From Aequorivita antarctica (GTDB lineage: Bacteria > Bacteroidota > Bacteroidia > Flavobacteriales > Flavobacteriaceae), in contig NZ_VORT01000001.1 in assembly GCF_007997155.1 (NCBI RefSeq), positions 372,001-436,000 of the forward strand: DNA of 64,000 nucleotides, given 5' to 3'. The position numbers and the translations under genes are program-made. This document shows positions 1 to 64,000 of the stretch, in pieces. The notes under the pieces are model-generated. The model did not search any database. It was not told the origin of the DNA and worked only from the letters and a program-made list of their open reading frames with translations. How positions within the stretch are numbered: the first letter of the stretch is position 1; each line of letters begins with the position of its first letter.

Positions 1-1
1 G

Positions 2-823
2 GTGGAAACTTCTAAAAAAGAAAACCTGGATTCCGTTGTTCTAACTTTTTTTCCTCATCCGCGGATGGTGCTCCAAGAAAATGTGGATATCAAACTTATA
101 AACACCATTGAGGAACGTACTGAATTGCTTGAAAAAACGGGACTCGATCATTTGGTAATCCATCCTTTTACTCACGCCTTTTCACGTTTGACCGCCTTGG
201 AATATGTACGCGATATTTTGGTAAATAGACTAAAAGCGAAGAAAATTATAATTGGTTACGATCACCGTTTTGGAAGAAATAGAATTGCCGATATTGATGA
301 TTTAAAGGAATTTGGAAGAGCCTATGATTTTGAAGTTGAAGAAATTTCCGCCAAAGAATTGGACGACGTTGCAATAAGTTCCACAAAGATTCGAAAAGCT
401 TTGAACGAAGGCGATGTTGAAACTGCAAACAGTTATTTGGGCTACTATTTTATGATTTCTGGCGAAGTGGTGAGAGGCAAAGCTATTGGCCGTACCATTA
501 AGTATCCCACCGCAAATTTGAAGCTGAAAGAAGCCTATAAATTAATTCCGAAGAATGGAGTTTACGTTGTTCAATCAATAATTAGAGGCGAAAAAGTTTT
601 TGGAATAACCAGCATTGGTACAAACCCTACCGTTGGCGGAAAGGAGAAAACAATTGAAACGCATTTTCTCGATTTCAATCAAGATTTATACGAAAAGGAA
701 ATCACTGTTGAATTTTTGAAATTCATTCGTGATGAAGCAACTTTCGATTCTATTGAAATGCTACGTCAAGAAATTATAAAAGATGAAATTTTCGCAAAGA
801 AATATTTAATAGAACGTGAATAA
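2..823 (+). CDS. ribF: Bifunctional riboflavin kinase / FAD synthetase RibF (5'-truncated by window edge)
   Basis: Makes FMN from riboflavin (kinase) and FAD from FMN (adenylyltransferase) in the cytoplasm. The visible 273 residues begin inside the N-terminal nucleotidyltransferase domain: the usual GxFDGxHxGH ATP site lies off the left edge, so the GTG at position 2 is an internal Val codon and not a start. Visible family features are FFPHPR near the beginning, GYDHRFGRNR (about 84-93 of the fragment), the ISSTKIRKAL motif, and then the riboflavin kinase domain with GKAIGRTIKYPTANL and NGVYVV. About 35-40 N-terminal residues should be missing compared with full-length RibF (about 310 aa). 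The stop codon overlaps the GTG start of the next gene, so the two are probably translationally coupled. Identity is secure. Confidence 0.96.
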   Translation: METSKKENLDSVVLTFFPHPRMVLQENVDIKLINTIEERTELLEKTGLDHLVIHPFTHAFSRLTALEYVRDILVNRLKAKKIIIGYDHRFGRNRIADIDDLKEFGRAYDFEVEEISAKELDDVAISSTKIRKALNEGDVETANSYLGYYFMISGEVVRGKAIGRTIKYPTANLKLKEAYKLIPKNGVYVVQSIIRGEKVFGITSIGTNPTVGGKEKTIETHFLDFNQDLYEKEITVEFLKFIRDEATFDSIEMLRQEIIKDEIFAKKYLIERE

Positions 824-2153
824 ATTTCTTTTCAAACAGGTTGATAATATTGGACTCGTTCTTTTTAGAGTCGTGTTTGGCCTTTTGATTGCTACCGAGG
901 CCATTGGTGCCATTTTAACGGGCTGGGTAAGGCGCACTTTGGTAGATACACCATTTACTTTCAACTTTATCGGCTTCGACTTTTTGCAATACCTGCAAGG
1001 CGATTTGATGTATTACTATTTCGTAATAATGAGCATCTTCGGCATTTTTGTGATGTTGGGCTACAAATATCGTTTCAGTATGATTGCCTATGCAATTATG
1101 TGGACTGGCGTTTATTTGATGCAAAAATCCAGTTATAACAATCACTATTACTTAATGATGCTGTTGTGTTGGATAATGGCCTTTCTTCCCGCAAACCGTT
1201 GGTTTTCAATTGACACAAAAATAAATCCAAAAATGAAAAACCCTGCAATGCCTAGATGGGTGTTGTTGGTGTTAATAATTCAAGTTTGGATTGTTTACAC
1301 CTTTGCTTCTGTAGCAAAGTTTTATCCAGACTGGCTTAACGCTTCCATGCCTGCCTTGTTAATGGAAGGCAAAAGTGATTTCTGGCTCATTGGAGGAATC
1401 TTGCAAAAACCTTGGGTGCATTGGTCCATTGCATACGTTGGTATTTTTTTCGATCTGCTCATTGTACCTTTAATGCTATGGAAAAGAACTCGTTTAATAG
1501 GTTTTGCCATTGCCGTTTTTTTCCATCTCTTTAATTCGTTCATCTTTCATATTGGCATTTTTCCTTATATGTCAATCGCGTTTGCCTTGTTTTTCTTTTC
1601 TCCCGAAATACTTCAGAAACGATTCCTTCCAAACAAAAAATTATACACAGGTAATGAAGTGATAGTTCCGAAATACAAAAATTTGATTGTTGGTGTGTTC
1701 TCAGTTTACTTCCTGTTTCAGCTTGGTCTTCCACTGCGCCATTGGTTTTTTAAGGACGACGTGCTTTGGACCGAAGAAGGACACCGACTCAGTTGGCGGA
1801 TGATGTTGCGCTCTAAGAGTGGTAGTTTGACCGTGTGGGTGAAAGACAATGCAAATGGAGAAAAGCAGCGTTATAACTACAGAGAATTATTAGGTGACAA
1901 GCAGCATGGATCAGTAGCGACGAAACCTGATATTATGTGGCAACTTGCGCAAAAAATTAAAACTGTTGAAGCTGAAAAGGGCCGGGACGTTTCTGTTTTT
2001 ATGGAAGCAATAGTACGCGTGAACGATGGAGAATACCATCCTTTTACTGACCCAAATGTAGATTTGGCTGCTGAAGCATGGACGCCTTTTAAACACAGTG
2101 AATGGATTTTACCTTCGCCTAAGGATTATAATGAAAAGGCTGTTAATGAATAA
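816..2153 (+). CDS. HTTM / vitamin-K-dependent gamma-carboxylase-like integral membrane protein
   Basis: A 445-residue protein with several membrane helices in residues 10-275 followed by a soluble C-terminal part. It starts at GTG 816, eight bases inside ribF; no ATG lies near. Residues 103-112 (QKSSYNNHYY) match the segment of human gamma-glutamyl carboxylase that contains DKTSWNNHSYL. Lys104 therefore sits where the catalytic base Lys218 sits in the human enzyme. The following stretch (AFLPANRWFSID, then FASVAKFYPDWL at about 164-175) also follows the carboxylase pattern. Animal enzymes carboxylate glutamate using reduced vitamin K. What the bacterial HTTM homologues modify is not known, and menaquinone would be the obvious quinone here. 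Family assignment is firm; activity is inference. Confidence 0.85.
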   Translation: MNKFLFKQVDNIGLVLFRVVFGLLIATEAIGAILTGWVRRTLVDTPFTFNFIGFDFLQYLQGDLMYYYFVIMSIFGIFVMLGYKYRFSMIAYAIMWTGVYLMQKSSYNNHYYLMMLLCWIMAFLPANRWFSIDTKINPKMKNPAMPRWVLLVLIIQVWIVYTFASVAKFYPDWLNASMPALLMEGKSDFWLIGGILQKPWVHWSIAYVGIFFDLLIVPLMLWKRTRLIGFAIAVFFHLFNSFIFHIGIFPYMSIAFALFFFSPEILQKRFLPNKKLYTGNEVIVPKYKNLIVGVFSVYFLFQLGLPLRHWFFKDDVLWTEEGHRLSWRMMLRSKSGSLTVWVKDNANGEKQRYNYRELLGDKQHGSVATKPDIMWQLAQKIKTVEAEKGRDVSVFMEAIVRVNDGEYHPFTDPNVDLAAEAWTPFKHSEWILPSPKDYNEKAVNE

Positions 2154-2164
2154 GGTGATTTCCT

Positions 2165-2172
2165 TAACTTTG
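2165..2172 (+). promoter_or_regulatory. Bacteroidetes -7 promoter element of serS
   Basis: TAACTTTG matches the TAnnTTTG -7 consensus of the Bacteroidetes primary sigma factor perfectly. It lies 22 bases before the serS ATG. No convincing -33 TTG partner is evident. Confidence 0.55.
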
Positions 2173-2194
2173 CGCTTCAATATAATTTAGGAAA

Positions 2195-3463
2195 ATGCTA
2201 CAAGTAACCGACATTCGCGAAAACAAAGAAAAATACATAAATGCACTTGCCAAACGCGGTATTGACGCTGCTTCCGTTTTGGAAGAGGTTTTAATTCTTG
2301 ACGAAGAACGCCGTGGTTCACAAGCGCAGTTAGATGCCATTTTAGCACAGAGTAATTCCTATTCAAAAGAAATTGGGAAGCTTTTCCAAAGTGGCGAAAT
2401 GCAAAAGGCGAACGAGTTGAAAGAAAAAACAGTTGAACTGAAAGAATCTTCAAAACAACTGAATGAACAAATGTTAGCTGCTGCTGAAAAATTGCAGCAA
2501 TTGCTCTACACGCTACCAAACATTCCGAATGATTTGGTGCCAGCGGGAACAGATGAAAACGACAACAAAGAGGTTTACAAAGAAGGCGAAATTCCAAAAC
2601 TTGTTGAAGGCGCATTACCTCATTGGGAACTTGCCAAAAAATATGATTTAATAGATTTTGAACTCGGAGTAAAAATTACGGGCGCTGGTTTTCCAGTGTA
2701 TAAAGGAAAAGGAGCTCGTTTGCAGCGCGCTATGATTGCTTACTTTTTAGATAAAAATACTGCTGCAGGTTATACAGAATATCAAGTTCCACATTTGGTA
2801 AACGAAGCTTCTGGCTATGGAACAGGACAACTTCCAGACAAAGAAGGGCAAATGTACCACGCGGGTATTGACGATCTTTATTTAATTCCAACCGCTGAAG
2901 TTCCGGTAACAAATATGTTCCGAGGCGATTTACTGAATAATTCCGATTTGCCTATTACTTGTACAGCTTATACACCTTGTTTCCGTCGCGAGGCAGGAAG
3001 CTATGGTGCACATGTTCGCGGCTTGAACCGTTTGCACCAATTTGATAAAGTTGAACTAGTTCGCATCGAGCATCCCGATAAATCTTATGAGGCTTTAGAT
3101 GGAATGGTGGAACACGTAAAAGGAATTCTACGCGAATTGAAGTTGCCTTACCGAATTCTTCGTCTTTGTGGTGGTGATCTTGGATTTACTTCAGCACTTA
3201 CCTATGATTTCGAAGTATTTTCAACCGCTCAAGATCGTTGGTTGGAGATTTCCTCGGTTTCAAATTTTGAAACTTTTCAAGCCAACCGTTTAAAACTTCG
3301 CTTTAAAGATACCGACGGCAAAAACAAACTTGTACATACATTAAATGGAAGTGCTTTAGCACTCCCAAGGGTTTTAGCAGGAATTCTTGAAAACTACCAA
3401 ACCGAGGATGGAATTAAAATCCCGGAAGTTTTGGTGCCTTATTGCGGGTTTGATTCAATATAA
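2195..3463 (+). CDS. serS: Seryl-tRNA synthetase
   Basis: Charges tRNA-Ser with serine in the cytoplasm. The 422-residue length is normal. The N-terminal part (about 1-110) is the long antiparallel coiled-coil arm that grips the tRNA-Ser variable arm. The C-terminal class II core shows motif 2 (TPCFRREAGSYG) and motif 3 (GSALALPRVLAGILENYQ). TAEVPVTN is the serine-site loop. The ATG at 2195 follows a perfect -7 element and no upstream in-frame start is better. It is transcribed alone and ends at a strong bidirectional terminator. Its substrate tRNA-Ser(GGA) is encoded 47 kb downstream in this window. Confidence 0.98.
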   Translation: MLQVTDIRENKEKYINALAKRGIDAASVLEEVLILDEERRGSQAQLDAILAQSNSYSKEIGKLFQSGEMQKANELKEKTVELKESSKQLNEQMLAAAEKLQQLLYTLPNIPNDLVPAGTDENDNKEVYKEGEIPKLVEGALPHWELAKKYDLIDFELGVKITGAGFPVYKGKGARLQRAMIAYFLDKNTAAGYTEYQVPHLVNEASGYGTGQLPDKEGQMYHAGIDDLYLIPTAEVPVTNMFRGDLLNNSDLPITCTAYTPCFRREAGSYGAHVRGLNRLHQFDKVELVRIEHPDKSYEALDGMVEHVKGILRELKLPYRILRLCGGDLGFTSALTYDFEVFSTAQDRWLEISSVSNFETFQANRLKLRFKDTDGKNKLVHTLNGSALALPRVLAGILENYQTEDGIKIPEVLVPYCGFDSI

Positions 3464-3485
3464 TTTTTGTAAAATTGATTACTAA

Positions 3486-3519
3486 AAAAGCCCCAACATT
3501 TTAAAATGTTGGGGCTTTT
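3486..3519. terminator. Bidirectional intrinsic terminator between serS and the convergent gene
   Basis: A perfect 34-nt palindrome with the GCCCC/GGGGC core and A/T tracts on both sides. It works for serS from the left and for the leftward gene ending at 3539 from the right. Confidence 0.9.
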
Positions 3520-3538
3520 AGATTGTTAAGGTTTATGA

Positions 3539-4315
3539 TTACTCCTGATCCTTTGGTAAAGACATATTGGTATAATCCAAAACAAGTGCACTAAACCAAT
3601 CCCAATTAATGGATTTGTAAGGATACTTTTTCATAAACTCAGCATTGTCGCCAAAAAGAAATTCATAATTTTCTTCAAAATCACTTTTAGGTAGCCAAAG
3701 TACTTTATCACCTTTTTGCACATAATACGATTTTACAACACCACCGCCAATTGCAGGGGCGCCGCCTATTGAAAATCCTTTTGATTCTTTCGCAAAAGGA
3801 TCGTGGTAAACAGAGATTATTTGACTAAACTCAGGATTGATCAACTGCATTAGAAACTCTTGCTCGTCTTTTTTGTTTTTTAATGAAACTTTTTGGTTGA
3901 CGAAATAAATCTGATCATTACTTGTTAATTTGTTCACGCTGTTTCTTCTTCCCATACCATAGTTGCTGAATTTTTGGGATACTTTTCCAAATTTTTCCCA
4001 ACCACTTGCGAACAAATAGGCTTCTTTAATCTGCGTTGCGTCATAGGTGTCTTTTTTGTCAGTGATACTGTCTTTAAAAACAATTTGGGCAATCTGTCCT
4101 TTTTTAGTTACAACACCTTTGCAGTACCCTTTGTGTTCTGAACCATCTTTCAGGATTACAGTTGATACTTTTGAAGTTGCAGGTTGGTTAAAACCTTCAC
4201 TGAAAAAATAGGTTTTTAGCATATCGCGTTCTTCGTCACTATATTTAACCTTGTCTTGCGCATAGGTAAAACCGAAGGTCATCATAAGTACAATTGATAA
4301 AAATTTTAGTTTCAT
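3539..4315 (-). CDS. Secreted protein of unknown function
   Basis: Encodes 258 residues with a clear Sec signal peptide (Lys-rich start, hydrophobic core, cleavage probably after FTYA). The mature part is charged, mixed alpha/beta in appearance, and carries no T9SS sorting tail, lipobox or motif that I recognise. KDGSEHKGYCKGVVTKKG at about 50-67 reads like a small beta-hairpin region. It is a single-gene unit: convergent with serS on one side, and separated from the PiT gene by 188 bases that carry that gene's terminator. No function is assigned. Confidence 0.75.
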   Translation of the reverse strand: MKLKFLSIVLMMTFGFTYAQDKVKYSDEERDMLKTYFFSEGFNQPATSKVSTVILKDGSEHKGYCKGVVTKKGQIAQIVFKDSITDKKDTYDATQIKEAYLFASGWEKFGKVSQKFSNYGMGRRNSVNKLTSNDQIYFVNQKVSLKNKKDEQEFLMQLINPEFSQIISVYHDPFAKESKGFSIGGAPAIGGGVVKSYYVQKGDKVLWLPKSDFEENYEFLFGDNAEFMKKYPYKSINWDWFSALVLDYTNMSLPKDQE

Positions 4316-4460
4316 AATTTTAAGTTTTTATTGGTTGCTGTGACAATATTCCAACATTAATTTTAAACTATAAGTTTCTGTTGCTTAAAATCATTGCCCA
4401 AACCCTTAAAATAAGGCAATTGCCCTATGCAATTCAGGGGATTTTTAGAAATTATGACAA

Positions 4461-4490
4461 AAAAAGAGCCCAAGTGGGCTCTTTTTTTTG
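4461..4490 (-). terminator. Intrinsic terminator of the PiT phosphate transporter gene
   Basis: Stem AAAAAGAGCCC / GGGCTCTTTTT with a 4-nt loop, followed on the minus strand by a T run. It starts 14 bases after the stop codon of the 4504-6747 gene. Confidence 0.85.
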
Positions 4491-4503
4491 TTAAATAGAA
4501 AGG

Positions 4504-6747
4504 TTACTCTTTTTTGTAACTGGTATAATATTCCTCCATCAAATTCATCAAAGCGGATACCAAATCTTTAGTTTCAAGCAAGAGGCTGAAATACAAGGTT
4601 GTGTTTTTCGGACTCGATTCTTCGGTTCGAGTTCGGGCTATTTGCTTTTCAATTTTGTTTGAAAGGCTTGCGAAGATTTCTTCTTTTTTATTGAGTACGT
4701 TTTTAATTCGTTGAAATTCCTTTTTATGGAAAATATCCTCAATTTCATTTAAGAGTTCTTCCAAATGTTGGTCTATTTCCTGCAAATCTTTTATTTGGTT
4801 GAAGCGAAGTGCTTTGTGATTGTTGTTCACGTGCTTGTAACTCGCTTTTGAAATAAACTCTAAAGACTGGACAACATCAGTCAAATATCCTAAAATCACA
4901 AGATAGAAATTGCTTCCTCGGACGCTGGTATCATCTAAATTTTTAATGAAATAGAAAATGTTGTCGCGTAGTTCTTCAACTTCATCATTCAGCTTATTTA
5001 CACCTTTTTTGCTCTTTTTAAGTTTTTTAGTGTCCTGCTTGGCTAGGCCGCGAAGCATATCGCTGTATATTTTGTTTGAACGTGAAACTACGTTACTAAT
5101 GTTTTCAGCACTTTCTTGAATGATTCCCTGAACTGTTTTACTTTCGTTTTTCTTTAAGCCGCTTTTATCCAGTTTCACTTTCACTTTGTTTTTATGCGAA
5201 AGATAGTTTCTTACTAATAAAAGAATGGCCAATAACAGCAATACAGCAATCATTGCACCTCTTCCTATAAAAATTAGATAGGTTAAGGTTCCTGCTGCAG
5301 CAAAAGCTACAAAAGCCGTAAAGAACCAACCACCGATAACGTTGAGTACGCCAGCGACCCTGTAAACTGCACTTTCACGGCCCCATGCTCTATCAGCCAA
5401 TGATGTACCCATTGCAACCATAAATGTTACATAGGTTGTAGATAGCGGTAATTTCATAGAAGTTGCAGTAGCAATCAATATCCCTGCAACCATAAGGTTT
5501 ATAGATGCACGGATCATATCAAAAGCAGGTAGCTCGTAGGTTTTGTGTTTTGTAAGGTTTACAACCGGCTTTTCAAAACGTTTGTCTATTTTCTCCTGAA
5601 GAGAAGCTGGAATGATATAACTAAAATAAGTGGACATTTGGGTGCTGGATTTTACAAAAAACCTAGAAAGCATATTTGGATTGAATTTTTCGTGGCCGTC
5701 ACCTTGTCGTGCTAAATCTATTTCGGTATCGGAAACCGTTCTTGCTTTTTTAGAAAACCAAAGGGTAAGAACCATAACACCGCCAGCAATAAAAAGCAAC
5801 AGAGGTTCTGCAGGAACTTTTTCCGCCAGGCTGTGCATACTGTATTCTGATGCGGCAACCCCAGACGCAGCCCAATCAATATAACTGTGATATGCGGCCA
5901 TAGGAACACCAATAAAGTTTACCAAATCATTTCCTGCAAAAGCCAAAGCAAGACTGAAGGTCCCTACAGCTATTACTATGATAAGGATGCTCTTTTTGAA
6001 AATCATCATAAAAAGTTGCGAGAAGATCGTCCACACAACGAAGCTTACACCTATTATTAACCAGGTTTCTGTTTCAATAATATCTTTAAAGTTTCCGTAA
6101 AAAGGAGTTCCTTTTAAACCTTTCATTAAAATAAAATAGCTTATTGATGTTAAAGCTACACCGCCAAAGATGGCGCCGAAATACTTCATTTTTTGTTCGG
6201 CGTGAAAAGTAAAAATAAGTCGCGAAATATATTGCACCACCATCCCGACTGAAAAAGCAACTCCTACAGAAATTACAATCCCAGAGATAATTTCTAAGGC
6301 TTTGTCGGTATTAATGTATTTGGAGAGTGCCGAAATTGATTCGGTATCAGAGTGGCCAATTTTTATTAAAGCCATAATAACAGCCGCACCCAAAAGTTCA
6401 AAAACAATGGAAACCGTTGTTGAGGTTGGCAAACCAATAGTGTTGAAGAAATCTAGCAACAAAATATCGGTAATCATTACTGCCATGAAAATGATCATGA
6501 TTTCATCAAAATAAAATTCGCCTGGGACGAAGATCCCCTTACGGGCAACTTCCATCATTCCGCTTGAGAAAACGGCCCCTATGAATATACCCAAACTGGC
6601 GATAATCAGTATGGTTCTAAAAGAGATGGCTTTTGAACCTATTGCAGAGTTCAGGAAATTTACGGCGTCATTGCTTACTCCTACCACAAGATCAGCTATG
6701 GCAAGCGCTGCAAGAGCAACAATCATTAATAAATAGATATTGTCCAT
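4504..6747 (-). CDS. PiT-family inorganic phosphate transporter with C-terminal PhoU/DUF47-like domain
   Basis: A low-affinity inner-membrane phosphate symporter. The 747-residue protein has two PHO4 repeats. The first carries VSNDAVNFLNSAIGSKAI at about 24-41 and GLPTSTTVSIVFELLGA at about 105-121. The second carries MKLPLSTTYVTFMVAMGTSL at about 425-444. After the last membrane segment (near 510) comes a soluble helical region of about 220 residues that resembles the PhoU/DUF47 partners of PiT transporters. Classical PiT proteins end after the membrane domain (about 500 aa), so transporter and regulator seem fused here. The gene is monocistronic, with a Pho-box-like repeat upstream, which suggests phosphate-responsive expression. 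Confidence 0.92.
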   Translation of the reverse strand: MDNIYLLMIVALAALAIADLVVGVSNDAVNFLNSAIGSKAISFRTILIIASLGIFIGAVFSSGMMEVARKGIFVPGEFYFDEIMIIFMAVMITDILLLDFFNTIGLPTSTTVSIVFELLGAAVIMALIKIGHSDTESISALSKYINTDKALEIISGIVISVGVAFSVGMVVQYISRLIFTFHAEQKMKYFGAIFGGVALTSISYFILMKGLKGTPFYGNFKDIIETETWLIIGVSFVVWTIFSQLFMMIFKKSILIIVIAVGTFSLALAFAGNDLVNFIGVPMAAYHSYIDWAASGVAASEYSMHSLAEKVPAEPLLLFIAGGVMVLTLWFSKKARTVSDTEIDLARQGDGHEKFNPNMLSRFFVKSSTQMSTYFSYIIPASLQEKIDKRFEKPVVNLTKHKTYELPAFDMIRASINLMVAGILIATATSMKLPLSTTYVTFMVAMGTSLADRAWGRESAVYRVAGVLNVIGGWFFTAFVAFAAAGTLTYLIFIGRGAMIAVLLLLAILLLVRNYLSHKNKVKVKLDKSGLKKNESKTVQGIIQESAENISNVVSRSNKIYSDMLRGLAKQDTKKLKKSKKGVNKLNDEVEELRDNIFYFIKNLDDTSVRGSNFYLVILGYLTDVVQSLEFISKASYKHVNNNHKALRFNQIKDLQEIDQHLEELLNEIEDIFHKKEFQRIKNVLNKKEEIFASLSNKIEKQIARTRTEESSPKNTTLYFSLLLETKDLVSALMNLMEEYYTSYKKE

Positions 6748-6773
6748 TGATTTATTTGTTGAAAGTAACGGCG

Positions 6774-6818
6774 CAAAATTACTTTAAAATAGGGTTATCA
6801 ATGTTACGTAAATGTTAC
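6774..6818 (-). promoter_or_regulatory. PiT gene promoter with Pho-box-like direct repeats
   Basis: On the minus strand two perfect TAACATT half-sites begin exactly 11 bases apart (6811-6817 and 6800-6806). They are followed after 18 bases by TAATTTTG (6774-6781), a perfect TAnnTTTG -7 element. The 11-bp spacing is that expected for head-to-tail binding by a PhoB/PhoP-type regulator. The start codon is 26 bases further on. Confidence 0.7.
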
Positions 6819-6865
6819 CAAATAAAAAAAGATTACTTAAACGCCTTAAAAACAACACCAAAATA

Positions 6866-7531
6866 TTATTTTTTCTTTTTATGCTTTACTACATCGGCTT
6901 CGATATAAAAAATAATTTCTTCAGCTACATTTTTTAATAAATCCCCCACACGTTCCATTTTTTTTATCACCGAGAAGAGTATAAGGGCCTGACCTGTTAT
7001 CTCAATATTTTGTCTTATTTCAGCTTCAATGAATTTAAATGACTTACGATTTATTTTATCGAGTATTTTGTCCTTTTTAAATACTTTTCGAGCAATTTTC
7101 ACGTCCTTATGCTCGTATGCTGTAGTAATGTTTTCGAACATGGAGGTAACTGTTTCATACATAGTTTCAAACCTTAAGGCTTCCAAGAGAGATGGTTCAA
7201 TTGGCTTGTTTTCCTGAACCACATATCGGGAAATGCCTTCGGCATGGTCTGCGATTCTTTCAAGATCGAAATTGATTTTACGTATGGCCATAATAAACCG
7301 CAAATCGATAGCGACGGGAGTATATAGTGCCAAAAATTTTTCGCAATCTTTTTCAATTTTTAGATCTAGCGCATTTACACGTTTTTCAGTATTTATTACT
7401 TCTTCTGCCAAGTCGCTATCGTGATTCACAAAAGCATCTTTTGCTTTTTCCACTTGCGATTGGCAAAGTGCGAGCATTTCCAAACCATACTGATTCAATA
7501 CTTCGCGCTGTTGTTCTGCATTTACAACCAT
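6866..7531 (-). CDS. phoU: Phosphate signalling protein PhoU
   Basis: A cytoplasmic three-helix-bundle repeat protein that links the Pst transporter to the Pho two-component system. I place the start at the ATG at 7531 (221 aa), just after pstB. The longer reading frame from 7624 would run 83 bases into pstB. The two PhoU repeats show paired acidic metal-binding signatures: DLRFIMAIRKINFDLERIAD in the first and VIKKMERVGDLLKNVAEEI in the second. It is the last gene of the pst operon. Confidence 0.93.
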   Translation of the reverse strand: MVVNAEQQREVLNQYGLEMLALCQSQVEKAKDAFVNHDSDLAEEVINTEKRVNALDLKIEKDCEKFLALYTPVAIDLRFIMAIRKINFDLERIADHAEGISRYVVQENKPIEPSLLEALRFETMYETVTSMFENITTAYEHKDVKIARKVFKKDKILDKINRKSFKFIEAEIRQNIEITGQALILFSVIKKMERVGDLLKNVAEEIIFYIEADVVKHKKKK

Positions 7532-7541
7532 AATATTATTT

Positions 7542-8381
7542 TTAACCAAAACGACCAGTGATGTAATTTTCGGTCTGTGTTTTTTCAGGATTTGTAAAGA
7601 TTTTTTTTGTCTTGTCGTATTCAATTAGCTCTCCGAGATAGAAAAAAGCAGTATAGTCACTTATTCTACTGGCTTGTTGCATATTGTGGGTAATAATTAC
7701 AATGGTATATTTTTCTTTGAGTTGATATATTAATTCTTCAATTTTTGCTGTTGAAATGGGATCTAGGGAAGATGTGGGCTCATCCATCAAAATAATGGAT
7801 GGTTCTACTGCCAGCGTCCGGGCAATACAAAGTCGCTGTTGTTGTCCGCCAGACAATGCCATACCAGATTTTTTTAAATCGTCCTTCACTTCATCCCATA
7901 AAGCTACCTGTTTTAGAGAGGATTCAACTCTTTCTTTAATGAAATCTTTGTCTTTTATGCCCTGAATTTTCAGTCCATATGCAACATTTTCAAAAATTGA
8001 TTTGGGGAATGGGTTGGGTTTCTGAAAAACCATCCCCACTTTTTTCCGAAGCTCTTCAACATTTACTTTTTTCTTATAAATATTATCGCCATCTATCTTT
8101 ATTTTTCCTTCCATTTTAAACCCATCCACATAGTCGTTCATTCTGTTTATCATCCTTAGAAAGGTTGATTTTCCACAGCCAGAGGGGCCTATAAAGGCAG
8201 TCACGGTATTTTGTTTTACAGACATATCAATTCCTTTGATTGCCATAAAATCATCATACCACACTTTTACACCTTGAAGGTCTATTTTAGGTACTTTTTT
8301 TAATGAGTGGTCAACGATCCTATCCAATGTATTTATTTTCATTATTGAAGGTTCCATAATTATTTCCATTTTTTCTGCCAT
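7542..8381 (-). CDS. pstB: Phosphate ABC transporter ATP-binding protein PstB
   Basis: The cytoplasmic ATPase that powers high-affinity phosphate import. It has Walker [10 protein letters not shown] (65-73), Q-loop in VFQKPNPFP (about 119-127), ABC signature LSGGQQQR (about 177-184), Walker B IILMDEP (196-202), and the H-loop in [12 protein letters not shown]. The 279-residue frame is about 20 longer than typical PstB. It overlaps pstA by 22 bases if ATG 8381 is used, but in-frame ATGs at 8369, 8357 and 8342 are equally possible, so the N-terminus is uncertain. phoU begins 10 bases after its stop. Confidence 0.96.
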
Positions 8382-9214
8382 TTATTTCTGAAATACACTG
8401 CGATTCCGTTCATTACAAAAGTTATTGCGAGCAGTACGATAATCGCTGCGGCGGCATTTTCAATAAATCCTGCCTGTGGTCTTGATATCCAGTTGAATAT
8501 TTGGATTGGCAATACCGAAAATTCATCCAGAGGACTTTGTGGAACAAAGGGTACATATGCCAAAGCTCCTACTACAATTAAAGGAGCGGTTTCACCCACG
8601 GCCCGTGAAAGGGCAAGAATTACCCCTGTTAATATTCCACCGCCCGATGCCGGTAGAATTTGATGCCAAATGGTTTGCCATTTTGACGCTCCCAAAGCAT
8701 AAGAAGCATCTTTTATGGACGAGGGCACAGCTTTAATAGCTTCTCTTGTTGCCACAATTACAATTGGAAGGATAAGTAGTGATAATGTTAAACTACCCGC
8801 TAAAACGCTGGCGCCAAGATTCATAATTCTAACAAAAACTTCCAATCCCAAAAGACCGTATATGATAGAAGGAACGCCTGCAAGATTGGAGATATTGATT
8901 TCCAATAGCCCAGAAAGCCTGTTCTTTTTTGAATATTCTTCTAAATAAATACCCGCGGCAACACCAATAGGAAAAGCAATTATAGTGGTTAGAAGCAAGA
9001 TCCAAATACTTCCCATTAAAGCCGTATAAATTCCAGAATTTTCGGGTTTACGGGAAGGTAGATTTGTGATGAAATCCCAATTTATTCTAGTAAGTCCATC
9101 AATCAGTATATCGCCAATAAAAACTACAAGCAAAACCAGACCAATGAGGGTGCAAAATATTCCCCAGATTTTAAAAACCTGGTCTTTCCACCTGTTTTTG
9201 CGGATATTATTCAT
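8360..9214 (-). CDS. pstA: Phosphate ABC transporter permease PstA
   Basis: An inner-membrane permease subunit of 284 residues with six predicted helices. It has the binding-protein-dependent permease (EAA) loop [20 protein letters not shown], which docks on PstB, and [15 protein letters not shown], typical of PstA. Its start overlaps the end of pstC by eight bases and its end overlaps pstB, as in a tightly coupled pstSCAB operon. Confidence 0.95.
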
Positions 9215-10085
9215 ATTTTTTCTGATATTTTTTACGGATTTTGTAGCTGATAGTATTCAGTAAAAACGTAAAGACGAAAAGGGTGATACCTGCTGCGAAA
9301 ATTGTGCGGTATTCTAATGATCCGTGCTGAACATCTCCCAAACTTACTTGAACAATATAGGCGGTAATGGTTTCTACAGGAACGGTAGGGTCCAAAGTCA
9401 ATCGAGGTTGTTGACCTGCGGCTATGGCGACTATCATTGTTTCGCCTATGGCCCTAGAAATTGCTAAAATGATAGAAACAATAATCCCTGAAGAAGCGGC
9501 GGGCACAATTACCTTAAAAGCCGTCTGAAGCTTTGTGGCGCCCATTCCGAAGGAAGCTTCCCGCAACGAACGCGGTACAGCGTGCAATGCATCTTCACTT
9601 AATGACGAAATGTATGGAATAATCATTATTCCCATTACAATACCGGCGGAAAGAGAGTTAAAGCCTGAAAGACTTGGAATAAATTGTTGTAAAAATGGGG
9701 TTACCACAATCAAGGCGAAAAACCCGTAAACCACAGTAGGGATGGATGCCAAAAGTTCTAATATAGGCTTTATGGTCTTTCTGAAAGAACGCGGAGCATA
9801 TTCACTTAAATAAATACTTATGGTAAGGCCTATAGGAAGTGCTACCGCAATTGCAATAAACGACGTTAACAGAGTACCCGATAGTAGAGGAAGAATTCCA
9901 AAGTGCTTTTCGGTAAAAAGAGGGGTCCATTGAGTGTCAGTGAAAAAATCGAAAATTGAGACTTCACTAAAAAACTGAAACGCCTCGATAGATAAAACCA
10001 GTACAATTCCTAAGGTAACCGCAATGGTGATCAACGAACTCGCCAAGAGGGCTCTTTCAATGACCAGTTCTTTTATTTTTTGCAT
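9207..10085 (-). CDS. pstC: Phosphate ABC transporter permease PstC
   Basis: The second inner-membrane permease, 292 residues, paired with PstA. The EAA loop reads DALHAVPRSLREASFGMGAT, and SRAIGETMIVAIAAG is the PstC counterpart of the PstA motif. A first helix near 15-37 and a periplasmic loop FTDTQWTPLFTEKHFGILPL match the family. It is separated from pstS by 67 bases containing a strong hairpin, which may uncouple its expression level from that of pstS. Confidence 0.95.
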   Translation of the reverse strand: MQKIKELVIERALLASSLITIAVTLGIVLVLSIEAFQFFSEVSIFDFFTDTQWTPLFTEKHFGILPLLSGTLLTSFIAIAVALPIGLTISIYLSEYAPRSFRKTIKPILELLASIPTVVYGFFALIVVTPFLQQFIPSLSGFNSLSAGIVMGIMIIPYISSLSEDALHAVPRSLREASFGMGATKLQTAFKVIVPAASSGIIVSIILAISRAIGETMIVAIAAGQQPRLTLDPTVPVETITAYIVQVSLGDVQHGSLEYRTIFAAGITLFVFTFLLNTISYKIRKKYQKKYE

Positions 10086-10103
10086 CAGTAAAATTTTATA
10101 AGG

Positions 10104-10133
10104 AAATCAGGTGCCTGAACAGGCACCCGATTT
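10104..10133 (-). other. Intercistronic hairpin between pstS and pstC
   Basis: Stem GGTGCCTG/CAGGCACC with a 2-nt loop, extended by a G-U pair and AAATC/GATTT to about 14 bp. It is not followed by a proper T run, so it is more likely a 3'-stabilising or attenuating structure that raises pstS message over the permease genes than a full terminator. Confidence 0.6.
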
Positions 10134-10152
10134 TTCCCAATCCAACTTCTGT

Positions 10153-11109
10153 TTATTTGTTACTTTCAACAAAAGCCTGGAAGTCTTCTTTTTGTTTTGT
10201 GTATAGTTCTGTTGGAAGCGGGATGTAACCAACATCAGTAGATAATTCACCAGCATTTTCAAGATAATAATGTACAAAAGCCACTACCTCTGGTGATTTT
10301 ACCGAAGTGCTGTTCACGTAGATGAACAAGGGTCTTGAAAGTGGAGCATAGGTTCCAGTACTAACGGTTTCCAAAGTTGGTTTTACTACTTCAGTTCCAT
10401 TGTTTACACCAATCAATTTTAACTTATCTTGGTTTTCGGTGTAGTATGCCAATCCGAAAAATCCTAAAGAGAATTTATCTCCGGCAATGCCTTGAACCAA
10501 AACATGATCATCTTCACTAGCGGTATAGTCTCCTCGGCTTGAACCGCTTTTTCCAACAACGGCTTCCGTAAAGTAGTCATAGGTTCCAGAAGCGATACCG
10601 GGGCCGTACAAATGGATTTCTTCGTTAGGCCATTCTGGACGGATTTGGTTCCATTTCATTATTGTTCCTTGAGCCGCAGGCTCCCAAATTTTCTTTAACT
10701 CCTCTACAGTAAAATTATCTACCCAATCATTTTCTGGATTTACCAATACCGCAAGGCCGTCATAAGCAACTTCCAGTTCTATATAAGTAATGTTGTTTGC
10801 TGCACAGGCCTCTATTTCCTTATCCTTGATTGGGCGGGAAGCATCTGAAATGTTAGTTTCTCCTCTTGAAAATTTTTGGAATCCTCCTCCAGTACCAGAA
10901 ACTCCAATAGTAACCTTTACATTGGGTTGAACACTTCTGAATTCTTCTGCAACAGCTTCAGTAATTGGGAAAACAGTACTAGAACCATCTACTTTAATGG
11001 TTCCTTCCAAATTTCCCGAATCGTTTTCAGCTTTTTCGCTTTGATCTTTTTTATTACCGCAAGCTCCTACTATGAATGCCAGAGCGATAATTGTTATTAT
11101 TTTTTTCAT
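10153..11109 (-). CDS. pstS: Phosphate-binding lipoprotein PstS
   Basis: The high-affinity phosphate-binding component of the Pst importer, 318 residues. The signal peptide ends in a lipobox (FIVGACG, lipidated Cys17), so it is membrane-anchored. The phosphate site appears as [45 protein letters not shown] and [10 protein letters not shown]. It is first gene of pstSCAB-phoU, behind a repeat array resembling a Pho box. Confidence 0.96.
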
Positions 11110-11134
11110 TTTTTTTAGTTTAGTTTTTGCAGTA

Positions 11135-11178
11135 CAAAGAACCGATTTCTATGTTATGTGAATATTACTTGAAAGTGA
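11135..11178 (-). promoter_or_regulatory. pstS operon promoter with Pho-box-like direct repeats
   Basis: Minus-strand half-sites TCACTTT, TAATATT and TAACATA begin at 11-bp intervals (11172-11178, 11161-11167, 11150-11156). The middle one is exactly 18 bases upstream of GTTCTTTG (11135-11142), a partial TAnnTTTG -7 element. This is the same layout as at the PiT and porin promoters, with one extra repeat on the promoter side. Confidence 0.6.
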
Positions 11179-11227
11179 ACAAATTGCAATTAATACCTTT
11201 CTGAGCCTAAACTCACGAGGCTAAGTT

Positions 11228-12427
11228 TTAGAAATGGATATCCATTTGAAGACGGTACATCAAGTTGTCGTTTTCACCGCCAATTGTGGTATAGCTAATA
11301 TCAGTTTGCACCTTTAACTTATGGCCTACAATATATTTTGAAAGGCCAAGAGTGTATTGGTTTTCAACATCTTTACCAGTTATGTTTTGATCTAAATCAA
11401 TTGTTGTGTATCGTCCAGCAACTTCCCAATTTGATTTAAAAACATATCCGGCTTGGAGGTTTAAACCATTACCAACCTGAACCACATCGCCAGTTAAGGT
11501 TCCGTCAGAGTTTTTTGCTAAAGCATCCTCTGCGTCACGGTTGCTATACTCGGCCATAAGTGAAAAGCCTCTGTATTTGAACATTGCATCAACAAATAGG
11601 GTGGAAATATTAGTTTCGTAAAAACCTTCATCATTAGCCATATAGGAGCCTTGGTTGCTTCGGTTTTTAACCGCATTGTGGTTAAAATCATACGTGGCTC
11701 CCAATGCAAGTTTTGGAGTTTCTTCTCTTTGAAGATCGCCTCCAACATAATCGCCTTTACCGCTAAAATTTCCTAGGGGTAGAATTTCAAGGCGGCCAGT
11801 GTATTGATGACCTCCAAGATTGCCTGTAGTAACATTTCTGCCCTCACCTTGCGAAACTACTATCATTTCACGCATTATGAAACTTTCAGAAAAATCTGTA
11901 TGATGTCTTAATTGAAGTCCTAGATCTCGGTCTATATTAAATCTGCTATTTAACAAGGAACGATCTACAAATTGTAGATTGGCGGATGAAACAACCCGCT
12001 CTCTGTTTCCTGGTAATTTGGTCTGACCGACCCAGAGTTCAAAATTTTCGTAGAAATTCCACATCACAACCGCATCGAGAATATAGTTTGGCGAATCGCT
12101 TGTAAATGGTGAGGAACCGGCAATGTCTCTATTTGAAAGCCCTAGTTCAAGTTTATATTCAAGTTTTGGGGTATAGGCAAAACCACTGAATTTTAATCGA
12201 GCTCTTCGAACCAAGAAATTTGATTCAGCTTTTCCATATTGGTCGCCATCGTAATCCCATGATGTGGTTGAGAGAAATTGCATTCTGGCGGCCATATTCA
12301 TGGACCAAGTACTGTCTTTACCTACTATGTTTAGTATTCCCTTACCAAATCTCGGCCCTTCTATTTCTTGTGAAAAGGCACTAAAGGATAGAATTAGCAA
12401 TAAAGCTGTAATTAACTTAAGTTTCAT
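11228..12427 (-). CDS. Phosphate-selective porin (OprP/OprO family)
   Basis: An outer-membrane beta-barrel of 399 residues with a Sec signal peptide (cleavage probably at SAFS-Q) and alternating amphipathic strands to the last residue, ending in the aromatic barrel signature MYRLQMDIHF. The N-terminal SWDYDGDQYGKAESNFLVRRARLKFSG region (about 55-81, quoted in pieces: FLVRRARLKFSG) is typical of the OprP/O family. Placed upstream of pstS on the same strand, with its own repeat-containing promoter, it should supply phosphate or polyphosphate to the Pst system. The leader of its message is nearly complementary to a candidate RNA just upstream. Confidence 0.9.
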   Translation of the reverse strand: MKLKLITALLLILSFSAFSQEIEGPRFGKGILNIVGKDSTWSMNMAARMQFLSTTSWDYDGDQYGKAESNFLVRRARLKFSGFAYTPKLEYKLELGLSNRDIAGSSPFTSDSPNYILDAVVMWNFYENFELWVGQTKLPGNRERVVSSANLQFVDRSLLNSRFNIDRDLGLQLRHHTDFSESFIMREMIVVSQGEGRNVTTGNLGGHQYTGRLEILPLGNFSGKGDYVGGDLQREETPKLALGATYDFNHNAVKNRSNQGSYMANDEGFYETNISTLFVDAMFKYRGFSLMAEYSNRDAEDALAKNSDGTLTGDVVQVGNGLNLQAGYVFKSNWEVAGRYTTIDLDQNITGKDVENQYTLGLSKYIVGHKLKVQTDISYTTIGGENDNLMYRLQMDIHF

Positions 12428-12454
12428 TTAAATCGTTTTTAGTTTTTGTCACTG

Positions 12455-12498
12455 CAAAGGACTGACTATAAAATATTTTGAATGTTTCTTTAATGTTA
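12455..12498 (-). promoter_or_regulatory. Porin promoter with Pho-box-like direct repeats
   Basis: Minus-strand TAACATT (12492-12498) and AAACATT (12481-12487) begin 11 bases apart, then an 18-base spacer leads to GTCCTTTG (12455-12462) as the -7 element. The start codon follows 27 bases later. Confidence 0.65.
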
Positions 12499-12520
12499 AG
12501 TTACTTTACTAATATTGGTG

Positions 12521-12561
12521 CAAAAAACAAAAGAAAAGGGCTGCTCAATTAAGAACAGCCC
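12521..12561 (-). terminator. Intrinsic terminator with no coding gene in front of it
   Basis: Minus strand: GGGCTG-TTC / GAG-CAGCCC stem (9 bp with one G-U) and TTAATT loop, followed by TTTTCTTTTGTTTTTTG. Leftward transcription ending here would come from the gene-free stretch above, because the next leftward gene (13258-14526) has its own terminator. This is one reason for proposing a small RNA. Confidence 0.65.
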
Positions 12562-12618
12562 AGTTTTAAAATCTAGTCGACAAAAACTAAACGATTTTAA
12601 ATATTGCCTATTTAAAGA
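12525..12618 (-). ncRNA. Candidate Pho-controlled small RNA antisense to the porin leader
   Basis: A gene-free stretch with a promoter-like element upstream and a clear terminator downstream, giving an RNA of about 90-95 nt. The segment 12579-12602 is complementary to the porin message leader 12426-12450 over 23 base pairs with two small bulges, reaching into the porin start codon. The 12 nt at 12581-12592 are also perfectly complementary to the pstS leader (11118-11129). The rest of the RNA is the terminator hairpin. Caution: flavobacterial leaders are A-rich and similar to each other, so T-rich RNA pairs with them rather easily. Existence and ends are inferred, with no transcript evidence. 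Confidence 0.4.
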
Positions 12619-12624
12619 CAATTA

Positions 12625-12668
12625 CAAAGGAAATTAATCTGTGATTATTTTATGTGAATTTAGTTTTA
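12625..12668 (-). promoter_or_regulatory. Possible Pho-type promoter of the candidate small RNA
   Basis: TTCCTTTG (12625-12632) as -7 element, an 18-base spacer, then half-sites TCACATA (12651-12657) and TAAAACT (12662-12668) at 11-bp spacing, each 5 of 7 to TAACATT. The geometry is identical to the porin promoter, but the half-sites are weaker and the DNA is very AT-rich. Confidence 0.4.
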
Positions 12669-12779
12669 TCAAATCATTAAGTTATTATTTTTATAAATTT
12701 ATTAATAATTAAATAATTAGAAATCAGATAGTTGCAGGTTTAGTGTTACTAAAACGTTATGTAATCGTTTCTTAAAGGT

Positions 12780-12795
12780 TAATTTTGTAAATTTG
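12780..12795 (+). promoter_or_regulatory. Two overlapping-type -7 elements upstream of the MORN-like gene
   Basis: TAATTTTG (12780-12787) and TAAATTTG (12788-12795) both match TAnnTTTG perfectly, 29 and 37 bases before the ATG at 12825. Either could be the promoter of that gene. Confidence 0.45.
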
Positions 12796-12824
12796 AATAT
12801 TCAGAATATTTAAAAGCCTTACAA

Positions 12825-13184
12825 ATGAAAAATATAATCACAATTTTAGCAATCGCATTATTCACTTCAGTTTCCTTTTCACAGGATACTAAGAAAAACA
12901 CATACTTCTTGGATGGTGATGTTATTGAAGCAACAATCTATCACGATAATGGAATGATTGCACAAACAGGATATTACTCTAAGGAGAACAAGCTTACTGG
13001 AGAATGGGTGAGTTATGATCTAAAAGGAGAAAAAACTGCCGTTGCACAATACAATAATGGAGAAAAAGTTGGCACTTGGTATTTCTTTACGGATAAAAAT
13101 ATTAAAGAGGTAAGCTATATGGATGCTCGTGTTGCCAAGGTTGTTACTTGGAAATCTTCCGACACTCAAATTGTTGTAAATTAA
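12825..13184 (+). CDS. Secreted MORN-repeat-like (YwqK-type) protein
   Basis: A small exported protein of 119 residues with a signal peptide (cleavage near VSFS-Q). The body has repeated units of the form YHDNGMIAQTGYYSKENKLTGEW and YNNGEKVGTWYFF, which resemble MORN/YwqK repeats: short beta-hairpins with G-W/Y endings. Flavobacteria carry many such proteins with unknown roles. It is a single gene read away from the phosphate cluster and ends at the 13203-13236 terminator. Two perfect -7 elements precede it. The fold is likely; function is unknown. Confidence 0.75.
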   Translation: MKNIITILAIALFTSVSFSQDTKKNTYFLDGDVIEATIYHDNGMIAQTGYYSKENKLTGEWVSYDLKGEKTAVAQYNNGEKVGTWYFFTDKNIKEVSYMDARVAKVVTWKSSDTQIVVN

Positions 13185-13202
13185 GAATAAAGATTAATAT
13201 GT

Positions 13203-13236
13203 AAAAACCCCGGTTTCAATTGAAAGCGGGGTTTTT
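13203..13236. terminator. Bidirectional intrinsic terminator
   Basis: AAAAACCCCG / CGGGGTTTTT with an inner self-complementary TTTCAATTGAAA. It lies between the convergent genes ending at 13184 and 13258. Confidence 0.9.
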
Positions 13237-13257
13237 GTTTTTTGCTAATTCAATACT

Positions 13258-14526
13258 TTATTCAAAAACGTAGCCAGTCCAGTTGAACAAATCTCTGCTC
13301 ACTGTTGGAAGGGTTCCATCTGTTACATTTATAGTTGCTCCAGCAGTTGTCTTGATGTCTGTAATATCAAGACCTGTTGAAGAATCTCCCATTACAGAAA
13401 GATTAACTGAAGAGCCTTTTGCATCTCCTTTAGAGTCTGTTAAATCGATGAAATCTGCTGCTTTTGCATTTGCATTTGCAAAGGCTACGTATGCATTGGT
13501 TAGTGTAAGACCACTACCTCTTCGCACTTTAATCATATCAGCCATTTCAATTGCTGCTCCATTTATTAAAACCAAACCATTAATAGTTGGGTTTGATTGT
13601 CCAGTATCACCAGGAGAATTTCCGTCAAGGTTTCCATCGCCTTCCAATCCACGTGGATCTTCAGTAATTGATGTGAAATTGGCTTCACGCAAACCATAAA
13701 GATTGGTTGCAGTTCCTGTCCATCCTTGGGTCCAGTCAAACAAATCGTCTTTTGCGTTTACTGCTATTGCATTTGTAACGTTTACTGTTCCGCCGAAAAA
13801 TTCATAGGCATCATCATCTCCATAAAATACAGCTACGTTTTCAATTACTGTTTCATTTCCTACTGCATAGAAAGTGATTCCGTTGAATTCTTTATCACCG
13901 TTAATACGAGCTCCAGTATATGAAGCTTCCACATATTTCATAACTCCAGAATTATCGTTAGCTACAGTTCCACCGTAAGTTAAATCAACAACTTCAGTAG
14001 TTGCAGTTCCACCACCACTAATTGGTGCTTTCCCTATTAAAAGAATACCACCCCAATCCCCAGAACGTGGATTTGAAGCATTAGATGTAAATTTAATTGG
14101 AGCAGCAGCAGTTCCAGCAGCGTTAATTTTGGCGCCTTGCTCAATGGCTACATAAACATTGGTTCCGCCGGCAACAGCTTTAATAGTTGTTCCTGGCTCT
14201 ACACAAAGTGTTGCGCCAGCCTTAACACTTAAAGGGCCAGTAAGAATCCACACGGTGTCATTGGTAAGACAAACATCTGCGGTAACATTACCTTTAAGAT
14301 CCAAAGGATCTAAATCTGGATCATCTTGAGATGCTATTATACCGTCCTTTTCAGCTTGTACTGCGCAAGGCTCGCAGGCAGAACCGCCACAATCGATACC
14401 GGTTTCATCGCCGTTTTGAACTCCATCATTACAAGTAGCGGCCACAGGTGTGGGGCTATCGTCTTTACTACAGCCAGTAAGGGCTAATGTTGCGATTACA
14501 AAGCTTGATAAAAGAAATTTTTTCAT
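13258..14526 (-). CDS. Right-handed beta-helix-like lipoprotein, probable Pho-regulon member
   Basis: The start at ATG 14526 gives a 422-residue lipoprotein: MKKFLLSSFVIATLALTGC with the lipobox Cys near 19. The longer frame from 14565 has no signal peptide at its beginning. A short Cys-rich segment follows (CNDGVQNGDETGIDCGG, then CEPC). The rest is Gly/Ala/Asn/Thr-rich with strand-turn repeats such as AVFYGDDDAYEFFGGTVNVT and AVNAKDDLFDWTQGW, suggesting a parallel beta-helix. It lies directly downstream of a large TonB receptor gene but has its own promoter with Pho-like repeats. That suggests a surface partner of the receptor that binds a phosphate-containing substrate; ligand unknown. Confidence 0.75.
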   Translation of the reverse strand: MKKFLLSSFVIATLALTGCSKDDSPTPVAATCNDGVQNGDETGIDCGGSACEPCAVQAEKDGIIASQDDPDLDPLDLKGNVTADVCLTNDTVWILTGPLSVKAGATLCVEPGTTIKAVAGGTNVYVAIEQGAKINAAGTAAAPIKFTSNASNPRSGDWGGILLIGKAPISGGGTATTEVVDLTYGGTVANDNSGVMKYVEASYTGARINGDKEFNGITFYAVGNETVIENVAVFYGDDDAYEFFGGTVNVTNAIAVNAKDDLFDWTQGWTGTATNLYGLREANFTSITEDPRGLEGDGNLDGNSPGDTGQSNPTINGLVLINGAAIEMADMIKVRRGSGLTLTNAYVAFANANAKAADFIDLTDSKGDAKGSSVNLSVMGDSSTGLDITDIKTTAGATINVTDGTLPTVSRDLFNWTGYVFE

Positions 14527-14554
14527 TTTTTTGTTTTGTTTTAAAAGTTTGATG

Positions 14555-14609
14555 CAAAGAAACAATTGTGTTGTTTCGTCACGCTTAGGTTAATATTATC
14601 GTTTTGTTA
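14555..14609 (-). promoter_or_regulatory. Promoter of the beta-helix lipoprotein gene with Pho-box-like repeats
   Basis: Minus-strand half-sites TAACAAA (14603-14609), TAATATT (14592-14598) and TAAGCGT (14581-14587) begin at 11-bp intervals. The last is 18 bases upstream of TTTCTTTG (14555-14562). Confidence 0.55.
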
Positions 14610-14619
14610 ATTGTATTTT

Positions 14620-17448
14620 TTAAAATGAATAGGAAACACCGGCACTAAAAACCACACCTCTTTTGTAGGTTTCAACTGGAACTTCCTGTCCGTCGGGCAA
14701 TGCAGCATTTGGAACTCCAATATTGTTTACATCTTGTGTCAATTTGTATTCAGGATTCAATATGTTTTTTATGTTAAGCTTGATTCCGAAGTTTTCATTG
14801 ATGGCAATTTTGTTGATGAAATCCAAGGTTGGAATAGCCGAAAGCATAATATTGTTCTTTCCAGAGCCAGGGTTTGCGTCATCCCCGCCAGTTCCCAAAG
14901 AGTAAATACTTTTGCTGTTGTAATTAAAAACTACAGAGCTGGTAAGGCCACTTTTTTTCTTTTTCAAATTCAAGGTTAAATCTGAGCCCAAGATGAACGG
15001 AGAAGAACCTTCCAGTTCATCTTCTTTATTGGTGAAACGTACGGTAAGATTATCCGTTGGTACGTCTTCTAATTTTTGATTTGAGTATAAATAGGAAGCA
15101 TTTAACCCGAAAGTCAATGTTTTTTCACTGTCTGAATCATTTGAAAGCTTCAAAATGTTTTTTCTCAGTTCAAGTTCAACACCTCCAATAGTTGCATCAC
15201 CGGTGTTTACATAGGAAAGTTCGCCTGCGGCAGAATTCACTTCAATACGGTTAATTGCGTTTTTGATGTTTTTGTAGAAACCAGTAACTGCAACAATTTC
15301 ACCAGGGCTGAAATAGTATTCATACTTCAAATCCAAATTGTAGTTGTCTGCCGTTAACAAATCTGGGTTACCAAAACTGTTGAAACTTACGTCTTCATAA
15401 AGAAAAGGCGCCACTTCCTTAAACTGTGGAAGGGTATAGGTTTTGCTTCCTGCCAAGCGTACAATACTGTTTTCGTTGAAATTATATTTCAAATTGAAAC
15501 TTGGAAGAACGAAATTTTCATCAATCAATGAAGGGTCGGTATTTGGGTCGTTTGTTGATGCAAGGTTGGTGTCAAAATTTACTTCTTGTTTCACTTTTTC
15601 GTAACGAACGCCTACGTTTGCTGAAAAGCTATTTGAAAAATCATAACTTACTTCTCCCAAACCTGAATGAATTGTTCTGGTTCCGTCATAAGTGAAAGGA
15701 ATGAAAGGGTCTTTTCCATCACGGCCATCACCGCGGTTTGTTGTCAGTCTGAAAATTTCCTCATTCAGTGATTGTTGATTGAAAAGTGAAGTGTCTGGAT
15801 TGTCAATATCAACTACTGCTGGACTGTCTAAAATATAGTTTATTTGGGTGTAATTGAAAGTTCTGTCTGTGTCTCTATAATTGTATCCCAAACGGATTCT
15901 ACTATTTTTACTGTCTTCGTTTTTTCCGTTTAATGCATAATCCAAATAAAGCTTTCCGGCTAAATCGTTTTCTTCAAGACTTGAGTAAAAGCGATTGTTA
16001 AGCGCGCTACCCGAAGCAGCTCTCGCAACGTCTGAATTCACATCAATAACATACGTATTGGTTCTTCGGTCTGGCTCGTAACCACGGATTGTATTGTAAG
16101 AGGCTCCCGCTTCCAAACTTAGTTTTTCAGTAAGGGTAAGGGAGGTTAAAAGTTGGTTTACGAAAAGATTATTTTCGTTTTCTTGTTGTCTTCTTATAAA
16201 AGCACGAACTGGATTTTCAGGCTCGTCATTTTCGGTAAGACCCGCTTTCAGTCCGTAATAATCAGCAACGCTTTGGCTGTTGTTTTTGATGAACATACTG
16301 TTTGCGGCAATATAATCTCCTTCCTGAAAACGCCATTTCACATTGGCCATCGCCAGTTTTGAAACGCTGTATTTATATTCTGTTCGGTTAAACTCCTGAT
16401 TATAACCGCCAGCAGCGTTTATCCTGTCTGAAGTTCCTTCGCGGTATTCATATTTATTATCAAAATTACCTACGAAGAAAAGGCTTAACCTATTGTTGCC
16501 TATATCAAAACGTTTTCCGCCAGAAAGAGAATAACTAGAGTTTAGTTGGGCGTTTTGCGTGCTTGGCTTAAAGTTGTTGTCAAAAGCATGTACATTCAAA
16601 TCTGTTATTGGAACGTGTACATTATGGATATTGCCAATGTATTTGGCGTTGTCCATAATCAAAAATTCCTTTCCAACAGCTCGTGTATTCACTTCCGGGG
16701 AAATGGAAAACTGCAAACTGCTCGGTCCGGTTAGCTCTTTGCTTACAATATTTATATTGGCTCCCGCAACATCGCCATAAAGCGGCACAGAAAAAGTTTT
16801 GTTGATACCAACGCTCTCAATTACATCACTAGAGAAAAAGTCCAACGAAATGTTTTTATATTCCGGATCTTCGGAAGGAAGCGGCAATTCATTTAAAGTT
16901 GTAGAATTGTAACGATCGCCCAAACCGCGAACAAATACGTTCTTAATACCTGCCTGTTTTTTAACACCCGTTACTTTGGTCACAGCGCCTTCGGCATCAC
17001 CAACACCTTTTCTTGAAAGGTCTTCGGCTCCTATGGATTGGGTAATTCCTACAGCTTTTTTCTGTTCTAATAATAAAGCTACCGCACTTTCCCTTCGGGT
17101 GGTGGTTTTAATTACCACTTCATCCAGAGCGGCTGCACTCGCGCTCATTGGTACGTTTATATTTGTAACCTTATTTTCAATAACGGTAACATTAGGAATC
17201 TCAACAGTTTCATAGCCAACAAAACTAAAAACAACTGTATAGGTTCCAGGCTTAACGTTTTCAATTGCATATAAGCCATCAATATCAGAGGTTACCCCTA
17301 TTGTGGTTCCTTTAATAAATACGTTTGCAAAAGGCAAAGGTTCATTATTGTAATCTGTATCTGTTAGTTTACCTACTATAGAACCACTTTCCTGTGCAAT
17401 GGTCGCTACGGTAAAAAAGAAGAATAAAAGTTTAAAAATAGTTTTCAT
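14620..17448 (-). CDS. TonB-dependent outer-membrane receptor with carboxypeptidase-regulatory-like N-domain
   Basis: An outer-membrane importer of 942 residues. A signal peptide is followed by a CarboxypepD_reg-like domain (about 22-105; GSIVGKLTDTDYNNEPLPFA, DIDGLYAIENVKPGTYTV). Then comes the plug domain (about 125-240; KKQAGIKNVFVRGLGDRYN, DVAGANINIVSKEL) and a barrel ending in the aromatic GVVFSAGVSYSF. There is no SusD-like partner. The neighbouring gene is a beta-helix lipoprotein, and both have the Pho-like promoter layout, so a phosphorylated substrate is a reasonable guess. Substrate is not determined by sequence alone. Confidence 0.92.
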   Translation of the reverse strand: MKTIFKLLFFFFTVATIAQESGSIVGKLTDTDYNNEPLPFANVFIKGTTIGVTSDIDGLYAIENVKPGTYTVVFSFVGYETVEIPNVTVIENKVTNINVPMSASAAALDEVVIKTTTRRESAVALLLEQKKAVGITQSIGAEDLSRKGVGDAEGAVTKVTGVKKQAGIKNVFVRGLGDRYNSTTLNELPLPSEDPEYKNISLDFFSSDVIESVGINKTFSVPLYGDVAGANINIVSKELTGPSSLQFSISPEVNTRAVGKEFLIMDNAKYIGNIHNVHVPITDLNVHAFDNNFKPSTQNAQLNSSYSLSGGKRFDIGNNRLSLFFVGNFDNKYEYREGTSDRINAAGGYNQEFNRTEYKYSVSKLAMANVKWRFQEGDYIAANSMFIKNNSQSVADYYGLKAGLTENDEPENPVRAFIRRQQENENNLFVNQLLTSLTLTEKLSLEAGASYNTIRGYEPDRRTNTYVIDVNSDVARAASGSALNNRFYSSLEENDLAGKLYLDYALNGKNEDSKNSRIRLGYNYRDTDRTFNYTQINYILDSPAVVDIDNPDTSLFNQQSLNEEIFRLTTNRGDGRDGKDPFIPFTYDGTRTIHSGLGEVSYDFSNSFSANVGVRYEKVKQEVNFDTNLASTNDPNTDPSLIDENFVLPSFNLKYNFNENSIVRLAGSKTYTLPQFKEVAPFLYEDVSFNSFGNPDLLTADNYNLDLKYEYYFSPGEIVAVTGFYKNIKNAINRIEVNSAAGELSYVNTGDATIGGVELELRKNILKLSNDSDSEKTLTFGLNASYLYSNQKLEDVPTDNLTVRFTNKEDELEGSSPFILGSDLTLNLKKKKSGLTSSVVFNYNSKSIYSLGTGGDDANPGSGKNNIMLSAIPTLDFINKIAINENFGIKLNIKNILNPEYKLTQDVNNIGVPNAALPDGQEVPVETYKRGVVFSAGVSYSF

Positions 17449-17471
17449 TTTTGTCGTTTGATTTATTGGTG

Positions 17472-17548
17472 CAAAGAAACCGTGCTTGTGTAACTAATGT
17501 GTTAATTGGCTGTTATCAATTAGTGATTTTAGGGTTAGCTAAATGTTA
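17472..17548 (-). promoter_or_regulatory. TonB receptor promoter with a five-register Pho-box-like repeat array
   Basis: Minus-strand TAACATT (17542-17548), TAACCCT (17531-17537), TCACTAA (17520-17526), TAACAGC (17509-17515) and TAACACA (17498-17504) all begin in strict 11-bp register. They are followed after 18 bases by TTTCTTTG (17472-17479). The array covers most of the space to the divergent dgt gene. Confidence 0.6.
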
Positions 17549-17619
17549 TGGAGATACCAAAAAAATTATTGTCCTACCCTTTTGAAAATAGTATCTTGCC
17601 TTCAAATTTTATAAAGATT

Positions 17620-18954
17620 ATGATGCAATGGGAACAGTTGCTCTCTTTACGGAAGCAAGGGAATAAAAGCAAAAGACTCAGGATAGAAGAAAACGAAACT
17701 CGCTTGGGTTTTGAGGTGGATTACGATCGCGTTATTTTTTCATCGCCTTTTAGAAGTTTGCAAGACAAAACACAGGTTATTCCACTATCAAAGACTTCTT
17801 TTGTGCATACCCGATTGACACATAGTTTAGAAGTCTCTGTAGTTGGCCGCTCTTTGGGTAGAATTGTTGGAAAGGAAATATTGAAAAAACATCCGCATTT
17901 GCAAAATGTACACGGCTATCAATTCAACGATTTTGGAGCTATTGTGGCTGCGGCCGCTTTGGCGCACGATATTGGCAATCCGCCTTTTGGTCACAGTGGT
18001 GAAAAAGCCATTGGCGATTATTTTTTAAACGGAAAAGGCAAGCGTTTCAAAAATCAACTCACCGAAAAAGAATATCAGGATTTGGTGGACTTTGAAGGAA
18101 ATGCCAACGGCTTCAAGATATTGACCGAATCTAAAAACGGTGTTGAAGGCGGTTTGCGGTTGACGTATGCTACTTTGGGCGCGTTTATGAAATACCCAAA
18201 ACAATCCCTTCCCAAGAAACCCACAGCTCACGTTGCCGATAAAAAATTCGGCGTTTTTCAAAGTGAAACAGATTTTTTCACGGAAGTAGTTTCTGAACTT
18301 GGTCTTTTAAACCGAAACAATAATGGTTTTGCACGCCATCCGCTCACGTTTCTCGTGGAAGCAGCTGATGATATTTGCTACACGATAATAGATTTTGAAG
18401 ACGGCATCAATCTGGGTTTAATTGAAGAAGAAATAGCGCTGGAATATTTGATTAATCTGGTTCGAAACAATTTAAAAACAGAAGTTTATTCGCGTTTAAA
18501 TACGCCACAGGACAGATTGGCTTATTTACGTGCGATTGCCATTAACACCTTGATTGCCGAAGCCGCCACTATTTTTATTGACAATGAGGAAGCTATATTG
18601 AAAGGAACTTTTTCCGAAGCTTTGCTTGACAAAAGCCAATACAAAGCCCAGATCGCAGATATTATTAAAATAAGTATTGAAAAAGTGTACCAAAGCACCG
18701 AAGTGATGGAAAAGGAGATTGCCGGTTATACTATATTGTCAACTTTACTTGATGTATTCACGACGGCTTATGAAAACCATTACCACGGTAAGGCGCGTCA
18801 TTATGATAAGTTATTGTTGAGAATGTTTGGATGCGATCTTTCACAAAAACCGCAGTCGGTTTATGAATATATAATGGAGTGCTGTAGTTTCATCTCCAGA
18901 CTTACTGATGGGAACGCCCTTCAGATTTTTCAGAAAGTAAGAGGGAATTTGTAG
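17620..18954 (+). CDS. dgt: dGTPase-like deoxyguanosinetriphosphate triphosphohydrolase (HD domain)
   Basis: Cleaves dNTPs to deoxynucleoside plus triphosphate, controlling dNTP pools. HD-superfamily metal ligands are visible: His in HTRLTHSLEVS, the HD pair in ALAHDIGNPPFGHSGE, and Asp in VEAADDICYTIIDFEDG. I choose ATG 17620 (445 aa; ATG 17623 is equivalent). The frame can be extended to ATG 17548, but that start lies inside the repeat array of the divergent TonB receptor promoter and adds 24 unconserved-looking residues. The gene is divergent from the TonB receptor and monocistronic. Confidence 0.93.
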   Translation: MMQWEQLLSLRKQGNKSKRLRIEENETRLGFEVDYDRVIFSSPFRSLQDKTQVIPLSKTSFVHTRLTHSLEVSVVGRSLGRIVGKEILKKHPHLQNVHGYQFNDFGAIVAAAALAHDIGNPPFGHSGEKAIGDYFLNGKGKRFKNQLTEKEYQDLVDFEGNANGFKILTESKNGVEGGLRLTYATLGAFMKYPKQSLPKKPTAHVADKKFGVFQSETDFFTEVVSELGLLNRNNNGFARHPLTFLVEAADDICYTIIDFEDGINLGLIEEEIALEYLINLVRNNLKTEVYSRLNTPQDRLAYLRAIAINTLIAEAATIFIDNEEAILKGTFSEALLDKSQYKAQIADIIKISIEKVYQSTEVMEKEIAGYTILSTLLDVFTTAYENHYHGKARHYDKLLLRMFGCDLSQKPQSVYEYIMECCSFISRLTDGNALQIFQKVRGNL

Positions 18955-19120
18955 ATAAAAGTGAACGTTGCGTCGAAATATGTTAAAAATTGAATTTAAA
19001 TAGGGTTTATCACCAATTTTATGATATTTTTATAAATTCAATTTTTGGAAATTATATATCAACATTTTTTTTGATCAATCATTTCTGATCGTAATCACCT
19101 AAAAACTTAATTTTTATCTT

Positions 19121-21706
19121 ATGAAAAAAATTCTTTACTTAATTATCATTTTTGCTGTAAATGTTTCCTTTGCACAGGATTACAGCAGTGTGATAAAATC
19201 GTACCTTCAACAAAACCGAGCGCAATATTCGCTACAACAGCAGGATATTTCCGATATTTCGGTTGCTTCGCAAAGCTTTTCAAAAAGCTTGCAAGTTCAA
19301 AATGTTTATGTTGAACAACGCCACCAAGGCATTAAATTGTTCAGTTCTGTTTCCTCATTCGTTATAAAAGATGGGGCAGTAATAAGTGCAAAACTTTCTT
19401 TTACTGAGAATGCTGCTGCAAAAGTAAATAGCACTTCGCCATCTATTTCGGCAGTAAACGCAATATCAAAAGCTGCAAACTGGCTTGGTTTGGAAAACCC
19501 TTCAAATCTTAATTTGTTAGAAACAATTTCAGATAATAGCTACATTTTTTCCAATGGCAATATTTCATTGGAAAACATTCCAGTAGAACTTGTTTATCAA
19601 AAAATGGATGAAACGGGTGCTTTAAAACTTGCTTGGGATTTGAGTATCTCTCTTAAAGATGCCTCTCATTATTACAGTGTTCGTATTGATGCCCTTACTG
19701 GCGAATTATTGGATACTAACGATTGGGTAGTGAGCTGTAACTTTGAAGGTTCACATTCTCATGCCAATACTGGCAGTCTGCTTTTCTCAAATAATAAGGT
19801 AACCAATTCAAGCCGTACGCTTGGTGATGGTTCTTCCTATCGTGTATTTGCTTTGCCATTGGTTGCTCCTAACGATGGAGATGATACAATAGTTTCTGAT
19901 CCTTCTGACCCAACAGCTTCCCCATTTGGATGGCATGATTGGGATGGTATAGCAGGTGCAGACTTTACTGAAACTAAGGGTAACAATGTTTTGGCAAATG
20001 AAGATCGAAATGGAAACAATGGTAATGGTGGAACTGCTGATGGTGGCCCAACACTTACTTTTGATTTTCCTTTTAACCTTCCTCAGGTCCCAGTTAACTT
20101 TTTGGATGGAGCGCTTACCAATTTGTTTTATATGAACAATATGATGCACGACATTCTGTACCATTACGGTTTTGATGAAGAAAGTGGAAACTTCCAAAAA
20201 AATAACTATGGCAATCCTGGTAATGGAAATGATTTTGTTGTTGCTGATGCACAAGATGGTAGTGGTATGAACAATGCAAACTTTGGAACACCACCTGATG
20301 GCGGTGCACCAAGAATGCAAATGTATCTTTGGAATGCCCCAGGCAAGGTATTGGGAACTTTTCTTACCGTGAACAATGGTCCGTTGGCTGGTGTTTATTA
20401 TGCAGCCGATTCCAATTTTGCGCCACCATTGCCAGTTTCTCCTATAACTGCAGATCTTGTGGTGATAGTGGATGACAGTGGCGATCCAAATGACGGTTGC
20501 AACAATGTAACTAATGGCGGTGATTTGAACGGTAAAATTGTGGTAATCAAAAGAGGAACTTGTGCTTACAATATAAAAACGCTCGCTGCACAAAATGAAG
20601 GTGCTTTAGCTGTAATAGTTGTGAATGACGTTCCTGGAGATCCTCTTGCAATGGGAGGAAATGGTTCTGGCATCACAATTCCGGCCATTATGGTATATCA
20701 ATCAGACGGAGAGGCTTTAATTACCTCACTTCTAAATGGAGATACCATTAGCGCAACATTGGAAAATGACGGTTCTGGAGATGATCCTTTCCAAAGAGAT
20801 GGAGATCTTGACAATGTGATAATCGCACACGAATACGGCCACGGTATTTCTAACCGTTTAACTGGAGGCCCTAGTCAAGCTGGCTGTCTTCAAAATGAAG
20901 AGCAGATGGGTGAAGGTTGGAGCGATTATTTTGGATTGATACTAACAATGAAGCCAGGTGACTCTAGAAATGATTACCGTGGTATTGGTACCTATGCACT
21001 AGGCGAAGGTATAGGTGGAAGAGGTTTAAGAACTAAATATTACAATACAGACTTCGCAGTAAATGATTTTACATACAATAGTATTAAAACCCAAGCAGTT
21101 CCTCACGGAGTGGGCTCCGTTTGGACAACTATGCTTTGGGATTTAACTTGGGACTTGATTGACCAATACGGTTTTGACTCAGATGTTAAAAACGGAACTG
21201 GCGGTAATAACATTGCGCTTCAACTTGTTATGGACGGAATGAAACTTCAACCTTGTAGCCCTGGATTTGTTGACGGAAGGGATGCTATACTAGAAGCTGA
21301 CCTGCTTGCTAATGCTGGAGCTAACAGATGTCTTATCTGGCGTGCTTTTGCCAAGAGAGGTCTTGGAGAAAATGCTATTCAAGGAAGTACCAATAGCAGA
21401 TCTGATGGAACCGAGAATTTTGATATTCCAGTAGGATGTGAGCTAGGTATTTCTGATAACTCAACTTTTAACAATTTCATAGTTTATCCTAATCCTTCAA
21501 ATGGAGAGCTTAGCATTAAATCTCGAATTGATGTTGGAGAAGCTACAATCTCTATTTTTGATATGAATGGTAGAAAGGTGTTCAATCAAACAGTTGAACT
21601 TCACCAAAGTGCAACTATCAACGCATCTGGTCTTACTTCAGGTATATACTTGATGCAGATCAACAGTGCTGACCGTTCGCAGACAACTAAATTGATAATC
21701 AACTAA
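19121..21706 (+). CDS. Secreted M36 (fungalysin-type) zinc metalloprotease with PA domain and T9SS sorting domain
   Basis: A secreted protease of 861 residues. Signal peptide, then an inhibitory FTP-like propeptide (about 20-200), then an M36 catalytic domain interrupted by a PA insert (about 425-545; CNNVTNGGDLNGKIVVIKRG). The zinc site is HEYGH at 570-574, and the third ligand is in EEQMGEGWSDYFGL. MMHDILYHYGF earlier in the catalytic domain is typical of M36. The last 75 residues (NNFIVYPNPSNGELSI to TTKLIIN) are a type A T9SS sorting domain, so it is exported through the type IX system. It stands alone, and the 166 bases in front hold no strong signal that I could identify. Confidence 0.94.
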   Translation: MKKILYLIIIFAVNVSFAQDYSSVIKSYLQQNRAQYSLQQQDISDISVASQSFSKSLQVQNVYVEQRHQGIKLFSSVSSFVIKDGAVISAKLSFTENAAAKVNSTSPSISAVNAISKAANWLGLENPSNLNLLETISDNSYIFSNGNISLENIPVELVYQKMDETGALKLAWDLSISLKDASHYYSVRIDALTGELLDTNDWVVSCNFEGSHSHANTGSLLFSNNKVTNSSRTLGDGSSYRVFALPLVAPNDGDDTIVSDPSDPTASPFGWHDWDGIAGADFTETKGNNVLANEDRNGNNGNGGTADGGPTLTFDFPFNLPQVPVNFLDGALTNLFYMNNMMHDILYHYGFDEESGNFQKNNYGNPGNGNDFVVADAQDGSGMNNANFGTPPDGGAPRMQMYLWNAPGKVLGTFLTVNNGPLAGVYYAADSNFAPPLPVSPITADLVVIVDDSGDPNDGCNNVTNGGDLNGKIVVIKRGTCAYNIKTLAAQNEGALAVIVVNDVPGDPLAMGGNGSGITIPAIMVYQSDGEALITSLLNGDTISATLENDGSGDDPFQRDGDLDNVIIAHEYGHGISNRLTGGPSQAGCLQNEEQMGEGWSDYFGLILTMKPGDSRNDYRGIGTYALGEGIGGRGLRTKYYNTDFAVNDFTYNSIKTQAVPHGVGSVWTTMLWDLTWDLIDQYGFDSDVKNGTGGNNIALQLVMDGMKLQPCSPGFVDGRDAILEADLLANAGANRCLIWRAFAKRGLGENAIQGSTNSRSDGTENFDIPVGCELGISDNSTFNNFIVYPNPSNGELSIKSRIDVGEATISIFDMNGRKVFNQTVELHQSATINASGLTSGIYLMQINSADRSQTTKLIIN

Positions 21707-21730
21707 GATTAGATATATTTTTTAAAACTC

Positions 21731-21758
21731 AAAAGAGGCTCGAAAGAGCCTCTTTTTT
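21731..21758. terminator. Bidirectional intrinsic terminator between the M36 protease gene and dxs
   Basis: AAAAGAGGCTC - GAAA - GAGCCTCTTTT: an 11-bp stem with a stable GNRA-type tetraloop, and T runs on both strands. Confidence 0.9.
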
Positions 21759-23536
21759 TATAAGTTTTTTTGAAGGATTTGATTTATTTTTTCTGAAGAA
21801 ATACCTGCAATTTCCTGCAATTCTGAAACGGTACCCTGTTCGGGAAAAACATCCGGAATACCTATAATTTCAATTTTGTTTTTATAGCCTTTTGAAGCAG
21901 CAAAAGTAGCTATCGAAGATCCCAGACCGCCAATAATCGTTCCGTCTTCAACCGTAATAATTGTTTTGTATTTCTTGAAAATTTGATGCAGAAGCATTTC
22001 ATCCAAAGGCTTTAAGAAACGCATATCAATCAAACCAATTTTTTCCTGTTGTACAGCTGATAACATTCCAATTGCTTCCAGAGCATTATCTGCTATTGTT
22101 CCAATGGTTAAGACAGCTATTTCATTCCCTTCTTTTAAAACATCAGCTTTTCCTATTTCAATTTTGCTAAAAGGTTTTTGCCATTCCATAATCCGCCCCC
22201 TACCGCGCGGATAGCGAATAAAGATGGGTAGCTCCAATCCTTGTTGTGCAGTAAACAATATGTTCCGAAGTTCAACTTCGTTTCGAGGTGCAAAAATGAT
22301 GAGGTTAGGGATGCAGTTTAAATAGGCCAAATCAAAAATACCGTGATGCGTTGCTCCGTCTTCACCCACAATCCCAGCACGATCTAAACAGAAAATTACA
22401 GGTATTTTTTGGAGGCACACATCGTGAATAACTTGGTCATAAGCTCGCTGCAAAAAAGTGGAATAAATATTACAAAACACGTTAAATCCTTGGGTTGCCA
22501 TTCCTGCGGCAAAAGTAACCGCGTGCTGTTCTGCAATACCCACGTCAAAAGCTCTTTCGGGGAAAGCATCCATCATGAACTTTAAGGAACTTCCTGTAGG
22601 CATTGCGGGAGTAATACCTATAATTTTTTTATTTTTTGAAGCAAGTTCAACCAGTGTTTTTCCGAATACATCCTGAAATTTTGGAGGCTGAGCATTACTG
22701 CTTTTTGGAGCGAGATCGCCGGTAAGCGCATCAAATTTACCTGGCGCATGATACACGACTTGATTTTCTTCGGCTTGGCGTAACCCCTTGCCTTTGGTTG
22801 TAATTAGGTGTAGCACTTTTGGTCCTGGAACATTTTTAAGTCTTTCTAATTCTGAGATTACGATGTTCAAATTGTGGCCATCGATTGGTCCAGAATAGTT
22901 GAAGTTTAGTGCTTCAAAAATATTGTCAGCATCTTTTGCGCCATTGAATTTCACTTTGGTAAAATAGTTTTTCAACGCACCCACACTCGGATCGATGCCA
23001 ATAGCATTATCGTTTAAAATTACTAAGAGGTTAGTGTCTGTAACTCCCGCGTGGTTCAACGCTTCAAAGGCCATTCCACTGGCAATGGAAGCGTCGCCAA
23101 CCACGGCAATGTGTTGTTTTTCTATTTCACCTTTTAATTTTGAAGCGATTGCCATTCCGAGCGCTGCAGAAATTGCAGTACTGCTGTGGCCTACACCAAA
23201 AGTATCATATTCACTTTCGTCGCGTTTTGGAAAACCGCTGATACCACCCAGTTGTCGGTTTGTGTGAAAAATTTCTTTTCTTCCTGTCAAAATTTTATGG
23301 CCGTAAGCTTGGTGGCCTACATCCCACACCAAAATATCATCGGGCGTGTTGAACACATAATGAAGCGCAATGGTAAGTTCTACTACGCCAAGGCTGGCAC
23401 CCAAATGCCCCTCTTTTGTAGCTACTATATTTATAATAAATTCACGAAGTTCCAGCGCCAATTGTGGCAATTTTTCCTTCGGGATTTTCCGCAGGTCTTC
23501 GGGGTATTTTATAGTACTTAAGATATTTTCTGACAC
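21758..23536 (-). CDS. dxs: 1-deoxy-D-xylulose-5-phosphate synthase
   Basis: A thiamine-diphosphate enzyme that condenses pyruvate and glyceraldehyde-3-phosphate, the first step of the MEP isoprenoid pathway. The 592-residue protein contains DVGHQAYGHKILTGR near 70, the ThDP/Mg motif region VVGDASIASGMAFEALNHAG with NDNAIGIDPSVG (about 140-180), and the transketolase-type pyrimidine domain DVGIAEQHAVTFAAGMA. The start codon is GTG (23536). The only promoter-like element ends five bases upstream of it, so the message may be nearly leaderless. The prenyl synthase gene at 38793 uses the isoprenoid units made downstream of this step. Confidence 0.97.
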   Translation of the reverse strand: MSENILSTIKYPEDLRKIPKEKLPQLALELREFIINIVATKEGHLGASLGVVELTIALHYVFNTPDDILVWDVGHQAYGHKILTGRKEIFHTNRQLGGISGFPKRDESEYDTFGVGHSSTAISAALGMAIASKLKGEIEKQHIAVVGDASIASGMAFEALNHAGVTDTNLLVILNDNAIGIDPSVGALKNYFTKVKFNGAKDADNIFEALNFNYSGPIDGHNLNIVISELERLKNVPGPKVLHLITTKGKGLRQAEENQVVYHAPGKFDALTGDLAPKSSNAQPPKFQDVFGKTLVELASKNKKIIGITPAMPTGSSLKFMMDAFPERAFDVGIAEQHAVTFAAGMATQGFNVFCNIYSTFLQRAYDQVIHDVCLQKIPVIFCLDRAGIVGEDGATHHGIFDLAYLNCIPNLIIFAPRNEVELRNILFTAQQGLELPIFIRYPRGRGRIMEWQKPFSKIEIGKADVLKEGNEIAVLTIGTIADNALEAIGMLSAVQQEKIGLIDMRFLKPLDEMLLHQIFKKYKTIITVEDGTIIGGLGSSIATFAASKGYKNKIEIIGIPDVFPEQGTVSELQEIAGISSEKINQILQKNL

Positions 23537-23540
23537 GATG

Positions 23541-23548
23541 CAAAGATA
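23541..23548 (-). promoter_or_regulatory. -7 element of dxs, immediately before its start codon
   Basis: TATCTTTG on the minus strand matches TAnnTTTG perfectly. Only four bases separate it from the GTG start, implying a leaderless or almost leaderless message. Confidence 0.5.
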
Positions 23549-23557
23549 CAGCTATTG

Positions 23558-23605
23558 AGAATTTGTTAATTGGTGAATTCGTTAATTTGTTAATTCGTAA
23601 TTTCG
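23558..23605. repeat. Imperfect short tandem repeat (GTTAATT units) between dxs and tadA
   Basis: The motif TTTGTTAATT / TTCGTTAATT / TTCGTAATTT recurs at 8-16 base steps in the intergenic region. It is AT-rich, and similar stretches occur in intergenic DNA of flavobacteria. No function is evident. Confidence 0.5.
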
Positions 23606-23637
23606 CTTTTTCAAATTCTGATTAAAAGCCTGAAATC

Positions 23638-24093
23638 TTGAGTATAATAAACCCATACAACGACACCTATTTTATGAAACGCGCCCTGCAAGAAGCTGAG
23701 GCTGCTTATGAAAAGGGAGAAATACCAATAGGTGCGGTAATCACGATAAACAATCAGATTATTGCCCGCACACATAACCTCACGGAAACACTGAACGATG
23801 TGACTGCCCACGCCGAAATGCAGGCCATTACCTCTGCAGCAAATTATTTGGGGGGGAAATATTTAATAAATTGCACGCTGTATGTTACTATTGAACCCTG
23901 CCAGATGTGCGCAGGGGCTTTGTTTTGGAGCCAAATTTCAAAAATAGTTTATGGTGCGAGGGATGAACAGCGGGGCTGTATTTCTTTAAATACAAAACTA
24001 CATCCCAAAACAGTAATGACTGGTGGAGTGATGGCTGAGGAAGCTTCACAACTTCTAAAACGTTTTTTTATCGAGAAAAGAAATTTAAATTAG
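23638..24093 (+). CDS. tadA: tRNA(adenine34) deaminase
   Basis: Converts A34 to inosine in the tRNA-Arg anticodon wobble position. It is a cytidine-deaminase-fold protein of 151 residues. The zinc site is HAEMQAI (His and catalytic Glu, about 60-66) and PCQMCAG (two Cys, about 90-96). No ATG fits the conserved N-terminus NPYNDTYFMKRALQEAE: the first ATG (23674) would remove the beginning of helix 1. The TTG at 23638 is therefore the probable start. The gene is divergent from dxs. Confidence 0.93.
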   Translation: MSIINPYNDTYFMKRALQEAEAAYEKGEIPIGAVITINNQIIARTHNLTETLNDVTAHAEMQAITSAANYLGGKYLINCTLYVTIEPCQMCAGALFWSQISKIVYGARDEQRGCISLNTKLHPKTVMTGGVMAEEASQLLKRFFIEKRNLN

Positions 24094-24136
24094 GCTTCGA
24101 TATAATTCTGATGAAAAATCGGAATCACTCAGCCCT

Positions 24137-24165
24137 AAAAAAAAGCCTTTCATTTTTGAAAGGCT
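24137..24165 (-). terminator. Intrinsic terminator of the cold-shock protein gene
   Basis: Minus strand AGCCTTTCA / TGAAAGGCT stem followed by eight T. It lies 24 bases after the stop codon of the cold-shock gene. Confidence 0.85.
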
Positions 24166-24188
24166 CTTAAATCCATAACGTATATCTT

Positions 24189-24386
24189 TTAGTCGTGGAT
24201 TACGCGAACTTGAGCCGCAACACGTCCTTTTCTTCCTTCTTCTTCAACATATTCTACTTTGTCACCTTCGTTAAGAGCTTCTCCGTTTAAGCCGGTTACA
24301 TGTACAAAAATGTCTTTTCCAGTATCATCATTAGTGATAAAACCAAAACCTTTAGATTCGTTAAAAAACTTTACTGTTCCTTCCAT
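24189..24386 (-). CDS. Cold-shock domain protein (CspA family)
   Basis: A single cold-shock OB-fold domain of 65 residues that binds single-stranded RNA/DNA. RNP1 is KGFGFI (12-17) and RNP2 is DIFVHVT (25-31). The GTVKFFNESKGFGFI start is standard for the family. It is monocistronic, with about 95 bases of AT-rich DNA upstream and its own terminator. Which CspA paralogue it is, and whether it is cold-induced, cannot be said from the sequence. Confidence 0.95.
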   Translation of the reverse strand: MEGTVKFFNESKGFGFITNDDTGKDIFVHVTGLNGEALNEGDKVEYVEEEGRKGRVAAQVRVIHD

Positions 24387-24483
24387 TGTAAATAAGAAAT
24401 AAATTAATAATTAGATACAAATGTATAATAATTATGATTTCATGTGTTAAGGAAATGAAAATTTTTTAAAAATCACCAGTAGT

Positions 24484-24729
24484 TTAAATCTTTTTATCTT
24501 TTTGGTAATCTTGCATCTTTTCAATGTTTTCCTTGGTGAGCATATAGTCTTTTACGCTTCGATTTTTCCATCGGTGATAGATGAAAAGTGGCATTAAAAC
24601 AAAAAAACCAACCATTAAAGTAAGGCCAATAATTAAATTTCCTGTAGCTTCATCTTCGGCCTTAATATAAAAACCTATGCCCAAGGCAATGAGAACCGAA
24701 ATGAACAAAATTGTCAAAAAATATTTCAT
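24484..24729 (-). CDS. Small two-helix membrane protein
   Basis: An 81-residue protein with two hydrophobic segments (about 4-23 and 33-52) joined by KAEDEATGN, then a basic/charged tail with WKNRSVKDYMLTKENIEKMQ. It lies 27 bases downstream of the ClC gene on the same strand, so it is probably cotranscribed. No family recognised. It may be an accessory membrane protein, but nothing in the sequence shows a role. Confidence 0.7.
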   Translation of the reverse strand: MKYFLTILFISVLIALGIGFYIKAEDEATGNLIIGLTLMVGFFVLMPLFIYHRWKNRSVKDYMLTKENIEKMQDYQKDKKI

Positions 24730-24756
24730 CTTATTTTATTTTTACTCATTACTGAA

Positions 24757-26553
24757 TCATTTCCCCGAAAAATCAATCAATTTTCTTCGATATGCTGTTA
24801 GTAATTTAGATTTTGAAACGAAGCCGTAGTATTCCCCATTGTTGATTACCGGAAGATTCCAGGCCCCAGTATCCTGAAATTTTTTCATCACGTCGGTCAT
24901 TTTATCTTCGTTTAGGTCAATCAATCCTGGCGGGCTGTGCATAAGCTCACTGGCTTTTATTTCTTCGTATAAATTTTGGTCAAACATTACGGGTCGCAGG
25001 TCATCTAAAAGAATGATTCCTTCCAAGGCATTTGTTTTTTTGTTCAGCACTGGGAAAAGATTCCTTTTGGATTTTACTACGGCTTGATGTACCATTTCGC
25101 CGAGATTCATTTCAGGGTAAACAGCAATGAAATCGCGTTCAATTACCGTTGTAATGTCCATTAAGGTGAGTACCGCATGGTCTTTGTTATGAGTAATAAG
25201 ATCGCCTTTTCTACCCAGTTCCATCGCATAAACAGAATGGGGAATAAAATATTTGGTAAGCGAAAACGAAATGACTGCAGTAACCATTAAGGGTATAAAA
25301 AGTTCGTACCCACCGGTCACTTCAGCAATTAAGAAAATCGCTGTCAAAGGTGCATGCAACACTCCCGCCATTAAGCCAGTCATCCCAACCAAAGTAAAAT
25401 TACTTTCTGAAACAGGGTGGTTAAGAAATCCGATGTTATTAAGAATTTTTGCAAAACAGTTGCCCATTATGCTTCCCATAAAAAGTGTTGGCGCAAAAAT
25501 ACCCCCCACACCACCTGCACCAAAAGTGAGTGCGCTGGCTATAATTTTAAAAACTACCAATCCAGCCAATAGCAATATAACTACCCAAATGCTGGAAAGG
25601 TCTAAATTGAAAAAGTTATTTTCCAAAGCCACTTTCGGGTTGCCCTGAACCAAATTGTTTATCACGTCAAACCCTTCTCCATAAAGTGGCGGGATGAAAT
25701 AAACTAAAATCCCCAAACCGATGCCCCCGATCAATAAACGTTTAATAGGTGAACCAATTTTCTCAAAGAAATCTTGGATGTTGGAATACATCTTTGTGTA
25801 ATAAATGGAAACCATTGAAGCTACCAATCCCAAAAGAATATAAAAAGGAATGTCGTTGATAACGAATTTGTCTGTGATTTTAAAAGGCAACAATACGTCG
25901 GTTCCCAGAAAGAAATACGAAGTTGTAATAGCCGAAACCGACGCCAAAAGCAAAGGAACCATGGAAGCTAGGGTAAGGTCCAGACTGAAAACTTCCACCG
26001 CAAAAATAATTGCGGCGATAGGTGCTTTAAAAATGGCGGACATTGCACCAGCTCCTGCACAGCCAATCAGCAAAGTTCGCGTTGACTGGTTCAGATGAAA
26101 AATCCGTGAGAGATTGGAGCTTAACGCTGCGCCAGTTGCCACTGTAGGTCCTTCCAGTCCAACAGAACCTCCAAAACCAACCGTGATTGGTGCTGTAATT
26201 AAACTACCAAACATTTGAAAAGGTCGCATAAAACCTTTTCGTTTTGAAATTGCATAAAGGGTTGATGGAATTCCGTGGCTTACTTTGTGGCGAATTATAT
26301 AACGCATTACCAAGAATGTCAAGGTAAGCCCGATAATAGGAAAAATAAAATAAAATGCTGTTTGGTAATGTGCAATAAGCTTCCCTTCCAACAAATGTTG
26401 GATGAGGTGGGTGAGGTTTTTTAAAACTACAGCCCCCATTCCTGCCAAAAGCCCAACCACAATGCTCAATATAAACACAAACTGTTTATGTGAGATGTGC
26501 TTTATCCTCCAAATAAGGAAGCGTGTTAGTAAGTTTCGTTTTTGTGTGGGCAT
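24757..26553 (-). CDS. ClC-family chloride channel / H+-Cl- antiporter with CBS domains
   Basis: An inner-membrane anion transporter of 598 residues. Selectivity-filter motifs are SHGIPST (about 93-99; the usual GSGIP is altered), GFGGSVGLEGPTVATGAAL (about 122-140, containing the gating Glu of the GxEGP motif) and GAGGVGGIFAPTLFMGSIMG (about 340-360). Two CBS domains occupy the C-terminal 140 residues (about 455-590) and probably sense nucleotides. The gating glutamate is kept; its presence is compatible with an antiporter. Its start overlaps the end of the TPR lipoprotein gene by 28 bases. Confidence 0.94.
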   Translation of the reverse strand: MPTQKRNLLTRFLIWRIKHISHKQFVFILSIVVGLLAGMGAVVLKNLTHLIQHLLEGKLIAHYQTAFYFIFPIIGLTLTFLVMRYIIRHKVSHGIPSTLYAISKRKGFMRPFQMFGSLITAPITVGFGGSVGLEGPTVATGAALSSNLSRIFHLNQSTRTLLIGCAGAGAMSAIFKAPIAAIIFAVEVFSLDLTLASMVPLLLASVSAITTSYFFLGTDVLLPFKITDKFVINDIPFYILLGLVASMVSIYYTKMYSNIQDFFEKIGSPIKRLLIGGIGLGILVYFIPPLYGEGFDVINNLVQGNPKVALENNFFNLDLSSIWVVILLLAGLVVFKIIASALTFGAGGVGGIFAPTLFMGSIMGNCFAKILNNIGFLNHPVSESNFTLVGMTGLMAGVLHAPLTAIFLIAEVTGGYELFIPLMVTAVISFSLTKYFIPHSVYAMELGRKGDLITHNKDHAVLTLMDITTVIERDFIAVYPEMNLGEMVHQAVVKSKRNLFPVLNKKTNALEGIILLDDLRPVMFDQNLYEEIKASELMHSPPGLIDLNEDKMTDVMKKFQDTGAWNLPVINNGEYYGFVSKSKLLTAYRRKLIDFSGK

Positions 26554-27398
26554 TGGGTTTCTAGTTCCGAATTTAGTTTGTCAAAATCTTGTGGAAAAAT
26601 TTGATATAAGGTTTCCACATAATCTCTATTATTATAATAACCATTCGCAAAATCTACTTTTGCATCTGCTAGCAATTTTTTTGCGGTTTCACAATCTTCT
26701 TTTTCCTTTAGAATTAAGGCTTTGTAATATTTTCCGTCTGCAGAATGGTCTCTATTGTAAAAAAGCAGTTTGTCAAAATCTTTCAAAGCTTCGTCAAAAT
26801 TACGCTTTTCAAAATAAGCAATTCCACGGTAAAGAAATGCTGTTGGTTCAGCCCAATCTTCACCACTTTCTTCAGTAATTTGGGTTAAATATTTTTCGAA
26901 ATAGCTGATGGATTTTTCATAATCCTTCAATCCCAAATAAGCAATGCCGCGCCAATAATCTACGCTATGACCCTGTGGCGCATCTGTAAAATTTGGTGTC
27001 AAAGTGTCTGAAGCGTCAAAATCTGCAATGGCTTTTTTGTAGTCACGGTAAAACCATAAATAATTGTAGCCTCTATAAGGTTGCCAAATAGTGGCATTGC
27101 AGGCTACCGCTTTATCCATTTCAACCTTCCATTTATTCGGCATTCCCCGTTTTAAATAAGCAACTGAAAGCTCACGAACAGCATCACAATTGTCGGGGTC
27201 TGCTGAAATAGCTTCTTCAATACGGGTCATGCTTTTTGGTGAACCTTGGGGAAGGTGGCTTCCTCCATCAAAAATTTCCACAGATAATTTTTTGCGTTCT
27301 TCTTTGGAAAGTGCACTGTAATCCTTGCCTTTTTCTGAACATGAAAATGCCAGAATCAGCACGAATATACTAAGGAAGTATTTCGGTAATTTCTCCAT
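26526..27398 (-). CDS. Tetratricopeptide-repeat lipoprotein
   Basis: The start at ATG 27398 (290 aa) puts a signal peptide and lipobox at the N-terminus: MEKLPKYFLSIFVLILAFSC. The frame continues to 27446, but that part lies within the preceding gene and spoils the signal peptide. The mature protein has several TPR-like helical pairs, for example YWRGIAYLGLKDYEKSISYF and FLYRGIAYFEKRNFDEALKD at about 165-215. It is predicted to be a membrane-anchored periplasmic scaffold. It overlaps both neighbours (29 bases with the upstream gene, 28 with the ClC gene), so the three form one unit. Confidence 0.85.
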   Translation of the reverse strand: MEKLPKYFLSIFVLILAFSCSEKGKDYSALSKEERKKLSVEIFDGGSHLPQGSPKSMTRIEEAISADPDNCDAVRELSVAYLKRGMPNKWKVEMDKAVACNATIWQPYRGYNYLWFYRDYKKAIADFDASDTLTPNFTDAPQGHSVDYWRGIAYLGLKDYEKSISYFEKYLTQITEESGEDWAEPTAFLYRGIAYFEKRNFDEALKDFDKLLFYNRDHSADGKYYKALILKEKEDCETAKKLLADAKVDFANGYYNNRDYVETLYQIFPQDFDKLNSELETQCPHKNETY

Positions 27399-27924
27399 TT
27401 TCAATTTTATAGGATACGTAATGATAATAATTTCTGGGCACTTCATTATATGTATAAACTGCCCAATGCGAAGGATCTGAAGTAATTTTCAAAAGCTGAT
27501 CTACCATTTCTTTGGTATGTGGAGCTTCTACATAATCTTCGTTAATTTCAATAATCTCAAACCAACCGGGATTGCCTTCACAATTCACCAAAAACCTGAA
27601 ATTTACATAACCAGAATCTGTATAACCTTCGTTTTTATATGCTTTTAGAACGTTGTCCTTAAATGTTCTTTTGTTGTTTTTGTAGGCATCAAATGGAGCT
27701 CCGTGATGGGTTTTAAAAATTGTACCATCATCACATAGAGAATAGGTTTGGCTAAGTAGTGCGGTGTTTTGGTCTATAAAGCCTATGTAATGTGGGTATT
27801 TTTCTTCATCAGTTGCATATTTTCCATAGTAGTTATAATAAATATAACTGCTATAACCGACAAAGGCTAAAACAAGAAAACCAATAACTAATGCGGTGAT
27901 CTTTATTGTTTTTTTCCAATTCAT
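27370..27924 (-). CDS. Membrane-anchored protein of unknown function
   Basis: I place the start at ATG 27924 (184 aa). The frame extends to 27951, but that is inside the terminator hairpin of aspS. A single N-terminal membrane helix (about 7-28) is followed by a soluble domain of about 150 residues with one Cys pair candidate (SLCDDG, LVNCEGNPGWFEI) and the conserved-looking GYTDSGYVNFRF. The domain resembles TonB C-terminal-type small alpha/beta domains only loosely (NFRFLVNCEGNPGWF is reminiscent of the VxFxVxxdGxv pattern), so I do not assign it. It is first gene of a unit with the TPR lipoprotein and ClC genes. Confidence 0.7.
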   Translation of the reverse strand: MNWKKTIKITALVIGFLVLAFVGYSSYIYYNYYGKYATDEEKYPHYIGFIDQNTALLSQTYSLCDDGTIFKTHHGAPFDAYKNNKRTFKDNVLKAYKNEGYTDSGYVNFRFLVNCEGNPGWFEIIEINEDYVEAPHTKEMVDQLLKITSDPSHWAVYTYNEVPRNYYHYVSYKIENGEITEILP

Positions 27925-27937
27925 CTTTAAAGCTATC

Positions 27938-27965
27938 AAAAAATCCTGCAAGTGCAGGATTTTTT
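27938..27965 (-). terminator. Intrinsic terminator of aspS
   Basis: AAAATCCTGC - 4-nt loop - GCAGGATTTT with T run on the minus strand, directly after the aspS stop. Confidence 0.85.
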
Positions 27966-27966
27966 A

Positions 27967-29721
27967 TTATGATTTTATTTCGACCTTCAAATGAAGTTCC
28001 TCAAGTTGTTTTTTGTCTATTGGTGCAGGCGCATCTATCATCACGTCGCGACCTGAATTGTTTTTTGGGAAGGCGATGAAATCACGGATGGTTTCCTGTC
28101 CACCCAAAATTGCAACCAATCTGTCCAAGCCGAAAGCAATACCGCCGTGAGGTGGCGCGCCATATTGGAAGGCGTCCATCAAAAAGCCAAACTGTGCTTT
28201 TGCTTCTTCAGGTGTAAAGCCTAAATAATCAAACATTAAGGCTTGTGTTTTTTTATCGTGAATCCGTATTGAGCCACCGCCAATTTCGTTTCCGTTTAAA
28301 ACTAAATCGTAAGCGTTTGCTTTTACTTCCCCCGGATTGGTGTCCAAAAGTTCCAATTGCCCAGGTTTTGGAGAAGTGAAAGGGTGGTGCATGGCGTGGT
28401 ATCGGTTTGTTTCCTCATCCCATTCCAATAGCGGGAAATCAACTACCCAAAGTGGGGCGAATTCATTATTTTTCCTCAATCCCAGTTGCTCTGCTAAATG
28501 CATACGTAACGCACTTAACTGTGTTCTCGCTTTATTTTTTGTTCCGGAAAGTACGCAGATTAAGTCGCCCGATTTTGCATCGGTTGCTTCTGCCCACTTT
28601 GCCAAATCTCCTTGGTCGTAAAATTTATCTACGGAAGATTTATAAGTACCGTCTTCGTTGCAACGAACGTAAACCATTCCCATTGCGCCAATTTGTGGAC
28701 GTTTTAGCCAATCAATTAAATTATCTATTTCTTTTCTGGTGAAAGCATTTCCACCGGGAACTGCTATTCCGACTACCAATTCTGCTTGGTTGAAAACGCC
28801 GAAATCCTTGTGTTGTGCAACTGTGTTAAGCTCACCAAACTCCATCCCGAAGCGAATGTCTGGTTTGTCGTTTCCGTATTTCGCCATTGCATCATCATAG
28901 GTCATTCTTGGGAACTCGGAAACTTCCACGCCGTTTATTTCTTTTAGAAGATGTCTTGTCATGCCTTCAAAAGCGTTCAGAATATCTTCTTGTTCCACAA
29001 ATGCCATTTCGCAATCTATTTGTGTGAACTCTGGCTGGCGGTCTGCACGCAAATCTTCATCGCGGAAACATTTTACTATTTGAAAATATTTGTCCAATCC
29101 GCCTACCATCAATAATTGTTTAAACGTTTGTGGCGATTGCGGAAGCGCATAAAACTGCCCTTCGTTCATTCTGGAAGGAACTACGAAATCACGCGCACCT
29201 TCAGGAGTTGATTTTATTAAATACGGGGTTTCCACTTCAATAAATCCTTCATTTGAAAGATAATTGCGAACAGCCATTGCAACCTTTGAACGGAAAATAA
29301 GGTTTTCACGAACTGGCTTTCTACGGATATCTAAATAACGATATTTCATTCGCAAATCCTCGCCTCCGTCTGTTTCGTCTTCAATGGTGAAGGGTGGGGT
29401 TAGGGATTCGTTTAGAATATTTAGTTCAGAAACCAAAATTTCCACATCGCCGGTGGGCATGTTTGGGTTTTTGGATTCGCGCTCAATAACGGTACCTTTA
29501 ACTTGGATTACAAATTCGCGCCCCAGTTTTGTAGCTTTTTCAATTACTTCCTTGGAAGTTCTTTCCTCGTCAAAAATAAGTTGGGTGATGCCATAGCGGT
29601 CGCGAAGGTCTACCCAGACCATAAAACCTTTGTCACGGGTTTTTTGTACCCAGCCTGCAAGGGTTACTTCTTTATTTATATCTGCCGCGCGAAGCTGGCC
29701 GTTGTTGTGTGTTCTGTACAT
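27967..29721 (-). CDS. aspS: Aspartyl-tRNA synthetase
   Basis: A class II synthetase that charges tRNA-Asp (bacterial type, with GAD insertion domain). The start at ATG 29721 ([11 protein letters not shown]) gives 584 residues, the usual length. The frame extends to 29781, but that part encodes a hairpin repeat. The anticodon-binding OB fold covers about 1-110, motif 2 is [20 protein letters not shown], and motif 3 is [15 protein letters not shown] near the C-terminus. It ends at its own terminator. A GC-rich inverted repeat sits in its leader, just before the start codon. Confidence 0.97.
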
Positions 29722-29726
29722 AACAT

Positions 29727-29744
29727 TTCCCGCGTAGGCGGGAA
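29727..29744. repeat. GC-rich inverted repeat in the aspS leader
   Basis: TTCCCGC-GTAG-GCGGGAA, a perfect 7-bp stem placed five bases before the aspS ATG. The same core is known as a dispersed hairpin repeat in unrelated bacterial genomes. It would place a stable stem close to the start codon of the message. Confidence 0.7.
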
Positions 29745-29865
29745 TCTTTTGAATTAAACCTAAATTGTATTGAGGGAGCAAATTTAATAAGTATTAAATG
29801 AATTGGAGTGGTTTTGAAGGGATTATTATTTGATTGCCAAGAATACACGAATGTATAAAAAGAAA

Positions 29866-29896
29866 GACCTACAAGGTCTTGAAAATCTTGCAGGTC
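29866..29896. repeat. Intergenic inverted repeat (GACCTACAAG / CTTGCAGGTC)
   Basis: A 9-of-10 complementary stem with an 11-base loop, between aspS and the leucine-rich-repeat gene. Repeats of this GACCT-CAAG type are common intergenic elements in flavobacterial genomes. It follows the T9SS LRR gene rather loosely (28 bases beyond its stop) and could serve as a weak terminator. Confidence 0.6.
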
Positions 29897-29924
29897 AAGA
29901 AATATTTCGGAATACTCAGTGAGT

Positions 29925-31001
29925 CTATTCTTTTATAAATTTTTTCACTACAGTATTACCGTTTTCATCTTCAATATTTATAAAATACATGCCGCTTGAT
30001 AGGTTGGAAACATCTATGAAGATTTGGTTTTCAAGCTTTCCATTTTTAGTGCTTAAAAGTTTGCCTTCTATGTTGAAGATTTTGACTTTTAGATTTTCTG
30101 TAGGATTTGTTGCACTTAAAAACAGTTTGTCTTTTGCGGGGTTGGGGTATAGACTAAAGTTCGCTCTTTTTAAATCTGTTAAACTTAGACTACAATCCTC
30201 ACTATATGAAGACCAATCATCCTTACACCATCCTTCAAGAGGAAATCCTTCACATTCAGGATAAATAGCGTTTTCGTCATCCACTTGAATGCACATTAAA
30301 CTTACATTACCTGTGGAAAACATTCCACCCATATTGTGATTATTACCATTATTAAGAAATAGACTGTTTAGCTGATTATCATTGCACTCTAAATAATTAA
30401 GATTATTATTTTCAGACAAATCTAATCCCGTTAAATGATTATTGGAACAAACAAAAACTTCAAGATTCAAGTTTTGGGTTACATTTAAATTATCTATTAG
30501 GTTATCCCAACAAAGTAATGATTTGAGATTTAGGTTTTGAGACACTTCTAATGTAGTTAATTGATTGTTTGCACACCATAATCTCTCAAGATTTAAGTTT
30601 TGGGATATGTCTAAATTGCTTAGAAGATTTTCTTCGCACCATAAGTATTTGAGATTTATATTTTGAGTGACATTTAAACTATTTAACTGGTTAAATATGC
30701 AAGTTAACTTTTGAAGATTCAGGTTTTGTGACATATCTAACATAGTTAGTTGATTTCCTGAACAATATAATTCTTCCAAGTTTACAAAACTTTGTATTCC
30801 TTCCAAAGATGAAATGTTTTTATAGTTCACAGATAAATTCAATACTGCTTCGGCTTCACTCACCTGTATTTCACCGTCATTATTGGCATCAACGCCCTCC
30901 TCAATAAGAGCATTTTTAAAGTTCGTGTCGGGAACATTTACAATTTGCGCAAAAGAATTTGCACTAATGTTGAATAGCAGAAGGTATAATAGTGTTTTCA
31001 T
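29925..31001 (-). CDS. Leucine-rich-repeat surface protein with T9SS sorting domain
   Basis: 358 residues. A signal peptide (cleavage near SFAQ) is followed by a short region with an EF-hand-like DANNDGEIQVSEAE (about 39-52). Then come about eight LRR units of 21 residues from about 55 to 225, with a consensus like L-x-C-x-x-N-x-L-x-x-L-x-(V/I)-(T/S)-Q-N-L-N-L. A Cys pair follows, and then a type A T9SS sorting domain (FSLYPNPAKDKLFLSATN to VVKKFIKE). It is likely a cell-surface binding protein; partner unknown. It lies three bases downstream of the next gene and shares a similar C-terminal domain with it, so they form an operon. Confidence 0.9.
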   Translation of the reverse strand: MKTLLYLLLFNISANSFAQIVNVPDTNFKNALIEEGVDANNDGEIQVSEAEAVLNLSVNYKNISSLEGIQSFVNLEELYCSGNQLTMLDMSQNLNLQKLTCIFNQLNSLNVTQNINLKYLWCEENLLSNLDISQNLNLERLWCANNQLTTLEVSQNLNLKSLLCWDNLIDNLNVTQNLNLEVFVCSNNHLTGLDLSENNNLNYLECNDNQLNSLFLNNGNNHNMGGMFSTGNVSLMCIQVDDENAIYPECEGFPLEGWCKDDWSSYSEDCSLSLTDLKRANFSLYPNPAKDKLFLSATNPTENLKVKIFNIEGKLLSTKNGKLENQIFIDVSNLSSGMYFINIEDENGNTVVKKFIKE

Positions 31002-31004
31002 AAT

Positions 31005-31703
31005 TTATTCTTTTATAAATTTTTTCACTTCCATCTTACCGCTTTCATCTTCAATATTTAGAAAATACATACCGCTGGTTAGATTGGAGACGTCTATGGC
31101 GGTTTGATTTTCAAGTTCTAAAGTTTGGTTGCTTAAAAGCTTGCCCGCTACGTTAAAGATTTTTATGGTTAGATTTCCAGTGATGTTTTTTGAACTTAGA
31201 AACAATTCGCTTGTCGCGGGGTTTGGGTATAGATGAAATTTATTTTTTTGAAAGTCTGAAGTGGAAAGTGGGTAACTTTTAAAAATGGCATAACCCATTA
31301 AAGGACTTGACATAGAAAGTACCTTGCCTCCATTATCTTGAGTGATACTGAACCAAAAGCCGCCGGCAATAAAACTGAAATATTCATTTTCAAACCAGTT
31401 ATGTTGCTGTATGCCACAATCATTTGTGGTTGCCGTAAAACTCATGTAACCCAACTCATTTGGTGGAAAAAGCTCGTAAGTACCGCTAAATGTATTACAG
31501 GCGCCTTCACCATTAAATGTTAAATCTTCTGAAATGTCTAAATAGGGAGAAATGGGAGGATTTATAAGAGAAACATCATAAAAAGTGCCCAAATCTGTAC
31601 TCATAACTTCATATAAATACCAGGTATTTTCAAAAAGCTGTGGGTCTTGCGCAAAAGAAATTGCACTGAGGTTGAATAGTAATATGTATAGTAGTGCTTT
31701 CAT
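31005..31703 (-). CDS. Secreted META/HslJ-like protein with T9SS sorting domain
   Basis: 232 residues with signal peptide (cleavage near ISFAQ). The central part, NTWYLYEV, then GEGACNTFSGTYEL at about 68-81 and CGIQQHNWFENEYF at about 97-110, resembles META-type (HslJ) small beta-barrel domains. The C-terminal about 75 residues (FHLYPNPATSELFLSSKN to MEVKKFIKE) are a T9SS sorting domain very like that of the following LRR protein. It is exported and probably cell-surface. Function unknown; the domain match is by eye and moderate. Confidence 0.75.
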   Translation of the reverse strand: MKALLYILLFNLSAISFAQDPQLFENTWYLYEVMSTDLGTFYDVSLINPPISPYLDISEDLTFNGEGACNTFSGTYELFPPNELGYMSFTATTNDCGIQQHNWFENEYFSFIAGGFWFSITQDNGGKVLSMSSPLMGYAIFKSYPLSTSDFQKNKFHLYPNPATSELFLSSKNITGNLTIKIFNVAGKLLSNQTLELENQTAIDVSNLTSGMYFLNIEDESGKMEVKKFIKE

Positions 31704-31808
31704 AACTTTGATGGTTAATAGACTGTTGATCTTTTAAAGGTAAGCCTAAACCTACAAAAATAAAAAAGGGTTTTTCCTATTTTTCACGAAGTCCGTTTCC
31801 TATAATTT

Positions 31809-31844
31809 AAAAACCCCTTGGAAAATAACTTCCAAGGGGTTTTT
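31809..31844 (-). terminator. Intrinsic terminator of the efflux operon
   Basis: AAAACCCCTTGGAA - AATAAC - TTCCAAGGGGTTTT: a 14-bp perfect stem with T run, about 100 bases after the end of the RND gene. It is nearly symmetrical. Confidence 0.8.
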
Positions 31845-31875
31845 AAATAATCTAAAATTAAGTTCTCGCCTGAAC

Positions 31876-31920
31876 TTCGACACTTCGGCTGCGCTCAGTG
31901 CAGGCAAGCTCAGTGTGACA
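31876..31920. repeat. Intergenic repeat of the CTTCGACT...GCGCTCAGTG type
   Basis: It contains GCTCAGTG twice (31893-31900 and 31908-31915) in a locally GC-rich block. This resembles the dispersed intergenic repeats of many Bacteroidetes genomes. It lies between the efflux gene stop and its terminator. Confidence 0.55.
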
Positions 31921-31940
31921 CGCTCAAACGGACAAAACGG

Positions 31941-34900
31941 TTACTTACTCTCCATTCTCAGTTGGTCCTTCGCTTTCAATTTCTTCAACTCCTTCATTCT
32001 GCGTTTTTTTCTAAATCTAATCTTGGCGCGGTTTACCAAATAAAACATTACAGGTACCACAATCAAGGTTAGGAAGGTCGCGAAGATCAAGCCAAAGATA
32101 ACCGTCCACGCCAGCGGGCCCCAGAAAATAACATTGTCACCGCCTATGTATATGTTTGGATTGTAATCTGTAAACAATCCAAAGAAATCTATGTTGAAAC
32201 CTATTGCCAAAGGTACAAGCCCAAGCACGGTGGTAATTGCGGTAAGCAATACGGGGCGCAGACGCGATTTTCCTCCTGCTATTATGATGTCAAAATACTG
32301 TCTTTTAGTAAGCATATCGTCATCGTCCATTTCTAGGTCGTTCATTTTTCGGTCTATCAAAATCTGGGTGTAATCTATGAGTACAATGGCGTTGTTCACC
32401 ACAATTCCCGCAAGGGAGATGATACCCATCATTGTCATAATAATTACGAAATCCATATGGAAAATTACCAGACCGAGGAACACGCCCGCCAAGCTTAGAA
32501 TAACCGATGTTAAAATAATCACCGGTTTGGAAAGCGAGTTGAACTGCGCCACCAAAATAAGCAAGATACCGCCCAAGGCATAAAACAATGCCATTAAAAG
32601 GAAACCCATGTTGTCTGCCTGTTCTTCCTGCTCGCCCGTAAATGCTAGGTTTATGTCTTTGGGGAGTTCGTAGTTTTGAAGTTCCGTTTTTAAGTCGGTT
32701 ACAATTTCCGTAGCGTTGTAACCACCGATTACGTTTGAATACACTGTGATTGTTCGCTTTAAATCTTTCCTTTTAATAGAGCTGAAGGAAGCGGTGTTGT
32801 TCTTAGTAACCATTGCGGAAATAGGTATTTGAACAATATTACCTTGATTATTCCTGAAAGTAATTGGCTGATTGAAGAGTGCGCTTTCATCATAGCGTGT
32901 TTTTTCGGAAAGGCGCACGTTTATTTCGTAATCGTCGTCGCCTTCTTTATAGGTGGAAACTTCCTCTCCAAAAATAGCGCGTCGCAGCGTTTGCCCAATC
33001 TGTCCTGTGGAAATGCCTAGTTGACCTGCTTTTTCACGATTTACGGTAACGTCCATTTCGGGCTTGCTTTTGTTCACGTCTATCTTCAATTCTTCAATAC
33101 CGCTGATGCCCAAACCTTCAATATAGGAACGCAGGTTTTCAGCTTGACGAAGCATTTCTTCATAGTTTTCACCAATCAATTCAATGTTAATAGGATAACC
33201 AACAGGAGGTCCGGCAGCATCTTTTTCAACAATAATAGAAGCTCCTGGGAAACCTTTTACAGATTCTCGGACTTCTTCCAAAACAGTACTACTTTTTACC
33301 CCACGACGCAATTGGAAGTCGCGCATGGAAAGGGTTATTTTTCCTTTTTGCGGCATTTCGTTGCTTTGCCCTCCATCGGTTTGCGGATTTCCTGCACCTT
33401 GACCCACCTGCGAAATGGCAGATTCTACCATATAGTTATAACCGTTATCATCATATTTTGAGATGGCGTCATAAACGCGTTGCTCAACCTGCTTGGTAAG
33501 ATCGTTGGTTTTTTCAATGTCTGTTCCCTGCGGATATTCTATGTAGGTAATAATCTGGTTGGGTTCATTTTCGGGGAAGAAAAGCACTTTTGGTTGTGCA
33601 ATTCCCACTAAAACGAAAGACAGAATTAAAAGGATAATTGTTCCGAAGAAAAACACGTAAGCTTTTTTTCCGCGCAAAGCGTATTTGAGAACTCGTTCGT
33701 AGAAATTCTCCAGTTTTTTAAGGGATTTGTATTGAAAATAATCCACAGCTCCTGCCAACACATATTTATATAACCAAAGCAGGAGGGCAGCAAGTATGGC
33801 CAAGTTTCCAAAACCTCGGAAAGCGGCAACATCCATTGCAAAACCAGCAACCAGAAGCAAAATACCTACGCCCAGCAGAATCAAGCTCCAGCGGATAAGT
33901 TTCTTTTTTGTCATGGATTCTTCTTCAGTTTTCATAAACTCTGAAGTAAGCATGGAATTGATAATCAAAGCCACAAACAGCGAGGATGAAAGCACCACTG
34001 AAAGCGTGATGGGGAAATAAATCATAAACTTACCAATCATACCTGGCCACAGCCCAAGTGGAAAAAATGCTGCAAGAGTAGTGGCAGTTGAAGCAATAAT
34101 AGGCCAGGCGATTTCGCCCATACCTTGTTTTGCGGCCTTTCTAGGCGACATGCCTTCGCTCATTAAGGTGTACACGTTCTCAACCACCACAATACCGTTA
34201 TCTACCAGCATTCCCAGACCCATTACGAGTCCGAAGAGTACCATTGTGTTTAATGTAAAGCCTAATGATGATAAGATAAAAAGCGACATTAACATAGAGA
34301 GCGGAATGGCGAAACCTACAAAAAGTGCATTTCTAAAACCAAGGAAGAACATCAATACAATTACTACCAAAAGCACCCCGAAGATGATGTTGTTCACCAA
34401 ATCGTTCACTTGGTTTTCGGTTTTGATGGATTGGTCGTTTGTTAAACTAATGTATAGACTCTGCGGCAAATAGTTTTCCTGTTCTTCGGCGACTATTTTC
34501 TTGATCTGCTCAACGGCCTCGATCATGTTTTTTCCAGCGCGTTTTTTTACATCGAGCATTACCACGGGTTTCCCGTATTCACGGGCGTAGGTTGTAGCGT
34601 CTTTCTCCTTAAATTTTATATCGGCAATATCTTTTAGGAAAATAACCCCATCGTCTTTTTTAACGACTATGTTTTCCAGTTCTTTTGGATCTTCAATTTC
34701 ACCAGTGATACGGATGTTTTTTTGAACGCCGTTGGTAATGATATTTCCTCCGGAAATTGTGCTGTTTTCACCTTTCACAGCATTTATTATATTGTCAAAA
34801 CTTACCTGTGAAGCGGTCATTTTATAAATATCCACAGCAATTTCAACCTCTTTTTCCTCAGCACCACGGATGGTAGCTTCTTTAATTTGTGGAAGCAGCT

Positions 34901-35435
34901 CAATTTTATCTTGAAGATATTCGGCGTACTCTTTCAACTGCTGTACAGGATAATCTCCTGTAAGGTTGATGTTGAGGATGGGCATTTCTTCGGAAAAATT
35001 CAAATCGAAAACGTTTGGCTCTACTTTTCCGCCATTGGTTAGCGTAGGCCACGTGGTTTCAGCTTTTACCTGATCTACCTTATCTTTTACCAATTGTTTT
35101 GCAACAGGAATCTCTACGCTTTCCTCAAATTCAACAATAATAATAGAGTAATCTTGAAGGGTAGTGGAAGTGATTTCCTTTACTCCGGCAACGTCTTTGA
35201 ATTCTTCCTCCAAAGGTTCTGTGATGAATTTTTCAACATCCTCTGCCGAGTTTCCAGGATTTACGGAACTCACATAAATTTTGGTTTCAATAATTTCTGG
35301 AAAAGCCTCGCGTGGCATGCTGTAATAGGCGAAAGCACCCAAAAACAGGATAATGGCCATCACTACATAGACCGTCATTTTGTTGTCAATGGCCCAAGAC
35401 GAAATACTAAATTCTTTATACGGATTTTTGCTCAT
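31941..35435 (-). CDS. RND efflux transporter, AcrB/HAE1-type inner-membrane pump
   Basis: A proton-driven pump of 1164 residues with the usual RND plan: helix 1 (about 19-38), a periplasmic porter domain, helices 2-6 (about 345-500), then an inserted pair of extra hydrophobic segments (about 515-565), and the second half with helices near 590-615 and 955-1140. The proton-relay TM4 has GLGMLVDNGIVVVENV. The extra helix pair in mid-protein makes it longer than AcrB (about 1050 aa), and I read it as a lineage feature. It is last gene of tetR-tolC-adaptor-pump. Substrates are unknown. Confidence 0.94.
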   Translation of the reverse strand: MSKNPYKEFSISSWAIDNKMTVYVVMAIILFLGAFAYYSMPREAFPEIIETKIYVSSVNPGNSAEDVEKFITEPLEEEFKDVAGVKEITSTTLQDYSIIIVEFEESVEIPVAKQLVKDKVDQVKAETTWPTLTNGGKVEPNVFDLNFSEEMPILNINLTGDYPVQQLKEYAEYLQDKIELLPQIKEATIRGAEEKEVEIAVDIYKMTASQVSFDNIINAVKGENSTISGGNIITNGVQKNIRITGEIEDPKELENIVVKKDDGVIFLKDIADIKFKEKDATTYAREYGKPVVMLDVKKRAGKNMIEAVEQIKKIVAEEQENYLPQSLYISLTNDQSIKTENQVNDLVNNIIFGVLLVVIVLMFFLGFRNALFVGFAIPLSMLMSLFILSSLGFTLNTMVLFGLVMGLGMLVDNGIVVVENVYTLMSEGMSPRKAAKQGMGEIAWPIIASTATTLAAFFPLGLWPGMIGKFMIYFPITLSVVLSSSLFVALIINSMLTSEFMKTEEESMTKKKLIRWSLILLGVGILLLVAGFAMDVAAFRGFGNLAILAALLLWLYKYVLAGAVDYFQYKSLKKLENFYERVLKYALRGKKAYVFFFGTIILLILSFVLVGIAQPKVLFFPENEPNQIITYIEYPQGTDIEKTNDLTKQVEQRVYDAISKYDDNGYNYMVESAISQVGQGAGNPQTDGGQSNEMPQKGKITLSMRDFQLRRGVKSSTVLEEVRESVKGFPGASIIVEKDAAGPPVGYPINIELIGENYEEMLRQAENLRSYIEGLGISGIEELKIDVNKSKPEMDVTVNREKAGQLGISTGQIGQTLRRAIFGEEVSTYKEGDDDYEINVRLSEKTRYDESALFNQPITFRNNQGNIVQIPISAMVTKNNTASFSSIKRKDLKRTITVYSNVIGGYNATEIVTDLKTELQNYELPKDINLAFTGEQEEQADNMGFLLMALFYALGGILLILVAQFNSLSKPVIILTSVILSLAGVFLGLVIFHMDFVIIMTMMGIISLAGIVVNNAIVLIDYTQILIDRKMNDLEMDDDDMLTKRQYFDIIIAGGKSRLRPVLLTAITTVLGLVPLAIGFNIDFFGLFTDYNPNIYIGGDNVIFWGPLAWTVIFGLIFATFLTLIVVPVMFYLVNRAKIRFRKKRRMKELKKLKAKDQLRMESK

Positions 35436-35450
35436 GGTGCAAAGTGTTTC

Positions 35451-36611
35451 TTAGTTTTTGATGGTTACTTTTTGACCGTCGCGAAGGGTTTTTGCACCTT
35501 CTTTAATTATGGTATCGCCTTTTTTGAGGCCTGATTTTACTTCAGTATGGTTTTCATAAGAAAGTCCAGTTTCAAGAATGATGCGTTTTGCTATTCCAGT
35601 GGAGTCATTTACAGGTTTGTATAGGTAAGCAATGGTTTCACCCTCGGCATTTTCCTGTAAAATATTTTCGGGAACGGTAATAGCATTTTCAGCGCTGTAA
35701 TCGTTCACTTTTACAGTGGCGATGAGGTTTGGTTTTACCAATCCGTCTTTGTTTGGAATCTCAACCTGTATGTCAAAACTTCTATTGTTTGGGTTGATGT
35801 AATTACTCACCTGGCGCACCGTTCCGGTGAATTCTTCGTTGATTGAAGCTAAGTTCACTTTTACCTGTGTTCCTTTTTTAATATTTTTTAGGTAGGTTTC
35901 AGGGATGGATGCTTTCACATACATATCGCTCAAATTTACTAAACGGATTATCGGGGTTTGGCCGGGAACAACCACTTGTCCTGGATCTGAAATAATTTCG
36001 TCCACTACACCGCTAAAAGGTGCTGTAACGATTGTTTTTCCTAGCTGAGAACGCATTTGTTGTGTGGCATTTTTGGCCGCTTCATAATTGGTTTTAGCCT
36101 GAAGAAATTGGATTTCAGAACCTATTTTTTGATTCCAAAGTTTTTCTTGACGTTCAAAAGTTGTTTTGGCCAGTGCCAATTGAGCTTCTTGTTGTGCTAC
36201 TTGGCTAGACATTCCGCCATCGTCTATTTTTGCAAGACGCTGTCCTTTAGAAACGCGCTGACCTTCTTTTACATATACATTAGTAAGCACTCCTGAATAT
36301 TCAGCGTTAAGCACTACGTTTTGGTCTGTTTCCACGTTGCCTTGTACTTCAACGTAGTGTTTAAAAACACTATCCTTAATGACTTCAGCAGTAATTAAAG
36401 CTGGGCGTTCTTTCTTTTCGTTTTGATCTATGTATTCGTTTAGCTTATCGATATCAGCCTTAAGTTCACGCTGTTGTTTGTTCAATTCGGTACGTTTTGC
36501 TTTTACCGCTTCCATATTATTGGAACCAATTACCGCATCCACCGATTTGTTATCACCGCCGCAGGAAGCCAGTGTGATTAGCGTAATAAGAAATAGAATT
36601 GATTTTTTCAT
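35451..36611 (-). CDS. RND efflux periplasmic adaptor lipoprotein (membrane fusion protein)
   Basis: 386 residues linking the pump to its outer-membrane channel. Lipobox LITLASC with Cys17. A short coiled coil near 35-60 precedes the lipoyl half-motif (NVVLNAEYSGVLTNVYVKEG, about 103-122). Next come the alpha-helical hairpin (about 130-190), the second half-lipoyl motif (VTAPFSGVVDEIISDPGQVV) and the beta-barrel domain. It is placed 15 bases upstream of the pump gene, as expected for a single operon. Confidence 0.94.
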   Translation of the reverse strand: MKKSILFLITLITLASCGGDNKSVDAVIGSNNMEAVKAKRTELNKQQRELKADIDKLNEYIDQNEKKERPALITAEVIKDSVFKHYVEVQGNVETDQNVVLNAEYSGVLTNVYVKEGQRVSKGQRLAKIDDGGMSSQVAQQEAQLALAKTTFERQEKLWNQKIGSEIQFLQAKTNYEAAKNATQQMRSQLGKTIVTAPFSGVVDEIISDPGQVVVPGQTPIIRLVNLSDMYVKASIPETYLKNIKKGTQVKVNLASINEEFTGTVRQVSNYINPNNRSFDIQVEIPNKDGLVKPNLIATVKVNDYSAENAITVPENILQENAEGETIAYLYKPVNDSTGIAKRIILETGLSYENHTEVKSGLKKGDTIIKEGAKTLRDGQKVTIKN

Positions 36612-36653
36612 TTGTTGATTTATTTTAAAATAGTCGATTAGATGAGATGTGTT

Positions 36654-38033
36654 TTAATATTGGCCTTTAATTTCTTCGTAATTAATGCGCAACTGCGGAA
36701 TATTGAGAACAGTTTCTAGATTTGCCTTTTCATTAATTACTTGCAGCATAGATTGAAAATATTGCTGTTGTGCTGTGTAAAGTTGTGTTTGGGCTTGACG
36801 TAAATCAAAACTTGTTGAAAGACCTTCTGTGAATTTTATTTGATTTTTGTTTTCTATTCTTTCAGCCAAAGCAAGGTTCTTCCTTGAATTTTCATAGTTT
36901 TCTATAGCGAATTGATAATTGCTTTGAGCTGTTGTAAGATCAAGTTTTATTTGTTGTCTGGTTTGTTCCAACTCAGTCTTAGATTGATCCAACGCAATTT
37001 TGGTGCGTTGAACGGCTGAACTCCGCATACCACTGCTGAAAATTGGGATATTCAAACTAACTCCTAATACAGAAGATTGATACCATTTTTGGTCACCATT
37101 AAAAAAACTAAAATCCTCACTATTGGCAGAAGTGCCATAGTTTACAAAAGCGGAAAGCCTAGGAAGAAATTTGCTGCTTTCAAGTCTGTTTTCAAAGTAG
37201 CGTTGCTCTGTTAAATTAAAAGCAATTTTATAATCTACGTTATCTTCTATTTTTATTGACGAATCTAAAAGCGAAAGGCTTATATTTTGACTGGCCAATT
37301 GATCCAGATCATCGGTCAACGTTATGGGAGCTTCCACATCAATTCCCAAGGCAAGATTGAACATTTGTTTGGCGATAGCCTGACTTCTGCGGGCGTTGTT
37401 TAGTTGGGTTTCTATGTCCAAAAGTGTTATTTCAAGTTGTTCCACGCTTTCTTCTTCACCTAAACCGTTTTCGTAAATTTTTCGGGTTTCGAAAAGGTTT
37501 TGTTCAAGGTTGGCTTTGTTTTTATCAAAAATATCTACCAATTCCTGCGCCAGTAAAACACTACCATAAGCGTTGATTACTCCTTTTCTGACTTCCAAAC
37601 GTGTTTTTTCGTTGGCGTTTTCTGAATATCTCAAAAATGCTTTGGCTGCCTTAAGACCCACGAGATAGCTCCCATCAAAAATTAATTGATTTAGCGTTGC
37701 AACCGCATTTGCATTTTGTTTTGTTCCGAAGGTAATCGGCACAAAAGTACCGGGCTCACCTCCGCCAAATTCAGCGGGAATAAGGGATACAGGTTGTTTC
37801 AAGTTATTGTTATAGCTTACACTTCCATCTATCTGGGGCAAGCCTTGCGCCGTGGTTTCCCATTTTTGCTTTATGGCTTTTGCAACGTCGCGCCTTGCAT
37901 TTATGGATGTGTAATTGCTGTCTAGCGCAAAGGTTACGGCCTCTTCCAAGCTGAAAGTGTAATTTTTCTGCTGTTGTGAAAAAGCTAAAGTAACTGATAG
38001 TATTAAACTGAAAATCAAAAGTTTTTTAGTCAT
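36654..38033 (-). CDS. TolC-family outer-membrane efflux channel
   Basis: The outer-membrane exit duct of the tripartite pump, 459 residues. It has a signal peptide (cleavage after LAFSQ), two OEP repeats of long helices, and motifs such as LTTAQSNYQFAIENYENSRK and FTEGLSTSFDLRQAQTQLY in the second repeat. Its ATG overlaps the end of the tetR gene by eight bases. Confidence 0.94.
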   Translation of the reverse strand: MTKKLLIFSLILSVTLAFSQQQKNYTFSLEEAVTFALDSNYTSINARRDVAKAIKQKWETTAQGLPQIDGSVSYNNNLKQPVSLIPAEFGGGEPGTFVPITFGTKQNANAVATLNQLIFDGSYLVGLKAAKAFLRYSENANEKTRLEVRKGVINAYGSVLLAQELVDIFDKNKANLEQNLFETRKIYENGLGEEESVEQLEITLLDIETQLNNARRSQAIAKQMFNLALGIDVEAPITLTDDLDQLASQNISLSLLDSSIKIEDNVDYKIAFNLTEQRYFENRLESSKFLPRLSAFVNYGTSANSEDFSFFNGDQKWYQSSVLGVSLNIPIFSSGMRSSAVQRTKIALDQSKTELEQTRQQIKLDLTTAQSNYQFAIENYENSRKNLALAERIENKNQIKFTEGLSTSFDLRQAQTQLYTAQQQYFQSMLQVINEKANLETVLNIPQLRINYEEIKGQY

Positions 38034-38637
38034 TGGTTTGATGCTCTTTGATGAATTTTTTTAGTGTTAAAAGTCCTTCTTCCGTAACAATGCCCCGTAA
38101 ATGGTATTCAAGATATTCTTCGGTAAGGAATTTTGTGGAAAATTTTTCAATTGGGAAAAGATATTGATCCTTGATGCCCGTAATCCCCAGAAAATAAAGA
38201 CGGGCAATAAAATCGGTGTCCAAATTGCTTCGGTACAGCCCTTGATTAATGCCCTTAGTGATATTTTTTTGGGTACACTCCATCATTTTTTCAAACTGGT
38301 TCTGATGTAGTTTCTTGCTTATCTCCGGATAATATTTTTGAAGTTGGTACTGTGGCGAGGATTGGTCATCTTCGAGTTTACGCAAAATGAATTTCTTAAT
38401 TTCGAACAATTCCTCAATAGGATCTTGGTCCAAAGCGCAAATTTGGTCTATGCCACTGGTAATGCTGTTCATAACGCAAAAAGTACATTCCTTTACCAGA
38501 GCTGTTTTATTCTTAAAATGAGTATAAATGGTTTTTTTTGAAATAGCCATTTCATTGGCAATGTCGTCCATAGTGACACTCTTAAAGCCAAGCTTTAAAA
38601 ACAGTTCTGTTGCTTTTTGGATAATTTTTTCTTTCAT
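38026..38637 (-). CDS. TetR/AcrR-family transcriptional regulator of the efflux operon
   Basis: A dimeric repressor of 203 residues, starting at ATG 38637 (MKEKIIQKATELFLKLGF). The longer frame to 38709 runs through the promoter and operator. The helix-turn-helix is VTMDDIANEMAISKKTIYTH (about 21-40), followed by FKNKTALV. The ligand domain is helical, as expected. As first gene of the pump operon, with a 10-bp perfect inverted repeat next to its promoter, it probably represses itself and the pump until a ligand binds. Confidence 0.93.
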   Translation of the reverse strand: MKEKIIQKATELFLKLGFKSVTMDDIANEMAISKKTIYTHFKNKTALVKECTFCVMNSITSGIDQICALDQDPIEELFEIKKFILRKLEDDQSSPQYQLQKYYPEISKKLHQNQFEKMMECTQKNITKGINQGLYRSNLDTDFIARLYFLGITGIKDQYLFPIEKFSTKFLTEEYLEYHLRGIVTEEGLLTLKKFIKEHQTND

Positions 38638-38646
38638 AATAGGGTG

Positions 38647-38688
38647 CAAAGATATATCACGGAAACTTTTAAAACAAAAAAAGTTTCC
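38647..38688 (-). promoter_or_regulatory. Promoter and probable TetR operator of the efflux operon
   Basis: Minus strand TATCTTTG (38647-38654) is a perfect -7 element ten bases from the tetR ATG. Immediately upstream lies the perfect inverted repeat GGAAACTTTT (38661-38670) / AAAAGTTTCC (38679-38688) with an 8-base spacer, covering the spacer and -33 region. That is the right place and symmetry for a TetR dimer site. Confidence 0.7.
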
Positions 38689-38792
38689 TAAGTTTATTGT
38701 TTTTAACATTGCGTTAACAACAAACCTATTTTTGAGTTTAAGTTGTGTGCTTTTGCTTTGCTTGTTTTACTTTAGCCGAAATTTTTTGACGG

Positions 38793-39767
38793 ATGGAAAT
38801 TTTAAAAAAATATAACACAAAGCTACAAGAGCATCTTGAGAAAGCTGTTTTGCAAAAGGAGCCTCACCAACTCTACGACCCTATAAAGTACATTCTTTCG
38901 TTGGGGGGAAAACGAATTCGTCCCTCACTGACGTTGATGGTGTGCGATTTTTTTGGTTCAGATTTTAAGAAAGCAATGAGCGCCGCATTAGCGGTTGAAC
39001 TATTTCATAACTTCTCCCTCATCCATGATGATATTATGGATAACGCCCCTTTGCGAAGGGGAAAAAAAACAGTTCACGAAAAATGGGACGTAAACACCGC
39101 CATTCTTTCTGGCGATGCGATGCTAATTTTGGCTTATCAATTTTTTGAGAGCTATGAGCCAAAAATGTTTCAAGAGCTTGCAAAACTCTTCAGTGAAACC
39201 GCTTTACAGGTTTGCGAGGGCCAACAACACGATATGGATTTTGAAACACGTGATGATGTTACACTGGTGGAATACATAAAAATGATAGACCATAAAACTG
39301 CAGTCCTATTGGGTGCAGCAATGAAAATGGGAGCTATCGTAGCAGAAGCATCGGAAAGTGATAAAGATAAAATTTATCAATTTGGAAGAAATTTGGGTAT
39401 TGCCTTTCAGTTGCAGGATGATTATCTAGATGTTTTCGGCAACCCAGAAACCTTCGGAAAACAGGTGGGTGGCGATATTATCTCTAACAAAAAAACTTTT
39501 CTGTATTTGATGGCGGTAGGGAACGGCTCTTCAGTTCAAGCTGAGGAACTGGAACATCTTTTCAGCATTAATCCGAAAGATCCAACAGATAAAATTTCAA
39601 CAGTAAAAGAGATTTTCCTTACCTCTGGCGCGGCGAAGGCCACTCGCGATGAAATAGAAAAATATAGCAAAAACGCTTATTCACTTTTGGAAGCCATAAA
39701 TATTTCTGAAGAGAAAAAGGAAATGTTGCGCGGGTTTGGAAACAGCTTAATGCAGCGGAATATTTAA
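38793..39767 (+). CDS. Polyprenyl synthetase (trans-isoprenyl diphosphate synthase)
   Basis: Extends allylic diphosphates with isopentenyl diphosphate, in the cytoplasm. 324 residues. The first Asp-rich motif is HDDIMDNAPLRRG (about 77-89), the second is QLQDDYLDVFG (about 208-218), and GGKRIRPSLTL (about 32-42) is the IPP-binding region. The residues before the first motif (VELFHNFSLIHDD, with Phe and Ser) hint at a mid-chain product (C15-C20), but chain length cannot be set by eye. It is divergent from the tetR operon. Confidence 0.93.
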   Translation: MEILKKYNTKLQEHLEKAVLQKEPHQLYDPIKYILSLGGKRIRPSLTLMVCDFFGSDFKKAMSAALAVELFHNFSLIHDDIMDNAPLRRGKKTVHEKWDVNTAILSGDAMLILAYQFFESYEPKMFQELAKLFSETALQVCEGQQHDMDFETRDDVTLVEYIKMIDHKTAVLLGAAMKMGAIVAEASESDKDKIYQFGRNLGIAFQLQDDYLDVFGNPETFGKQVGGDIISNKKTFLYLMAVGNGSSVQAEELEHLFSINPKDPTDKISTVKEIFLTSGAAKATRDEIEKYSKNAYSLLEAINISEEKKEMLRGFGNSLMQRNI

Positions 39768-39876
39768 AAATTAAGAAGCAAATTCCATTTTTCCTGGCTA
39801 ATTTATTTGTGAATATTTTAATATTTTCAACCATATAAATATGAAGATTCCAGTCAGCTAGTTTATGTATTTGTTG

Positions 39877-39884
39877 TATTTTTG
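39877..39884 (+). promoter_or_regulatory. -7 element of sucA
   Basis: TATTTTTG matches TAnnTTTG perfectly. It lies 36 bases before ATG 39921 and overlaps the longest open frame, which supports the downstream start. Confidence 0.5.
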
Positions 39885-39920
39885 TACCGTTTTATAAAAA
39901 ATACCCTTTGCATATCTATC

Positions 39921-42692
39921 ATGGATAAATTTTCTTTTTTAAACGCGATTCACCCATCTCAAATCGCGGAACTTTACGAAAAATATTTACAATACCCAGA
40001 TAGCGTTGAGCCTAGTTGGCGAGCGTTTTTCCAAGGTTTTGATTTTGGAACTGAGAATAGTGCTCAAGATTTCTTTGGCACAAGCGAAGCTTCGGAAGCT
40101 CCACAATATGCCGAAGGAGCAAATTGCGAAGATGTTGTAAAGGAGTTTCAGGTTGTTAAATTAATTGATGATTACAGAACCCGTGGGCATCTTTTTACCA
40201 AAACCAATCCAGTACGGGACCGCAGAAAGTATACGCCAACCTTGGCAATAGAAAATTTCGGTCTTTCGCAGCATGATCTTAAAACAACTTTTAGGGCAGG
40301 CGAGATTATTGGTATAGGTGAAGCTACACTTGAAGAAATAATAAGACACCTTGAAAGTATTTATTGCGATTCTATCGGGATTGAATACATGTACATCCGC
40401 AGACCGGATGAAATTCAATGGATTCAGAACAAGCTGAATGTAAATGATAATCAGCCTAATTTTTCCCAGGAACACAAGAAGCATATACTTAAGAAACTTA
40501 ATGAAGCTGTGGCTTTTGAGAGTTTTCTTCATACTAAATACGTTGGTCAAAAGCGTTTTTCTTTGGAAGGAGGCGAAAGCTTGATTCCTGCTTTAGACAC
40601 CCTAATTGAAAATGCAGCAGAAAGAGGTGTGAAAGAATTTGTAATGGGAATGGCCCATCGTGGACGTTTGAGCACCCTTACCAATATCTTCGGGAAAAGC
40701 GCAAAAGACATTTTTAGCGAGTTTGACGGAAAGGATTACGCACAGGATATTTTTGACGGCGACGTAAAATACCACTTGGGCTGGACTTCAAAACGCAAAA
40801 CCGAATCTGGTAAAGAAATTAATTTAAACATTGCTCCAAACCCCTCACATCTGGAAACAGTGGGCGCAATTGTTGAAGGGATAACAAGAGCAAAACAGGA
40901 CGATCACTATAAAGAAAATCCGAATAAAGTATTGCCAATTATTGTTCACGGCGATGCTGCTATCGCTGCACAAGGTATTGTTTATGAAATTGTGCAAATG
41001 GCACAGTTGGATGGCTATAAAACACAAGGAACCATTCATATTGTGGTCAATAACCAAATTGGTTTTACTACAAACTACCTCGACGCGCGTTCATCTATTT
41101 ATTGTACTGATATTGGTAAGGTTACACTTTCTCCTATACTTCACGTAAATGCTGATGATGTAGAAGCTGTTGTTCATGCCATGCTTTTCGCTTTAGATTT
41201 TAGAATGGAATTTGGACGTGACGTTTTTATCGATTTGTTGGGTTACAGAAAATATGGACACAATGAAGGTGATGAGCCACGATTCACACAACCAAAGCTA
41301 TACAAAGCAATTGCAAAGCATGATAATCCGAGTAATATTTACGCAGAAAAGCTAATTGCTGACGGTGTAATTGAAAAAGGCTATACGGATAAACTGGAGC
41401 AGGATTACAAAGACAAACTAGAAGAAAATCTTGAAGATTCCAGAAAAGAAGATAAAACCACAATCACTCCTTTTATGAAGGATGAGTGGGAAGGTTATGA
41501 ATATGCCGAAGAAGATAAAATGATGGAGGCGGTTGATACCACTTATGATTTGGAAAAGTTGGATGAAATTGCTGAAGTCATTACCAAGTTGCCTAAGGAT
41601 AAAAAATTCCTCAGAAAAATAGCCAAACTTGTTGAGGCAAGACACTCAATGTATTTTGAAGACAACAAACTAGATTGGGCTATGGGCGAACTTCTTGCTT
41701 ATGGATCGCTTTTAAAAGAAGGTCACGACGTGCGTATGAGCGGGCAAGATGTGGAACGCGGAACATTTTCACACCGTCACGCTGTTATAACAGTTGAGGA
41801 CAGTGAGGAAGAAGTTGTACTTTTAAACAATCTGAAAGGCAAGCAAGGTGAATTTTATATATATAACTCACTGCTTTCCGAGTACGGTGTAGTAGGATTT
41901 GACTATGGCTACGCTATGGCAAGCCCAAATTCGCTTACAATCTGGGAGGCGCAATTTGGCGATTTTAGCAATGGAGCACAGATAATGATTGACCAATATA
42001 TTTCAGCGGCAGAAGATAAATGGAAACTGCAGAATGGTTTGATTATGCTTTTGCCACACGGGTATGAAGGGCAGGGTGCGGAACATTCTTCTGCAAGAAT
42101 GGAGCGCTATCTTCAATTATGTGCAACCGACAATATGTTTATTGCAGATGTAACAACGCCTGCAAATCTTTTTCATCTTTTCAGAAGACAATTAAAAGTA
42201 AATTATCGCAAACCACTGATTGTATTTACTCCAAAAAGTTTACTGCGCCACCCAAAAGTGGTGTCAACCAAAGAAGAATTTGCAAACGGAAGTTTCCAAA
42301 TGTTGATTGACGATGCAGAAGCCAAAGTGGCAAAAGTGAAAACATTGGTTTTTGTTACAGGTAAATTCTATTACGATTTACTTGAAAAAAGAGAAGAATT
42401 GAAAAGAGATGATGTTGCCTTGGTTCGTTTGGAACAACTGTTCCCATTGCCAACTGATGCAATGAAAAAGATTATCAAAAAATATAAAAACGCAGATGAT
42501 GTGGTTTGGGCACAGGAAGAACCTAAGAATATGGGTGCCTATTCACATATTATGATGCATTTTGAAGAATCACGAGATTTCAGGGTTTGCAGTAGAAAAA
42601 TGTACGCGGCTCCTGCAGCTGGTAGTTCCGTAAGATCAAAAGCACGACATGCAAAAGTAATTGAGAACGTGTTTAATAAAAATATGGATTAG
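39921..42692 (+). CDS. sucA: 2-oxoglutarate dehydrogenase E1 component
   Basis: The thiamine-diphosphate decarboxylase of the 2-oxoglutarate dehydrogenase complex (TCA cycle). ATG 39921 gives 923 residues starting MDKFSFLNAIHPSQIAELYE, matching the family's N-terminal helix that binds E2; the longer frame from 39882 overlaps the promoter. ThDP motif: HGDAAIAAQGIVYEIVQMAQ to VVNNQIGFTT. Other landmarks are MAHRGRLSTLTNI, GYRKYGHNEGDEP and, in the C-terminal half, SGQDVERGTFSHRHAV and LPHGYEGQGAEHSSAR. It is followed 83 bases later by sucB. Confidence 0.97.
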   Translation: MDKFSFLNAIHPSQIAELYEKYLQYPDSVEPSWRAFFQGFDFGTENSAQDFFGTSEASEAPQYAEGANCEDVVKEFQVVKLIDDYRTRGHLFTKTNPVRDRRKYTPTLAIENFGLSQHDLKTTFRAGEIIGIGEATLEEIIRHLESIYCDSIGIEYMYIRRPDEIQWIQNKLNVNDNQPNFSQEHKKHILKKLNEAVAFESFLHTKYVGQKRFSLEGGESLIPALDTLIENAAERGVKEFVMGMAHRGRLSTLTNIFGKSAKDIFSEFDGKDYAQDIFDGDVKYHLGWTSKRKTESGKEINLNIAPNPSHLETVGAIVEGITRAKQDDHYKENPNKVLPIIVHGDAAIAAQGIVYEIVQMAQLDGYKTQGTIHIVVNNQIGFTTNYLDARSSIYCTDIGKVTLSPILHVNADDVEAVVHAMLFALDFRMEFGRDVFIDLLGYRKYGHNEGDEPRFTQPKLYKAIAKHDNPSNIYAEKLIADGVIEKGYTDKLEQDYKDKLEENLEDSRKEDKTTITPFMKDEWEGYEYAEEDKMMEAVDTTYDLEKLDEIAEVITKLPKDKKFLRKIAKLVEARHSMYFEDNKLDWAMGELLAYGSLLKEGHDVRMSGQDVERGTFSHRHAVITVEDSEEEVVLLNNLKGKQGEFYIYNSLLSEYGVVGFDYGYAMASPNSLTIWEAQFGDFSNGAQIMIDQYISAAEDKWKLQNGLIMLLPHGYEGQGAEHSSARMERYLQLCATDNMFIADVTTPANLFHLFRRQLKVNYRKPLIVFTPKSLLRHPKVVSTKEEFANGSFQMLIDDAEAKVAKVKTLVFVTGKFYYDLLEKREELKRDDVALVRLEQLFPLPTDAMKKIIKKYKNADDVVWAQEEPKNMGAYSHIMMHFEESRDFRVCSRKMYAAPAAGSSVRSKARHAKVIENVFNKNMD

Positions 42693-42775
42693 TTTTTCTA
42701 AAAATTTTACAGAAAGACAAAAAGAAATTAAATTTAAAGAATTGTAAACCTAGGTTTATATTAAATAACAATAGT

Positions 42776-44023
42776 ATGGCATTAGAAATGAAAGTTCCGT
42801 CACCGGGAGAATCCATCACCGAAGTTGAAATAGCATCTTGGTTGGTTAAGGATGGCGATTACGTTGAAAAAGATCAACCGATTGCTGAAGTAGATAGTGA
42901 TAAGGCAACCTTAGAACTTCCTGCGGAAGCCAGTGGTATTATTACTTTAAAAGCCGAAGAAGGTGATGTAGTTGCTGTTGGTGACGTAGTTTGCATTATT
43001 GATACCGATGCCAAAAAACCTAGTGGAAGCGACGATTCAACAAAAAAAACGGAGAAGAAAGAAGAGGCTCCAAAGAAGGCAGAAGCTAAAAAAGAAACAC
43101 CTTCAAAACCTTCCACTCCAAATCAGGAGCAGGATAAGAAGACTTATGCAACAGGCTCGCCCTCGCCTGCAGCCAAGAAAATTCTTGATGAAAAGCGAAT
43201 GGCTACAAAAGACGTAAAAGGCAGTGGTCGTGACGGACGCATAACAAAAGATGATGCCGCAAACGCTACGCCATCTATGGGAACTCCTGGAACCAGTGGC
43301 CGTGGGAGCGAGCGTAAAAAACTTTCTATGCTTCGCCGAAAAGTAGCTGAACGTTTGGTTTCTGCAAAAAACGAAACCGCAATGCTTACCACTTTCAACG
43401 AGGTGGATATGACAGCAATTTTTGAATTGCGAAACCAATTCAAAGAACAATTCAAAGAAAAACACGGAGTTGGACTTGGTTTTATGTCTTTCTTTACTTT
43501 GGCAGTAGTTCGCGCACTGGAACTTTACCCAGATGTGAATTCCATGATTGATGGCGATTACATGATTACGTATGATTTTAAAGATATTTCCATCGCTGTT
43601 TCTGGGCCAAAAGGTTTAATGGTTCCCGTTATTAGAAATGCAGAAAACCTAAGTTTTAGAGGTGTTGAAGATGAAGTGAAACGACTTGCCATTAGAGCAC
43701 GTGATGGTCAGATTACCGTTGATGAAATGACCGGTGGTACTTTCACAATCTCAAACGGTGGTGTTTTTGGAAGCATGCTTTCAACGCCAATTATAAACCC
43801 TCCTCAATCTGCTATTTTGGGAATGCACAATATTGTAGAGCGTGCTATTGTTCGCGATGGCGGTATTGTTGTAGCTCCCGTAATGTACGTGGCCTTGTCT
43901 TACGACCACAGAATTATTGATGGCAGGGAATCTGTAGGATTTTTGGTAGCTATAAAAGAAGCATTGGAAAGCCCTGAAGAACTTTTAATGGATAATGATA
44001 TTAAAAGAGCTTTGGAGCTATAA
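42776..44023 (+). CDS. sucB: Dihydrolipoamide succinyltransferase (E2 of 2-oxoglutarate dehydrogenase)
   Basis: 415 residues. The lipoyl domain (about 1-78) carries the lipoylated Lys in DSDKATLEL. A Lys/Glu/Pro/Ala-rich linker (about 80-125) follows, then the peripheral-subunit-binding domain (about 128-165; PAAKKILDEK, GSGRDGRITKDD), then the catalytic domain (about 190-415) with active-site SYDHRIIDGRESVGFL. Placed downstream of sucA, it transfers the succinyl group to CoA. Confidence 0.97.
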   Translation: MALEMKVPSPGESITEVEIASWLVKDGDYVEKDQPIAEVDSDKATLELPAEASGIITLKAEEGDVVAVGDVVCIIDTDAKKPSGSDDSTKKTEKKEEAPKKAEAKKETPSKPSTPNQEQDKKTYATGSPSPAAKKILDEKRMATKDVKGSGRDGRITKDDAANATPSMGTPGTSGRGSERKKLSMLRRKVAERLVSAKNETAMLTTFNEVDMTAIFELRNQFKEQFKEKHGVGLGFMSFFTLAVVRALELYPDVNSMIDGDYMITYDFKDISIAVSGPKGLMVPVIRNAENLSFRGVEDEVKRLAIRARDGQITVDEMTGGTFTISNGGVFGSMLSTPIINPPQSAILGMHNIVERAIVRDGGIVVAPVMYVALSYDHRIIDGRESVGFLVAIKEALESPEELLMDNDIKRALEL

Positions 44024-44042
44024 CTTATAACAATTAGAAAAT

Positions 44043-44076
44043 AAAAAATCCGGCCAATGAGCCGGATTTTTTTTTG
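44043..44076. terminator. Bidirectional intrinsic terminator after sucB
   Basis: ATCCGGC - CAATGA - GCCGGAT flanked by A and T runs, between sucB and the convergent small gene. Confidence 0.9.
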
Positions 44077-44096
44077 GTTAGTTAGGAAACATCTTA

Positions 44097-44240
44097 TCAG
44101 CTAAAAAATAAAGTATTGACCAAATTAAGTAAAACGACCAATACTACTGAAACAGTCATCACTATAACTCCAGGTTTGCCCGAAGCTGAAGTGACATTGT
44201 AATCTTTTTCTTTTTCCTCTATAAAAACTGTTTCTTTCAT
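44097..44240 (-). CDS. Small single-helix membrane protein
   Basis: ATG 44240 gives a 47-residue protein (MKETVFIEEKEKDYNVTSA...) with an acidic N-terminus and one C-terminal hydrophobic helix (VIVMTVSVVLVVLLNLVNTLFF). The longer frame to 44288 adds no recognisable feature. It is convergent with sucB, and 78 bases separate its start from the end of the response-regulator gene, so it may belong to that operon. Real coding status is likely because of the membrane helix and position, but no family is recognised. Confidence 0.5.
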   Translation of the reverse strand: MKETVFIEEKEKDYNVTSASGKPGVIVMTVSVVLVVLLNLVNTLFFS

Positions 44241-44317
44241 ATTGTAAATATCCGTCTTTATATAGAAATATGAAATACGTGGTAACACGTAAATTAGTAA
44301 AAATAGCCTAAGTTTTT

Positions 44318-44956
44318 CTATAACAGTTTTTCATGATGCTCTTTCGCCCAAATAAGGAGACTGTTTGTTTTGGGCTCTATATTGAGTTTGGTAATGATAT
44401 TACTTCGGTGTTTTTCTACTGTTCTGTATGAAATGAAAAGTTGTGAGGCAATTTCTTTGTTGGTTTTATCTTGTGCAATTAATTTCAAAATCTTTTTTTC
44501 TGAAGGGGTAAGAGAACTTAGCTCCCCATCGTCAATAAAAACAACGCCAATTAGTTCTTTTATTTTATCACTAAAAAAGGGAACGCCTTCGGTAACAGTT
44601 TTGATACAGTTCTCAATTTCTTCAAGGGCGAATTCTTTCAGGATGTATCCAAAAATATTAAGCTCTTGAGCTTTTTGATACAGATCCTTCTCCTTGTGAA
44701 GTGTTATCAATACAATTTTGGTGTTTAAATCGAGCCCCTTGCATTGTTGCGCAATTTCGAGTCCAGACATATACGGCATCTGAATGTCCAGTATTGCGAT
44801 ATCTGGTTTTTTTTTGGTGATGAGATTGTATGCCTCTCTTCCGTCTTTGCCACTTCCCAATAGGTTATAGCCTTTTTCTATTAAAAAATCGCTGAGCCCT
44901 TTCAATAGCAATGGGTGATCGTCTGCAATAATGATGGATGGTGTAGTGTTGTTCAT
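44318..44956 (-). CDS. NarL/FixJ-type response regulator
   Basis: 212 residues. The receiver domain has acidic pair D12/D13 in IIADDHP and the phospho-acceptor D57 in AILDIQMPYMSG; the conserved Lys is in YILKEFA near 105. The LuxR-type helix-turn-helix (about 148-205) reads LTPSEKKILKLIAQDKTNKE then LFISYRTVEKHRSNII. Its start overlaps the kinase stop by four bases, so this is the kinase's partner. The target genes are unknown. Confidence 0.95.
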   Translation of the reverse strand: MNNTTPSIIIADDHPLLLKGLSDFLIEKGYNLLGSGKDGREAYNLITKKKPDIAILDIQMPYMSGLEIAQQCKGLDLNTKIVLITLHKEKDLYQKAQELNIFGYILKEFALEEIENCIKTVTEGVPFFSDKIKELIGVVFIDDGELSSLTPSEKKILKLIAQDKTNKEIASQLFISYRTVEKHRSNIITKLNIEPKTNSLLIWAKEHHEKLL

Positions 44957-46962
44957 AACGGAAATTGAAATTCCAGCACAGTGCCGGTGTCTTTTTTAGA
45001 AGTTACTTTCATTTGGCCTTTCAAAAACTTGGTCCGTTCCAAAAGTGTCTTCAGCCCTAATGATTTTACGTCTTGATATTTTTCGGCAAAGTCAAAGCCC
45101 ACGCCATTATCTCGTATAGAGATAAGAATGTTGTTTGTGAATTTTTTTACGGATACTTTTCCTGCTTCGGCGTTTGCGTGTTTTAATATATTACTAAGGC
45201 TTTCTTGAATAATCCGATAGATATTTACCTCGTCTTCCTTTGAGAAAATGTTGTCAATATTATCTATTTCGGCAGAAATGAAAAGTGTAGTGTTTTCATC
45301 TATCATGTTTATGGTATATTCAATGGCTTTAGTAATGCCTAGTTCCTGAAGTTGGAAAGGGTGCAAATCCCTAGAAATTGATCGAACTTCTTCTATGGTA
45401 TTATCCACCATTTTTTTTGTATCATCATCACCGCTTGCCATAAGCTTGTTCTTGATGACCAACAATTGTTGACCAATACCGTCGTGAAGGTCTTTTGATA
45501 TTCTTCTGCGCTCACTTTCTTGTGAAATTAGCAGTTCCTGACTAAATTTTTCTTGAAGGATTTTATTGCTTTTTAAATGCCGTTGGTTACGGAAAAGCAA
45601 GATCAGCCCAAACACCAAAAGAATGGCAATGCCTCCAAAAAGCATGGCTTTTTTAAAAATTTCGTTGTCCTTTTCAAGAAGGCTTATGTTGGAGGATTTT
45701 TCAACTAGTTCTTTTTCTTTTTTTTCTGTTTCGTAGAGTGTTTGGTAATAGGCAAGTGCATTTGCAGTACTGCGGTTGTATATGGAATCTTTGATTGCAT
45801 TGGAGGCTTGATTGCTTTCAACACTTTTTTTATAATCTCCCCTGTCAAAATAGAGTTCGGAAAGGAAAGAGTAGGAACTCATAATTTCATCTTCCAGCCC
45901 TAAATTTTTGGCCACATCGAGTTTTTTTTGTGCAAGTATTAATGCTTCGTCATATTTTCCTATGGTTTGCAGATATTTTGCCTTTCCGCCTAAAAAATTT
46001 AATTCTGCCGAAGGGTTTCCAGAGAGATCATACTCCAAATTCTCTATGAGTTCAAGGTGTTTCTTTGCTTCAATAATCTGGTTATGCTCACAATAATATT
46101 CTATCAATCTTGAATGGATACCAATGAAAGTAGACTGGTCTGATTGGCTTTTATCGAATTTTTTTTCTGCAGTTAGCAATGATTTGTATTCTAGATCACG
46201 CAGGCCCATTTTTTTGTAATCCAAAGCCTGATTGTAATATTCATTGGACAAAAATCTATTTAGCCCTAAGGTTTTCATTTTATCAATAAGTGCATAGCGC
46301 TCCGCTTTGGCTTTTTCATAAAAACCATTCATGCTGAACATGCTTATAATGCCCTGTTGTGCATAGACCATATAGTCATATTCCTTTTTGTTCTCATACA
46401 TAGTGTATGCTTGCGTAAAATCCTCACCTGCCAAAACAAATCTCCCCAAATTTGAATATGCCTGCCCTCTAAAAAGATAAGTGTCTGCAATGTTTAGGGA
46501 ATCGCTTTTCGAAAAATTTTCGAGCGCCATATTATAGTCTTCAATGGCTTTTTTATAATCTACCTTGGTATTTGCCTTGCCGCGTTTAATATAAAGACCA
46601 CCCAGCAAAAGACTATCCTTTATTTTATACTTGCGCGCAAGTACACTGTTTATAATGGTGATTGCATTTAGTGGATCGTTGGCATAGTTGGTGAGTGGAT
46701 ACTGAAGGTTCATCGCCTTTCTGGCGGCATCTTCAATACTGTCCATCCCCTGTGCCAAATCTATATATTGTATACTATATTTTATGAAAGCGTTGCTGTC
46801 TGAAAAAAATGTTCGGGACAATAGACTGTCCAGCGCAATCATGCTTTCTGCTTTGTTTTTGGCCGCAGCTAATTTTTTTTCATAATGAGAAATATCTTGG
46901 CAATACCCTGAAGCTGGGAAAAGCGCATTTATGAAAAAGAAGATTACTAATTTTTTCAGCAC
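44953..46962 (-). CDS. TPR-containing sensor histidine kinase (HisKA_3 / NarX type)
   Basis: 669 residues. A signal peptide (cleavage near SGYCQ) leads to about 390 residues of helical TPR-like repeats outside the inner membrane, then one transmembrane helix (about 438-458). A HisKA_3 dimerisation domain follows with phospho-acceptor His493 in RRRISKDLHDGIGQQLL. The ATPase domain has an N box (ESLSNILKHANA) and a G box (IRDNGVGFDF). It is cotranscribed with its response regulator. The ligand sensed by the periplasmic repeats is unknown. Confidence 0.93.
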   Translation of the reverse strand: MLKKLVIFFFINALFPASGYCQDISHYEKKLAAAKNKAESMIALDSLLSRTFFSDSNAFIKYSIQYIDLAQGMDSIEDAARKAMNLQYPLTNYANDPLNAITIINSVLARKYKIKDSLLLGGLYIKRGKANTKVDYKKAIEDYNMALENFSKSDSLNIADTYLFRGQAYSNLGRFVLAGEDFTQAYTMYENKKEYDYMVYAQQGIISMFSMNGFYEKAKAERYALIDKMKTLGLNRFLSNEYYNQALDYKKMGLRDLEYKSLLTAEKKFDKSQSDQSTFIGIHSRLIEYYCEHNQIIEAKKHLELIENLEYDLSGNPSAELNFLGGKAKYLQTIGKYDEALILAQKKLDVAKNLGLEDEIMSSYSFLSELYFDRGDYKKSVESNQASNAIKDSIYNRSTANALAYYQTLYETEKKEKELVEKSSNISLLEKDNEIFKKAMLFGGIAILLVFGLILLFRNQRHLKSNKILQEKFSQELLISQESERRRISKDLHDGIGQQLLVIKNKLMASGDDDTKKMVDNTIEEVRSISRDLHPFQLQELGITKAIEYTINMIDENTTLFISAEIDNIDNIFSKEDEVNIYRIIQESLSNILKHANAEAGKVSVKKFTNNILISIRDNGVGFDFAEKYQDVKSLGLKTLLERTKFLKGQMKVTSKKDTGTVLEFQFPL

Positions 46963-47031
46963 AAATGAATTGTTTGAGAAGAAGATAAAAGTACTTAAAT
47001 TATTGTAAATAAACCATATCCAAAGATCATT

Positions 47032-47466
47032 CTATTTTACATAGAAGCAATTTCTGCCATAATCAATCACCGCTCGGTGCTGTTTTAAAAAATCTGCACC
47101 AATAATACCATGTACGGGGCCTTCGTCCACTTGCGAAAGTGCTTCGTTCACATGTGAAAGGTCAAAAAGCACAATGTCCATATTTTTTATCCCCCAATTT
47201 TTTATCCTAAATTCATTTTTTCGCGAAAGCATGGTTTCCATATTTATTGCGCCTGCTCCGGCAGCTTTAATGATGCTTTTTTCGCTGATCAATAAAAAAT
47301 GTGTACTCTCACTAAAACCTATACAGCTTGTGGAAGCGCCTGTATCTAGTATAAAATCGCCCAAAATCCCGTTAATCTTTGCTGAAAAAAGATAGTGTCC
47401 CGTGGCGAGCATTTTCATTGGAATACGATAAAAGCCTTGCTCTTCAAGAAATTCGCGTAATTGCAT
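47032..47466 (-). CDS. Retropepsin-like single-domain aspartic protease
   Basis: ATG 47466 gives 144 residues. The catalytic motif DTGAS is at 41-45 (LGDFILDTGASTSCIGFSE), and a second conserved region HGIIGADFLKQHRAVIDY at about 116-133 corresponds to the flap-side ILG motif of retropepsins. These proteins act as homodimers when free-standing. There is no signal peptide or membrane helix, so it is probably cytosolic. It is divergent from tatD with only 48 bases between the starts. Substrate unknown. Confidence 0.85.
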   Translation of the reverse strand: MQLREFLEEQGFYRIPMKMLATGHYLFSAKINGILGDFILDTGASTSCIGFSESTHFLLISEKSIIKAAGAGAINMETMLSRKNEFRIKNWGIKNMDIVLFDLSHVNEALSQVDEGPVHGIIGADFLKQHRAVIDYGRNCFYVK

Positions 47467-47501
47467 CAACTTTTTTGTGTAAAGATAGCAAACAAAATAA
47501 G

Positions 47502-47509
47502 TAGCTTTG
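47502..47509 (+). promoter_or_regulatory. -7 element of tatD, close to the start codon
   Basis: TAGCTTTG is a perfect TAnnTTTG match that ends five bases before the tatD ATG, again pointing to a nearly leaderless message. Confidence 0.5.
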
Positions 47510-47514
47510 CAACT

Positions 47515-48279
47515 ATGTTGACGGATACACATACCCACTTATATAGCGAAGCTTTTGCCGAAGATCGTGATGAAATGATGCAACGCGCTTTTGATGCTGG
47601 CATAAAACGCTTTTTTATACCAGCCATTGATTCTGGTTATACTGAAGCAATGTATGCGTTAGAAAAAGAATATCCCCAAAATGTATTTTTGATGATGGGC
47701 CTACATCCAACTTCGGTAAAAGAAAATTTTGAGGAAGAATTGGCACATATTGACAAACAATTCAAAAAAAGAAGTTTTTATGCCGTTGGCGAAATAGGGA
47801 TCGACCTTTATTGGGATAAAACTACTTTGGAAATTCAGAAAATTGCTTTTAAAAGGCAAATCCAATTGGCGAAAAAATACAAATTGCCCATCGTAATTCA
47901 TTGTAGGGATGCGTTTGATGAAATTTTTGAAGTTCTTGAAACAGAAAAAAGTGAAGATCTATTCGGGATTTTTCACTGTTTCACAGGAACATTTGAGCAG
48001 GCTGAAAGAGCCATTTCATTTAATATGAAACTTGGCATTGGGGGAGTGGTTACCTTCAAAAATGGAAAGATTGATACTTTTTTAAACCAGATTCCACTGA
48101 AACATATCGTTTTGGAAACCGATTCGCCCTACCTTGCGCCAGCACCCTTTCGCGGTAAGCGCAACGAAAGCGGCTATTTGGCATTGGTTTGCAAAAAGAT
48201 TGCAGATATTTATGGGGTTTCAGAAGAAGAGATAGCGCGGGTAACTACCGAAAATTCAAAAGCCATTTTTGGGATATAA
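47515..48279 (+). CDS. tatD: TatD-family metal-dependent hydrolase / DNase
   Basis: A cytosolic TIM-barrel hydrolase of 254 residues. ATG 47515 (MLTDTHTHLYSEAF) is the family's usual start; the earlier frame from 47461 overlaps the divergent gene. Metal-site motifs are TDTHTHL (3-9), AVGEIGIDLYWD (about 90-101), VIHCRDAFDEIF, IFHCFTGTFEQA and LETDSPYLAP. It is followed 15 bases later by an asparaginase gene. Confidence 0.95.
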   Translation: MLTDTHTHLYSEAFAEDRDEMMQRAFDAGIKRFFIPAIDSGYTEAMYALEKEYPQNVFLMMGLHPTSVKENFEEELAHIDKQFKKRSFYAVGEIGIDLYWDKTTLEIQKIAFKRQIQLAKKYKLPIVIHCRDAFDEIFEVLETEKSEDLFGIFHCFTGTFEQAERAISFNMKLGIGGVVTFKNGKIDTFLNQIPLKHIVLETDSPYLAPAPFRGKRNESGYLALVCKKIADIYGVSEEEIARVTTENSKAIFGI

Positions 48280-48294
48280 ATAGGTATAAACAAT

Positions 48295-49323
48295 ATGACA
48301 AAAAAACCAAACATACTCCTTATATATACTGGCGGAACCATTGGGATGATCAAGGATTTTGAAACTGGCGCCTTGCGCAACTTCAATTTTAGTGAATTGC
48401 TCAACCACATTCCCGAGCTGAAACTCTTGGATTGTAACATTACAACAACTTCTTTCCCAAAACCAATTGATAGCTCCAATATGAATCCAAAGTATTGGAT
48501 AGATATTGCAGACATTATTGAGAATAATTATGAAAAGATGGACGGGTTTGTGGTGCTTCACGGCAGCGATACCATGAGCTACACCGCTTCGGCCTTGAGT
48601 TTTATGTTGGAAAACTTGGGCAAGCCAGTCGTTTTTACAGGTTCACAGCTTCCAATCGGGGATTTGCGTACCGACGCTAAGGAAAATCTAATTACTTCCA
48701 TCCAGATTGCTTCACTTCAGGAAAAAGGCGTTTCAAAAATTGCTGAGGTCTGTCTTTATTTTGAATACAAATTATACCGTGCCAACAGGACAACTAAGAT
48801 TAATGCCGAGCATTTCGAGGCGTTCGCATCATTAAATTATCCCGAATTGGTACAAAGCGGTGTGCATCTAGTGGTAAACAACGAAGCGCTATACCGACCA
48901 AATCGAAGAAAAAAACTAAAAGTTCACAAAACACTGGAGCGTAATATTCTTTTGGTGAAAATGTTTCCAGGGATTGATGAGGCTACTATAAAGTATCTTT
49001 TTGAATATCCAGAAATAAAAGGATTGGTGCTTGAAACCTATGGGAGTGGCAACGTTACCAATGCCGATTGGTTTATAAATTCACTTAAAAAGGTGATAAA
49101 AAAAGGTATTCCTGTGATAAATGTTACGCAGTGTTCAGGAGGAAGTGTCAATATGGGACTATATGAAACCAGTACCGATTTGAAAAAAATAGGTGTTATA
49201 AGCGGAAAAGATTGCACCACAGAAGCCGCCTTGGCAAAATTAATGTACTTATTGGGACAAAAAATTTCGGCTAACAGCTTCAAAACCATATTTGAAACCT
49301 CTTTGCGCGGAGAAATGCAATAA
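48295..49323 (+). CDS. ansA: Type I (cytosolic) L-asparaginase
   Basis: Hydrolyses asparagine to aspartate and ammonia. 342 residues without signal peptide, so cytosolic. The first catalytic motif is YTGGTIGMIKDF (about 11-22); the second is VLHGSDTMSYTASALSFML (about 83-101). GSQLPIGDLRTDAKEN follows. It is the second gene of the tatD unit. Confidence 0.94.
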   Translation: MTKKPNILLIYTGGTIGMIKDFETGALRNFNFSELLNHIPELKLLDCNITTTSFPKPIDSSNMNPKYWIDIADIIENNYEKMDGFVVLHGSDTMSYTASALSFMLENLGKPVVFTGSQLPIGDLRTDAKENLITSIQIASLQEKGVSKIAEVCLYFEYKLYRANRTTKINAEHFEAFASLNYPELVQSGVHLVVNNEALYRPNRRKKLKVHKTLERNILLVKMFPGIDEATIKYLFEYPEIKGLVLETYGSGNVTNADWFINSLKKVIKKGIPVINVTQCSGGSVNMGLYETSTDLKKIGVISGKDCTTEAALAKLMYLLGQKISANSFKTIFETSLRGEMQ

Positions 49324-49403
49324 ATTAACAGCCTAAATTATTTTATGGCGTTGTTTTTTTTTTGATATTTGGCACTCCATTTCAAAAAGTGGCAGAATAT
49401 AAT

Positions 49404-49491
49404 AGAGAGGTGGCCGAGTGGTCGAAGGCGCACGCCTGGAAAGCGTGTATACGCCACAAGCGTATCGAGGGTTCGAATCCCTTCCTCTCTG
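49404..49491 (+). tRNA. tRNA-Ser (GGA)
   Basis: 88 nt. Acceptor stem AGAGAGG (49404-49410) pairs with CCTCTCT (49484-49490), and G is the discriminator. The anticodon arm CACGC-CTGGAAA-GCGTG carries anticodon GGA at 49438-49440. It has the long variable arm of tRNA-Ser, and the T-arm contains GTTCGAATC. The CCA end is not encoded. Confidence 0.97.
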
Positions 49492-49610
49492 CAACAAACT
49501 TTAGAGTATTATAACGCTGTTTAAGAGAGTCGAGTAATATTCTTGCAGATTAACTAAATTATTTTATATCTTTAAACCTTTAACTAAAAACAAACTTTAA
49601 GTCGATAGCA

Positions 49611-50420
49611 ATGAAAAAATTATTTTCTATTCTGGCGCTTGCCGCAATCGTTTTTGCAGGCACGTTAAACGTAAACGCTGCAACAGCACAAACAATGCCA
49701 ACCAGTTCACAAGCTTTGGTAACAGCAGCTACATTTACCATTATTCAAGATGAAGCAGCCCCCGCTGCCGAACCCGAAAAAGGATTCCATCAAGAATTGA
49801 AAGAACGCTTTGTGGAAGGTGGTCCTGGATTTATGGGGATTGTACTATTGTGTTTAATTCTTGGATTGGCTATTGCTATTGAAAGAATTATCTTTCTTAA
49901 TCTTTCTAGTACCAATACACAAAAATTGGCTCAAGATGTGGAAGACGCATTAAATAGTGGTGGTATTGATGCTGCTAAAGAAGTGTGCAGAAACACAAAA
50001 GGTCCTGTTGCCTCAATCTATTACCAAGGTCTAGACCGTGCACATGAAGGTATCGACATTGCTGAAAAAGCGGTTGTTGCTTACGGTGGTGTACAGATGG
50101 GACAACTTGAAAAGAATGTTTCTTGGATATCTCTTTTCATCGCATTGGCTCCGATGCTTGGTTTCATGGGTACAGTAATCGGGATGATTATTGCCTTTGA
50201 TAAAATTCAGGCAGCTGGTGATATGAACCCGTCTCTTGTGGCAGGTGGTATTAAAGTGGCACTTTTAACAACCGTATTTGGTTTGATCGTGGCTATTATT
50301 CTTCAAATCTTTTATAACTATATTATCGCTAAAATTGATAGTATCGTTAACAGTATGGAAGACGCTTCAATCACTTTAATCGATATGTTGTTCGACTACA
50401 AACAAAAAAACAAAATCTAA
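49611..50420 (+). CDS. MotA/TolQ/ExbB-family proton channel protein
   Basis: 269 residues. A Sec signal-like N-terminus rich in Ala (about 1-26) is followed by a short linker and the ExbB/TolQ core with three membrane helices (about 75-97, 180-205, 218-245). Conserved segments are APMLGFMGTVIGMIIAFDKI and GIKVALLTTVFGLIVAI. With ExbD proteins from the same operon it would form a proton-driven motor that energises outer-membrane processes. First gene of the operon. Confidence 0.93.
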   Translation: MKKLFSILALAAIVFAGTLNVNAATAQTMPTSSQALVTAATFTIIQDEAAPAAEPEKGFHQELKERFVEGGPGFMGIVLLCLILGLAIAIERIIFLNLSSTNTQKLAQDVEDALNSGGIDAAKEVCRNTKGPVASIYYQGLDRAHEGIDIAEKAVVAYGGVQMGQLEKNVSWISLFIALAPMLGFMGTVIGMIIAFDKIQAAGDMNPSLVAGGIKVALLTTVFGLIVAIILQIFYNYIIAKIDSIVNSMEDASITLIDMLFDYKQKNKI

Positions 50421-50432
50421 ATAAATCACAAG

Positions 50433-50858
50433 ATGGCATTACATAAAATTTTAAAAATAGTAGCATTGCTTCTAAGCGTTGCAGGGATTATTTTTCTTGC
50501 AATGATCATCGCAAAAGGTGATACAGAGGTTGCTGCAACGGGCGCCGGTGTCGATGGATTCTTGTATGTTGCTTATATCATATTTGCTATTACATTAGTA
50601 TTCGTTCTCTTCTTTGTGATTAAAGGAGTTTTTGCAGGAAATATTAAGAACACCTTAATTTCCGTCGGAGCTTTTCTAGCTATAGTGATTATATCATACG
50701 TTTTGGCGGATGGAAATCCAATGTCAGTAGGCGATGGCGAAACGCTTTCAGCTAGTGGCTCAAAATTGGTAGGTGCAGGTTTATATACATTCTATATATT
50801 GGCAATAATAGCTATTGGCGCAATGGTTTTCAGCGGAGTTAAAAAAATAACAAAATAA
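50433..50858 (+). CDS. Conserved-context membrane protein of unknown function
   Basis: 141 residues with four hydrophobic segments (about 7-27, 43-63, 73-90 and 113-135). It is inserted between the ExbB-like gene (12 bases) and the first ExbD-like gene (one base overlap), so it is translated as part of the energiser operon. No family motif is recognised. It may be a small partner of the motor complex. Confidence 0.8.
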   Translation: MALHKILKIVALLLSVAGIIFLAMIIAKGDTEVAATGAGVDGFLYVAYIIFAITLVFVLFFVIKGVFAGNIKNTLISVGAFLAIVIISYVLADGNPMSVGDGETLSASGSKLVGAGLYTFYILAIIAIGAMVFSGVKKITK

Positions 50859-51487
50859 TGGCAAGAAGAGCAACACCTGAAGTAAACGCAGGGTCGATGG
50901 CTGACATCGCTTTCCTATTACTTATCTTTTTTTTGGTAACCACTACCATTGAAAAGGACAAGGGAATAGCGAGACAGTTGCCGCCCAAAGAGCCGCCCAC
51001 AGATGAACAAGTGAAGATTAAGGAAAAAAACCTCTTCATTGTTAATGTTAACCGAAACGATCAATTGCTTGTTGAGGAAAAACTGATGGAGCTTAAAGAT
51101 TTGCGCCAAGCAGCAATTGCTTTTCTCGATAACGGAGGAGCATCTTCTGGAACTGCAGAATATTGCAATTATTGTAAAGGTAAAAGAAATCCAGAGTCTT
51201 CAGATAATCCTGATAAAGCGGTTATATCTGTTCAGAATGACAGGCTTACTTCTTATAAAATGTATATAGCTGTTCAGAACGAACTTGTGGCTGCATACAA
51301 TTTTTTGAGAGATCGGGAATCGCAAAGACTTTATGGTTGGAAATTTACCGAAAAGACCAAAGACCTTGATGAAGGTAAGATAAAGGGAGAAAGCGCAAAA
51401 GAAGCATTACAGGAAAAACTAGAGTCCATTCAAAAGTTATTCCCACAAAAACTTTCTGAAGCAGAACCTAAAAAATCCGGACAATAA
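50858..51487 (+). CDS. ExbD/TolR-family biopolymer transport protein (first copy)
   Basis: 209 residues. A short cytoplasmic N-terminus (ARRATPEVNAGSMADIAFLL) leads into one membrane helix (about 18-36) with the conserved proton-path Asp in MADIAF. The periplasmic domain contains an insert with a Cys pair (EYCNYCKGK), not usual in ExbD. Its start overlaps the preceding stop by one base. Confidence 0.92.
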   Translation: MARRATPEVNAGSMADIAFLLLIFFLVTTTIEKDKGIARQLPPKEPPTDEQVKIKEKNLFIVNVNRNDQLLVEEKLMELKDLRQAAIAFLDNGGASSGTAEYCNYCKGKRNPESSDNPDKAVISVQNDRLTSYKMYIAVQNELVAAYNFLRDRESQRLYGWKFTEKTKDLDEGKIKGESAKEALQEKLESIQKLFPQKLSEAEPKKSGQ

Positions 51488-51497
51488 CAATAAGAAT

Positions 51498-51971
51498 ATG
51501 TCAAAATTCACAAAGAAAAAAAGCAACGAATTGCCTCCGGTAAATACAGCGTCCCTTCCGGATATTGTATTTATGTTATTATTCTTTTTTATGGTGGTAA
51601 CTGTTCTGCGCGATGACAACTTGTTAGTACAAAACAAATTGCCAAAGGCAGATCAGGTTGAGAAATTAAAGAAAGACCGATCAGTTTATATTTATGCAGG
51701 AAAACCAAGTTCTAGATACCAGGACAAATACGGTTCGGAGCCTAAAATACAAATTGGTGATAAGTACACAGATATTTCCAATATTAAGTTTGCATTGACT
51801 GAAGCACGCCAAAAATTATTGCCTGAACTTCAGGATAAAATAATGGTTGCGCTTAAAGTTGATGAGAAAACAAATACTGGAATGGTCACTGACATTAAAC
51901 AGGAATTGCGTGATCTTAATATGTTAAAGATTATCTATATTACCACTCCTGGAAATGAAGTAAGTCAATAG
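51498..51971 (+). CDS. ExbD/TolR-family biopolymer transport protein (second copy)
   Basis: 157 residues. The N-terminal SNELPPVNTASLPDIVFMLL matches the first copy's region and carries the proton-path Asp in LPDIVF. One membrane helix is followed by a periplasmic domain. Two different ExbD subunits together with one ExbB is common in Bacteroidetes motor operons and may allow heteromeric assembly. Confidence 0.92.
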   Translation: MSKFTKKKSNELPPVNTASLPDIVFMLLFFFMVVTVLRDDNLLVQNKLPKADQVEKLKKDRSVYIYAGKPSSRYQDKYGSEPKIQIGDKYTDISNIKFALTEARQKLLPELQDKIMVALKVDEKTNTGMVTDIKQELRDLNMLKIIYITTPGNEVSQ

Positions 51972-51989
51972 AGCTATTAAGCTTTATTT

Positions 51990-52032
51990 TTAAAACGCCT
52001 TGTCCCGAGGTTTTTGGGATCAAGGCGTTTTT
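51990..52032 (+). terminator. Intrinsic terminator after the energiser operon
   Basis: AAAACGCCTTG / CAAGGCGTTTT with an inner TCCC/GGGA stem and a following T run. Confidence 0.8.
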
Positions 52033-52067
52033 TTGTTTCTTTTATTCTGAAAAATACATTTATCTTT

Positions 52068-52778
52068 ATGGGTATGCAAAAGGTAATTAGAATCTACTTT
52101 ATATTATTTATCGGACTTGTTTCCCTTACAGCTTTGGCTCAGGATACCATTCGTAAAACCTCGGTCGATTCGCTTTATAGAGAGGATCAGTTTTATATTG
52201 GTGTAACATATAACGTCCCATTAAATATGCCTTCTGGAGTGAATACTCGTGGTCTTTCTGGTGGCATTCAATTCGGTTTTGTGAGGGATATTCCCATTAA
52301 TAAACAACGAAATCTTGCTATTGCCATTGGTGCCGGAATTGCAATCGATCAATTTGGGCAGAACCTTTTTATTGGCGAAACTCCAAATGATGAAACAATT
52401 TTTAGGGTTTTGGATCAGAACGTAGATTTTACTCGTAACCGATTCAATATGGCTATAATTGAAGCTCCACTGGAATTTAGATGGCGAACTTCAACACCGT
52501 CAAGCTATAAGTTTTGGAGAGTGTACGCGGGATTTAGAGTAGGATATGCATATTGGTACAAAGCAACTTTCAAACAGCCAGATAACAATGTAAATCAAAC
52601 AAAAATTCCAGAGTTTGACCCACTTCGATTGTCTGCCACACTAAGTTTTGGCTACAGTAGCTTCAACTTATTTGCTTCCTATAGTATTAATCCTTTCTTC
52701 AAAAATGCAGTGACTGTTGATGGAGAAGCTGTTGACTTTATGACGCTCAAGTTAGGATTGATGTTCTATATTCTATAA
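52068..52778 (+). CDS. PorT-like outer-membrane beta-barrel protein
   Basis: ATG 52068 gives 236 residues: signal peptide (GLVSLTALAQ), then an eight-strand-like small barrel of alternating hydrophobic strands ending in the aromatic LGLMFYIL. The longer frame from 52014 begins inside a terminator. It belongs to the outer-membrane barrel group that includes PorT, a T9SS component. Whether it is the actual T9SS PorT/SprT or a paralogue cannot be decided by eye, so no symbol is given. It stands alone between the energiser operon and the convergent PAP2-like gene. Confidence 0.75.
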   Translation: MGMQKVIRIYFILFIGLVSLTALAQDTIRKTSVDSLYREDQFYIGVTYNVPLNMPSGVNTRGLSGGIQFGFVRDIPINKQRNLAIAIGAGIAIDQFGQNLFIGETPNDETIFRVLDQNVDFTRNRFNMAIIEAPLEFRWRTSTPSSYKFWRVYAGFRVGYAYWYKATFKQPDNNVNQTKIPEFDPLRLSATLSFGYSSFNLFASYSINPFFKNAVTVDGEAVDFMTLKLGLMFYIL

Positions 52779-53381
52779 CCAAAGATTGAAAAGAATCAAT
52801 TGCGGTAGTGCTCCTAAAAATATTCCCACACCTAGTTCTGGATACGTATGCGAATCATTATTCAGTCGGGAAGAAGCAACCCAACCATTTACAAAAAGGA
52901 AAAAACTGATAGTAATAAGCAAGTTAATTTTGAAATGTGCGCTCAATCCCACTAGAAACATTAAAATTCCAGCCACACCCATTTGGTGAAGGCTGACTTT
53001 CATTTTAAAAAACACCATCACCAGCGCACTGAAGGCCGAAAAAAGAATTCCAACAAAAAAATAATATAGCTCAGAATCTTCGTATGGATCAAAAACCATT
53101 TTAATGATAAGCAATAACAAAATGCACTGAATCATTAATGGAAATTTACGTTCCTTCACTTCTTTTAAATAGATGGTTTCTACAACCCGTAAATTTTTCA
53201 AAAGAAAAAAGATCACAATGGGTATTAAAATGGTAATAATTGCAATTGCAAAAAGTTCCACGCGAACCAATTGTGGATCTACATACTTGGGCGTAACACT
53301 GTAATAAAGGATGGTGCCCAAAATAGGCATCAATAATGGATGAAAGATATATGAAGCAGCTTTTAGGAATAAATTCATCAA
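52773..53381 (-). CDS. PAP2-like integral membrane protein (degenerate phosphatase motif)
   Basis: 202 residues with six hydrophobic segments. Near the C-terminus SLHQMGVAGILMF and ASSRLNNDSHTYPELGVG resemble the PAP2 motifs SGH...SRxxxxxHxxxD, but SGH is replaced by SLH and the final Asp by Glu. It overlaps rpoN by four bases and is cotranscribed with it. It probably has no or altered lipid phosphatase activity. Confidence 0.7.
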   Translation of the reverse strand: MMNLFLKAASYIFHPLLMPILGTILYYSVTPKYVDPQLVRVELFAIAIITILIPIVIFFLLKNLRVVETIYLKEVKERKFPLMIQCILLLLIIKMVFDPYEDSELYYFFVGILFSAFSALVMVFFKMKVSLHQMGVAGILMFLVGLSAHFKINLLITISFFLFVNGWVASSRLNNDSHTYPELGVGIFLGALPQLILFNLWL

Positions 53382-54844
53382 ATTTCTTTTCGGAGTCTTG
53401 CCACTGGCAAATCCAATTGTTCACGGTATTTGGCGATGGTCCTTCGGGCAATAGGATAGCCTTTTTCCAATAAAATTTTTGCCAGCTTATCATCCGTAAG
53501 CGGCTTCCGTTTGTTTTCTTCGGAAATAGTTATTTCAAGAATTTTCTTTATTTCTTTGGTAGAGACGTCTTCGCCTTGGTCGTTTTTCATCGATTCACTG
53601 AAAAATTCTTTGATCAATTTTGTTCCGTAAGGCGTGTCAACATATTTACTGTTTGCCACACGCGAAACCGTGGAAACATCCATATTGATTTTGTCTGCAA
53701 TGTCCTTTAATATCATTGGTTTCAACTTTCGTTCATCACCGCTCAAAAAATATTCCTCCTGATGATGCATAATGGAATTCATTGTTACGAAAAGTGTTTG
53801 CTGTCGTTGTTTAATAGCATCGATAAACCATTTGGCAGCATCCAGCTTTTGTTTAATGAACATCACCGCATCTTTCTGCGCTTTTGATTTGTCTTTGGAT
53901 TCTTTATAGCCCTTCAGCATGTTGGTGTAATCGTGGCTCACGTGAAGTTCGGGGGCGTTTCTTCCGTTTAAAGTTAAATCCAATTCGCCGTCAATAATTT
54001 TTATTGCAAAATCTGGAACTACGTGTTCCACAATTCTGTTGTTTCCAGAATAGGTTCCGCCTGGCTTTGGGTTCAACCCTTCAATTTCATGAATGGCATC
54101 ACGTAGCTGGTCTTCGGTAATATCGAATTTCTGAATGAGTTTTTTGTAATGCTTTTTGCTGAAATGATCGAATGAATTGTCGATGATATCAATCGCCAAA
54201 GACACTGATGGCGTATGTTCCTTGCGTTCCAGTTGAATCAATAAACACTCTTGCAGATTGCGCGCAGCCACGCCAGCAGGATCCAATTCCTGAACTATTT
54301 TGAGTACTTTCTCAACTTTATTTTCGGTGGTGTAAACATTTTGTGTGAAAGCCAAGTCATCAACTATATCCCGAATTTCACGGCGTATGTAACCACTTTC
54401 ATCAACACTGCCAACCAAAAATTGTGCAATTTCCTCTTCCTCATCGTCAAGGCGATAGGTACTTAGTTGTTGCATCAAATGTTGTGTAAAAGACGTTCCG
54501 GCTGCATAGGGCATTTGCCGCTCCTCATCGTCTGCGCTGTAGTTGTTTGCCGAAAGTTTATAGCTTGGCACTTCGTCATCGCTCAAGTAATCGTCGACGT
54601 TTATATCGGTTTCAATTACTTCGTTGCCTTCGTCGTCATAATTGTCATCATACTCATCATTGTTAAATTCATCGTCATAGTCTTCGCTTTCCTCTTTTCC
54701 TCCCTCTAAGGCAGGATTTTCCTCCAATTCCTGCGAAATGCGTTGCTCAAAAGCCTGCGTTGGTAGTTGAATCATCTTCATCAACTGTATTTGTTGAGGC
54801 GATAATTTCTGGGAAAGTCTAAAGCTTAAATTCTGTTTTAACAT
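53378..54844 (-). CDS. rpoN: RNA polymerase sigma-54 factor
   Basis: Alternative sigma factor recognising -24/-12 promoters. 488 residues. The Gln-rich activator-interacting region I (about 1-45; LSFRLSQKLSPQQIQLMKMI) is followed by a very acidic segment rich in Asp/Glu/Asn (about 52-100), then core-binding and DNA-binding domains. The RpoN box is ARRTIAKYREQL at about 467-478. The acidic region replaces the region II of enterobacterial RpoN and is longer than usual. It lies upstream of the PAP2-like gene. Ends of genes overlap by four bases. Confidence 0.96.
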   Translation of the reverse strand: MLKQNLSFRLSQKLSPQQIQLMKMIQLPTQAFEQRISQELEENPALEGGKEESEDYDDEFNNDEYDDNYDDEGNEVIETDINVDDYLSDDEVPSYKLSANNYSADDEERQMPYAAGTSFTQHLMQQLSTYRLDDEEEEIAQFLVGSVDESGYIRREIRDIVDDLAFTQNVYTTENKVEKVLKIVQELDPAGVAARNLQECLLIQLERKEHTPSVSLAIDIIDNSFDHFSKKHYKKLIQKFDITEDQLRDAIHEIEGLNPKPGGTYSGNNRIVEHVVPDFAIKIIDGELDLTLNGRNAPELHVSHDYTNMLKGYKESKDKSKAQKDAVMFIKQKLDAAKWFIDAIKQRQQTLFVTMNSIMHHQEEYFLSGDERKLKPMILKDIADKINMDVSTVSRVANSKYVDTPYGTKLIKEFFSESMKNDQGEDVSTKEIKKILEITISEENKRKPLTDDKLAKILLEKGYPIARRTIAKYREQLDLPVARLRKEI

Positions 54845-54872
54845 GATTTGTTTTACTACCTCATAAAGTTAA

Positions 54873-54910
54873 AAAAAACCAGCTACTAAAATAATTAAGT
54901 AGCTAGTTTT
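54873..54910 (-). terminator. Intrinsic terminator of the sigma/FecR/TonB operon
   Basis: AGCTACT / AGTAGCT stem, 10-base loop, extended outward with one mismatch, then eight T on the minus strand. It lies 43 bases after the TonB receptor stop and before rpoN. Confidence 0.75.
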
Positions 54911-54952
54911 AATTAAAAATTAAGGTTTCTGTTTTTAATGGTTTGTCCGCTA

Positions 54953-57454
54953 TTAGAAGTAAATACGCAGTCCTGCATTTGGAGTAATACCTAAGGAACG
55001 TTGTTGGGTTTCAATAACCTCTTCATTGTCCACGCGATAGAAATTGCTGATTTCGTTTTCTCTGTCTAAAATATTCCAAATAGATATACCTGCATCTGCT
55101 TTTATCTTTTGTGTAATATTAAAATTATACCGTGCAGAGATGTCCATTCGCAAATAATTTTGCAGACGAGAGCTATTGGGAGCAGCATAATTTATTGCAT
55201 CGTTTGATATTTCATTATTTATTAAGGGAGAAGTGCTTGGTTTGCCTGTATGCCAATTGAAACCAGCAGCTATTTTTAAATTTTTTAATGAATAAGTTGT
55301 GCCCAAAGCAATGGCATGAGTAATGTCAAGATTACTAGGAAAAGCGTTAAGCTGCAAACCACTAAATTTATATTGATTCTCCATAAATGAATAGCTCAGC
55401 CAGAAGTTAAATTCAGACACCTTTTTTCTTAACAACACGTCCAATCCCTTAACATCATAGCTTCCAGTAAATTTTAAAAATTCATATTGGTTTTGGAATC
55501 CCTGGCTTTGGGTAGTAACTCCATCAACATATTTGTAATAACCTTCTGTACTTGCCAGCCAGCCATTATTAGTATAGTTTATTCCAGCAGAAAATTGTTT
55601 GCTTCTTAGTATGGGAATCTCTTTATTATTTGACAATTGCCACCTTCGCTTTTCAATTCCCAAAAAGTCATTCTGAAAATTGATAATCTGTGATGTATAT
55701 TGGTTTTTAAATTCTCCCAGTATTTCAAAAGTGAAATTTTCAAGAAAACGTTGGGTAAAACTGAAGCGAGGTTCCCATAGGTTTTTATTGAATTTATCAA
55801 TATAATTAAACCGAACCCCGCCCTTAATATTTGTATTTTTATTCTCCGATTTAAAACCTATTTCTGAAAAAACACTATGGTTTCGTATCACTTCCGAAAC
55901 CAAAGAACGAAAAAGTGGATCATCAACATCATCCAGATTAGTTACTTCTGTCTCAATAAACTGATACCCGCCCAACAAATTGAATTTCTCATTAAACTTA
56001 TAATTCAATTTTAATTTTATACTTGTTTCAGAAACCACATTTTCCTGAAGAAAACGCTGAGTTTCCAATACATTTTCGTTTACGGCTTTCAATTTGTAAT
56101 CTGTTTCGTAACCTTCAAAAGTAGTCTGCAAATTTTTGTTCCATTGCCGATTGTAATAAATAGCTCCTGCAATACTGTTTTGCGAGAGACTGCTTTCCCG
56201 AGACTTTTGCACATTGTTGATGAAAGCATTTTCATTAAATTCCAAATTGTTAGACACGTTTATGAAATTTACACGAAGTATATCTTTATCACTTATTTGA
56301 TAAATCCAACGGAATGAGGTGTCGTAAAAATCAAATCTTTTATCGGAATTTATAGTATTCCCAATATTATTTTGAACTTCAGTATTCTGGGAAATTCTTT
56401 CGAAAAATTCATTATAGGTGGGGGTTTTAAAAAAATCGCTCAAAGCTTTACGACCAGCAATTTGAAGCGATGATTTTTTTCCAATGGGAATGTCGGCAAA
56501 AGCATTTGCATCTATTAAATTCAATCCAACATTTGCATTAAAATCTGTAGTTAGTTCTTCACTAGTATGCATTGCAATGGTTCCTGAAACACCATCGGTG
56601 TAAGATACTCCCGTTCCATTTTTTAGAACAGAAACTTTCTGAGTAATTTGCGGGTTATACATAGAGATAAGACCAAAAAAATGTCCGGATTGGTACATTT
56701 TTATTCCATCCCACATTATTAAATTTTGGTCATGTGTACCGCCACGGATATTGATATTCGAAACAGTTTCATTGATGCTTTGAATGCCAGGAAAGGCTTG
56801 AACAGCTTGAAGAACATCCTTGTCTAAAACTCCAGGTAAAATCCCGAAGTCTGAAAAATCTATAACGAATGAACCATCACTAATTTTATTGATTCCCGTA
56901 GTAATATAGTTGGAAACCAATACTTCGGGCAGCGCCTGAAAATTTGGAAGCAATAGTATTTTCTCGCATTTATCTCTGCTAAAATCTTGCAGCGGTCTGT
57001 CAAGACTCTTATATCCCAAAAATCGTATGCTTATTGTTTCAGTTTCATTTTCGATTTTAAGTTGAAAGAAACCATTTTCATCACTTACCGCATAATTTTT
57101 TTTGCTTTGAACGGTAGCAGCTATTAAGGGCTTCAAAGTTTCTTTATCTATTATGTATCCGCAAAAGAACACAGCCTCTTTTGGTTTTACCAAAACAAGA
57201 GTCTCGTTCATTTTTGTGAATAATAATTTGCTGTTTTTTTCTAGATATTGCAAAGATTCTTCCAGCGAAAAATCTATGGAGGGTGGTTTCAAAAAAGTTT
57301 TTTTAATAAGATCTTCCGCATAGTTAAATTGAATACTATGCTTTTCCTGAAGTTTATAAATTATTGCAGAAAGGGATTCCTTCTCTTGGGCAAAACTGCT
57401 CAAAGAAAATAGTATGCTAAAAAATAAAGCTAGTTGCCTAATTGTTTTTCCCAC
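54953..57454 (-). CDS. TonB-dependent receptor with STN (signalling) and carboxypeptidase-regulatory-like domains
   Basis: 833 residues. Signal peptide, then an STN domain (about 25-80; QFNYAEDLIKKTF), a CarboxypepD_reg-like domain (about 95-165; DENGFFQLKIENETETISIR), plug (about 185-300; SNINIRGGTHDQNLIMWDGI, typical of FecA-type receptors), and beta-barrel to the end. Its STN and the adjoining FecR anti-sigma and ECF sigma genes suggest a surface-signalling system that activates on ligand binding. The ligand is not shown by the sequence. Confidence 0.92.
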   Translation of the reverse strand: MGKTIRQLALFFSILFSLSSFAQEKESLSAIIYKLQEKHSIQFNYAEDLIKKTFLKPPSIDFSLEESLQYLEKNSKLLFTKMNETLVLVKPKEAVFFCGYIIDKETLKPLIAATVQSKKNYAVSDENGFFQLKIENETETISIRFLGYKSLDRPLQDFSRDKCEKILLLPNFQALPEVLVSNYITTGINKISDGSFVIDFSDFGILPGVLDKDVLQAVQAFPGIQSINETVSNINIRGGTHDQNLIMWDGIKMYQSGHFFGLISMYNPQITQKVSVLKNGTGVSYTDGVSGTIAMHTSEELTTDFNANVGLNLIDANAFADIPIGKKSSLQIAGRKALSDFFKTPTYNEFFERISQNTEVQNNIGNTINSDKRFDFYDTSFRWIYQISDKDILRVNFINVSNNLEFNENAFINNVQKSRESSLSQNSIAGAIYYNRQWNKNLQTTFEGYETDYKLKAVNENVLETQRFLQENVVSETSIKLKLNYKFNEKFNLLGGYQFIETEVTNLDDVDDPLFRSLVSEVIRNHSVFSEIGFKSENKNTNIKGGVRFNYIDKFNKNLWEPRFSFTQRFLENFTFEILGEFKNQYTSQIINFQNDFLGIEKRRWQLSNNKEIPILRSKQFSAGINYTNNGWLASTEGYYKYVDGVTTQSQGFQNQYEFLKFTGSYDVKGLDVLLRKKVSEFNFWLSYSFMENQYKFSGLQLNAFPSNLDITHAIALGTTYSLKNLKIAAGFNWHTGKPSTSPLINNEISNDAINYAAPNSSRLQNYLRMDISARYNFNITQKIKADAGISIWNILDRENEISNFYRVDNEEVIETQQRSLGITPNAGLRIYF

Positions 57455-58349
57455 GAATTATAACTCGATTTGATGTACTCAATTCATATGTCATATTCAT
57501 AGGTTGTGTGATGGAAATAAGGGCATTTTCTAAATCGTGGTGAACGAAACCTCCGGTAAACAATCTATCAACATTCACATTTTTGTTTATGATTTTAATA
57601 TTGTACTGACGCTCCAGCTCTGCCAAAACTTCTTTAAAAGGTACAGATTCAAAATCACTCATATTATCTGCCCATTTTGGAGTTACTGCAGTAATTGTTC
57701 CTTCAGAAAATTTGTGATTTGAAATGCGGAAGGTTTGTCCGGGATGCAATAACCTTTTAATGGTATCTGAAACAACACTTACTTTTCCTTCAAAACATTT
57801 CACCTCAAAAAATTCGGAACGTTGTTTTACATTGAACTGTGTTCCAACAACTGTAACCACACCACTTTCTGTAATTACGTCGAATTTTTTCCCTTTGGCC
57901 ACTTTAAAATAAGCCTCGCCTTCAAGTTGTAGGGATCTTTTTTCATCCCACTTTTTTGCGTTATACTGAATAGTTGAAAGCACATTTAATATTACTTCTG
58001 ACGTATCAGGTAATTCTACTGTAATTTTTTCGCCTGCTACCGTCTTTACTTGCGTTATACTGTTGTGAAATAGTGTAAAATACAATCCGAATGCTATCAC
58101 TAATACACTTGCAATTTTCAATAATGGATTTAGCCATTGTAATTTTCGTACAGGTTTTTTGTGAGAATCATATCTCTTTTTGAATGCTTCGAAATCAGCG
58201 ATTTCTGTAAAATTTGAAGCTTTAAAATATTCCGCATTATCAACAATCGCTTGGTTGATTTCGAAATCATCAAGCTTGTCGAATGCCTCTTTTTCAGAGC
58301 CATTCAATTCGTTGTTTAACCATTTTTTGATTAAAAGTTCTTTCTCCAT
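57438..58349 (-). CDS. FecR-family anti-sigma factor
   Basis: 303 residues: cytoplasmic N-terminal region, one membrane helix (about 74-94), then periplasmic FecR domain (about 98-200; VAGEKITVELPDTSEVILN, EGEAYFKVAKGKKFDV, TVVGTQFNV) and a C-terminal DUF4974-like region (about 222-300; VPFKEVLAELERQYNIKI). It would hold the sigma factor inactive until the TonB receptor signals. Its end overlaps the receptor start by 17 bases. Confidence 0.93.
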   Translation of the reverse strand: MEKELLIKKWLNNELNGSEKEAFDKLDDFEINQAIVDNAEYFKASNFTEIADFEAFKKRYDSHKKPVRKLQWLNPLLKIASVLVIAFGLYFTLFHNSITQVKTVAGEKITVELPDTSEVILNVLSTIQYNAKKWDEKRSLQLEGEAYFKVAKGKKFDVITESGVVTVVGTQFNVKQRSEFFEVKCFEGKVSVVSDTIKRLLHPGQTFRISNHKFSEGTITAVTPKWADNMSDFESVPFKEVLAELERQYNIKIINKNVNVDRLFTGGFVHHDLENALISITQPMNMTYELSTSNRVIIRGKNN

Positions 58350-58396
58350 AAATCAATTACTTTAGTATATAACAACTTCAGCAGAATTTCTCCTGA

Positions 58397-58921
58397 TTAT
58401 TTTATTTTAAAACCTTCAAGCTCGTTTTTCAAAAAACTAAATGCGGTATATATTCTGTATTCCACAACTTTTTGAGTTACTCCTAACATTTCTGCTATTT
58501 CACTGTGTTTTTTCCCCTCGGCTTTATTCATCATAAAAGCGACACGCTGTTCTTCGCTCAGTTTCTCCAAAGCTTTTTGGTACAGTTCTAGAAATTGTTC
58601 CTTTTCCAAAATAAATTCAGGACTTTCATTGGTGTAGTGTTCGGGTTTTATTTTTTGGTGCTTTAAAACCACTTTTTGGTGCTTAACCTCGTTGAGCATC
58701 ATATTGTTTGCTATGGTAAACAGATACGATTTCGCCTTGTCAACAGGAACTTTCTTGCAGTTGTCCCAAAGCTTCATAAATGCATCTTGGGCCTTGTCGC
58801 TAGGATTGAATTGTTCGCCGAATTTATAGTATAGAAAATCATGAAGGTCTTTTGCGTATTTGTTGTAAATACGTGCAAAGGTTATTTCCTCACAGATGTT
58901 ATTGTCAAGCTTTTTTGGCAA
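58397..58921 (-). CDS. ECF-type RNA polymerase sigma factor
   Basis: 174 residues. The region 2 segment FARIYNKYAKDLHDFLYYKF to KAQDAFMKLWDNCKKVP (about 15-55) and region 4 (about 115-170; LSEEQRVAFMMNKAEGKKHS, MLGVTQKVVEYRIYTAF) define the family. Placed 47 bases upstream of the FecR gene, it is the first gene of the signalling operon. It probably transcribes its own operon and perhaps the divergent cluster. Confidence 0.95.
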   Translation of the reverse strand: MPKKLDNNICEEITFARIYNKYAKDLHDFLYYKFGEQFNPSDKAQDAFMKLWDNCKKVPVDKAKSYLFTIANNMMLNEVKHQKVVLKHQKIKPEHYTNESPEFILEKEQFLELYQKALEKLSEEQRVAFMMNKAEGKKHSEIAEMLGVTQKVVEYRIYTAFSFLKNELEGFKIK

Positions 58922-59032
58922 AATCAGGTTTTTACTTCGGCTAAGTTATAGAAATATTCTTTCAGTTTTTTTCAGGATTTTTTAGAAGTGAGTTGTTCTA
59001 TTCAAAAAGAATACAGTTTTATTCAACTTTTT

Positions 59033-60109
59033 ATGAAAACAACAGTTCTAAAAATATCACTACTTACGCTGTCACTTTTATTAGCGCTCTCTTCATGCAG
59101 AAAAGAGGAAACGGAACTTATAGAGCCACCAGAAGATGAAACTCTGGTAGTAAATTCTCCCATTGTCAATTTAATTAAACAAACAATCAGCAACGATGGA
59201 TCGGTAGATAACATAATTGATAATGCCAATTGCTTCAAAGTTAAATTGCCGGTCACAGTTTCTGCAAACAATATTGAAATTGAAGTAAATACTGAAATGG
59301 ATTATGAAACTATTGAAGATGTATTTGACGAACTGGACGATGATGAAGATACTATTGAAATAGTTTTCCCAATCACTATTATTTTAGAAGATTACGCTCA
59401 GGTCAGCGTTAATAACTACACTGAACTTTCCAGTTTTTCCAGCAATTGCAACGGAGAAAACATCGCCGACGACGATATTGAATGTGTTGATTTTCAATAC
59501 CCAATTACAGCCTCTATCTTCAATTCCAACAATGAAATAATTGATAGGGTAACCTTTAATAATGACGAAAGCTTTTATGTCTTTATTGATGAAATTGAAC
59601 AATATGATATAGTTACTATAGATTTTCCTATAGTCGTTTCACTTTCAGATGGAGCTACCACTAACGTTGAAAATTTGAACGAGTTGGAGGCAATAATGGA
59701 AACATATCGCGACAGCTGTGACGAAGATGATGACAACAATTATAATGACGATGATTGTAATGAATGTACCACCACTCAGTTAATGACTTATTTAACCGGC
59801 TGTCAGGATTGGATTGTTGACAGGCTAAGACGCGATGATAGCAGTAATACGGAAGATTATTATGATAACTATGTATTTAATTTTTATCCAGATGGAACAT
59901 TGATTTCTATTTTTTCAGTGTGGACTTATGAAGGAACATGGACTGCCAGTGGTTCAGCAAATAATATAATTGTTGTTATTGATATTCCTACACTTCCGGA
60001 CTGTAATAATGAATGGATTTTACATGAAATTGAAGAAAACCCAGGGGAAACAAAAGTAGATTTTAGGCTTGGTGAAGATCAGATTCGTTATGTGAACAAC
60101 TGTAATTAA
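59033..60109 (+). CDS. Lipoprotein with a duplicated ~80-residue domain
   Basis: ATG 59033 gives 358 residues: MKTTVLKISLLTLSLLLALSSC with lipobox Cys22. The mature part is very acidic. Two similar segments follow each other: about 70-150 (CFKVKLPVTVSANNIEIEVN to SSFSSNC) and about 160-245 (CVDFQYPITASIFNSNNEII to YRDSC). Both begin with a Cys, an (L/Y)P(V/I)T pattern, end in (F)P(I)(T/V)-hydrophobic and a closing Cys. Disulfides are plausible. A Cys/Asp/Asn-rich patch and a C-terminal lipocalin-like domain (about 275-358; FNFYPDGTLISIFSVWTYEG) come last. No family recognised; it is first gene of the rightward cluster. Confidence 0.8.
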   Translation: MKTTVLKISLLTLSLLLALSSCRKEETELIEPPEDETLVVNSPIVNLIKQTISNDGSVDNIIDNANCFKVKLPVTVSANNIEIEVNTEMDYETIEDVFDELDDDEDTIEIVFPITIILEDYAQVSVNNYTELSSFSSNCNGENIADDDIECVDFQYPITASIFNSNNEIIDRVTFNNDESFYVFIDEIEQYDIVTIDFPIVVSLSDGATTNVENLNELEAIMETYRDSCDEDDDNNYNDDDCNECTTTQLMTYLTGCQDWIVDRLRRDDSSNTEDYYDNYVFNFYPDGTLISIFSVWTYEGTWTASGSANNIIVVIDIPTLPDCNNEWILHEIEENPGETKVDFRLGEDQIRYVNNCN

Positions 60110-60121
60110 AGACAAGGGCAA

Positions 60122-60499
60122 ATGCGTAGATACTTGATTTTAATAGCGATAGTAATAATAGCTTTTATTGGCTATAACTATCTATATAAAGAACACCGAA
60201 ATATTGAAGGTGAACATGCCCAATATTCATTGACGGCTCAGCAAATTCATACAGAATTTAATGATGATGCCGTGGTTTCCCAAAAGAAGTATCTCAACAA
60301 AACTATTGAAATTTCTGGACTTGTTTCAGAAATCAATAAAACCGAAATCACAATAGGTGATATGGTATTTTGTCAATTTTTAGAGCCAATTACCCAACAA
60401 GGAATACAACTTAATTCAAAAATCACCGTAAAAGGACGATTTATAGGATACGACGATTTGCTGGAACAAGTAAAACTTGACCAGTGTATTATTAATTAA
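60122..60499 (+). CDS. Membrane-anchored OB-fold (tRNA_anti-like) protein
   Basis: 125 residues. The N-terminal helix (about 4-20) looks like an uncleaved anchor. The remainder resembles the OB-fold 'tRNA_anti-like' domain: LTAQQIHTEFNDDAVVSQKK, KTIEISGLVSEI and KITVKGRFIGYDDLLEQVKL. It is 12 bases after the duplicated-domain lipoprotein gene, and 15 bases before the cupredoxin gene. Periplasmic OB-fold proteins of this sort are found in Bacteroidetes with unknown roles. Confidence 0.75.
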   Translation: MRRYLILIAIVIIAFIGYNYLYKEHRNIEGEHAQYSLTAQQIHTEFNDDAVVSQKKYLNKTIEISGLVSEINKTEITIGDMVFCQFLEPITQQGIQLNSKITVKGRFIGYDDLLEQVKLDQCIIN

Positions 60500-60514
60500 C
60501 TTAAATAAACCATT

Positions 60515-61105
60515 ATGAAAACAAAACTATTATTACTAACCTTATTTGGCTTCTTTGCCGCAAACGCACAAACAACCTATAACCTAGATTGGTTCATGGG
60601 CATTGGCACCAATGTAGATTTAACAATCGATCAAGGCGATACCGTAATCTGGACATGGGGAGATGCTGCGCCACATACAGTTGAAAATGAAGTAGGAAAC
60701 TCTGTGGAAACTTTTAACAGTGGTATAATTACAGGAATGGGAGAAACCTACTCCTATACTTTTACTGTGGTTGGCGACAACCGGTATTTATGCGGAATTC
60801 ACGGGGCAGCTAGTATGTCTGGTACCATAACAGTTAGGGAGGTTCTGGGTGTGGAAGAAAACAATTTGAACAAAATTAGCCTTTACCCAAACCCTGCATC
60901 CTCAACATTAAATTTAGTATTGTCAAAGAATATGCAAAGTGGCGAAATAGCTGTTTATGATATATTGGGAAAACAGATCTATTCAGAAGAATTTGAATCA
61001 AAAGATAACATCTCGATAAATATTATGGGTTGGAACACAGGAAGCTATTTCTTGAAAGTAGTTTCAGGGGAAAATATGCAAACGGAAAGATTCATTAAAA
61101 ACTGA
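60515..61105 (+). CDS. Cupredoxin (plastocyanin-like) protein with T9SS sorting domain
   Basis: 196 residues. Signal peptide, then a cupredoxin fold with type 1 copper ligands in the right order and spacing: H54 (APHTVEN), C93, H96 and M101 (YLCGIHGAASM). The C-terminal part from about 118 (ISLYPNPASSTLNLVLSKN to TERFIKN) is a type A T9SS sorting domain, so the copper protein should be secreted or surface-attached. It is third gene of the cluster and is followed five bases later by the DUF5777-like gene. It probably carries electrons extracellularly; partner not shown. Confidence 0.88.
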   Translation: MKTKLLLLTLFGFFAANAQTTYNLDWFMGIGTNVDLTIDQGDTVIWTWGDAAPHTVENEVGNSVETFNSGIITGMGETYSYTFTVVGDNRYLCGIHGAASMSGTITVREVLGVEENNLNKISLYPNPASSTLNLVLSKNMQSGEIAVYDILGKQIYSEEFESKDNISINIMGWNTGSYFLKVVSGENMQTERFIKN

Positions 61106-61110
61106 TTTGT

Positions 61111-61959
61111 TTGAAAACCTTTTTGCTTCTAATTTTGTGGATACCAGTTCTATCCTTTGCTCAAGAAGACCTTCTTGCTGAAATTGATAGCGACTCGGTA
61201 AGTAAGGGCTATACAACAGCGGCCTTTAAAGGGCTTAAAATTGTAAATTTTGAATCCACAAAATTAGTTGCCAAAAAGGAACTTACATTAATAGTTTCCC
61301 ACAGATTTGGAAGTATTGAAAATGGTTTCGACAGCTTTTTTGGTCTCGATGATGCTGTTACCAGATTGAATTTTATCTACGGAATTTCAGATGGGTTCAA
61401 TATTGGTGTTTCGCGAAGCTCGTATCAAAAAATTTATGAAGGTTCTTTAAAATACAGATTGTTAAATCAGCAGGAAAATGGATTTCCCTTTACCATTGTT
61501 GGGTATAATTCGTTGATGATTAACACGGCTTTAGATAAAGACAACCTTCCAAAATTAAAGTTTAAACATCGCCTGTCATATGCGACCCAAGTTTTAATTT
61601 CCCGAAAAGTAAACACCAATTTTTCTGTGGAAATAGCGCCAACATATTTTCATGATAATTATGTTGCGATTAACGAACAGGATAACGCTCAGTTTGCAAT
61701 TGGGCTGGGAGGACGCTACAAATTAGCTAAGCGCTGGTCGCTGAATATGGATTACGGTATTCACTTAAATCGTGCTAGCGCATCACCTTTCAGAAATCCA
61801 TTATCCATTGGTGTCGATCTTGAAACGGGAGGGCATGTTTTTCAAATGCACTTTACCAATGCACAACCTATGAACACCAACGGGTTTTTAGGCCAAGCTT
61901 CTGGAGATTGGGCAGATGGAGATATTTATTTCGGATTTAATTTGAGCAGGGTATTTTAA
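61111..61959 (+). CDS. DUF5777-like beta-barrel protein
   Basis: 282 residues starting at TTG 61111 (no ATG fits and the signal peptide FLLLILWIPVLSFAQ needs this start). The remainder is beta-rich, with a pattern like the DUF5777 family: LVAKKELTLIVSHRFGSIEN and FFGLDDAVTRLNFIYGISDG. The end (FGFNLSRVF) has the closing aromatic residue of outer-membrane barrels. It is very likely in the outer membrane. It lies between a cupredoxin and a c-type cytochrome-like gene. Confidence 0.8.
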   Translation: MKTFLLLILWIPVLSFAQEDLLAEIDSDSVSKGYTTAAFKGLKIVNFESTKLVAKKELTLIVSHRFGSIENGFDSFFGLDDAVTRLNFIYGISDGFNIGVSRSSYQKIYEGSLKYRLLNQQENGFPFTIVGYNSLMINTALDKDNLPKLKFKHRLSYATQVLISRKVNTNFSVEIAPTYFHDNYVAINEQDNAQFAIGLGGRYKLAKRWSLNMDYGIHLNRASASPFRNPLSIGVDLETGGHVFQMHFTNAQPMNTNGFLGQASGDWADGDIYFGFNLSRVF

Positions 61960-61963
61960 CGGT

Positions 61964-62338
61964 ATGACTATGAAAAGAAATTTATTGCAAATAACACTGT
62001 TATGCTCTATAATGCTTTTAATGGGTTGTACGGCCACAAGTGAAGAAGATTTGGTTGATACTACCCCAATACCCGAAATAGTTACTTATAGTGAGGATGT
62101 AAAGCCAATAATAGACAACAATTGTATTATTTGCCATTCCAATCCTCCACAGAATGGTGCGCCCATGGCTTTGGCTAACTATGAGAATGTAAAGGAAGCG
62201 GTTCAAAATAGAAATCTGATTGGTCGTATTTCAAGTGATGATCCTGCTTTCTCTATGCCATTTGGCGGACCTAGATTGCCCCAAAACTTAATAGATATTA
62301 TCATTCAATGGAATGAGGACGGATTAATTGAAGAATAA
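61964..62338 (+). CDS. Mono-heme c-type cytochrome-like lipoprotein
   Basis: 124 residues with lipobox MLLMGC (Cys22; ATG 61970 is an alternative start). A single heme-attachment motif CIICH is at 54-58, with the nearby SMPFGG (Met98) as possible distal axial ligand. YSEDVKPIIDNNCIICH resembles the N-terminal domain of planctomycete-type cytochromes. As a periplasm-facing lipoprotein it would carry electrons or sense redox. Confidence 0.82.
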   Translation: MTMKRNLLQITLLCSIMLLMGCTATSEEDLVDTTPIPEIVTYSEDVKPIIDNNCIICHSNPPQNGAPMALANYENVKEAVQNRNLIGRISSDDPAFSMPFGGPRLPQNLIDIIIQWNEDGLIEE

Positions 62339-62343
62339 AAACT

Positions 62344-62886
62344 ATGAAAAGAATATTCTATATCCTGTTATTTTTAAGTGCTACTTGCTATGGCCAAAAT
62401 AAATTTATAACCAAAGCAGGGTCATTAAATTTTGAAGCTTCTGTACCTTCTTTTGAAGAAGTCGCTGCAAAAAACAATTCCGTGACGGTAATTATAAATG
62501 CCGAAAATGGTGAGATAGCTGCGCTTGCATTAGTTAAGGCATTTCGATTTAAAAATGCTTTAATGGAAGAACACTTCAATGAAAATTACGCTGAATCTGA
62601 CAAATTTCCAAAAGCCACTTTCAAAGGAAAATTACTTGCTTTCTCTTTTGAAAAGCTCATCGAGGTTAATGATTTATTCATTGAAGGCGAACTTGAATTC
62701 CACGGAGTGTCAAAACACTTCGACAAAATTCCAGTTACTTTGGAATATAGCAATGATAAAATCATTTTGTCGGGAAACTTTAGCGCAAAAGCTTCCGATT
62801 TTGATATTAAAATCCCAAAAATTGTTCAAAGCAAAGTCAAAGATGAAGTGCAAATAAACTTCAATTTTGAACTTCTTAAAAAGTAA
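62344..62886 (+). CDS. YceI-family lipid-binding protein
   Basis: 180 residues. Signal peptide (cleavage near TCYGQ), then a YceI-like lipocalin barrel: KAGSLNFEASVPSFEEVAAK, FPKATFKGKLL (about 89-99), GELEFHGVSKHFDKIPVTLE and NFSAKASDFDIKIPKI. Family members bind long-chain isoprenoids, including quinones. Last gene of the cluster (5 bases after the cytochrome-like gene). Confidence 0.9.
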   Translation: MKRIFYILLFLSATCYGQNKFITKAGSLNFEASVPSFEEVAAKNNSVTVIINAENGEIAALALVKAFRFKNALMEEHFNENYAESDKFPKATFKGKLLAFSFEKLIEVNDLFIEGELEFHGVSKHFDKIPVTLEYSNDKIILSGNFSAKASDFDIKIPKIVQSKVKDEVQINFNFELLKK

Positions 62887-62895
62887 AAAAGCTTT

Positions 62896-64000
62896 TTAAA
62901 ATTCTGCGTTGCCCGGAGTTCTTGGATAAGGAATTACATCGCGAATGTTACCCATTCCAGTTGTAAACTGCACAAGACGCTCAAAACCAAGTCCGAAACC
63001 ACTGTGAACGGCTGTTCCAAACTTGCGAAGATCCAAATACCAATACAATTCTTTTTCGTCAATGTTCATGGTCTTCATTTTTTGTAACAACACATCATAG
63101 CGTTCTTCCCGTTGTGAGCCACCAACAATTTCTCCAATCCCTGGAAAAAGCACGTCCATTGCACGAACGGTTTTACCGTCGTCATTTAAACGCATATAGA
63201 ACGATTTGATATTTGCGGGATAGTCAAAAAGAATGACTGGGCATTTAAAGTGTTTTTCAACCAAAAACCGCTCGTGCTCGCTTTGAAGATCCGCGCCCCA
63301 TTCATCAATAATATATTTGAATTTTTTCTTTTGGTTTGGCTTGGAGCGTTTCAAAATTTCGATCGCTTCAGTATAGCTAACTCGCTTAAAATTGTTTTCC
63401 AATATAAACAGCAACTTTTCACGAAGCTTCATTTCGCTACGTTCATCCTGCGGTTTGTTCTTTTCTTCTTCTAGTAAACGATTTTCAAGGAATTCAAGAT
63501 CGTCGGCACAGTTTTCTAAAGCGTAGTTTACAACGTATTTAATAAAATCTTCGGCCAAATCCATGTTAGCATCCAAATCGTTGAAGGCAACCTCTGGCTC
63601 AATCATCCAAAACTCCGCCAAGTGGCGACTCGTGTTTGAATTTTCAGCTCTAAAAGTAGGACCGAAAGTATAGACTTTTCCAAGCGCCATTGCATAGGTT
63701 TCGGCTTCTAACTGTCCGCTAACGGTAAGATTGGTTTCCTTTTCGAAGAAATCTTCTTTATAATTTACGTTGCCGTTTTCATCCAATGGTGGGTTTTTAG
63801 CATCTAAATTTGTAACCCGAAACATTTCGCCAGCTCCTTCGGCATCGCTTCCCGTAATGATAGGCGCATGCATATAATTAAACCCGTTCTTTTGAAAGTA
63901 TTCGTGAACTGCAAAAGCAAGTTTTGAGCGCGTACGCATCACGGCGCCAAAAGTATTGGTGCGGATTCTTAAATGTGCCTGTTCGCGCAAGGTTTCGAGC
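62896..64000 (-). CDS. asnS: Asparaginyl-tRNA synthetase (5' end cut by window edge)
   Basis: Class II synthetase charging tRNA-Asn. The C-terminal about 368 residues are visible, about three quarters of the normal protein; the anticodon-binding OB domain lies off the right edge. Recognisable pieces are [32 protein letters not shown], the class II motif 2 [20 protein letters not shown], and motif 3 [20 protein letters not shown] with [10 protein letters not shown]. The ATG at 63990 is internal, not the start. It converges with the YceI gene, with nine bases between the stop codons and no good terminator seen. Confidence 0.96.

Follow-up and report, generated by a model that had tools for sequence, protein, structure and literature searches.

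A predicted, conserved small RNA of Flavobacteriaceae with complementarity to the leader of the adjacent porin gene

In gammaproteobacteria, porins are repressed by small RNAs (sRNAs) such as MicF, MicA, MicC, and RybB. In the Bacteroidetes, the cis-antisense RNAs of Bacteroides polysaccharide loci overlap their targets on the opposite strand. To our knowledge, base-pairing sRNAs are few in this phylum, and the rules by which they would pair without Hfq and without a Shine-Dalgarno sequence are largely open. For VrrA, which targets the 5' region of the mRNA for an outer-membrane protein, Hfq is reported not to be stringently required (PMC2628432). Within the Flavobacteriaceae, Rfp18 of Flavobacterium psychrophilum is reported to be a structured sRNA, conserved in its genus, that targets metalloproteases and a predicted adhesin and pairs by its third stem-loop; the word "porin" is absent from the main text of that study (PMC9723704). 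A link to phosphate uptake is reported for the archaeal sRNA132 of Haloferax, which has a positive role, is tied to phosphate starvation and to a phosphate transporter operon, with which it accumulates at low phosphate, and has a regulon of about 40 genes (PMC6560208).

The locus described here lies in a 64,000-nucleotide stretch of the Aequorivita antarctica genome, referred to as the window. Like sRNAs of the MicF type or the VrrA type (the latter in PMC2628432), its predicted sRNA would pair with an outer-membrane protein mRNA in its 5' region and stop translation. It differs from them in that its gene directly precedes that of its target in the same orientation, that it has a nearly single site and belongs to a different phylum, and that it would be under Pho-type rather than envelope-stress control. 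The likeness to enterobacterial porin sRNAs drawn in a preliminary description of this DNA holds, at the level of sequence, for the pairing with the porin initiation region and for the RNA's own promoter and terminator; it does not extend to Hfq, for which the profile PF17209 found no match in the A. antarctica genome (the same profile matches 5 of 14 control genomes), or to a gene encoded away from its target, the two being adjacent in 103 of 108 genomes. With Rfp18, this RNA shares its structured character and its family, and it is set apart from Rfp18, as reported, by its predicted pairing through the middle hairpin (PMC9723704). With Haloferax sRNA132 it shares the link to phosphate uptake, whereas sRNA132 is archaeal and is reported to be positive and broad in its regulon (PMC6560208). 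It resembles the Bacteroides cis-antisense RNAs as a Bacteroidetes RNA that would act by complementarity, yet it does not overlap its target. Among open-licence papers in PMC, preprints excluded, we found nothing on this sRNA.

A predicted sRNA gene upstream of the porin gene

The target gene encodes a 399-aa Porin_O_P protein (minus strand, 11228 to 12427; PF07396, E = 4.2e-15) and is separated from a divergent 119-aa gene by 397 bases (12428 to 12824). As the preliminary description had noted, this gap holds no gene; an ORF scan found no frame of at least 80 aa in it. The divergent neighbor (12825 to 13184) encodes a MORN-like secreted protein; in 20 of the 30 loci L030 to L059, the element has a relative of this protein as a neighbor.

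We consider it likely, taking repression and Pho co-control together with its transcription, that the gap holds a conserved, dedicated base-pairing sRNA of the Flavobacteriaceae. The predicted RNA is about 89 nt long (minus strand, 12530 to 12618) and is covered by a covariance-model match at 12529 to 12629 (E = 6.7e-17). Its 5' end was placed about 7 nt after the TTTG of a −7-like promoter element, TTCCTTTG (minus strand, 12625 to 12632, aligned with the TTTG of relatives), and its 3' end was taken from the intrinsic terminator, SL3 (minus strand, 12538 to 12561), which has nine pairs, six of them GC, followed by TTTTCTTT. The strong minus-strand terminator claimed earlier is therefore present, and it is the sole terminator-like site detected within 12000 to 13500. 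At the level of sequence, the layout is that of a small unit with its own promoter and terminator. It lies on the porin's own strand, immediately upstream and without overlap, and so the label "antisense" given to it in the preliminary description does not apply in its usual sense.

The stretch from 12622 to 12530 is predicted to form three hairpins (−31.0 kcal/mol; fold z score −6.1, with −2.4 to −5.8 for the sRNAs of seven relatives). The 5' stem-loop SL1 (minus strand, 12603 to 12622) appears in both the MFE and the centroid fold of 12530 to 12622, and another fold is predicted for this region if the RNA begins at 12618. The middle stem-loop SL2 (minus strand, 12565 to 12601) contains the pairing segment, and its AGTTTTTGTC is invariant in 32 of 32 aligned sRNAs. 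The conserved core in its loop, AGUUUUUGUC (minus strand, 12579 to 12588), is complementary to GACAAAAACU of the porin leader, as judged by alignment and pair scoring. Across 101 intervals (the window and 100 relatives with the same adjacency), at least eight pairs enclosed the loop in 72 of 101 MFE folds (minimum, 0) versus 34 of 101 with shuffled flanks, so that by single-sequence folding the SL2 hairpin is a tendency.

A peptide encoded by the sRNA was considered and rejected, since 65 of the 101 intervals lack a complete ATG-initiated frame and the remainder show no constant frame length. With Rfam 15, no family exceeded its curated threshold for the sRNA (best score, 24.2 bits against a threshold of 45), and the sole match in the window was a tRNA elsewhere.

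Pairing with the porin leader and its covariation

The preliminary description had proposed a 23-bp pairing between the sRNA and the porin leader that runs into the AUG. Duplex prediction bears this out: sRNA positions 12579 to 12602 and the minus-strand leader segment 12426 to 12450, which ends in the AUG, form 23 pairs with one 2-nt and one 1-nt bulge, at a predicted energy of about −24.6 to −24.7 kcal/mol. When the 89-nt sRNA was cofolded with the leader, the middle hairpin opened onto the leader while the terminator remained folded. The comparison with other leaders that had been suggested earlier was run on 356 predicted leaders from 464 kb of this genome (the window and another 400 kb). 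The porin leader ranked first by duplex energy, none of the other 355 equaling it (mean of the leaders, −8.7 kcal/mol; standard deviation, 2.9), and first again by net cofold energy (−15.1 kcal/mol). When the 5' 57 nt of the sRNA were shuffled 5,000 times, no version equaled the real sequence in pairing with the porin leader, the best reaching −19.5 kcal/mol.

The pairing is thus strongly supported by sequence, and that the two segments can pair as such is close to certain. Some complementarity is expected by chance or simply because leaders are rich in A and promoters contain repeats, as the mean over the 356 leaders illustrates; given the first rank, the absence of any equal among the shuffles, and the conservation and compensatory changes in 122 sRNA-leader pairs described below, we assign this explanation hardly any probability, in agreement with the earlier claim that the complementarity exceeds chance.

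The motif GACAAA[AG]A precedes the porin in all 101 intervals, a median of 20.5 nt ahead of the AUG, and in 99 of them it begins 4 to 5 nt after TTTG, which would put the site roughly where the porin mRNA begins. Of the 100 intervals with an ATG start, 96 have a predicted duplex that touches the AUG.

Compensatory changes across relatives had been set beforehand as decisive. We therefore compared 122 sRNA-leader pairs, comprising the 101 intervals, 17 further pairs, and 4 distant ones. Core positions 1 to 8 were paired in all 122 (two by wobble) and position 9 in 119 (11 by wobble); the sites were located by their core motifs, so that pairing of the core is partly by construction, and the flank positions serve as the test. 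At flank positions 10 to 13, two-sided Watson-Crick changes were found, the kept pair types being A-U, G-C, and U-A at position 10, U-A, A-U, and C-G at position 11, U-A and A-U at position 12, and A-U, U-A, and C-G at position 13. Examples are TAC/GTA in genome G123 and ATC/GAT in G384, with others in G062, G080, and G252 and in a group with TTA/TAA. Mispairs at positions 10 to 13 numbered 6, 7, 14 to 15, and 26 to 27 of 122, respectively. Complementarity to the porin initiation region has thus been kept by compensatory change.

Watson-Crick matches at positions 10 to 14 averaged 4.13 versus 3.64 ± 0.05 after shuffling (maximum, 3.84; 0 of 5,000), and own pairs had a mean energy of −25.2 kcal/mol versus −22.0 ± 0.24 kcal/mol when leaders were swapped (0 of 2,000 permutations). 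For a given sRNA the own leader had a median rank of 18 of 101, meaning that leaders of relatives often fit about equally well. Both permutation tests ignore phylogeny, and the several distinct types of compensatory pair are the better argument. In genome G171 (locus L407), the core lies about 144 nt before the porin match, and the sRNA and the promoter and leader of the porin are perfect inverted copies of each other over some 34 nt, the promoter TTTG included, as if one arm had been copied from the other.

Distribution, exchange of the porin, and other targets

A blastn search with a 144-nt query found matches in 48 of 397 Flavobacteriaceae genomes, mostly to one block of about 30 nt, which is followed by a terminator in most of the loci that carry it. 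In the alignment of 32 sRNAs, 11 columns are invariant, namely AGTTTTTGTC and one T. No part of the sRNA is more conserved than the complementary block, and the loss of this block beside a conserved leader, named earlier as an observation that would speak against the proposal, is not what the alignment shows. Two-sided changes occur at each of the terminator's nine consensus pairs. In SL2, the four apical pairs are nearly invariant and hence little informative.

The covariance model R1 matched 249 of the 397 genomes at E ≤ 0.01, where weak matches may be plain terminators; the best 150 matches (E ≤ 5e-7) fall in 149 genomes, and Aequorivita, Algibacter, Lacinutrix, Olleya, Tamlana, and Flavivirga are among the carriers in the matches listed. 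In a sample of the class, 4 of 295 genomes passed 1e-4, these being A. antarctica and three others. Spread outside the family was not supported, since these three matches (L463 to L465) have no loop motif and resemble plain terminators. The motif is likewise absent from two extra matches in A. antarctica itself (contigs C54 and C43; L461 and L462). In genome G190 the sRNA is present twice (L128), and the extra copy, some 117 kb away from the one at the porin, comes with a GACAAAAACTAATAC leader of its own; because the frames listed after this leader do not match the porin, the extra copy may be a decayed duplicate.

When the sRNA matches were combined with the best 150 of 211 porin genomes, 108 genomes were listed for both, and in 103 of these the sRNA lies just upstream of the porin, 69 to 172 nt away on the same strand, an arrangement distinct from the opposite-strand overlap of cis-antisense RNAs. 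In the remaining five, the two are 2.8 to 3.2 kb apart (four genomes) or on separate contigs (one). Such close spacing on one strand would also fit a process in cis, raised in the preliminary description, in which transcripts from the upstream promoter read through and fold into a hairpin hiding the porin start, no free sRNA being of consequence. The conserved terminator stem, changed on both sides at every consensus pair, argues against read-through, and so do the four genomes with distant copies, in which the sRNA is followed by two opposite-direction frames (the locus ends within the second) and the porin leaders nevertheless retain GACAAAAACTA. These four loci indicate that the sRNA is best read as a separate unit rather than an extension of the leader, and we regard read-through as highly improbable. 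In loci L033, L036, L038, and L057, the intervening frames presumably encode, from their sequences, a carbonic anhydrase and a sulfate-permease-like transporter.

The sRNA and the leader site also tend to be lost together. Among 42 porin genomes outside the listed sRNA matches, 17 have both core and site, 21 have neither, 3 have the site only, and 1 has the core only (Fisher P = 9e-8). Genomes G340, G444, and G386 have the site with no sRNA core within about 4 kb upstream; in the sole core-only genome, the core match at −521 looks unrelated.

Conversely, the unit can be kept while the porin is exchanged. Within Aequorivita, R1 matches 25 of 28 genomes and the porin query 15 of 28. Ten genomes have the sRNA but not this porin, and in these the sRNA is followed by a different frame of 404 to 440 aa; the two of these frames that were tested both encode Porin_O_P proteins, one of them 24% identical to the porin of the window. 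Nine of the ten retain GACAAAAACT directly after TTTG or TTTA, and G021 has the sRNA but has lost the leader site. Outside the genus, eight genomes that have the sRNA without this porin were read, and the site is present in four of the eight. It stands before a third Porin_O_P type in G356 and G120 (E = 1e-33 and 2e-29), before a frame similar to that type in G159, and, in G096, beside pstS, before a 335-aa protein whose barrel matches lie below curated cut-offs. A search-string scan of the fetched stretch gave no site in G156, G064, G200, or G210; the core of G200 itself differs, and its complement is invisible to the string used.

Retention of the unit across such exchanges would fit control that is attached to the porin slot and not to one porin. 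We give roughly even chances to the reading that a portable cassette, consisting of an Hfq-independent sRNA and a leader under one starvation regulator, is kept while the outer-membrane protein behind it is exchanged. The same balance applies to this reading as a whole, in which the unit would be kept across much of the Flavobacteriaceae and would act as an incoherent feed-forward limiter of outer-membrane permeability.

The four sRNA genomes without this porin in which no site was seen could also mean that the porin leader is a sponge that titrates the sRNA, with the important targets elsewhere. Weak sites do exist in A. antarctica. The pstS leader contains CAAAAACTAAAC (minus strand, 11118 to 11129), a 12/12 match to the sRNA as noted in the preliminary description, and ranks 9th of 356 by duplex and 5th of 356 by net cofold energy, making it a weaker target than the porin. 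As a second conserved target, pstS had to be dropped: CAAAAACTA is present in four of nine pstS leaders, two of which come from one and the same contig, leaving three of eight distinct genomes, all of this genus; it is a weak, genus-limited target. The second-best duplex (rank 2 of 356) is formed with the leader GACAAAGACTAAATG of a gene at 11157 to 11609 of locus L405, which we take from its sequence to be rplM-like. This leader was rejected as a third target, as its 15-mer occurs in 8 of 28 genomes of the genus.

The exact 12-mer GACAAAAACTAA occurs four times in the A. antarctica genome: in the porin leader, in the complement of the sRNA, in an open frame, and elsewhere, neither of the last two copies standing directly ahead of a gene start in the sequence read. 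In 32 chosen genomes the 13-mer has 82 copies, of which, by our tally, 56 fall in an sRNA or in the leader next to it. The remaining 26 stand against 31 copies of the reversed pattern, so that no further target is visible at this stringency. Together with the limited spread of the pstS and rplM-like sites and the absence of the site from 21 of the 24 porins without an sRNA core, this makes a sponge quite improbable, and the porin mRNA is the favored target.

Promoters and the direction of regulation

Both promoters contain direct repeats resembling Pho boxes. Upstream of the sRNA, TTAAN occurs twice with 11-bp spacing in 82 of 100 intervals (shuffles, 2.9; maximum, 8), and in porin promoters [AT]AACA occurs twice with the same spacing in 79 of 101. 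In A. antarctica, the TTAA-type half-sites before the sRNA (minus strand, 12633 to 12690), located from the repeats of relatives, are weak. The porin promoter has the −7-like element TCCTTTG (minus strand, 12455 to 12461, at the TTTG position of relatives) and an exact Pho-box-like direct repeat, TAACATTAAAGAAACAT (minus strand, 12482 to 12498). Another exact repeat, with one mismatch to a longer pattern, precedes the gene for a Pit-type transporter (4504 to 6747) at 6801 to 6817 on the minus strand. These two are the only exact copies in the window, where 0.13 would be expected. A pattern scan found a repeat with one mismatch before pstS (minus strand, 11151 to 11167), but the window holds five one-mismatch copies against 5.3 expected, and the count alone is no evidence for this one. 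Over the whole genome, the longer pattern gave three near-matches, including those of the porin and the Pit gene, and the reversed control likewise gave three. Given the genes that follow the repeat, we infer that it may be a PhoB site and that the sRNA and porin would both be under Pho control. The Pho-type promoter proposed in the preliminary description is thus favored by the repeats at both promoters and by the exact box at the porin and Pit genes; at the sRNA of A. antarctica itself the repeats are faint.

On this basis, a dedicated base-pairing sRNA that occludes the porin start codon and is controlled together with the porin by a Pho-like regulator is, in our judgment, the probable explanation. 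Transcription of the sRNA would start at a Bacteroidetes-type promoter of its own, whose 11-bp direct repeats resemble those of the porin promoter, and would end at its own terminator. The SL2 loop AGUUUUUGUC would nucleate on GACAAAAACU at the presumed 5' end of the porin mRNA, and the duplex would then zip through the 5' arm of SL2 until the AUG is covered, blocking initiation without an obvious need for Hfq. With one Pho-type regulator apparently acting on both genes, the result would be an incoherent feed-forward loop by which porin synthesis is capped or timed during phosphate starvation. Plausible purposes would be to cap a large pore or to delay the porin relative to the Pst system.

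The direction of regulation is the weakest step, as repressing a phosphate porin under phosphate scarcity is counter-intuitive. The sRNA might instead act positively, by binding the porin mRNA at its 5' end and so stabilizing the message or speeding its induction. The start of the pairing at the presumed mRNA 5' end and co-induction by one regulator would fit such a role, and Haloferax sRNA132 is reported to act positively on a phosphate ABC transporter operon (PMC6560208). With a predicted duplex that reaches the AUG in 96 of 100 pairs, we consider positive regulation unlikely, and the sRNA would probably switch porin production down.

The mechanism can be tested directly at this locus, where target, pairing register, and a large number of naturally occurring compensatory variants are already at hand. 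The proposed sRNA would place a layer of RNA control on phosphate uptake in marine bacteria, and it would be an example of a regulator tied to a genomic slot instead of to a single protein.
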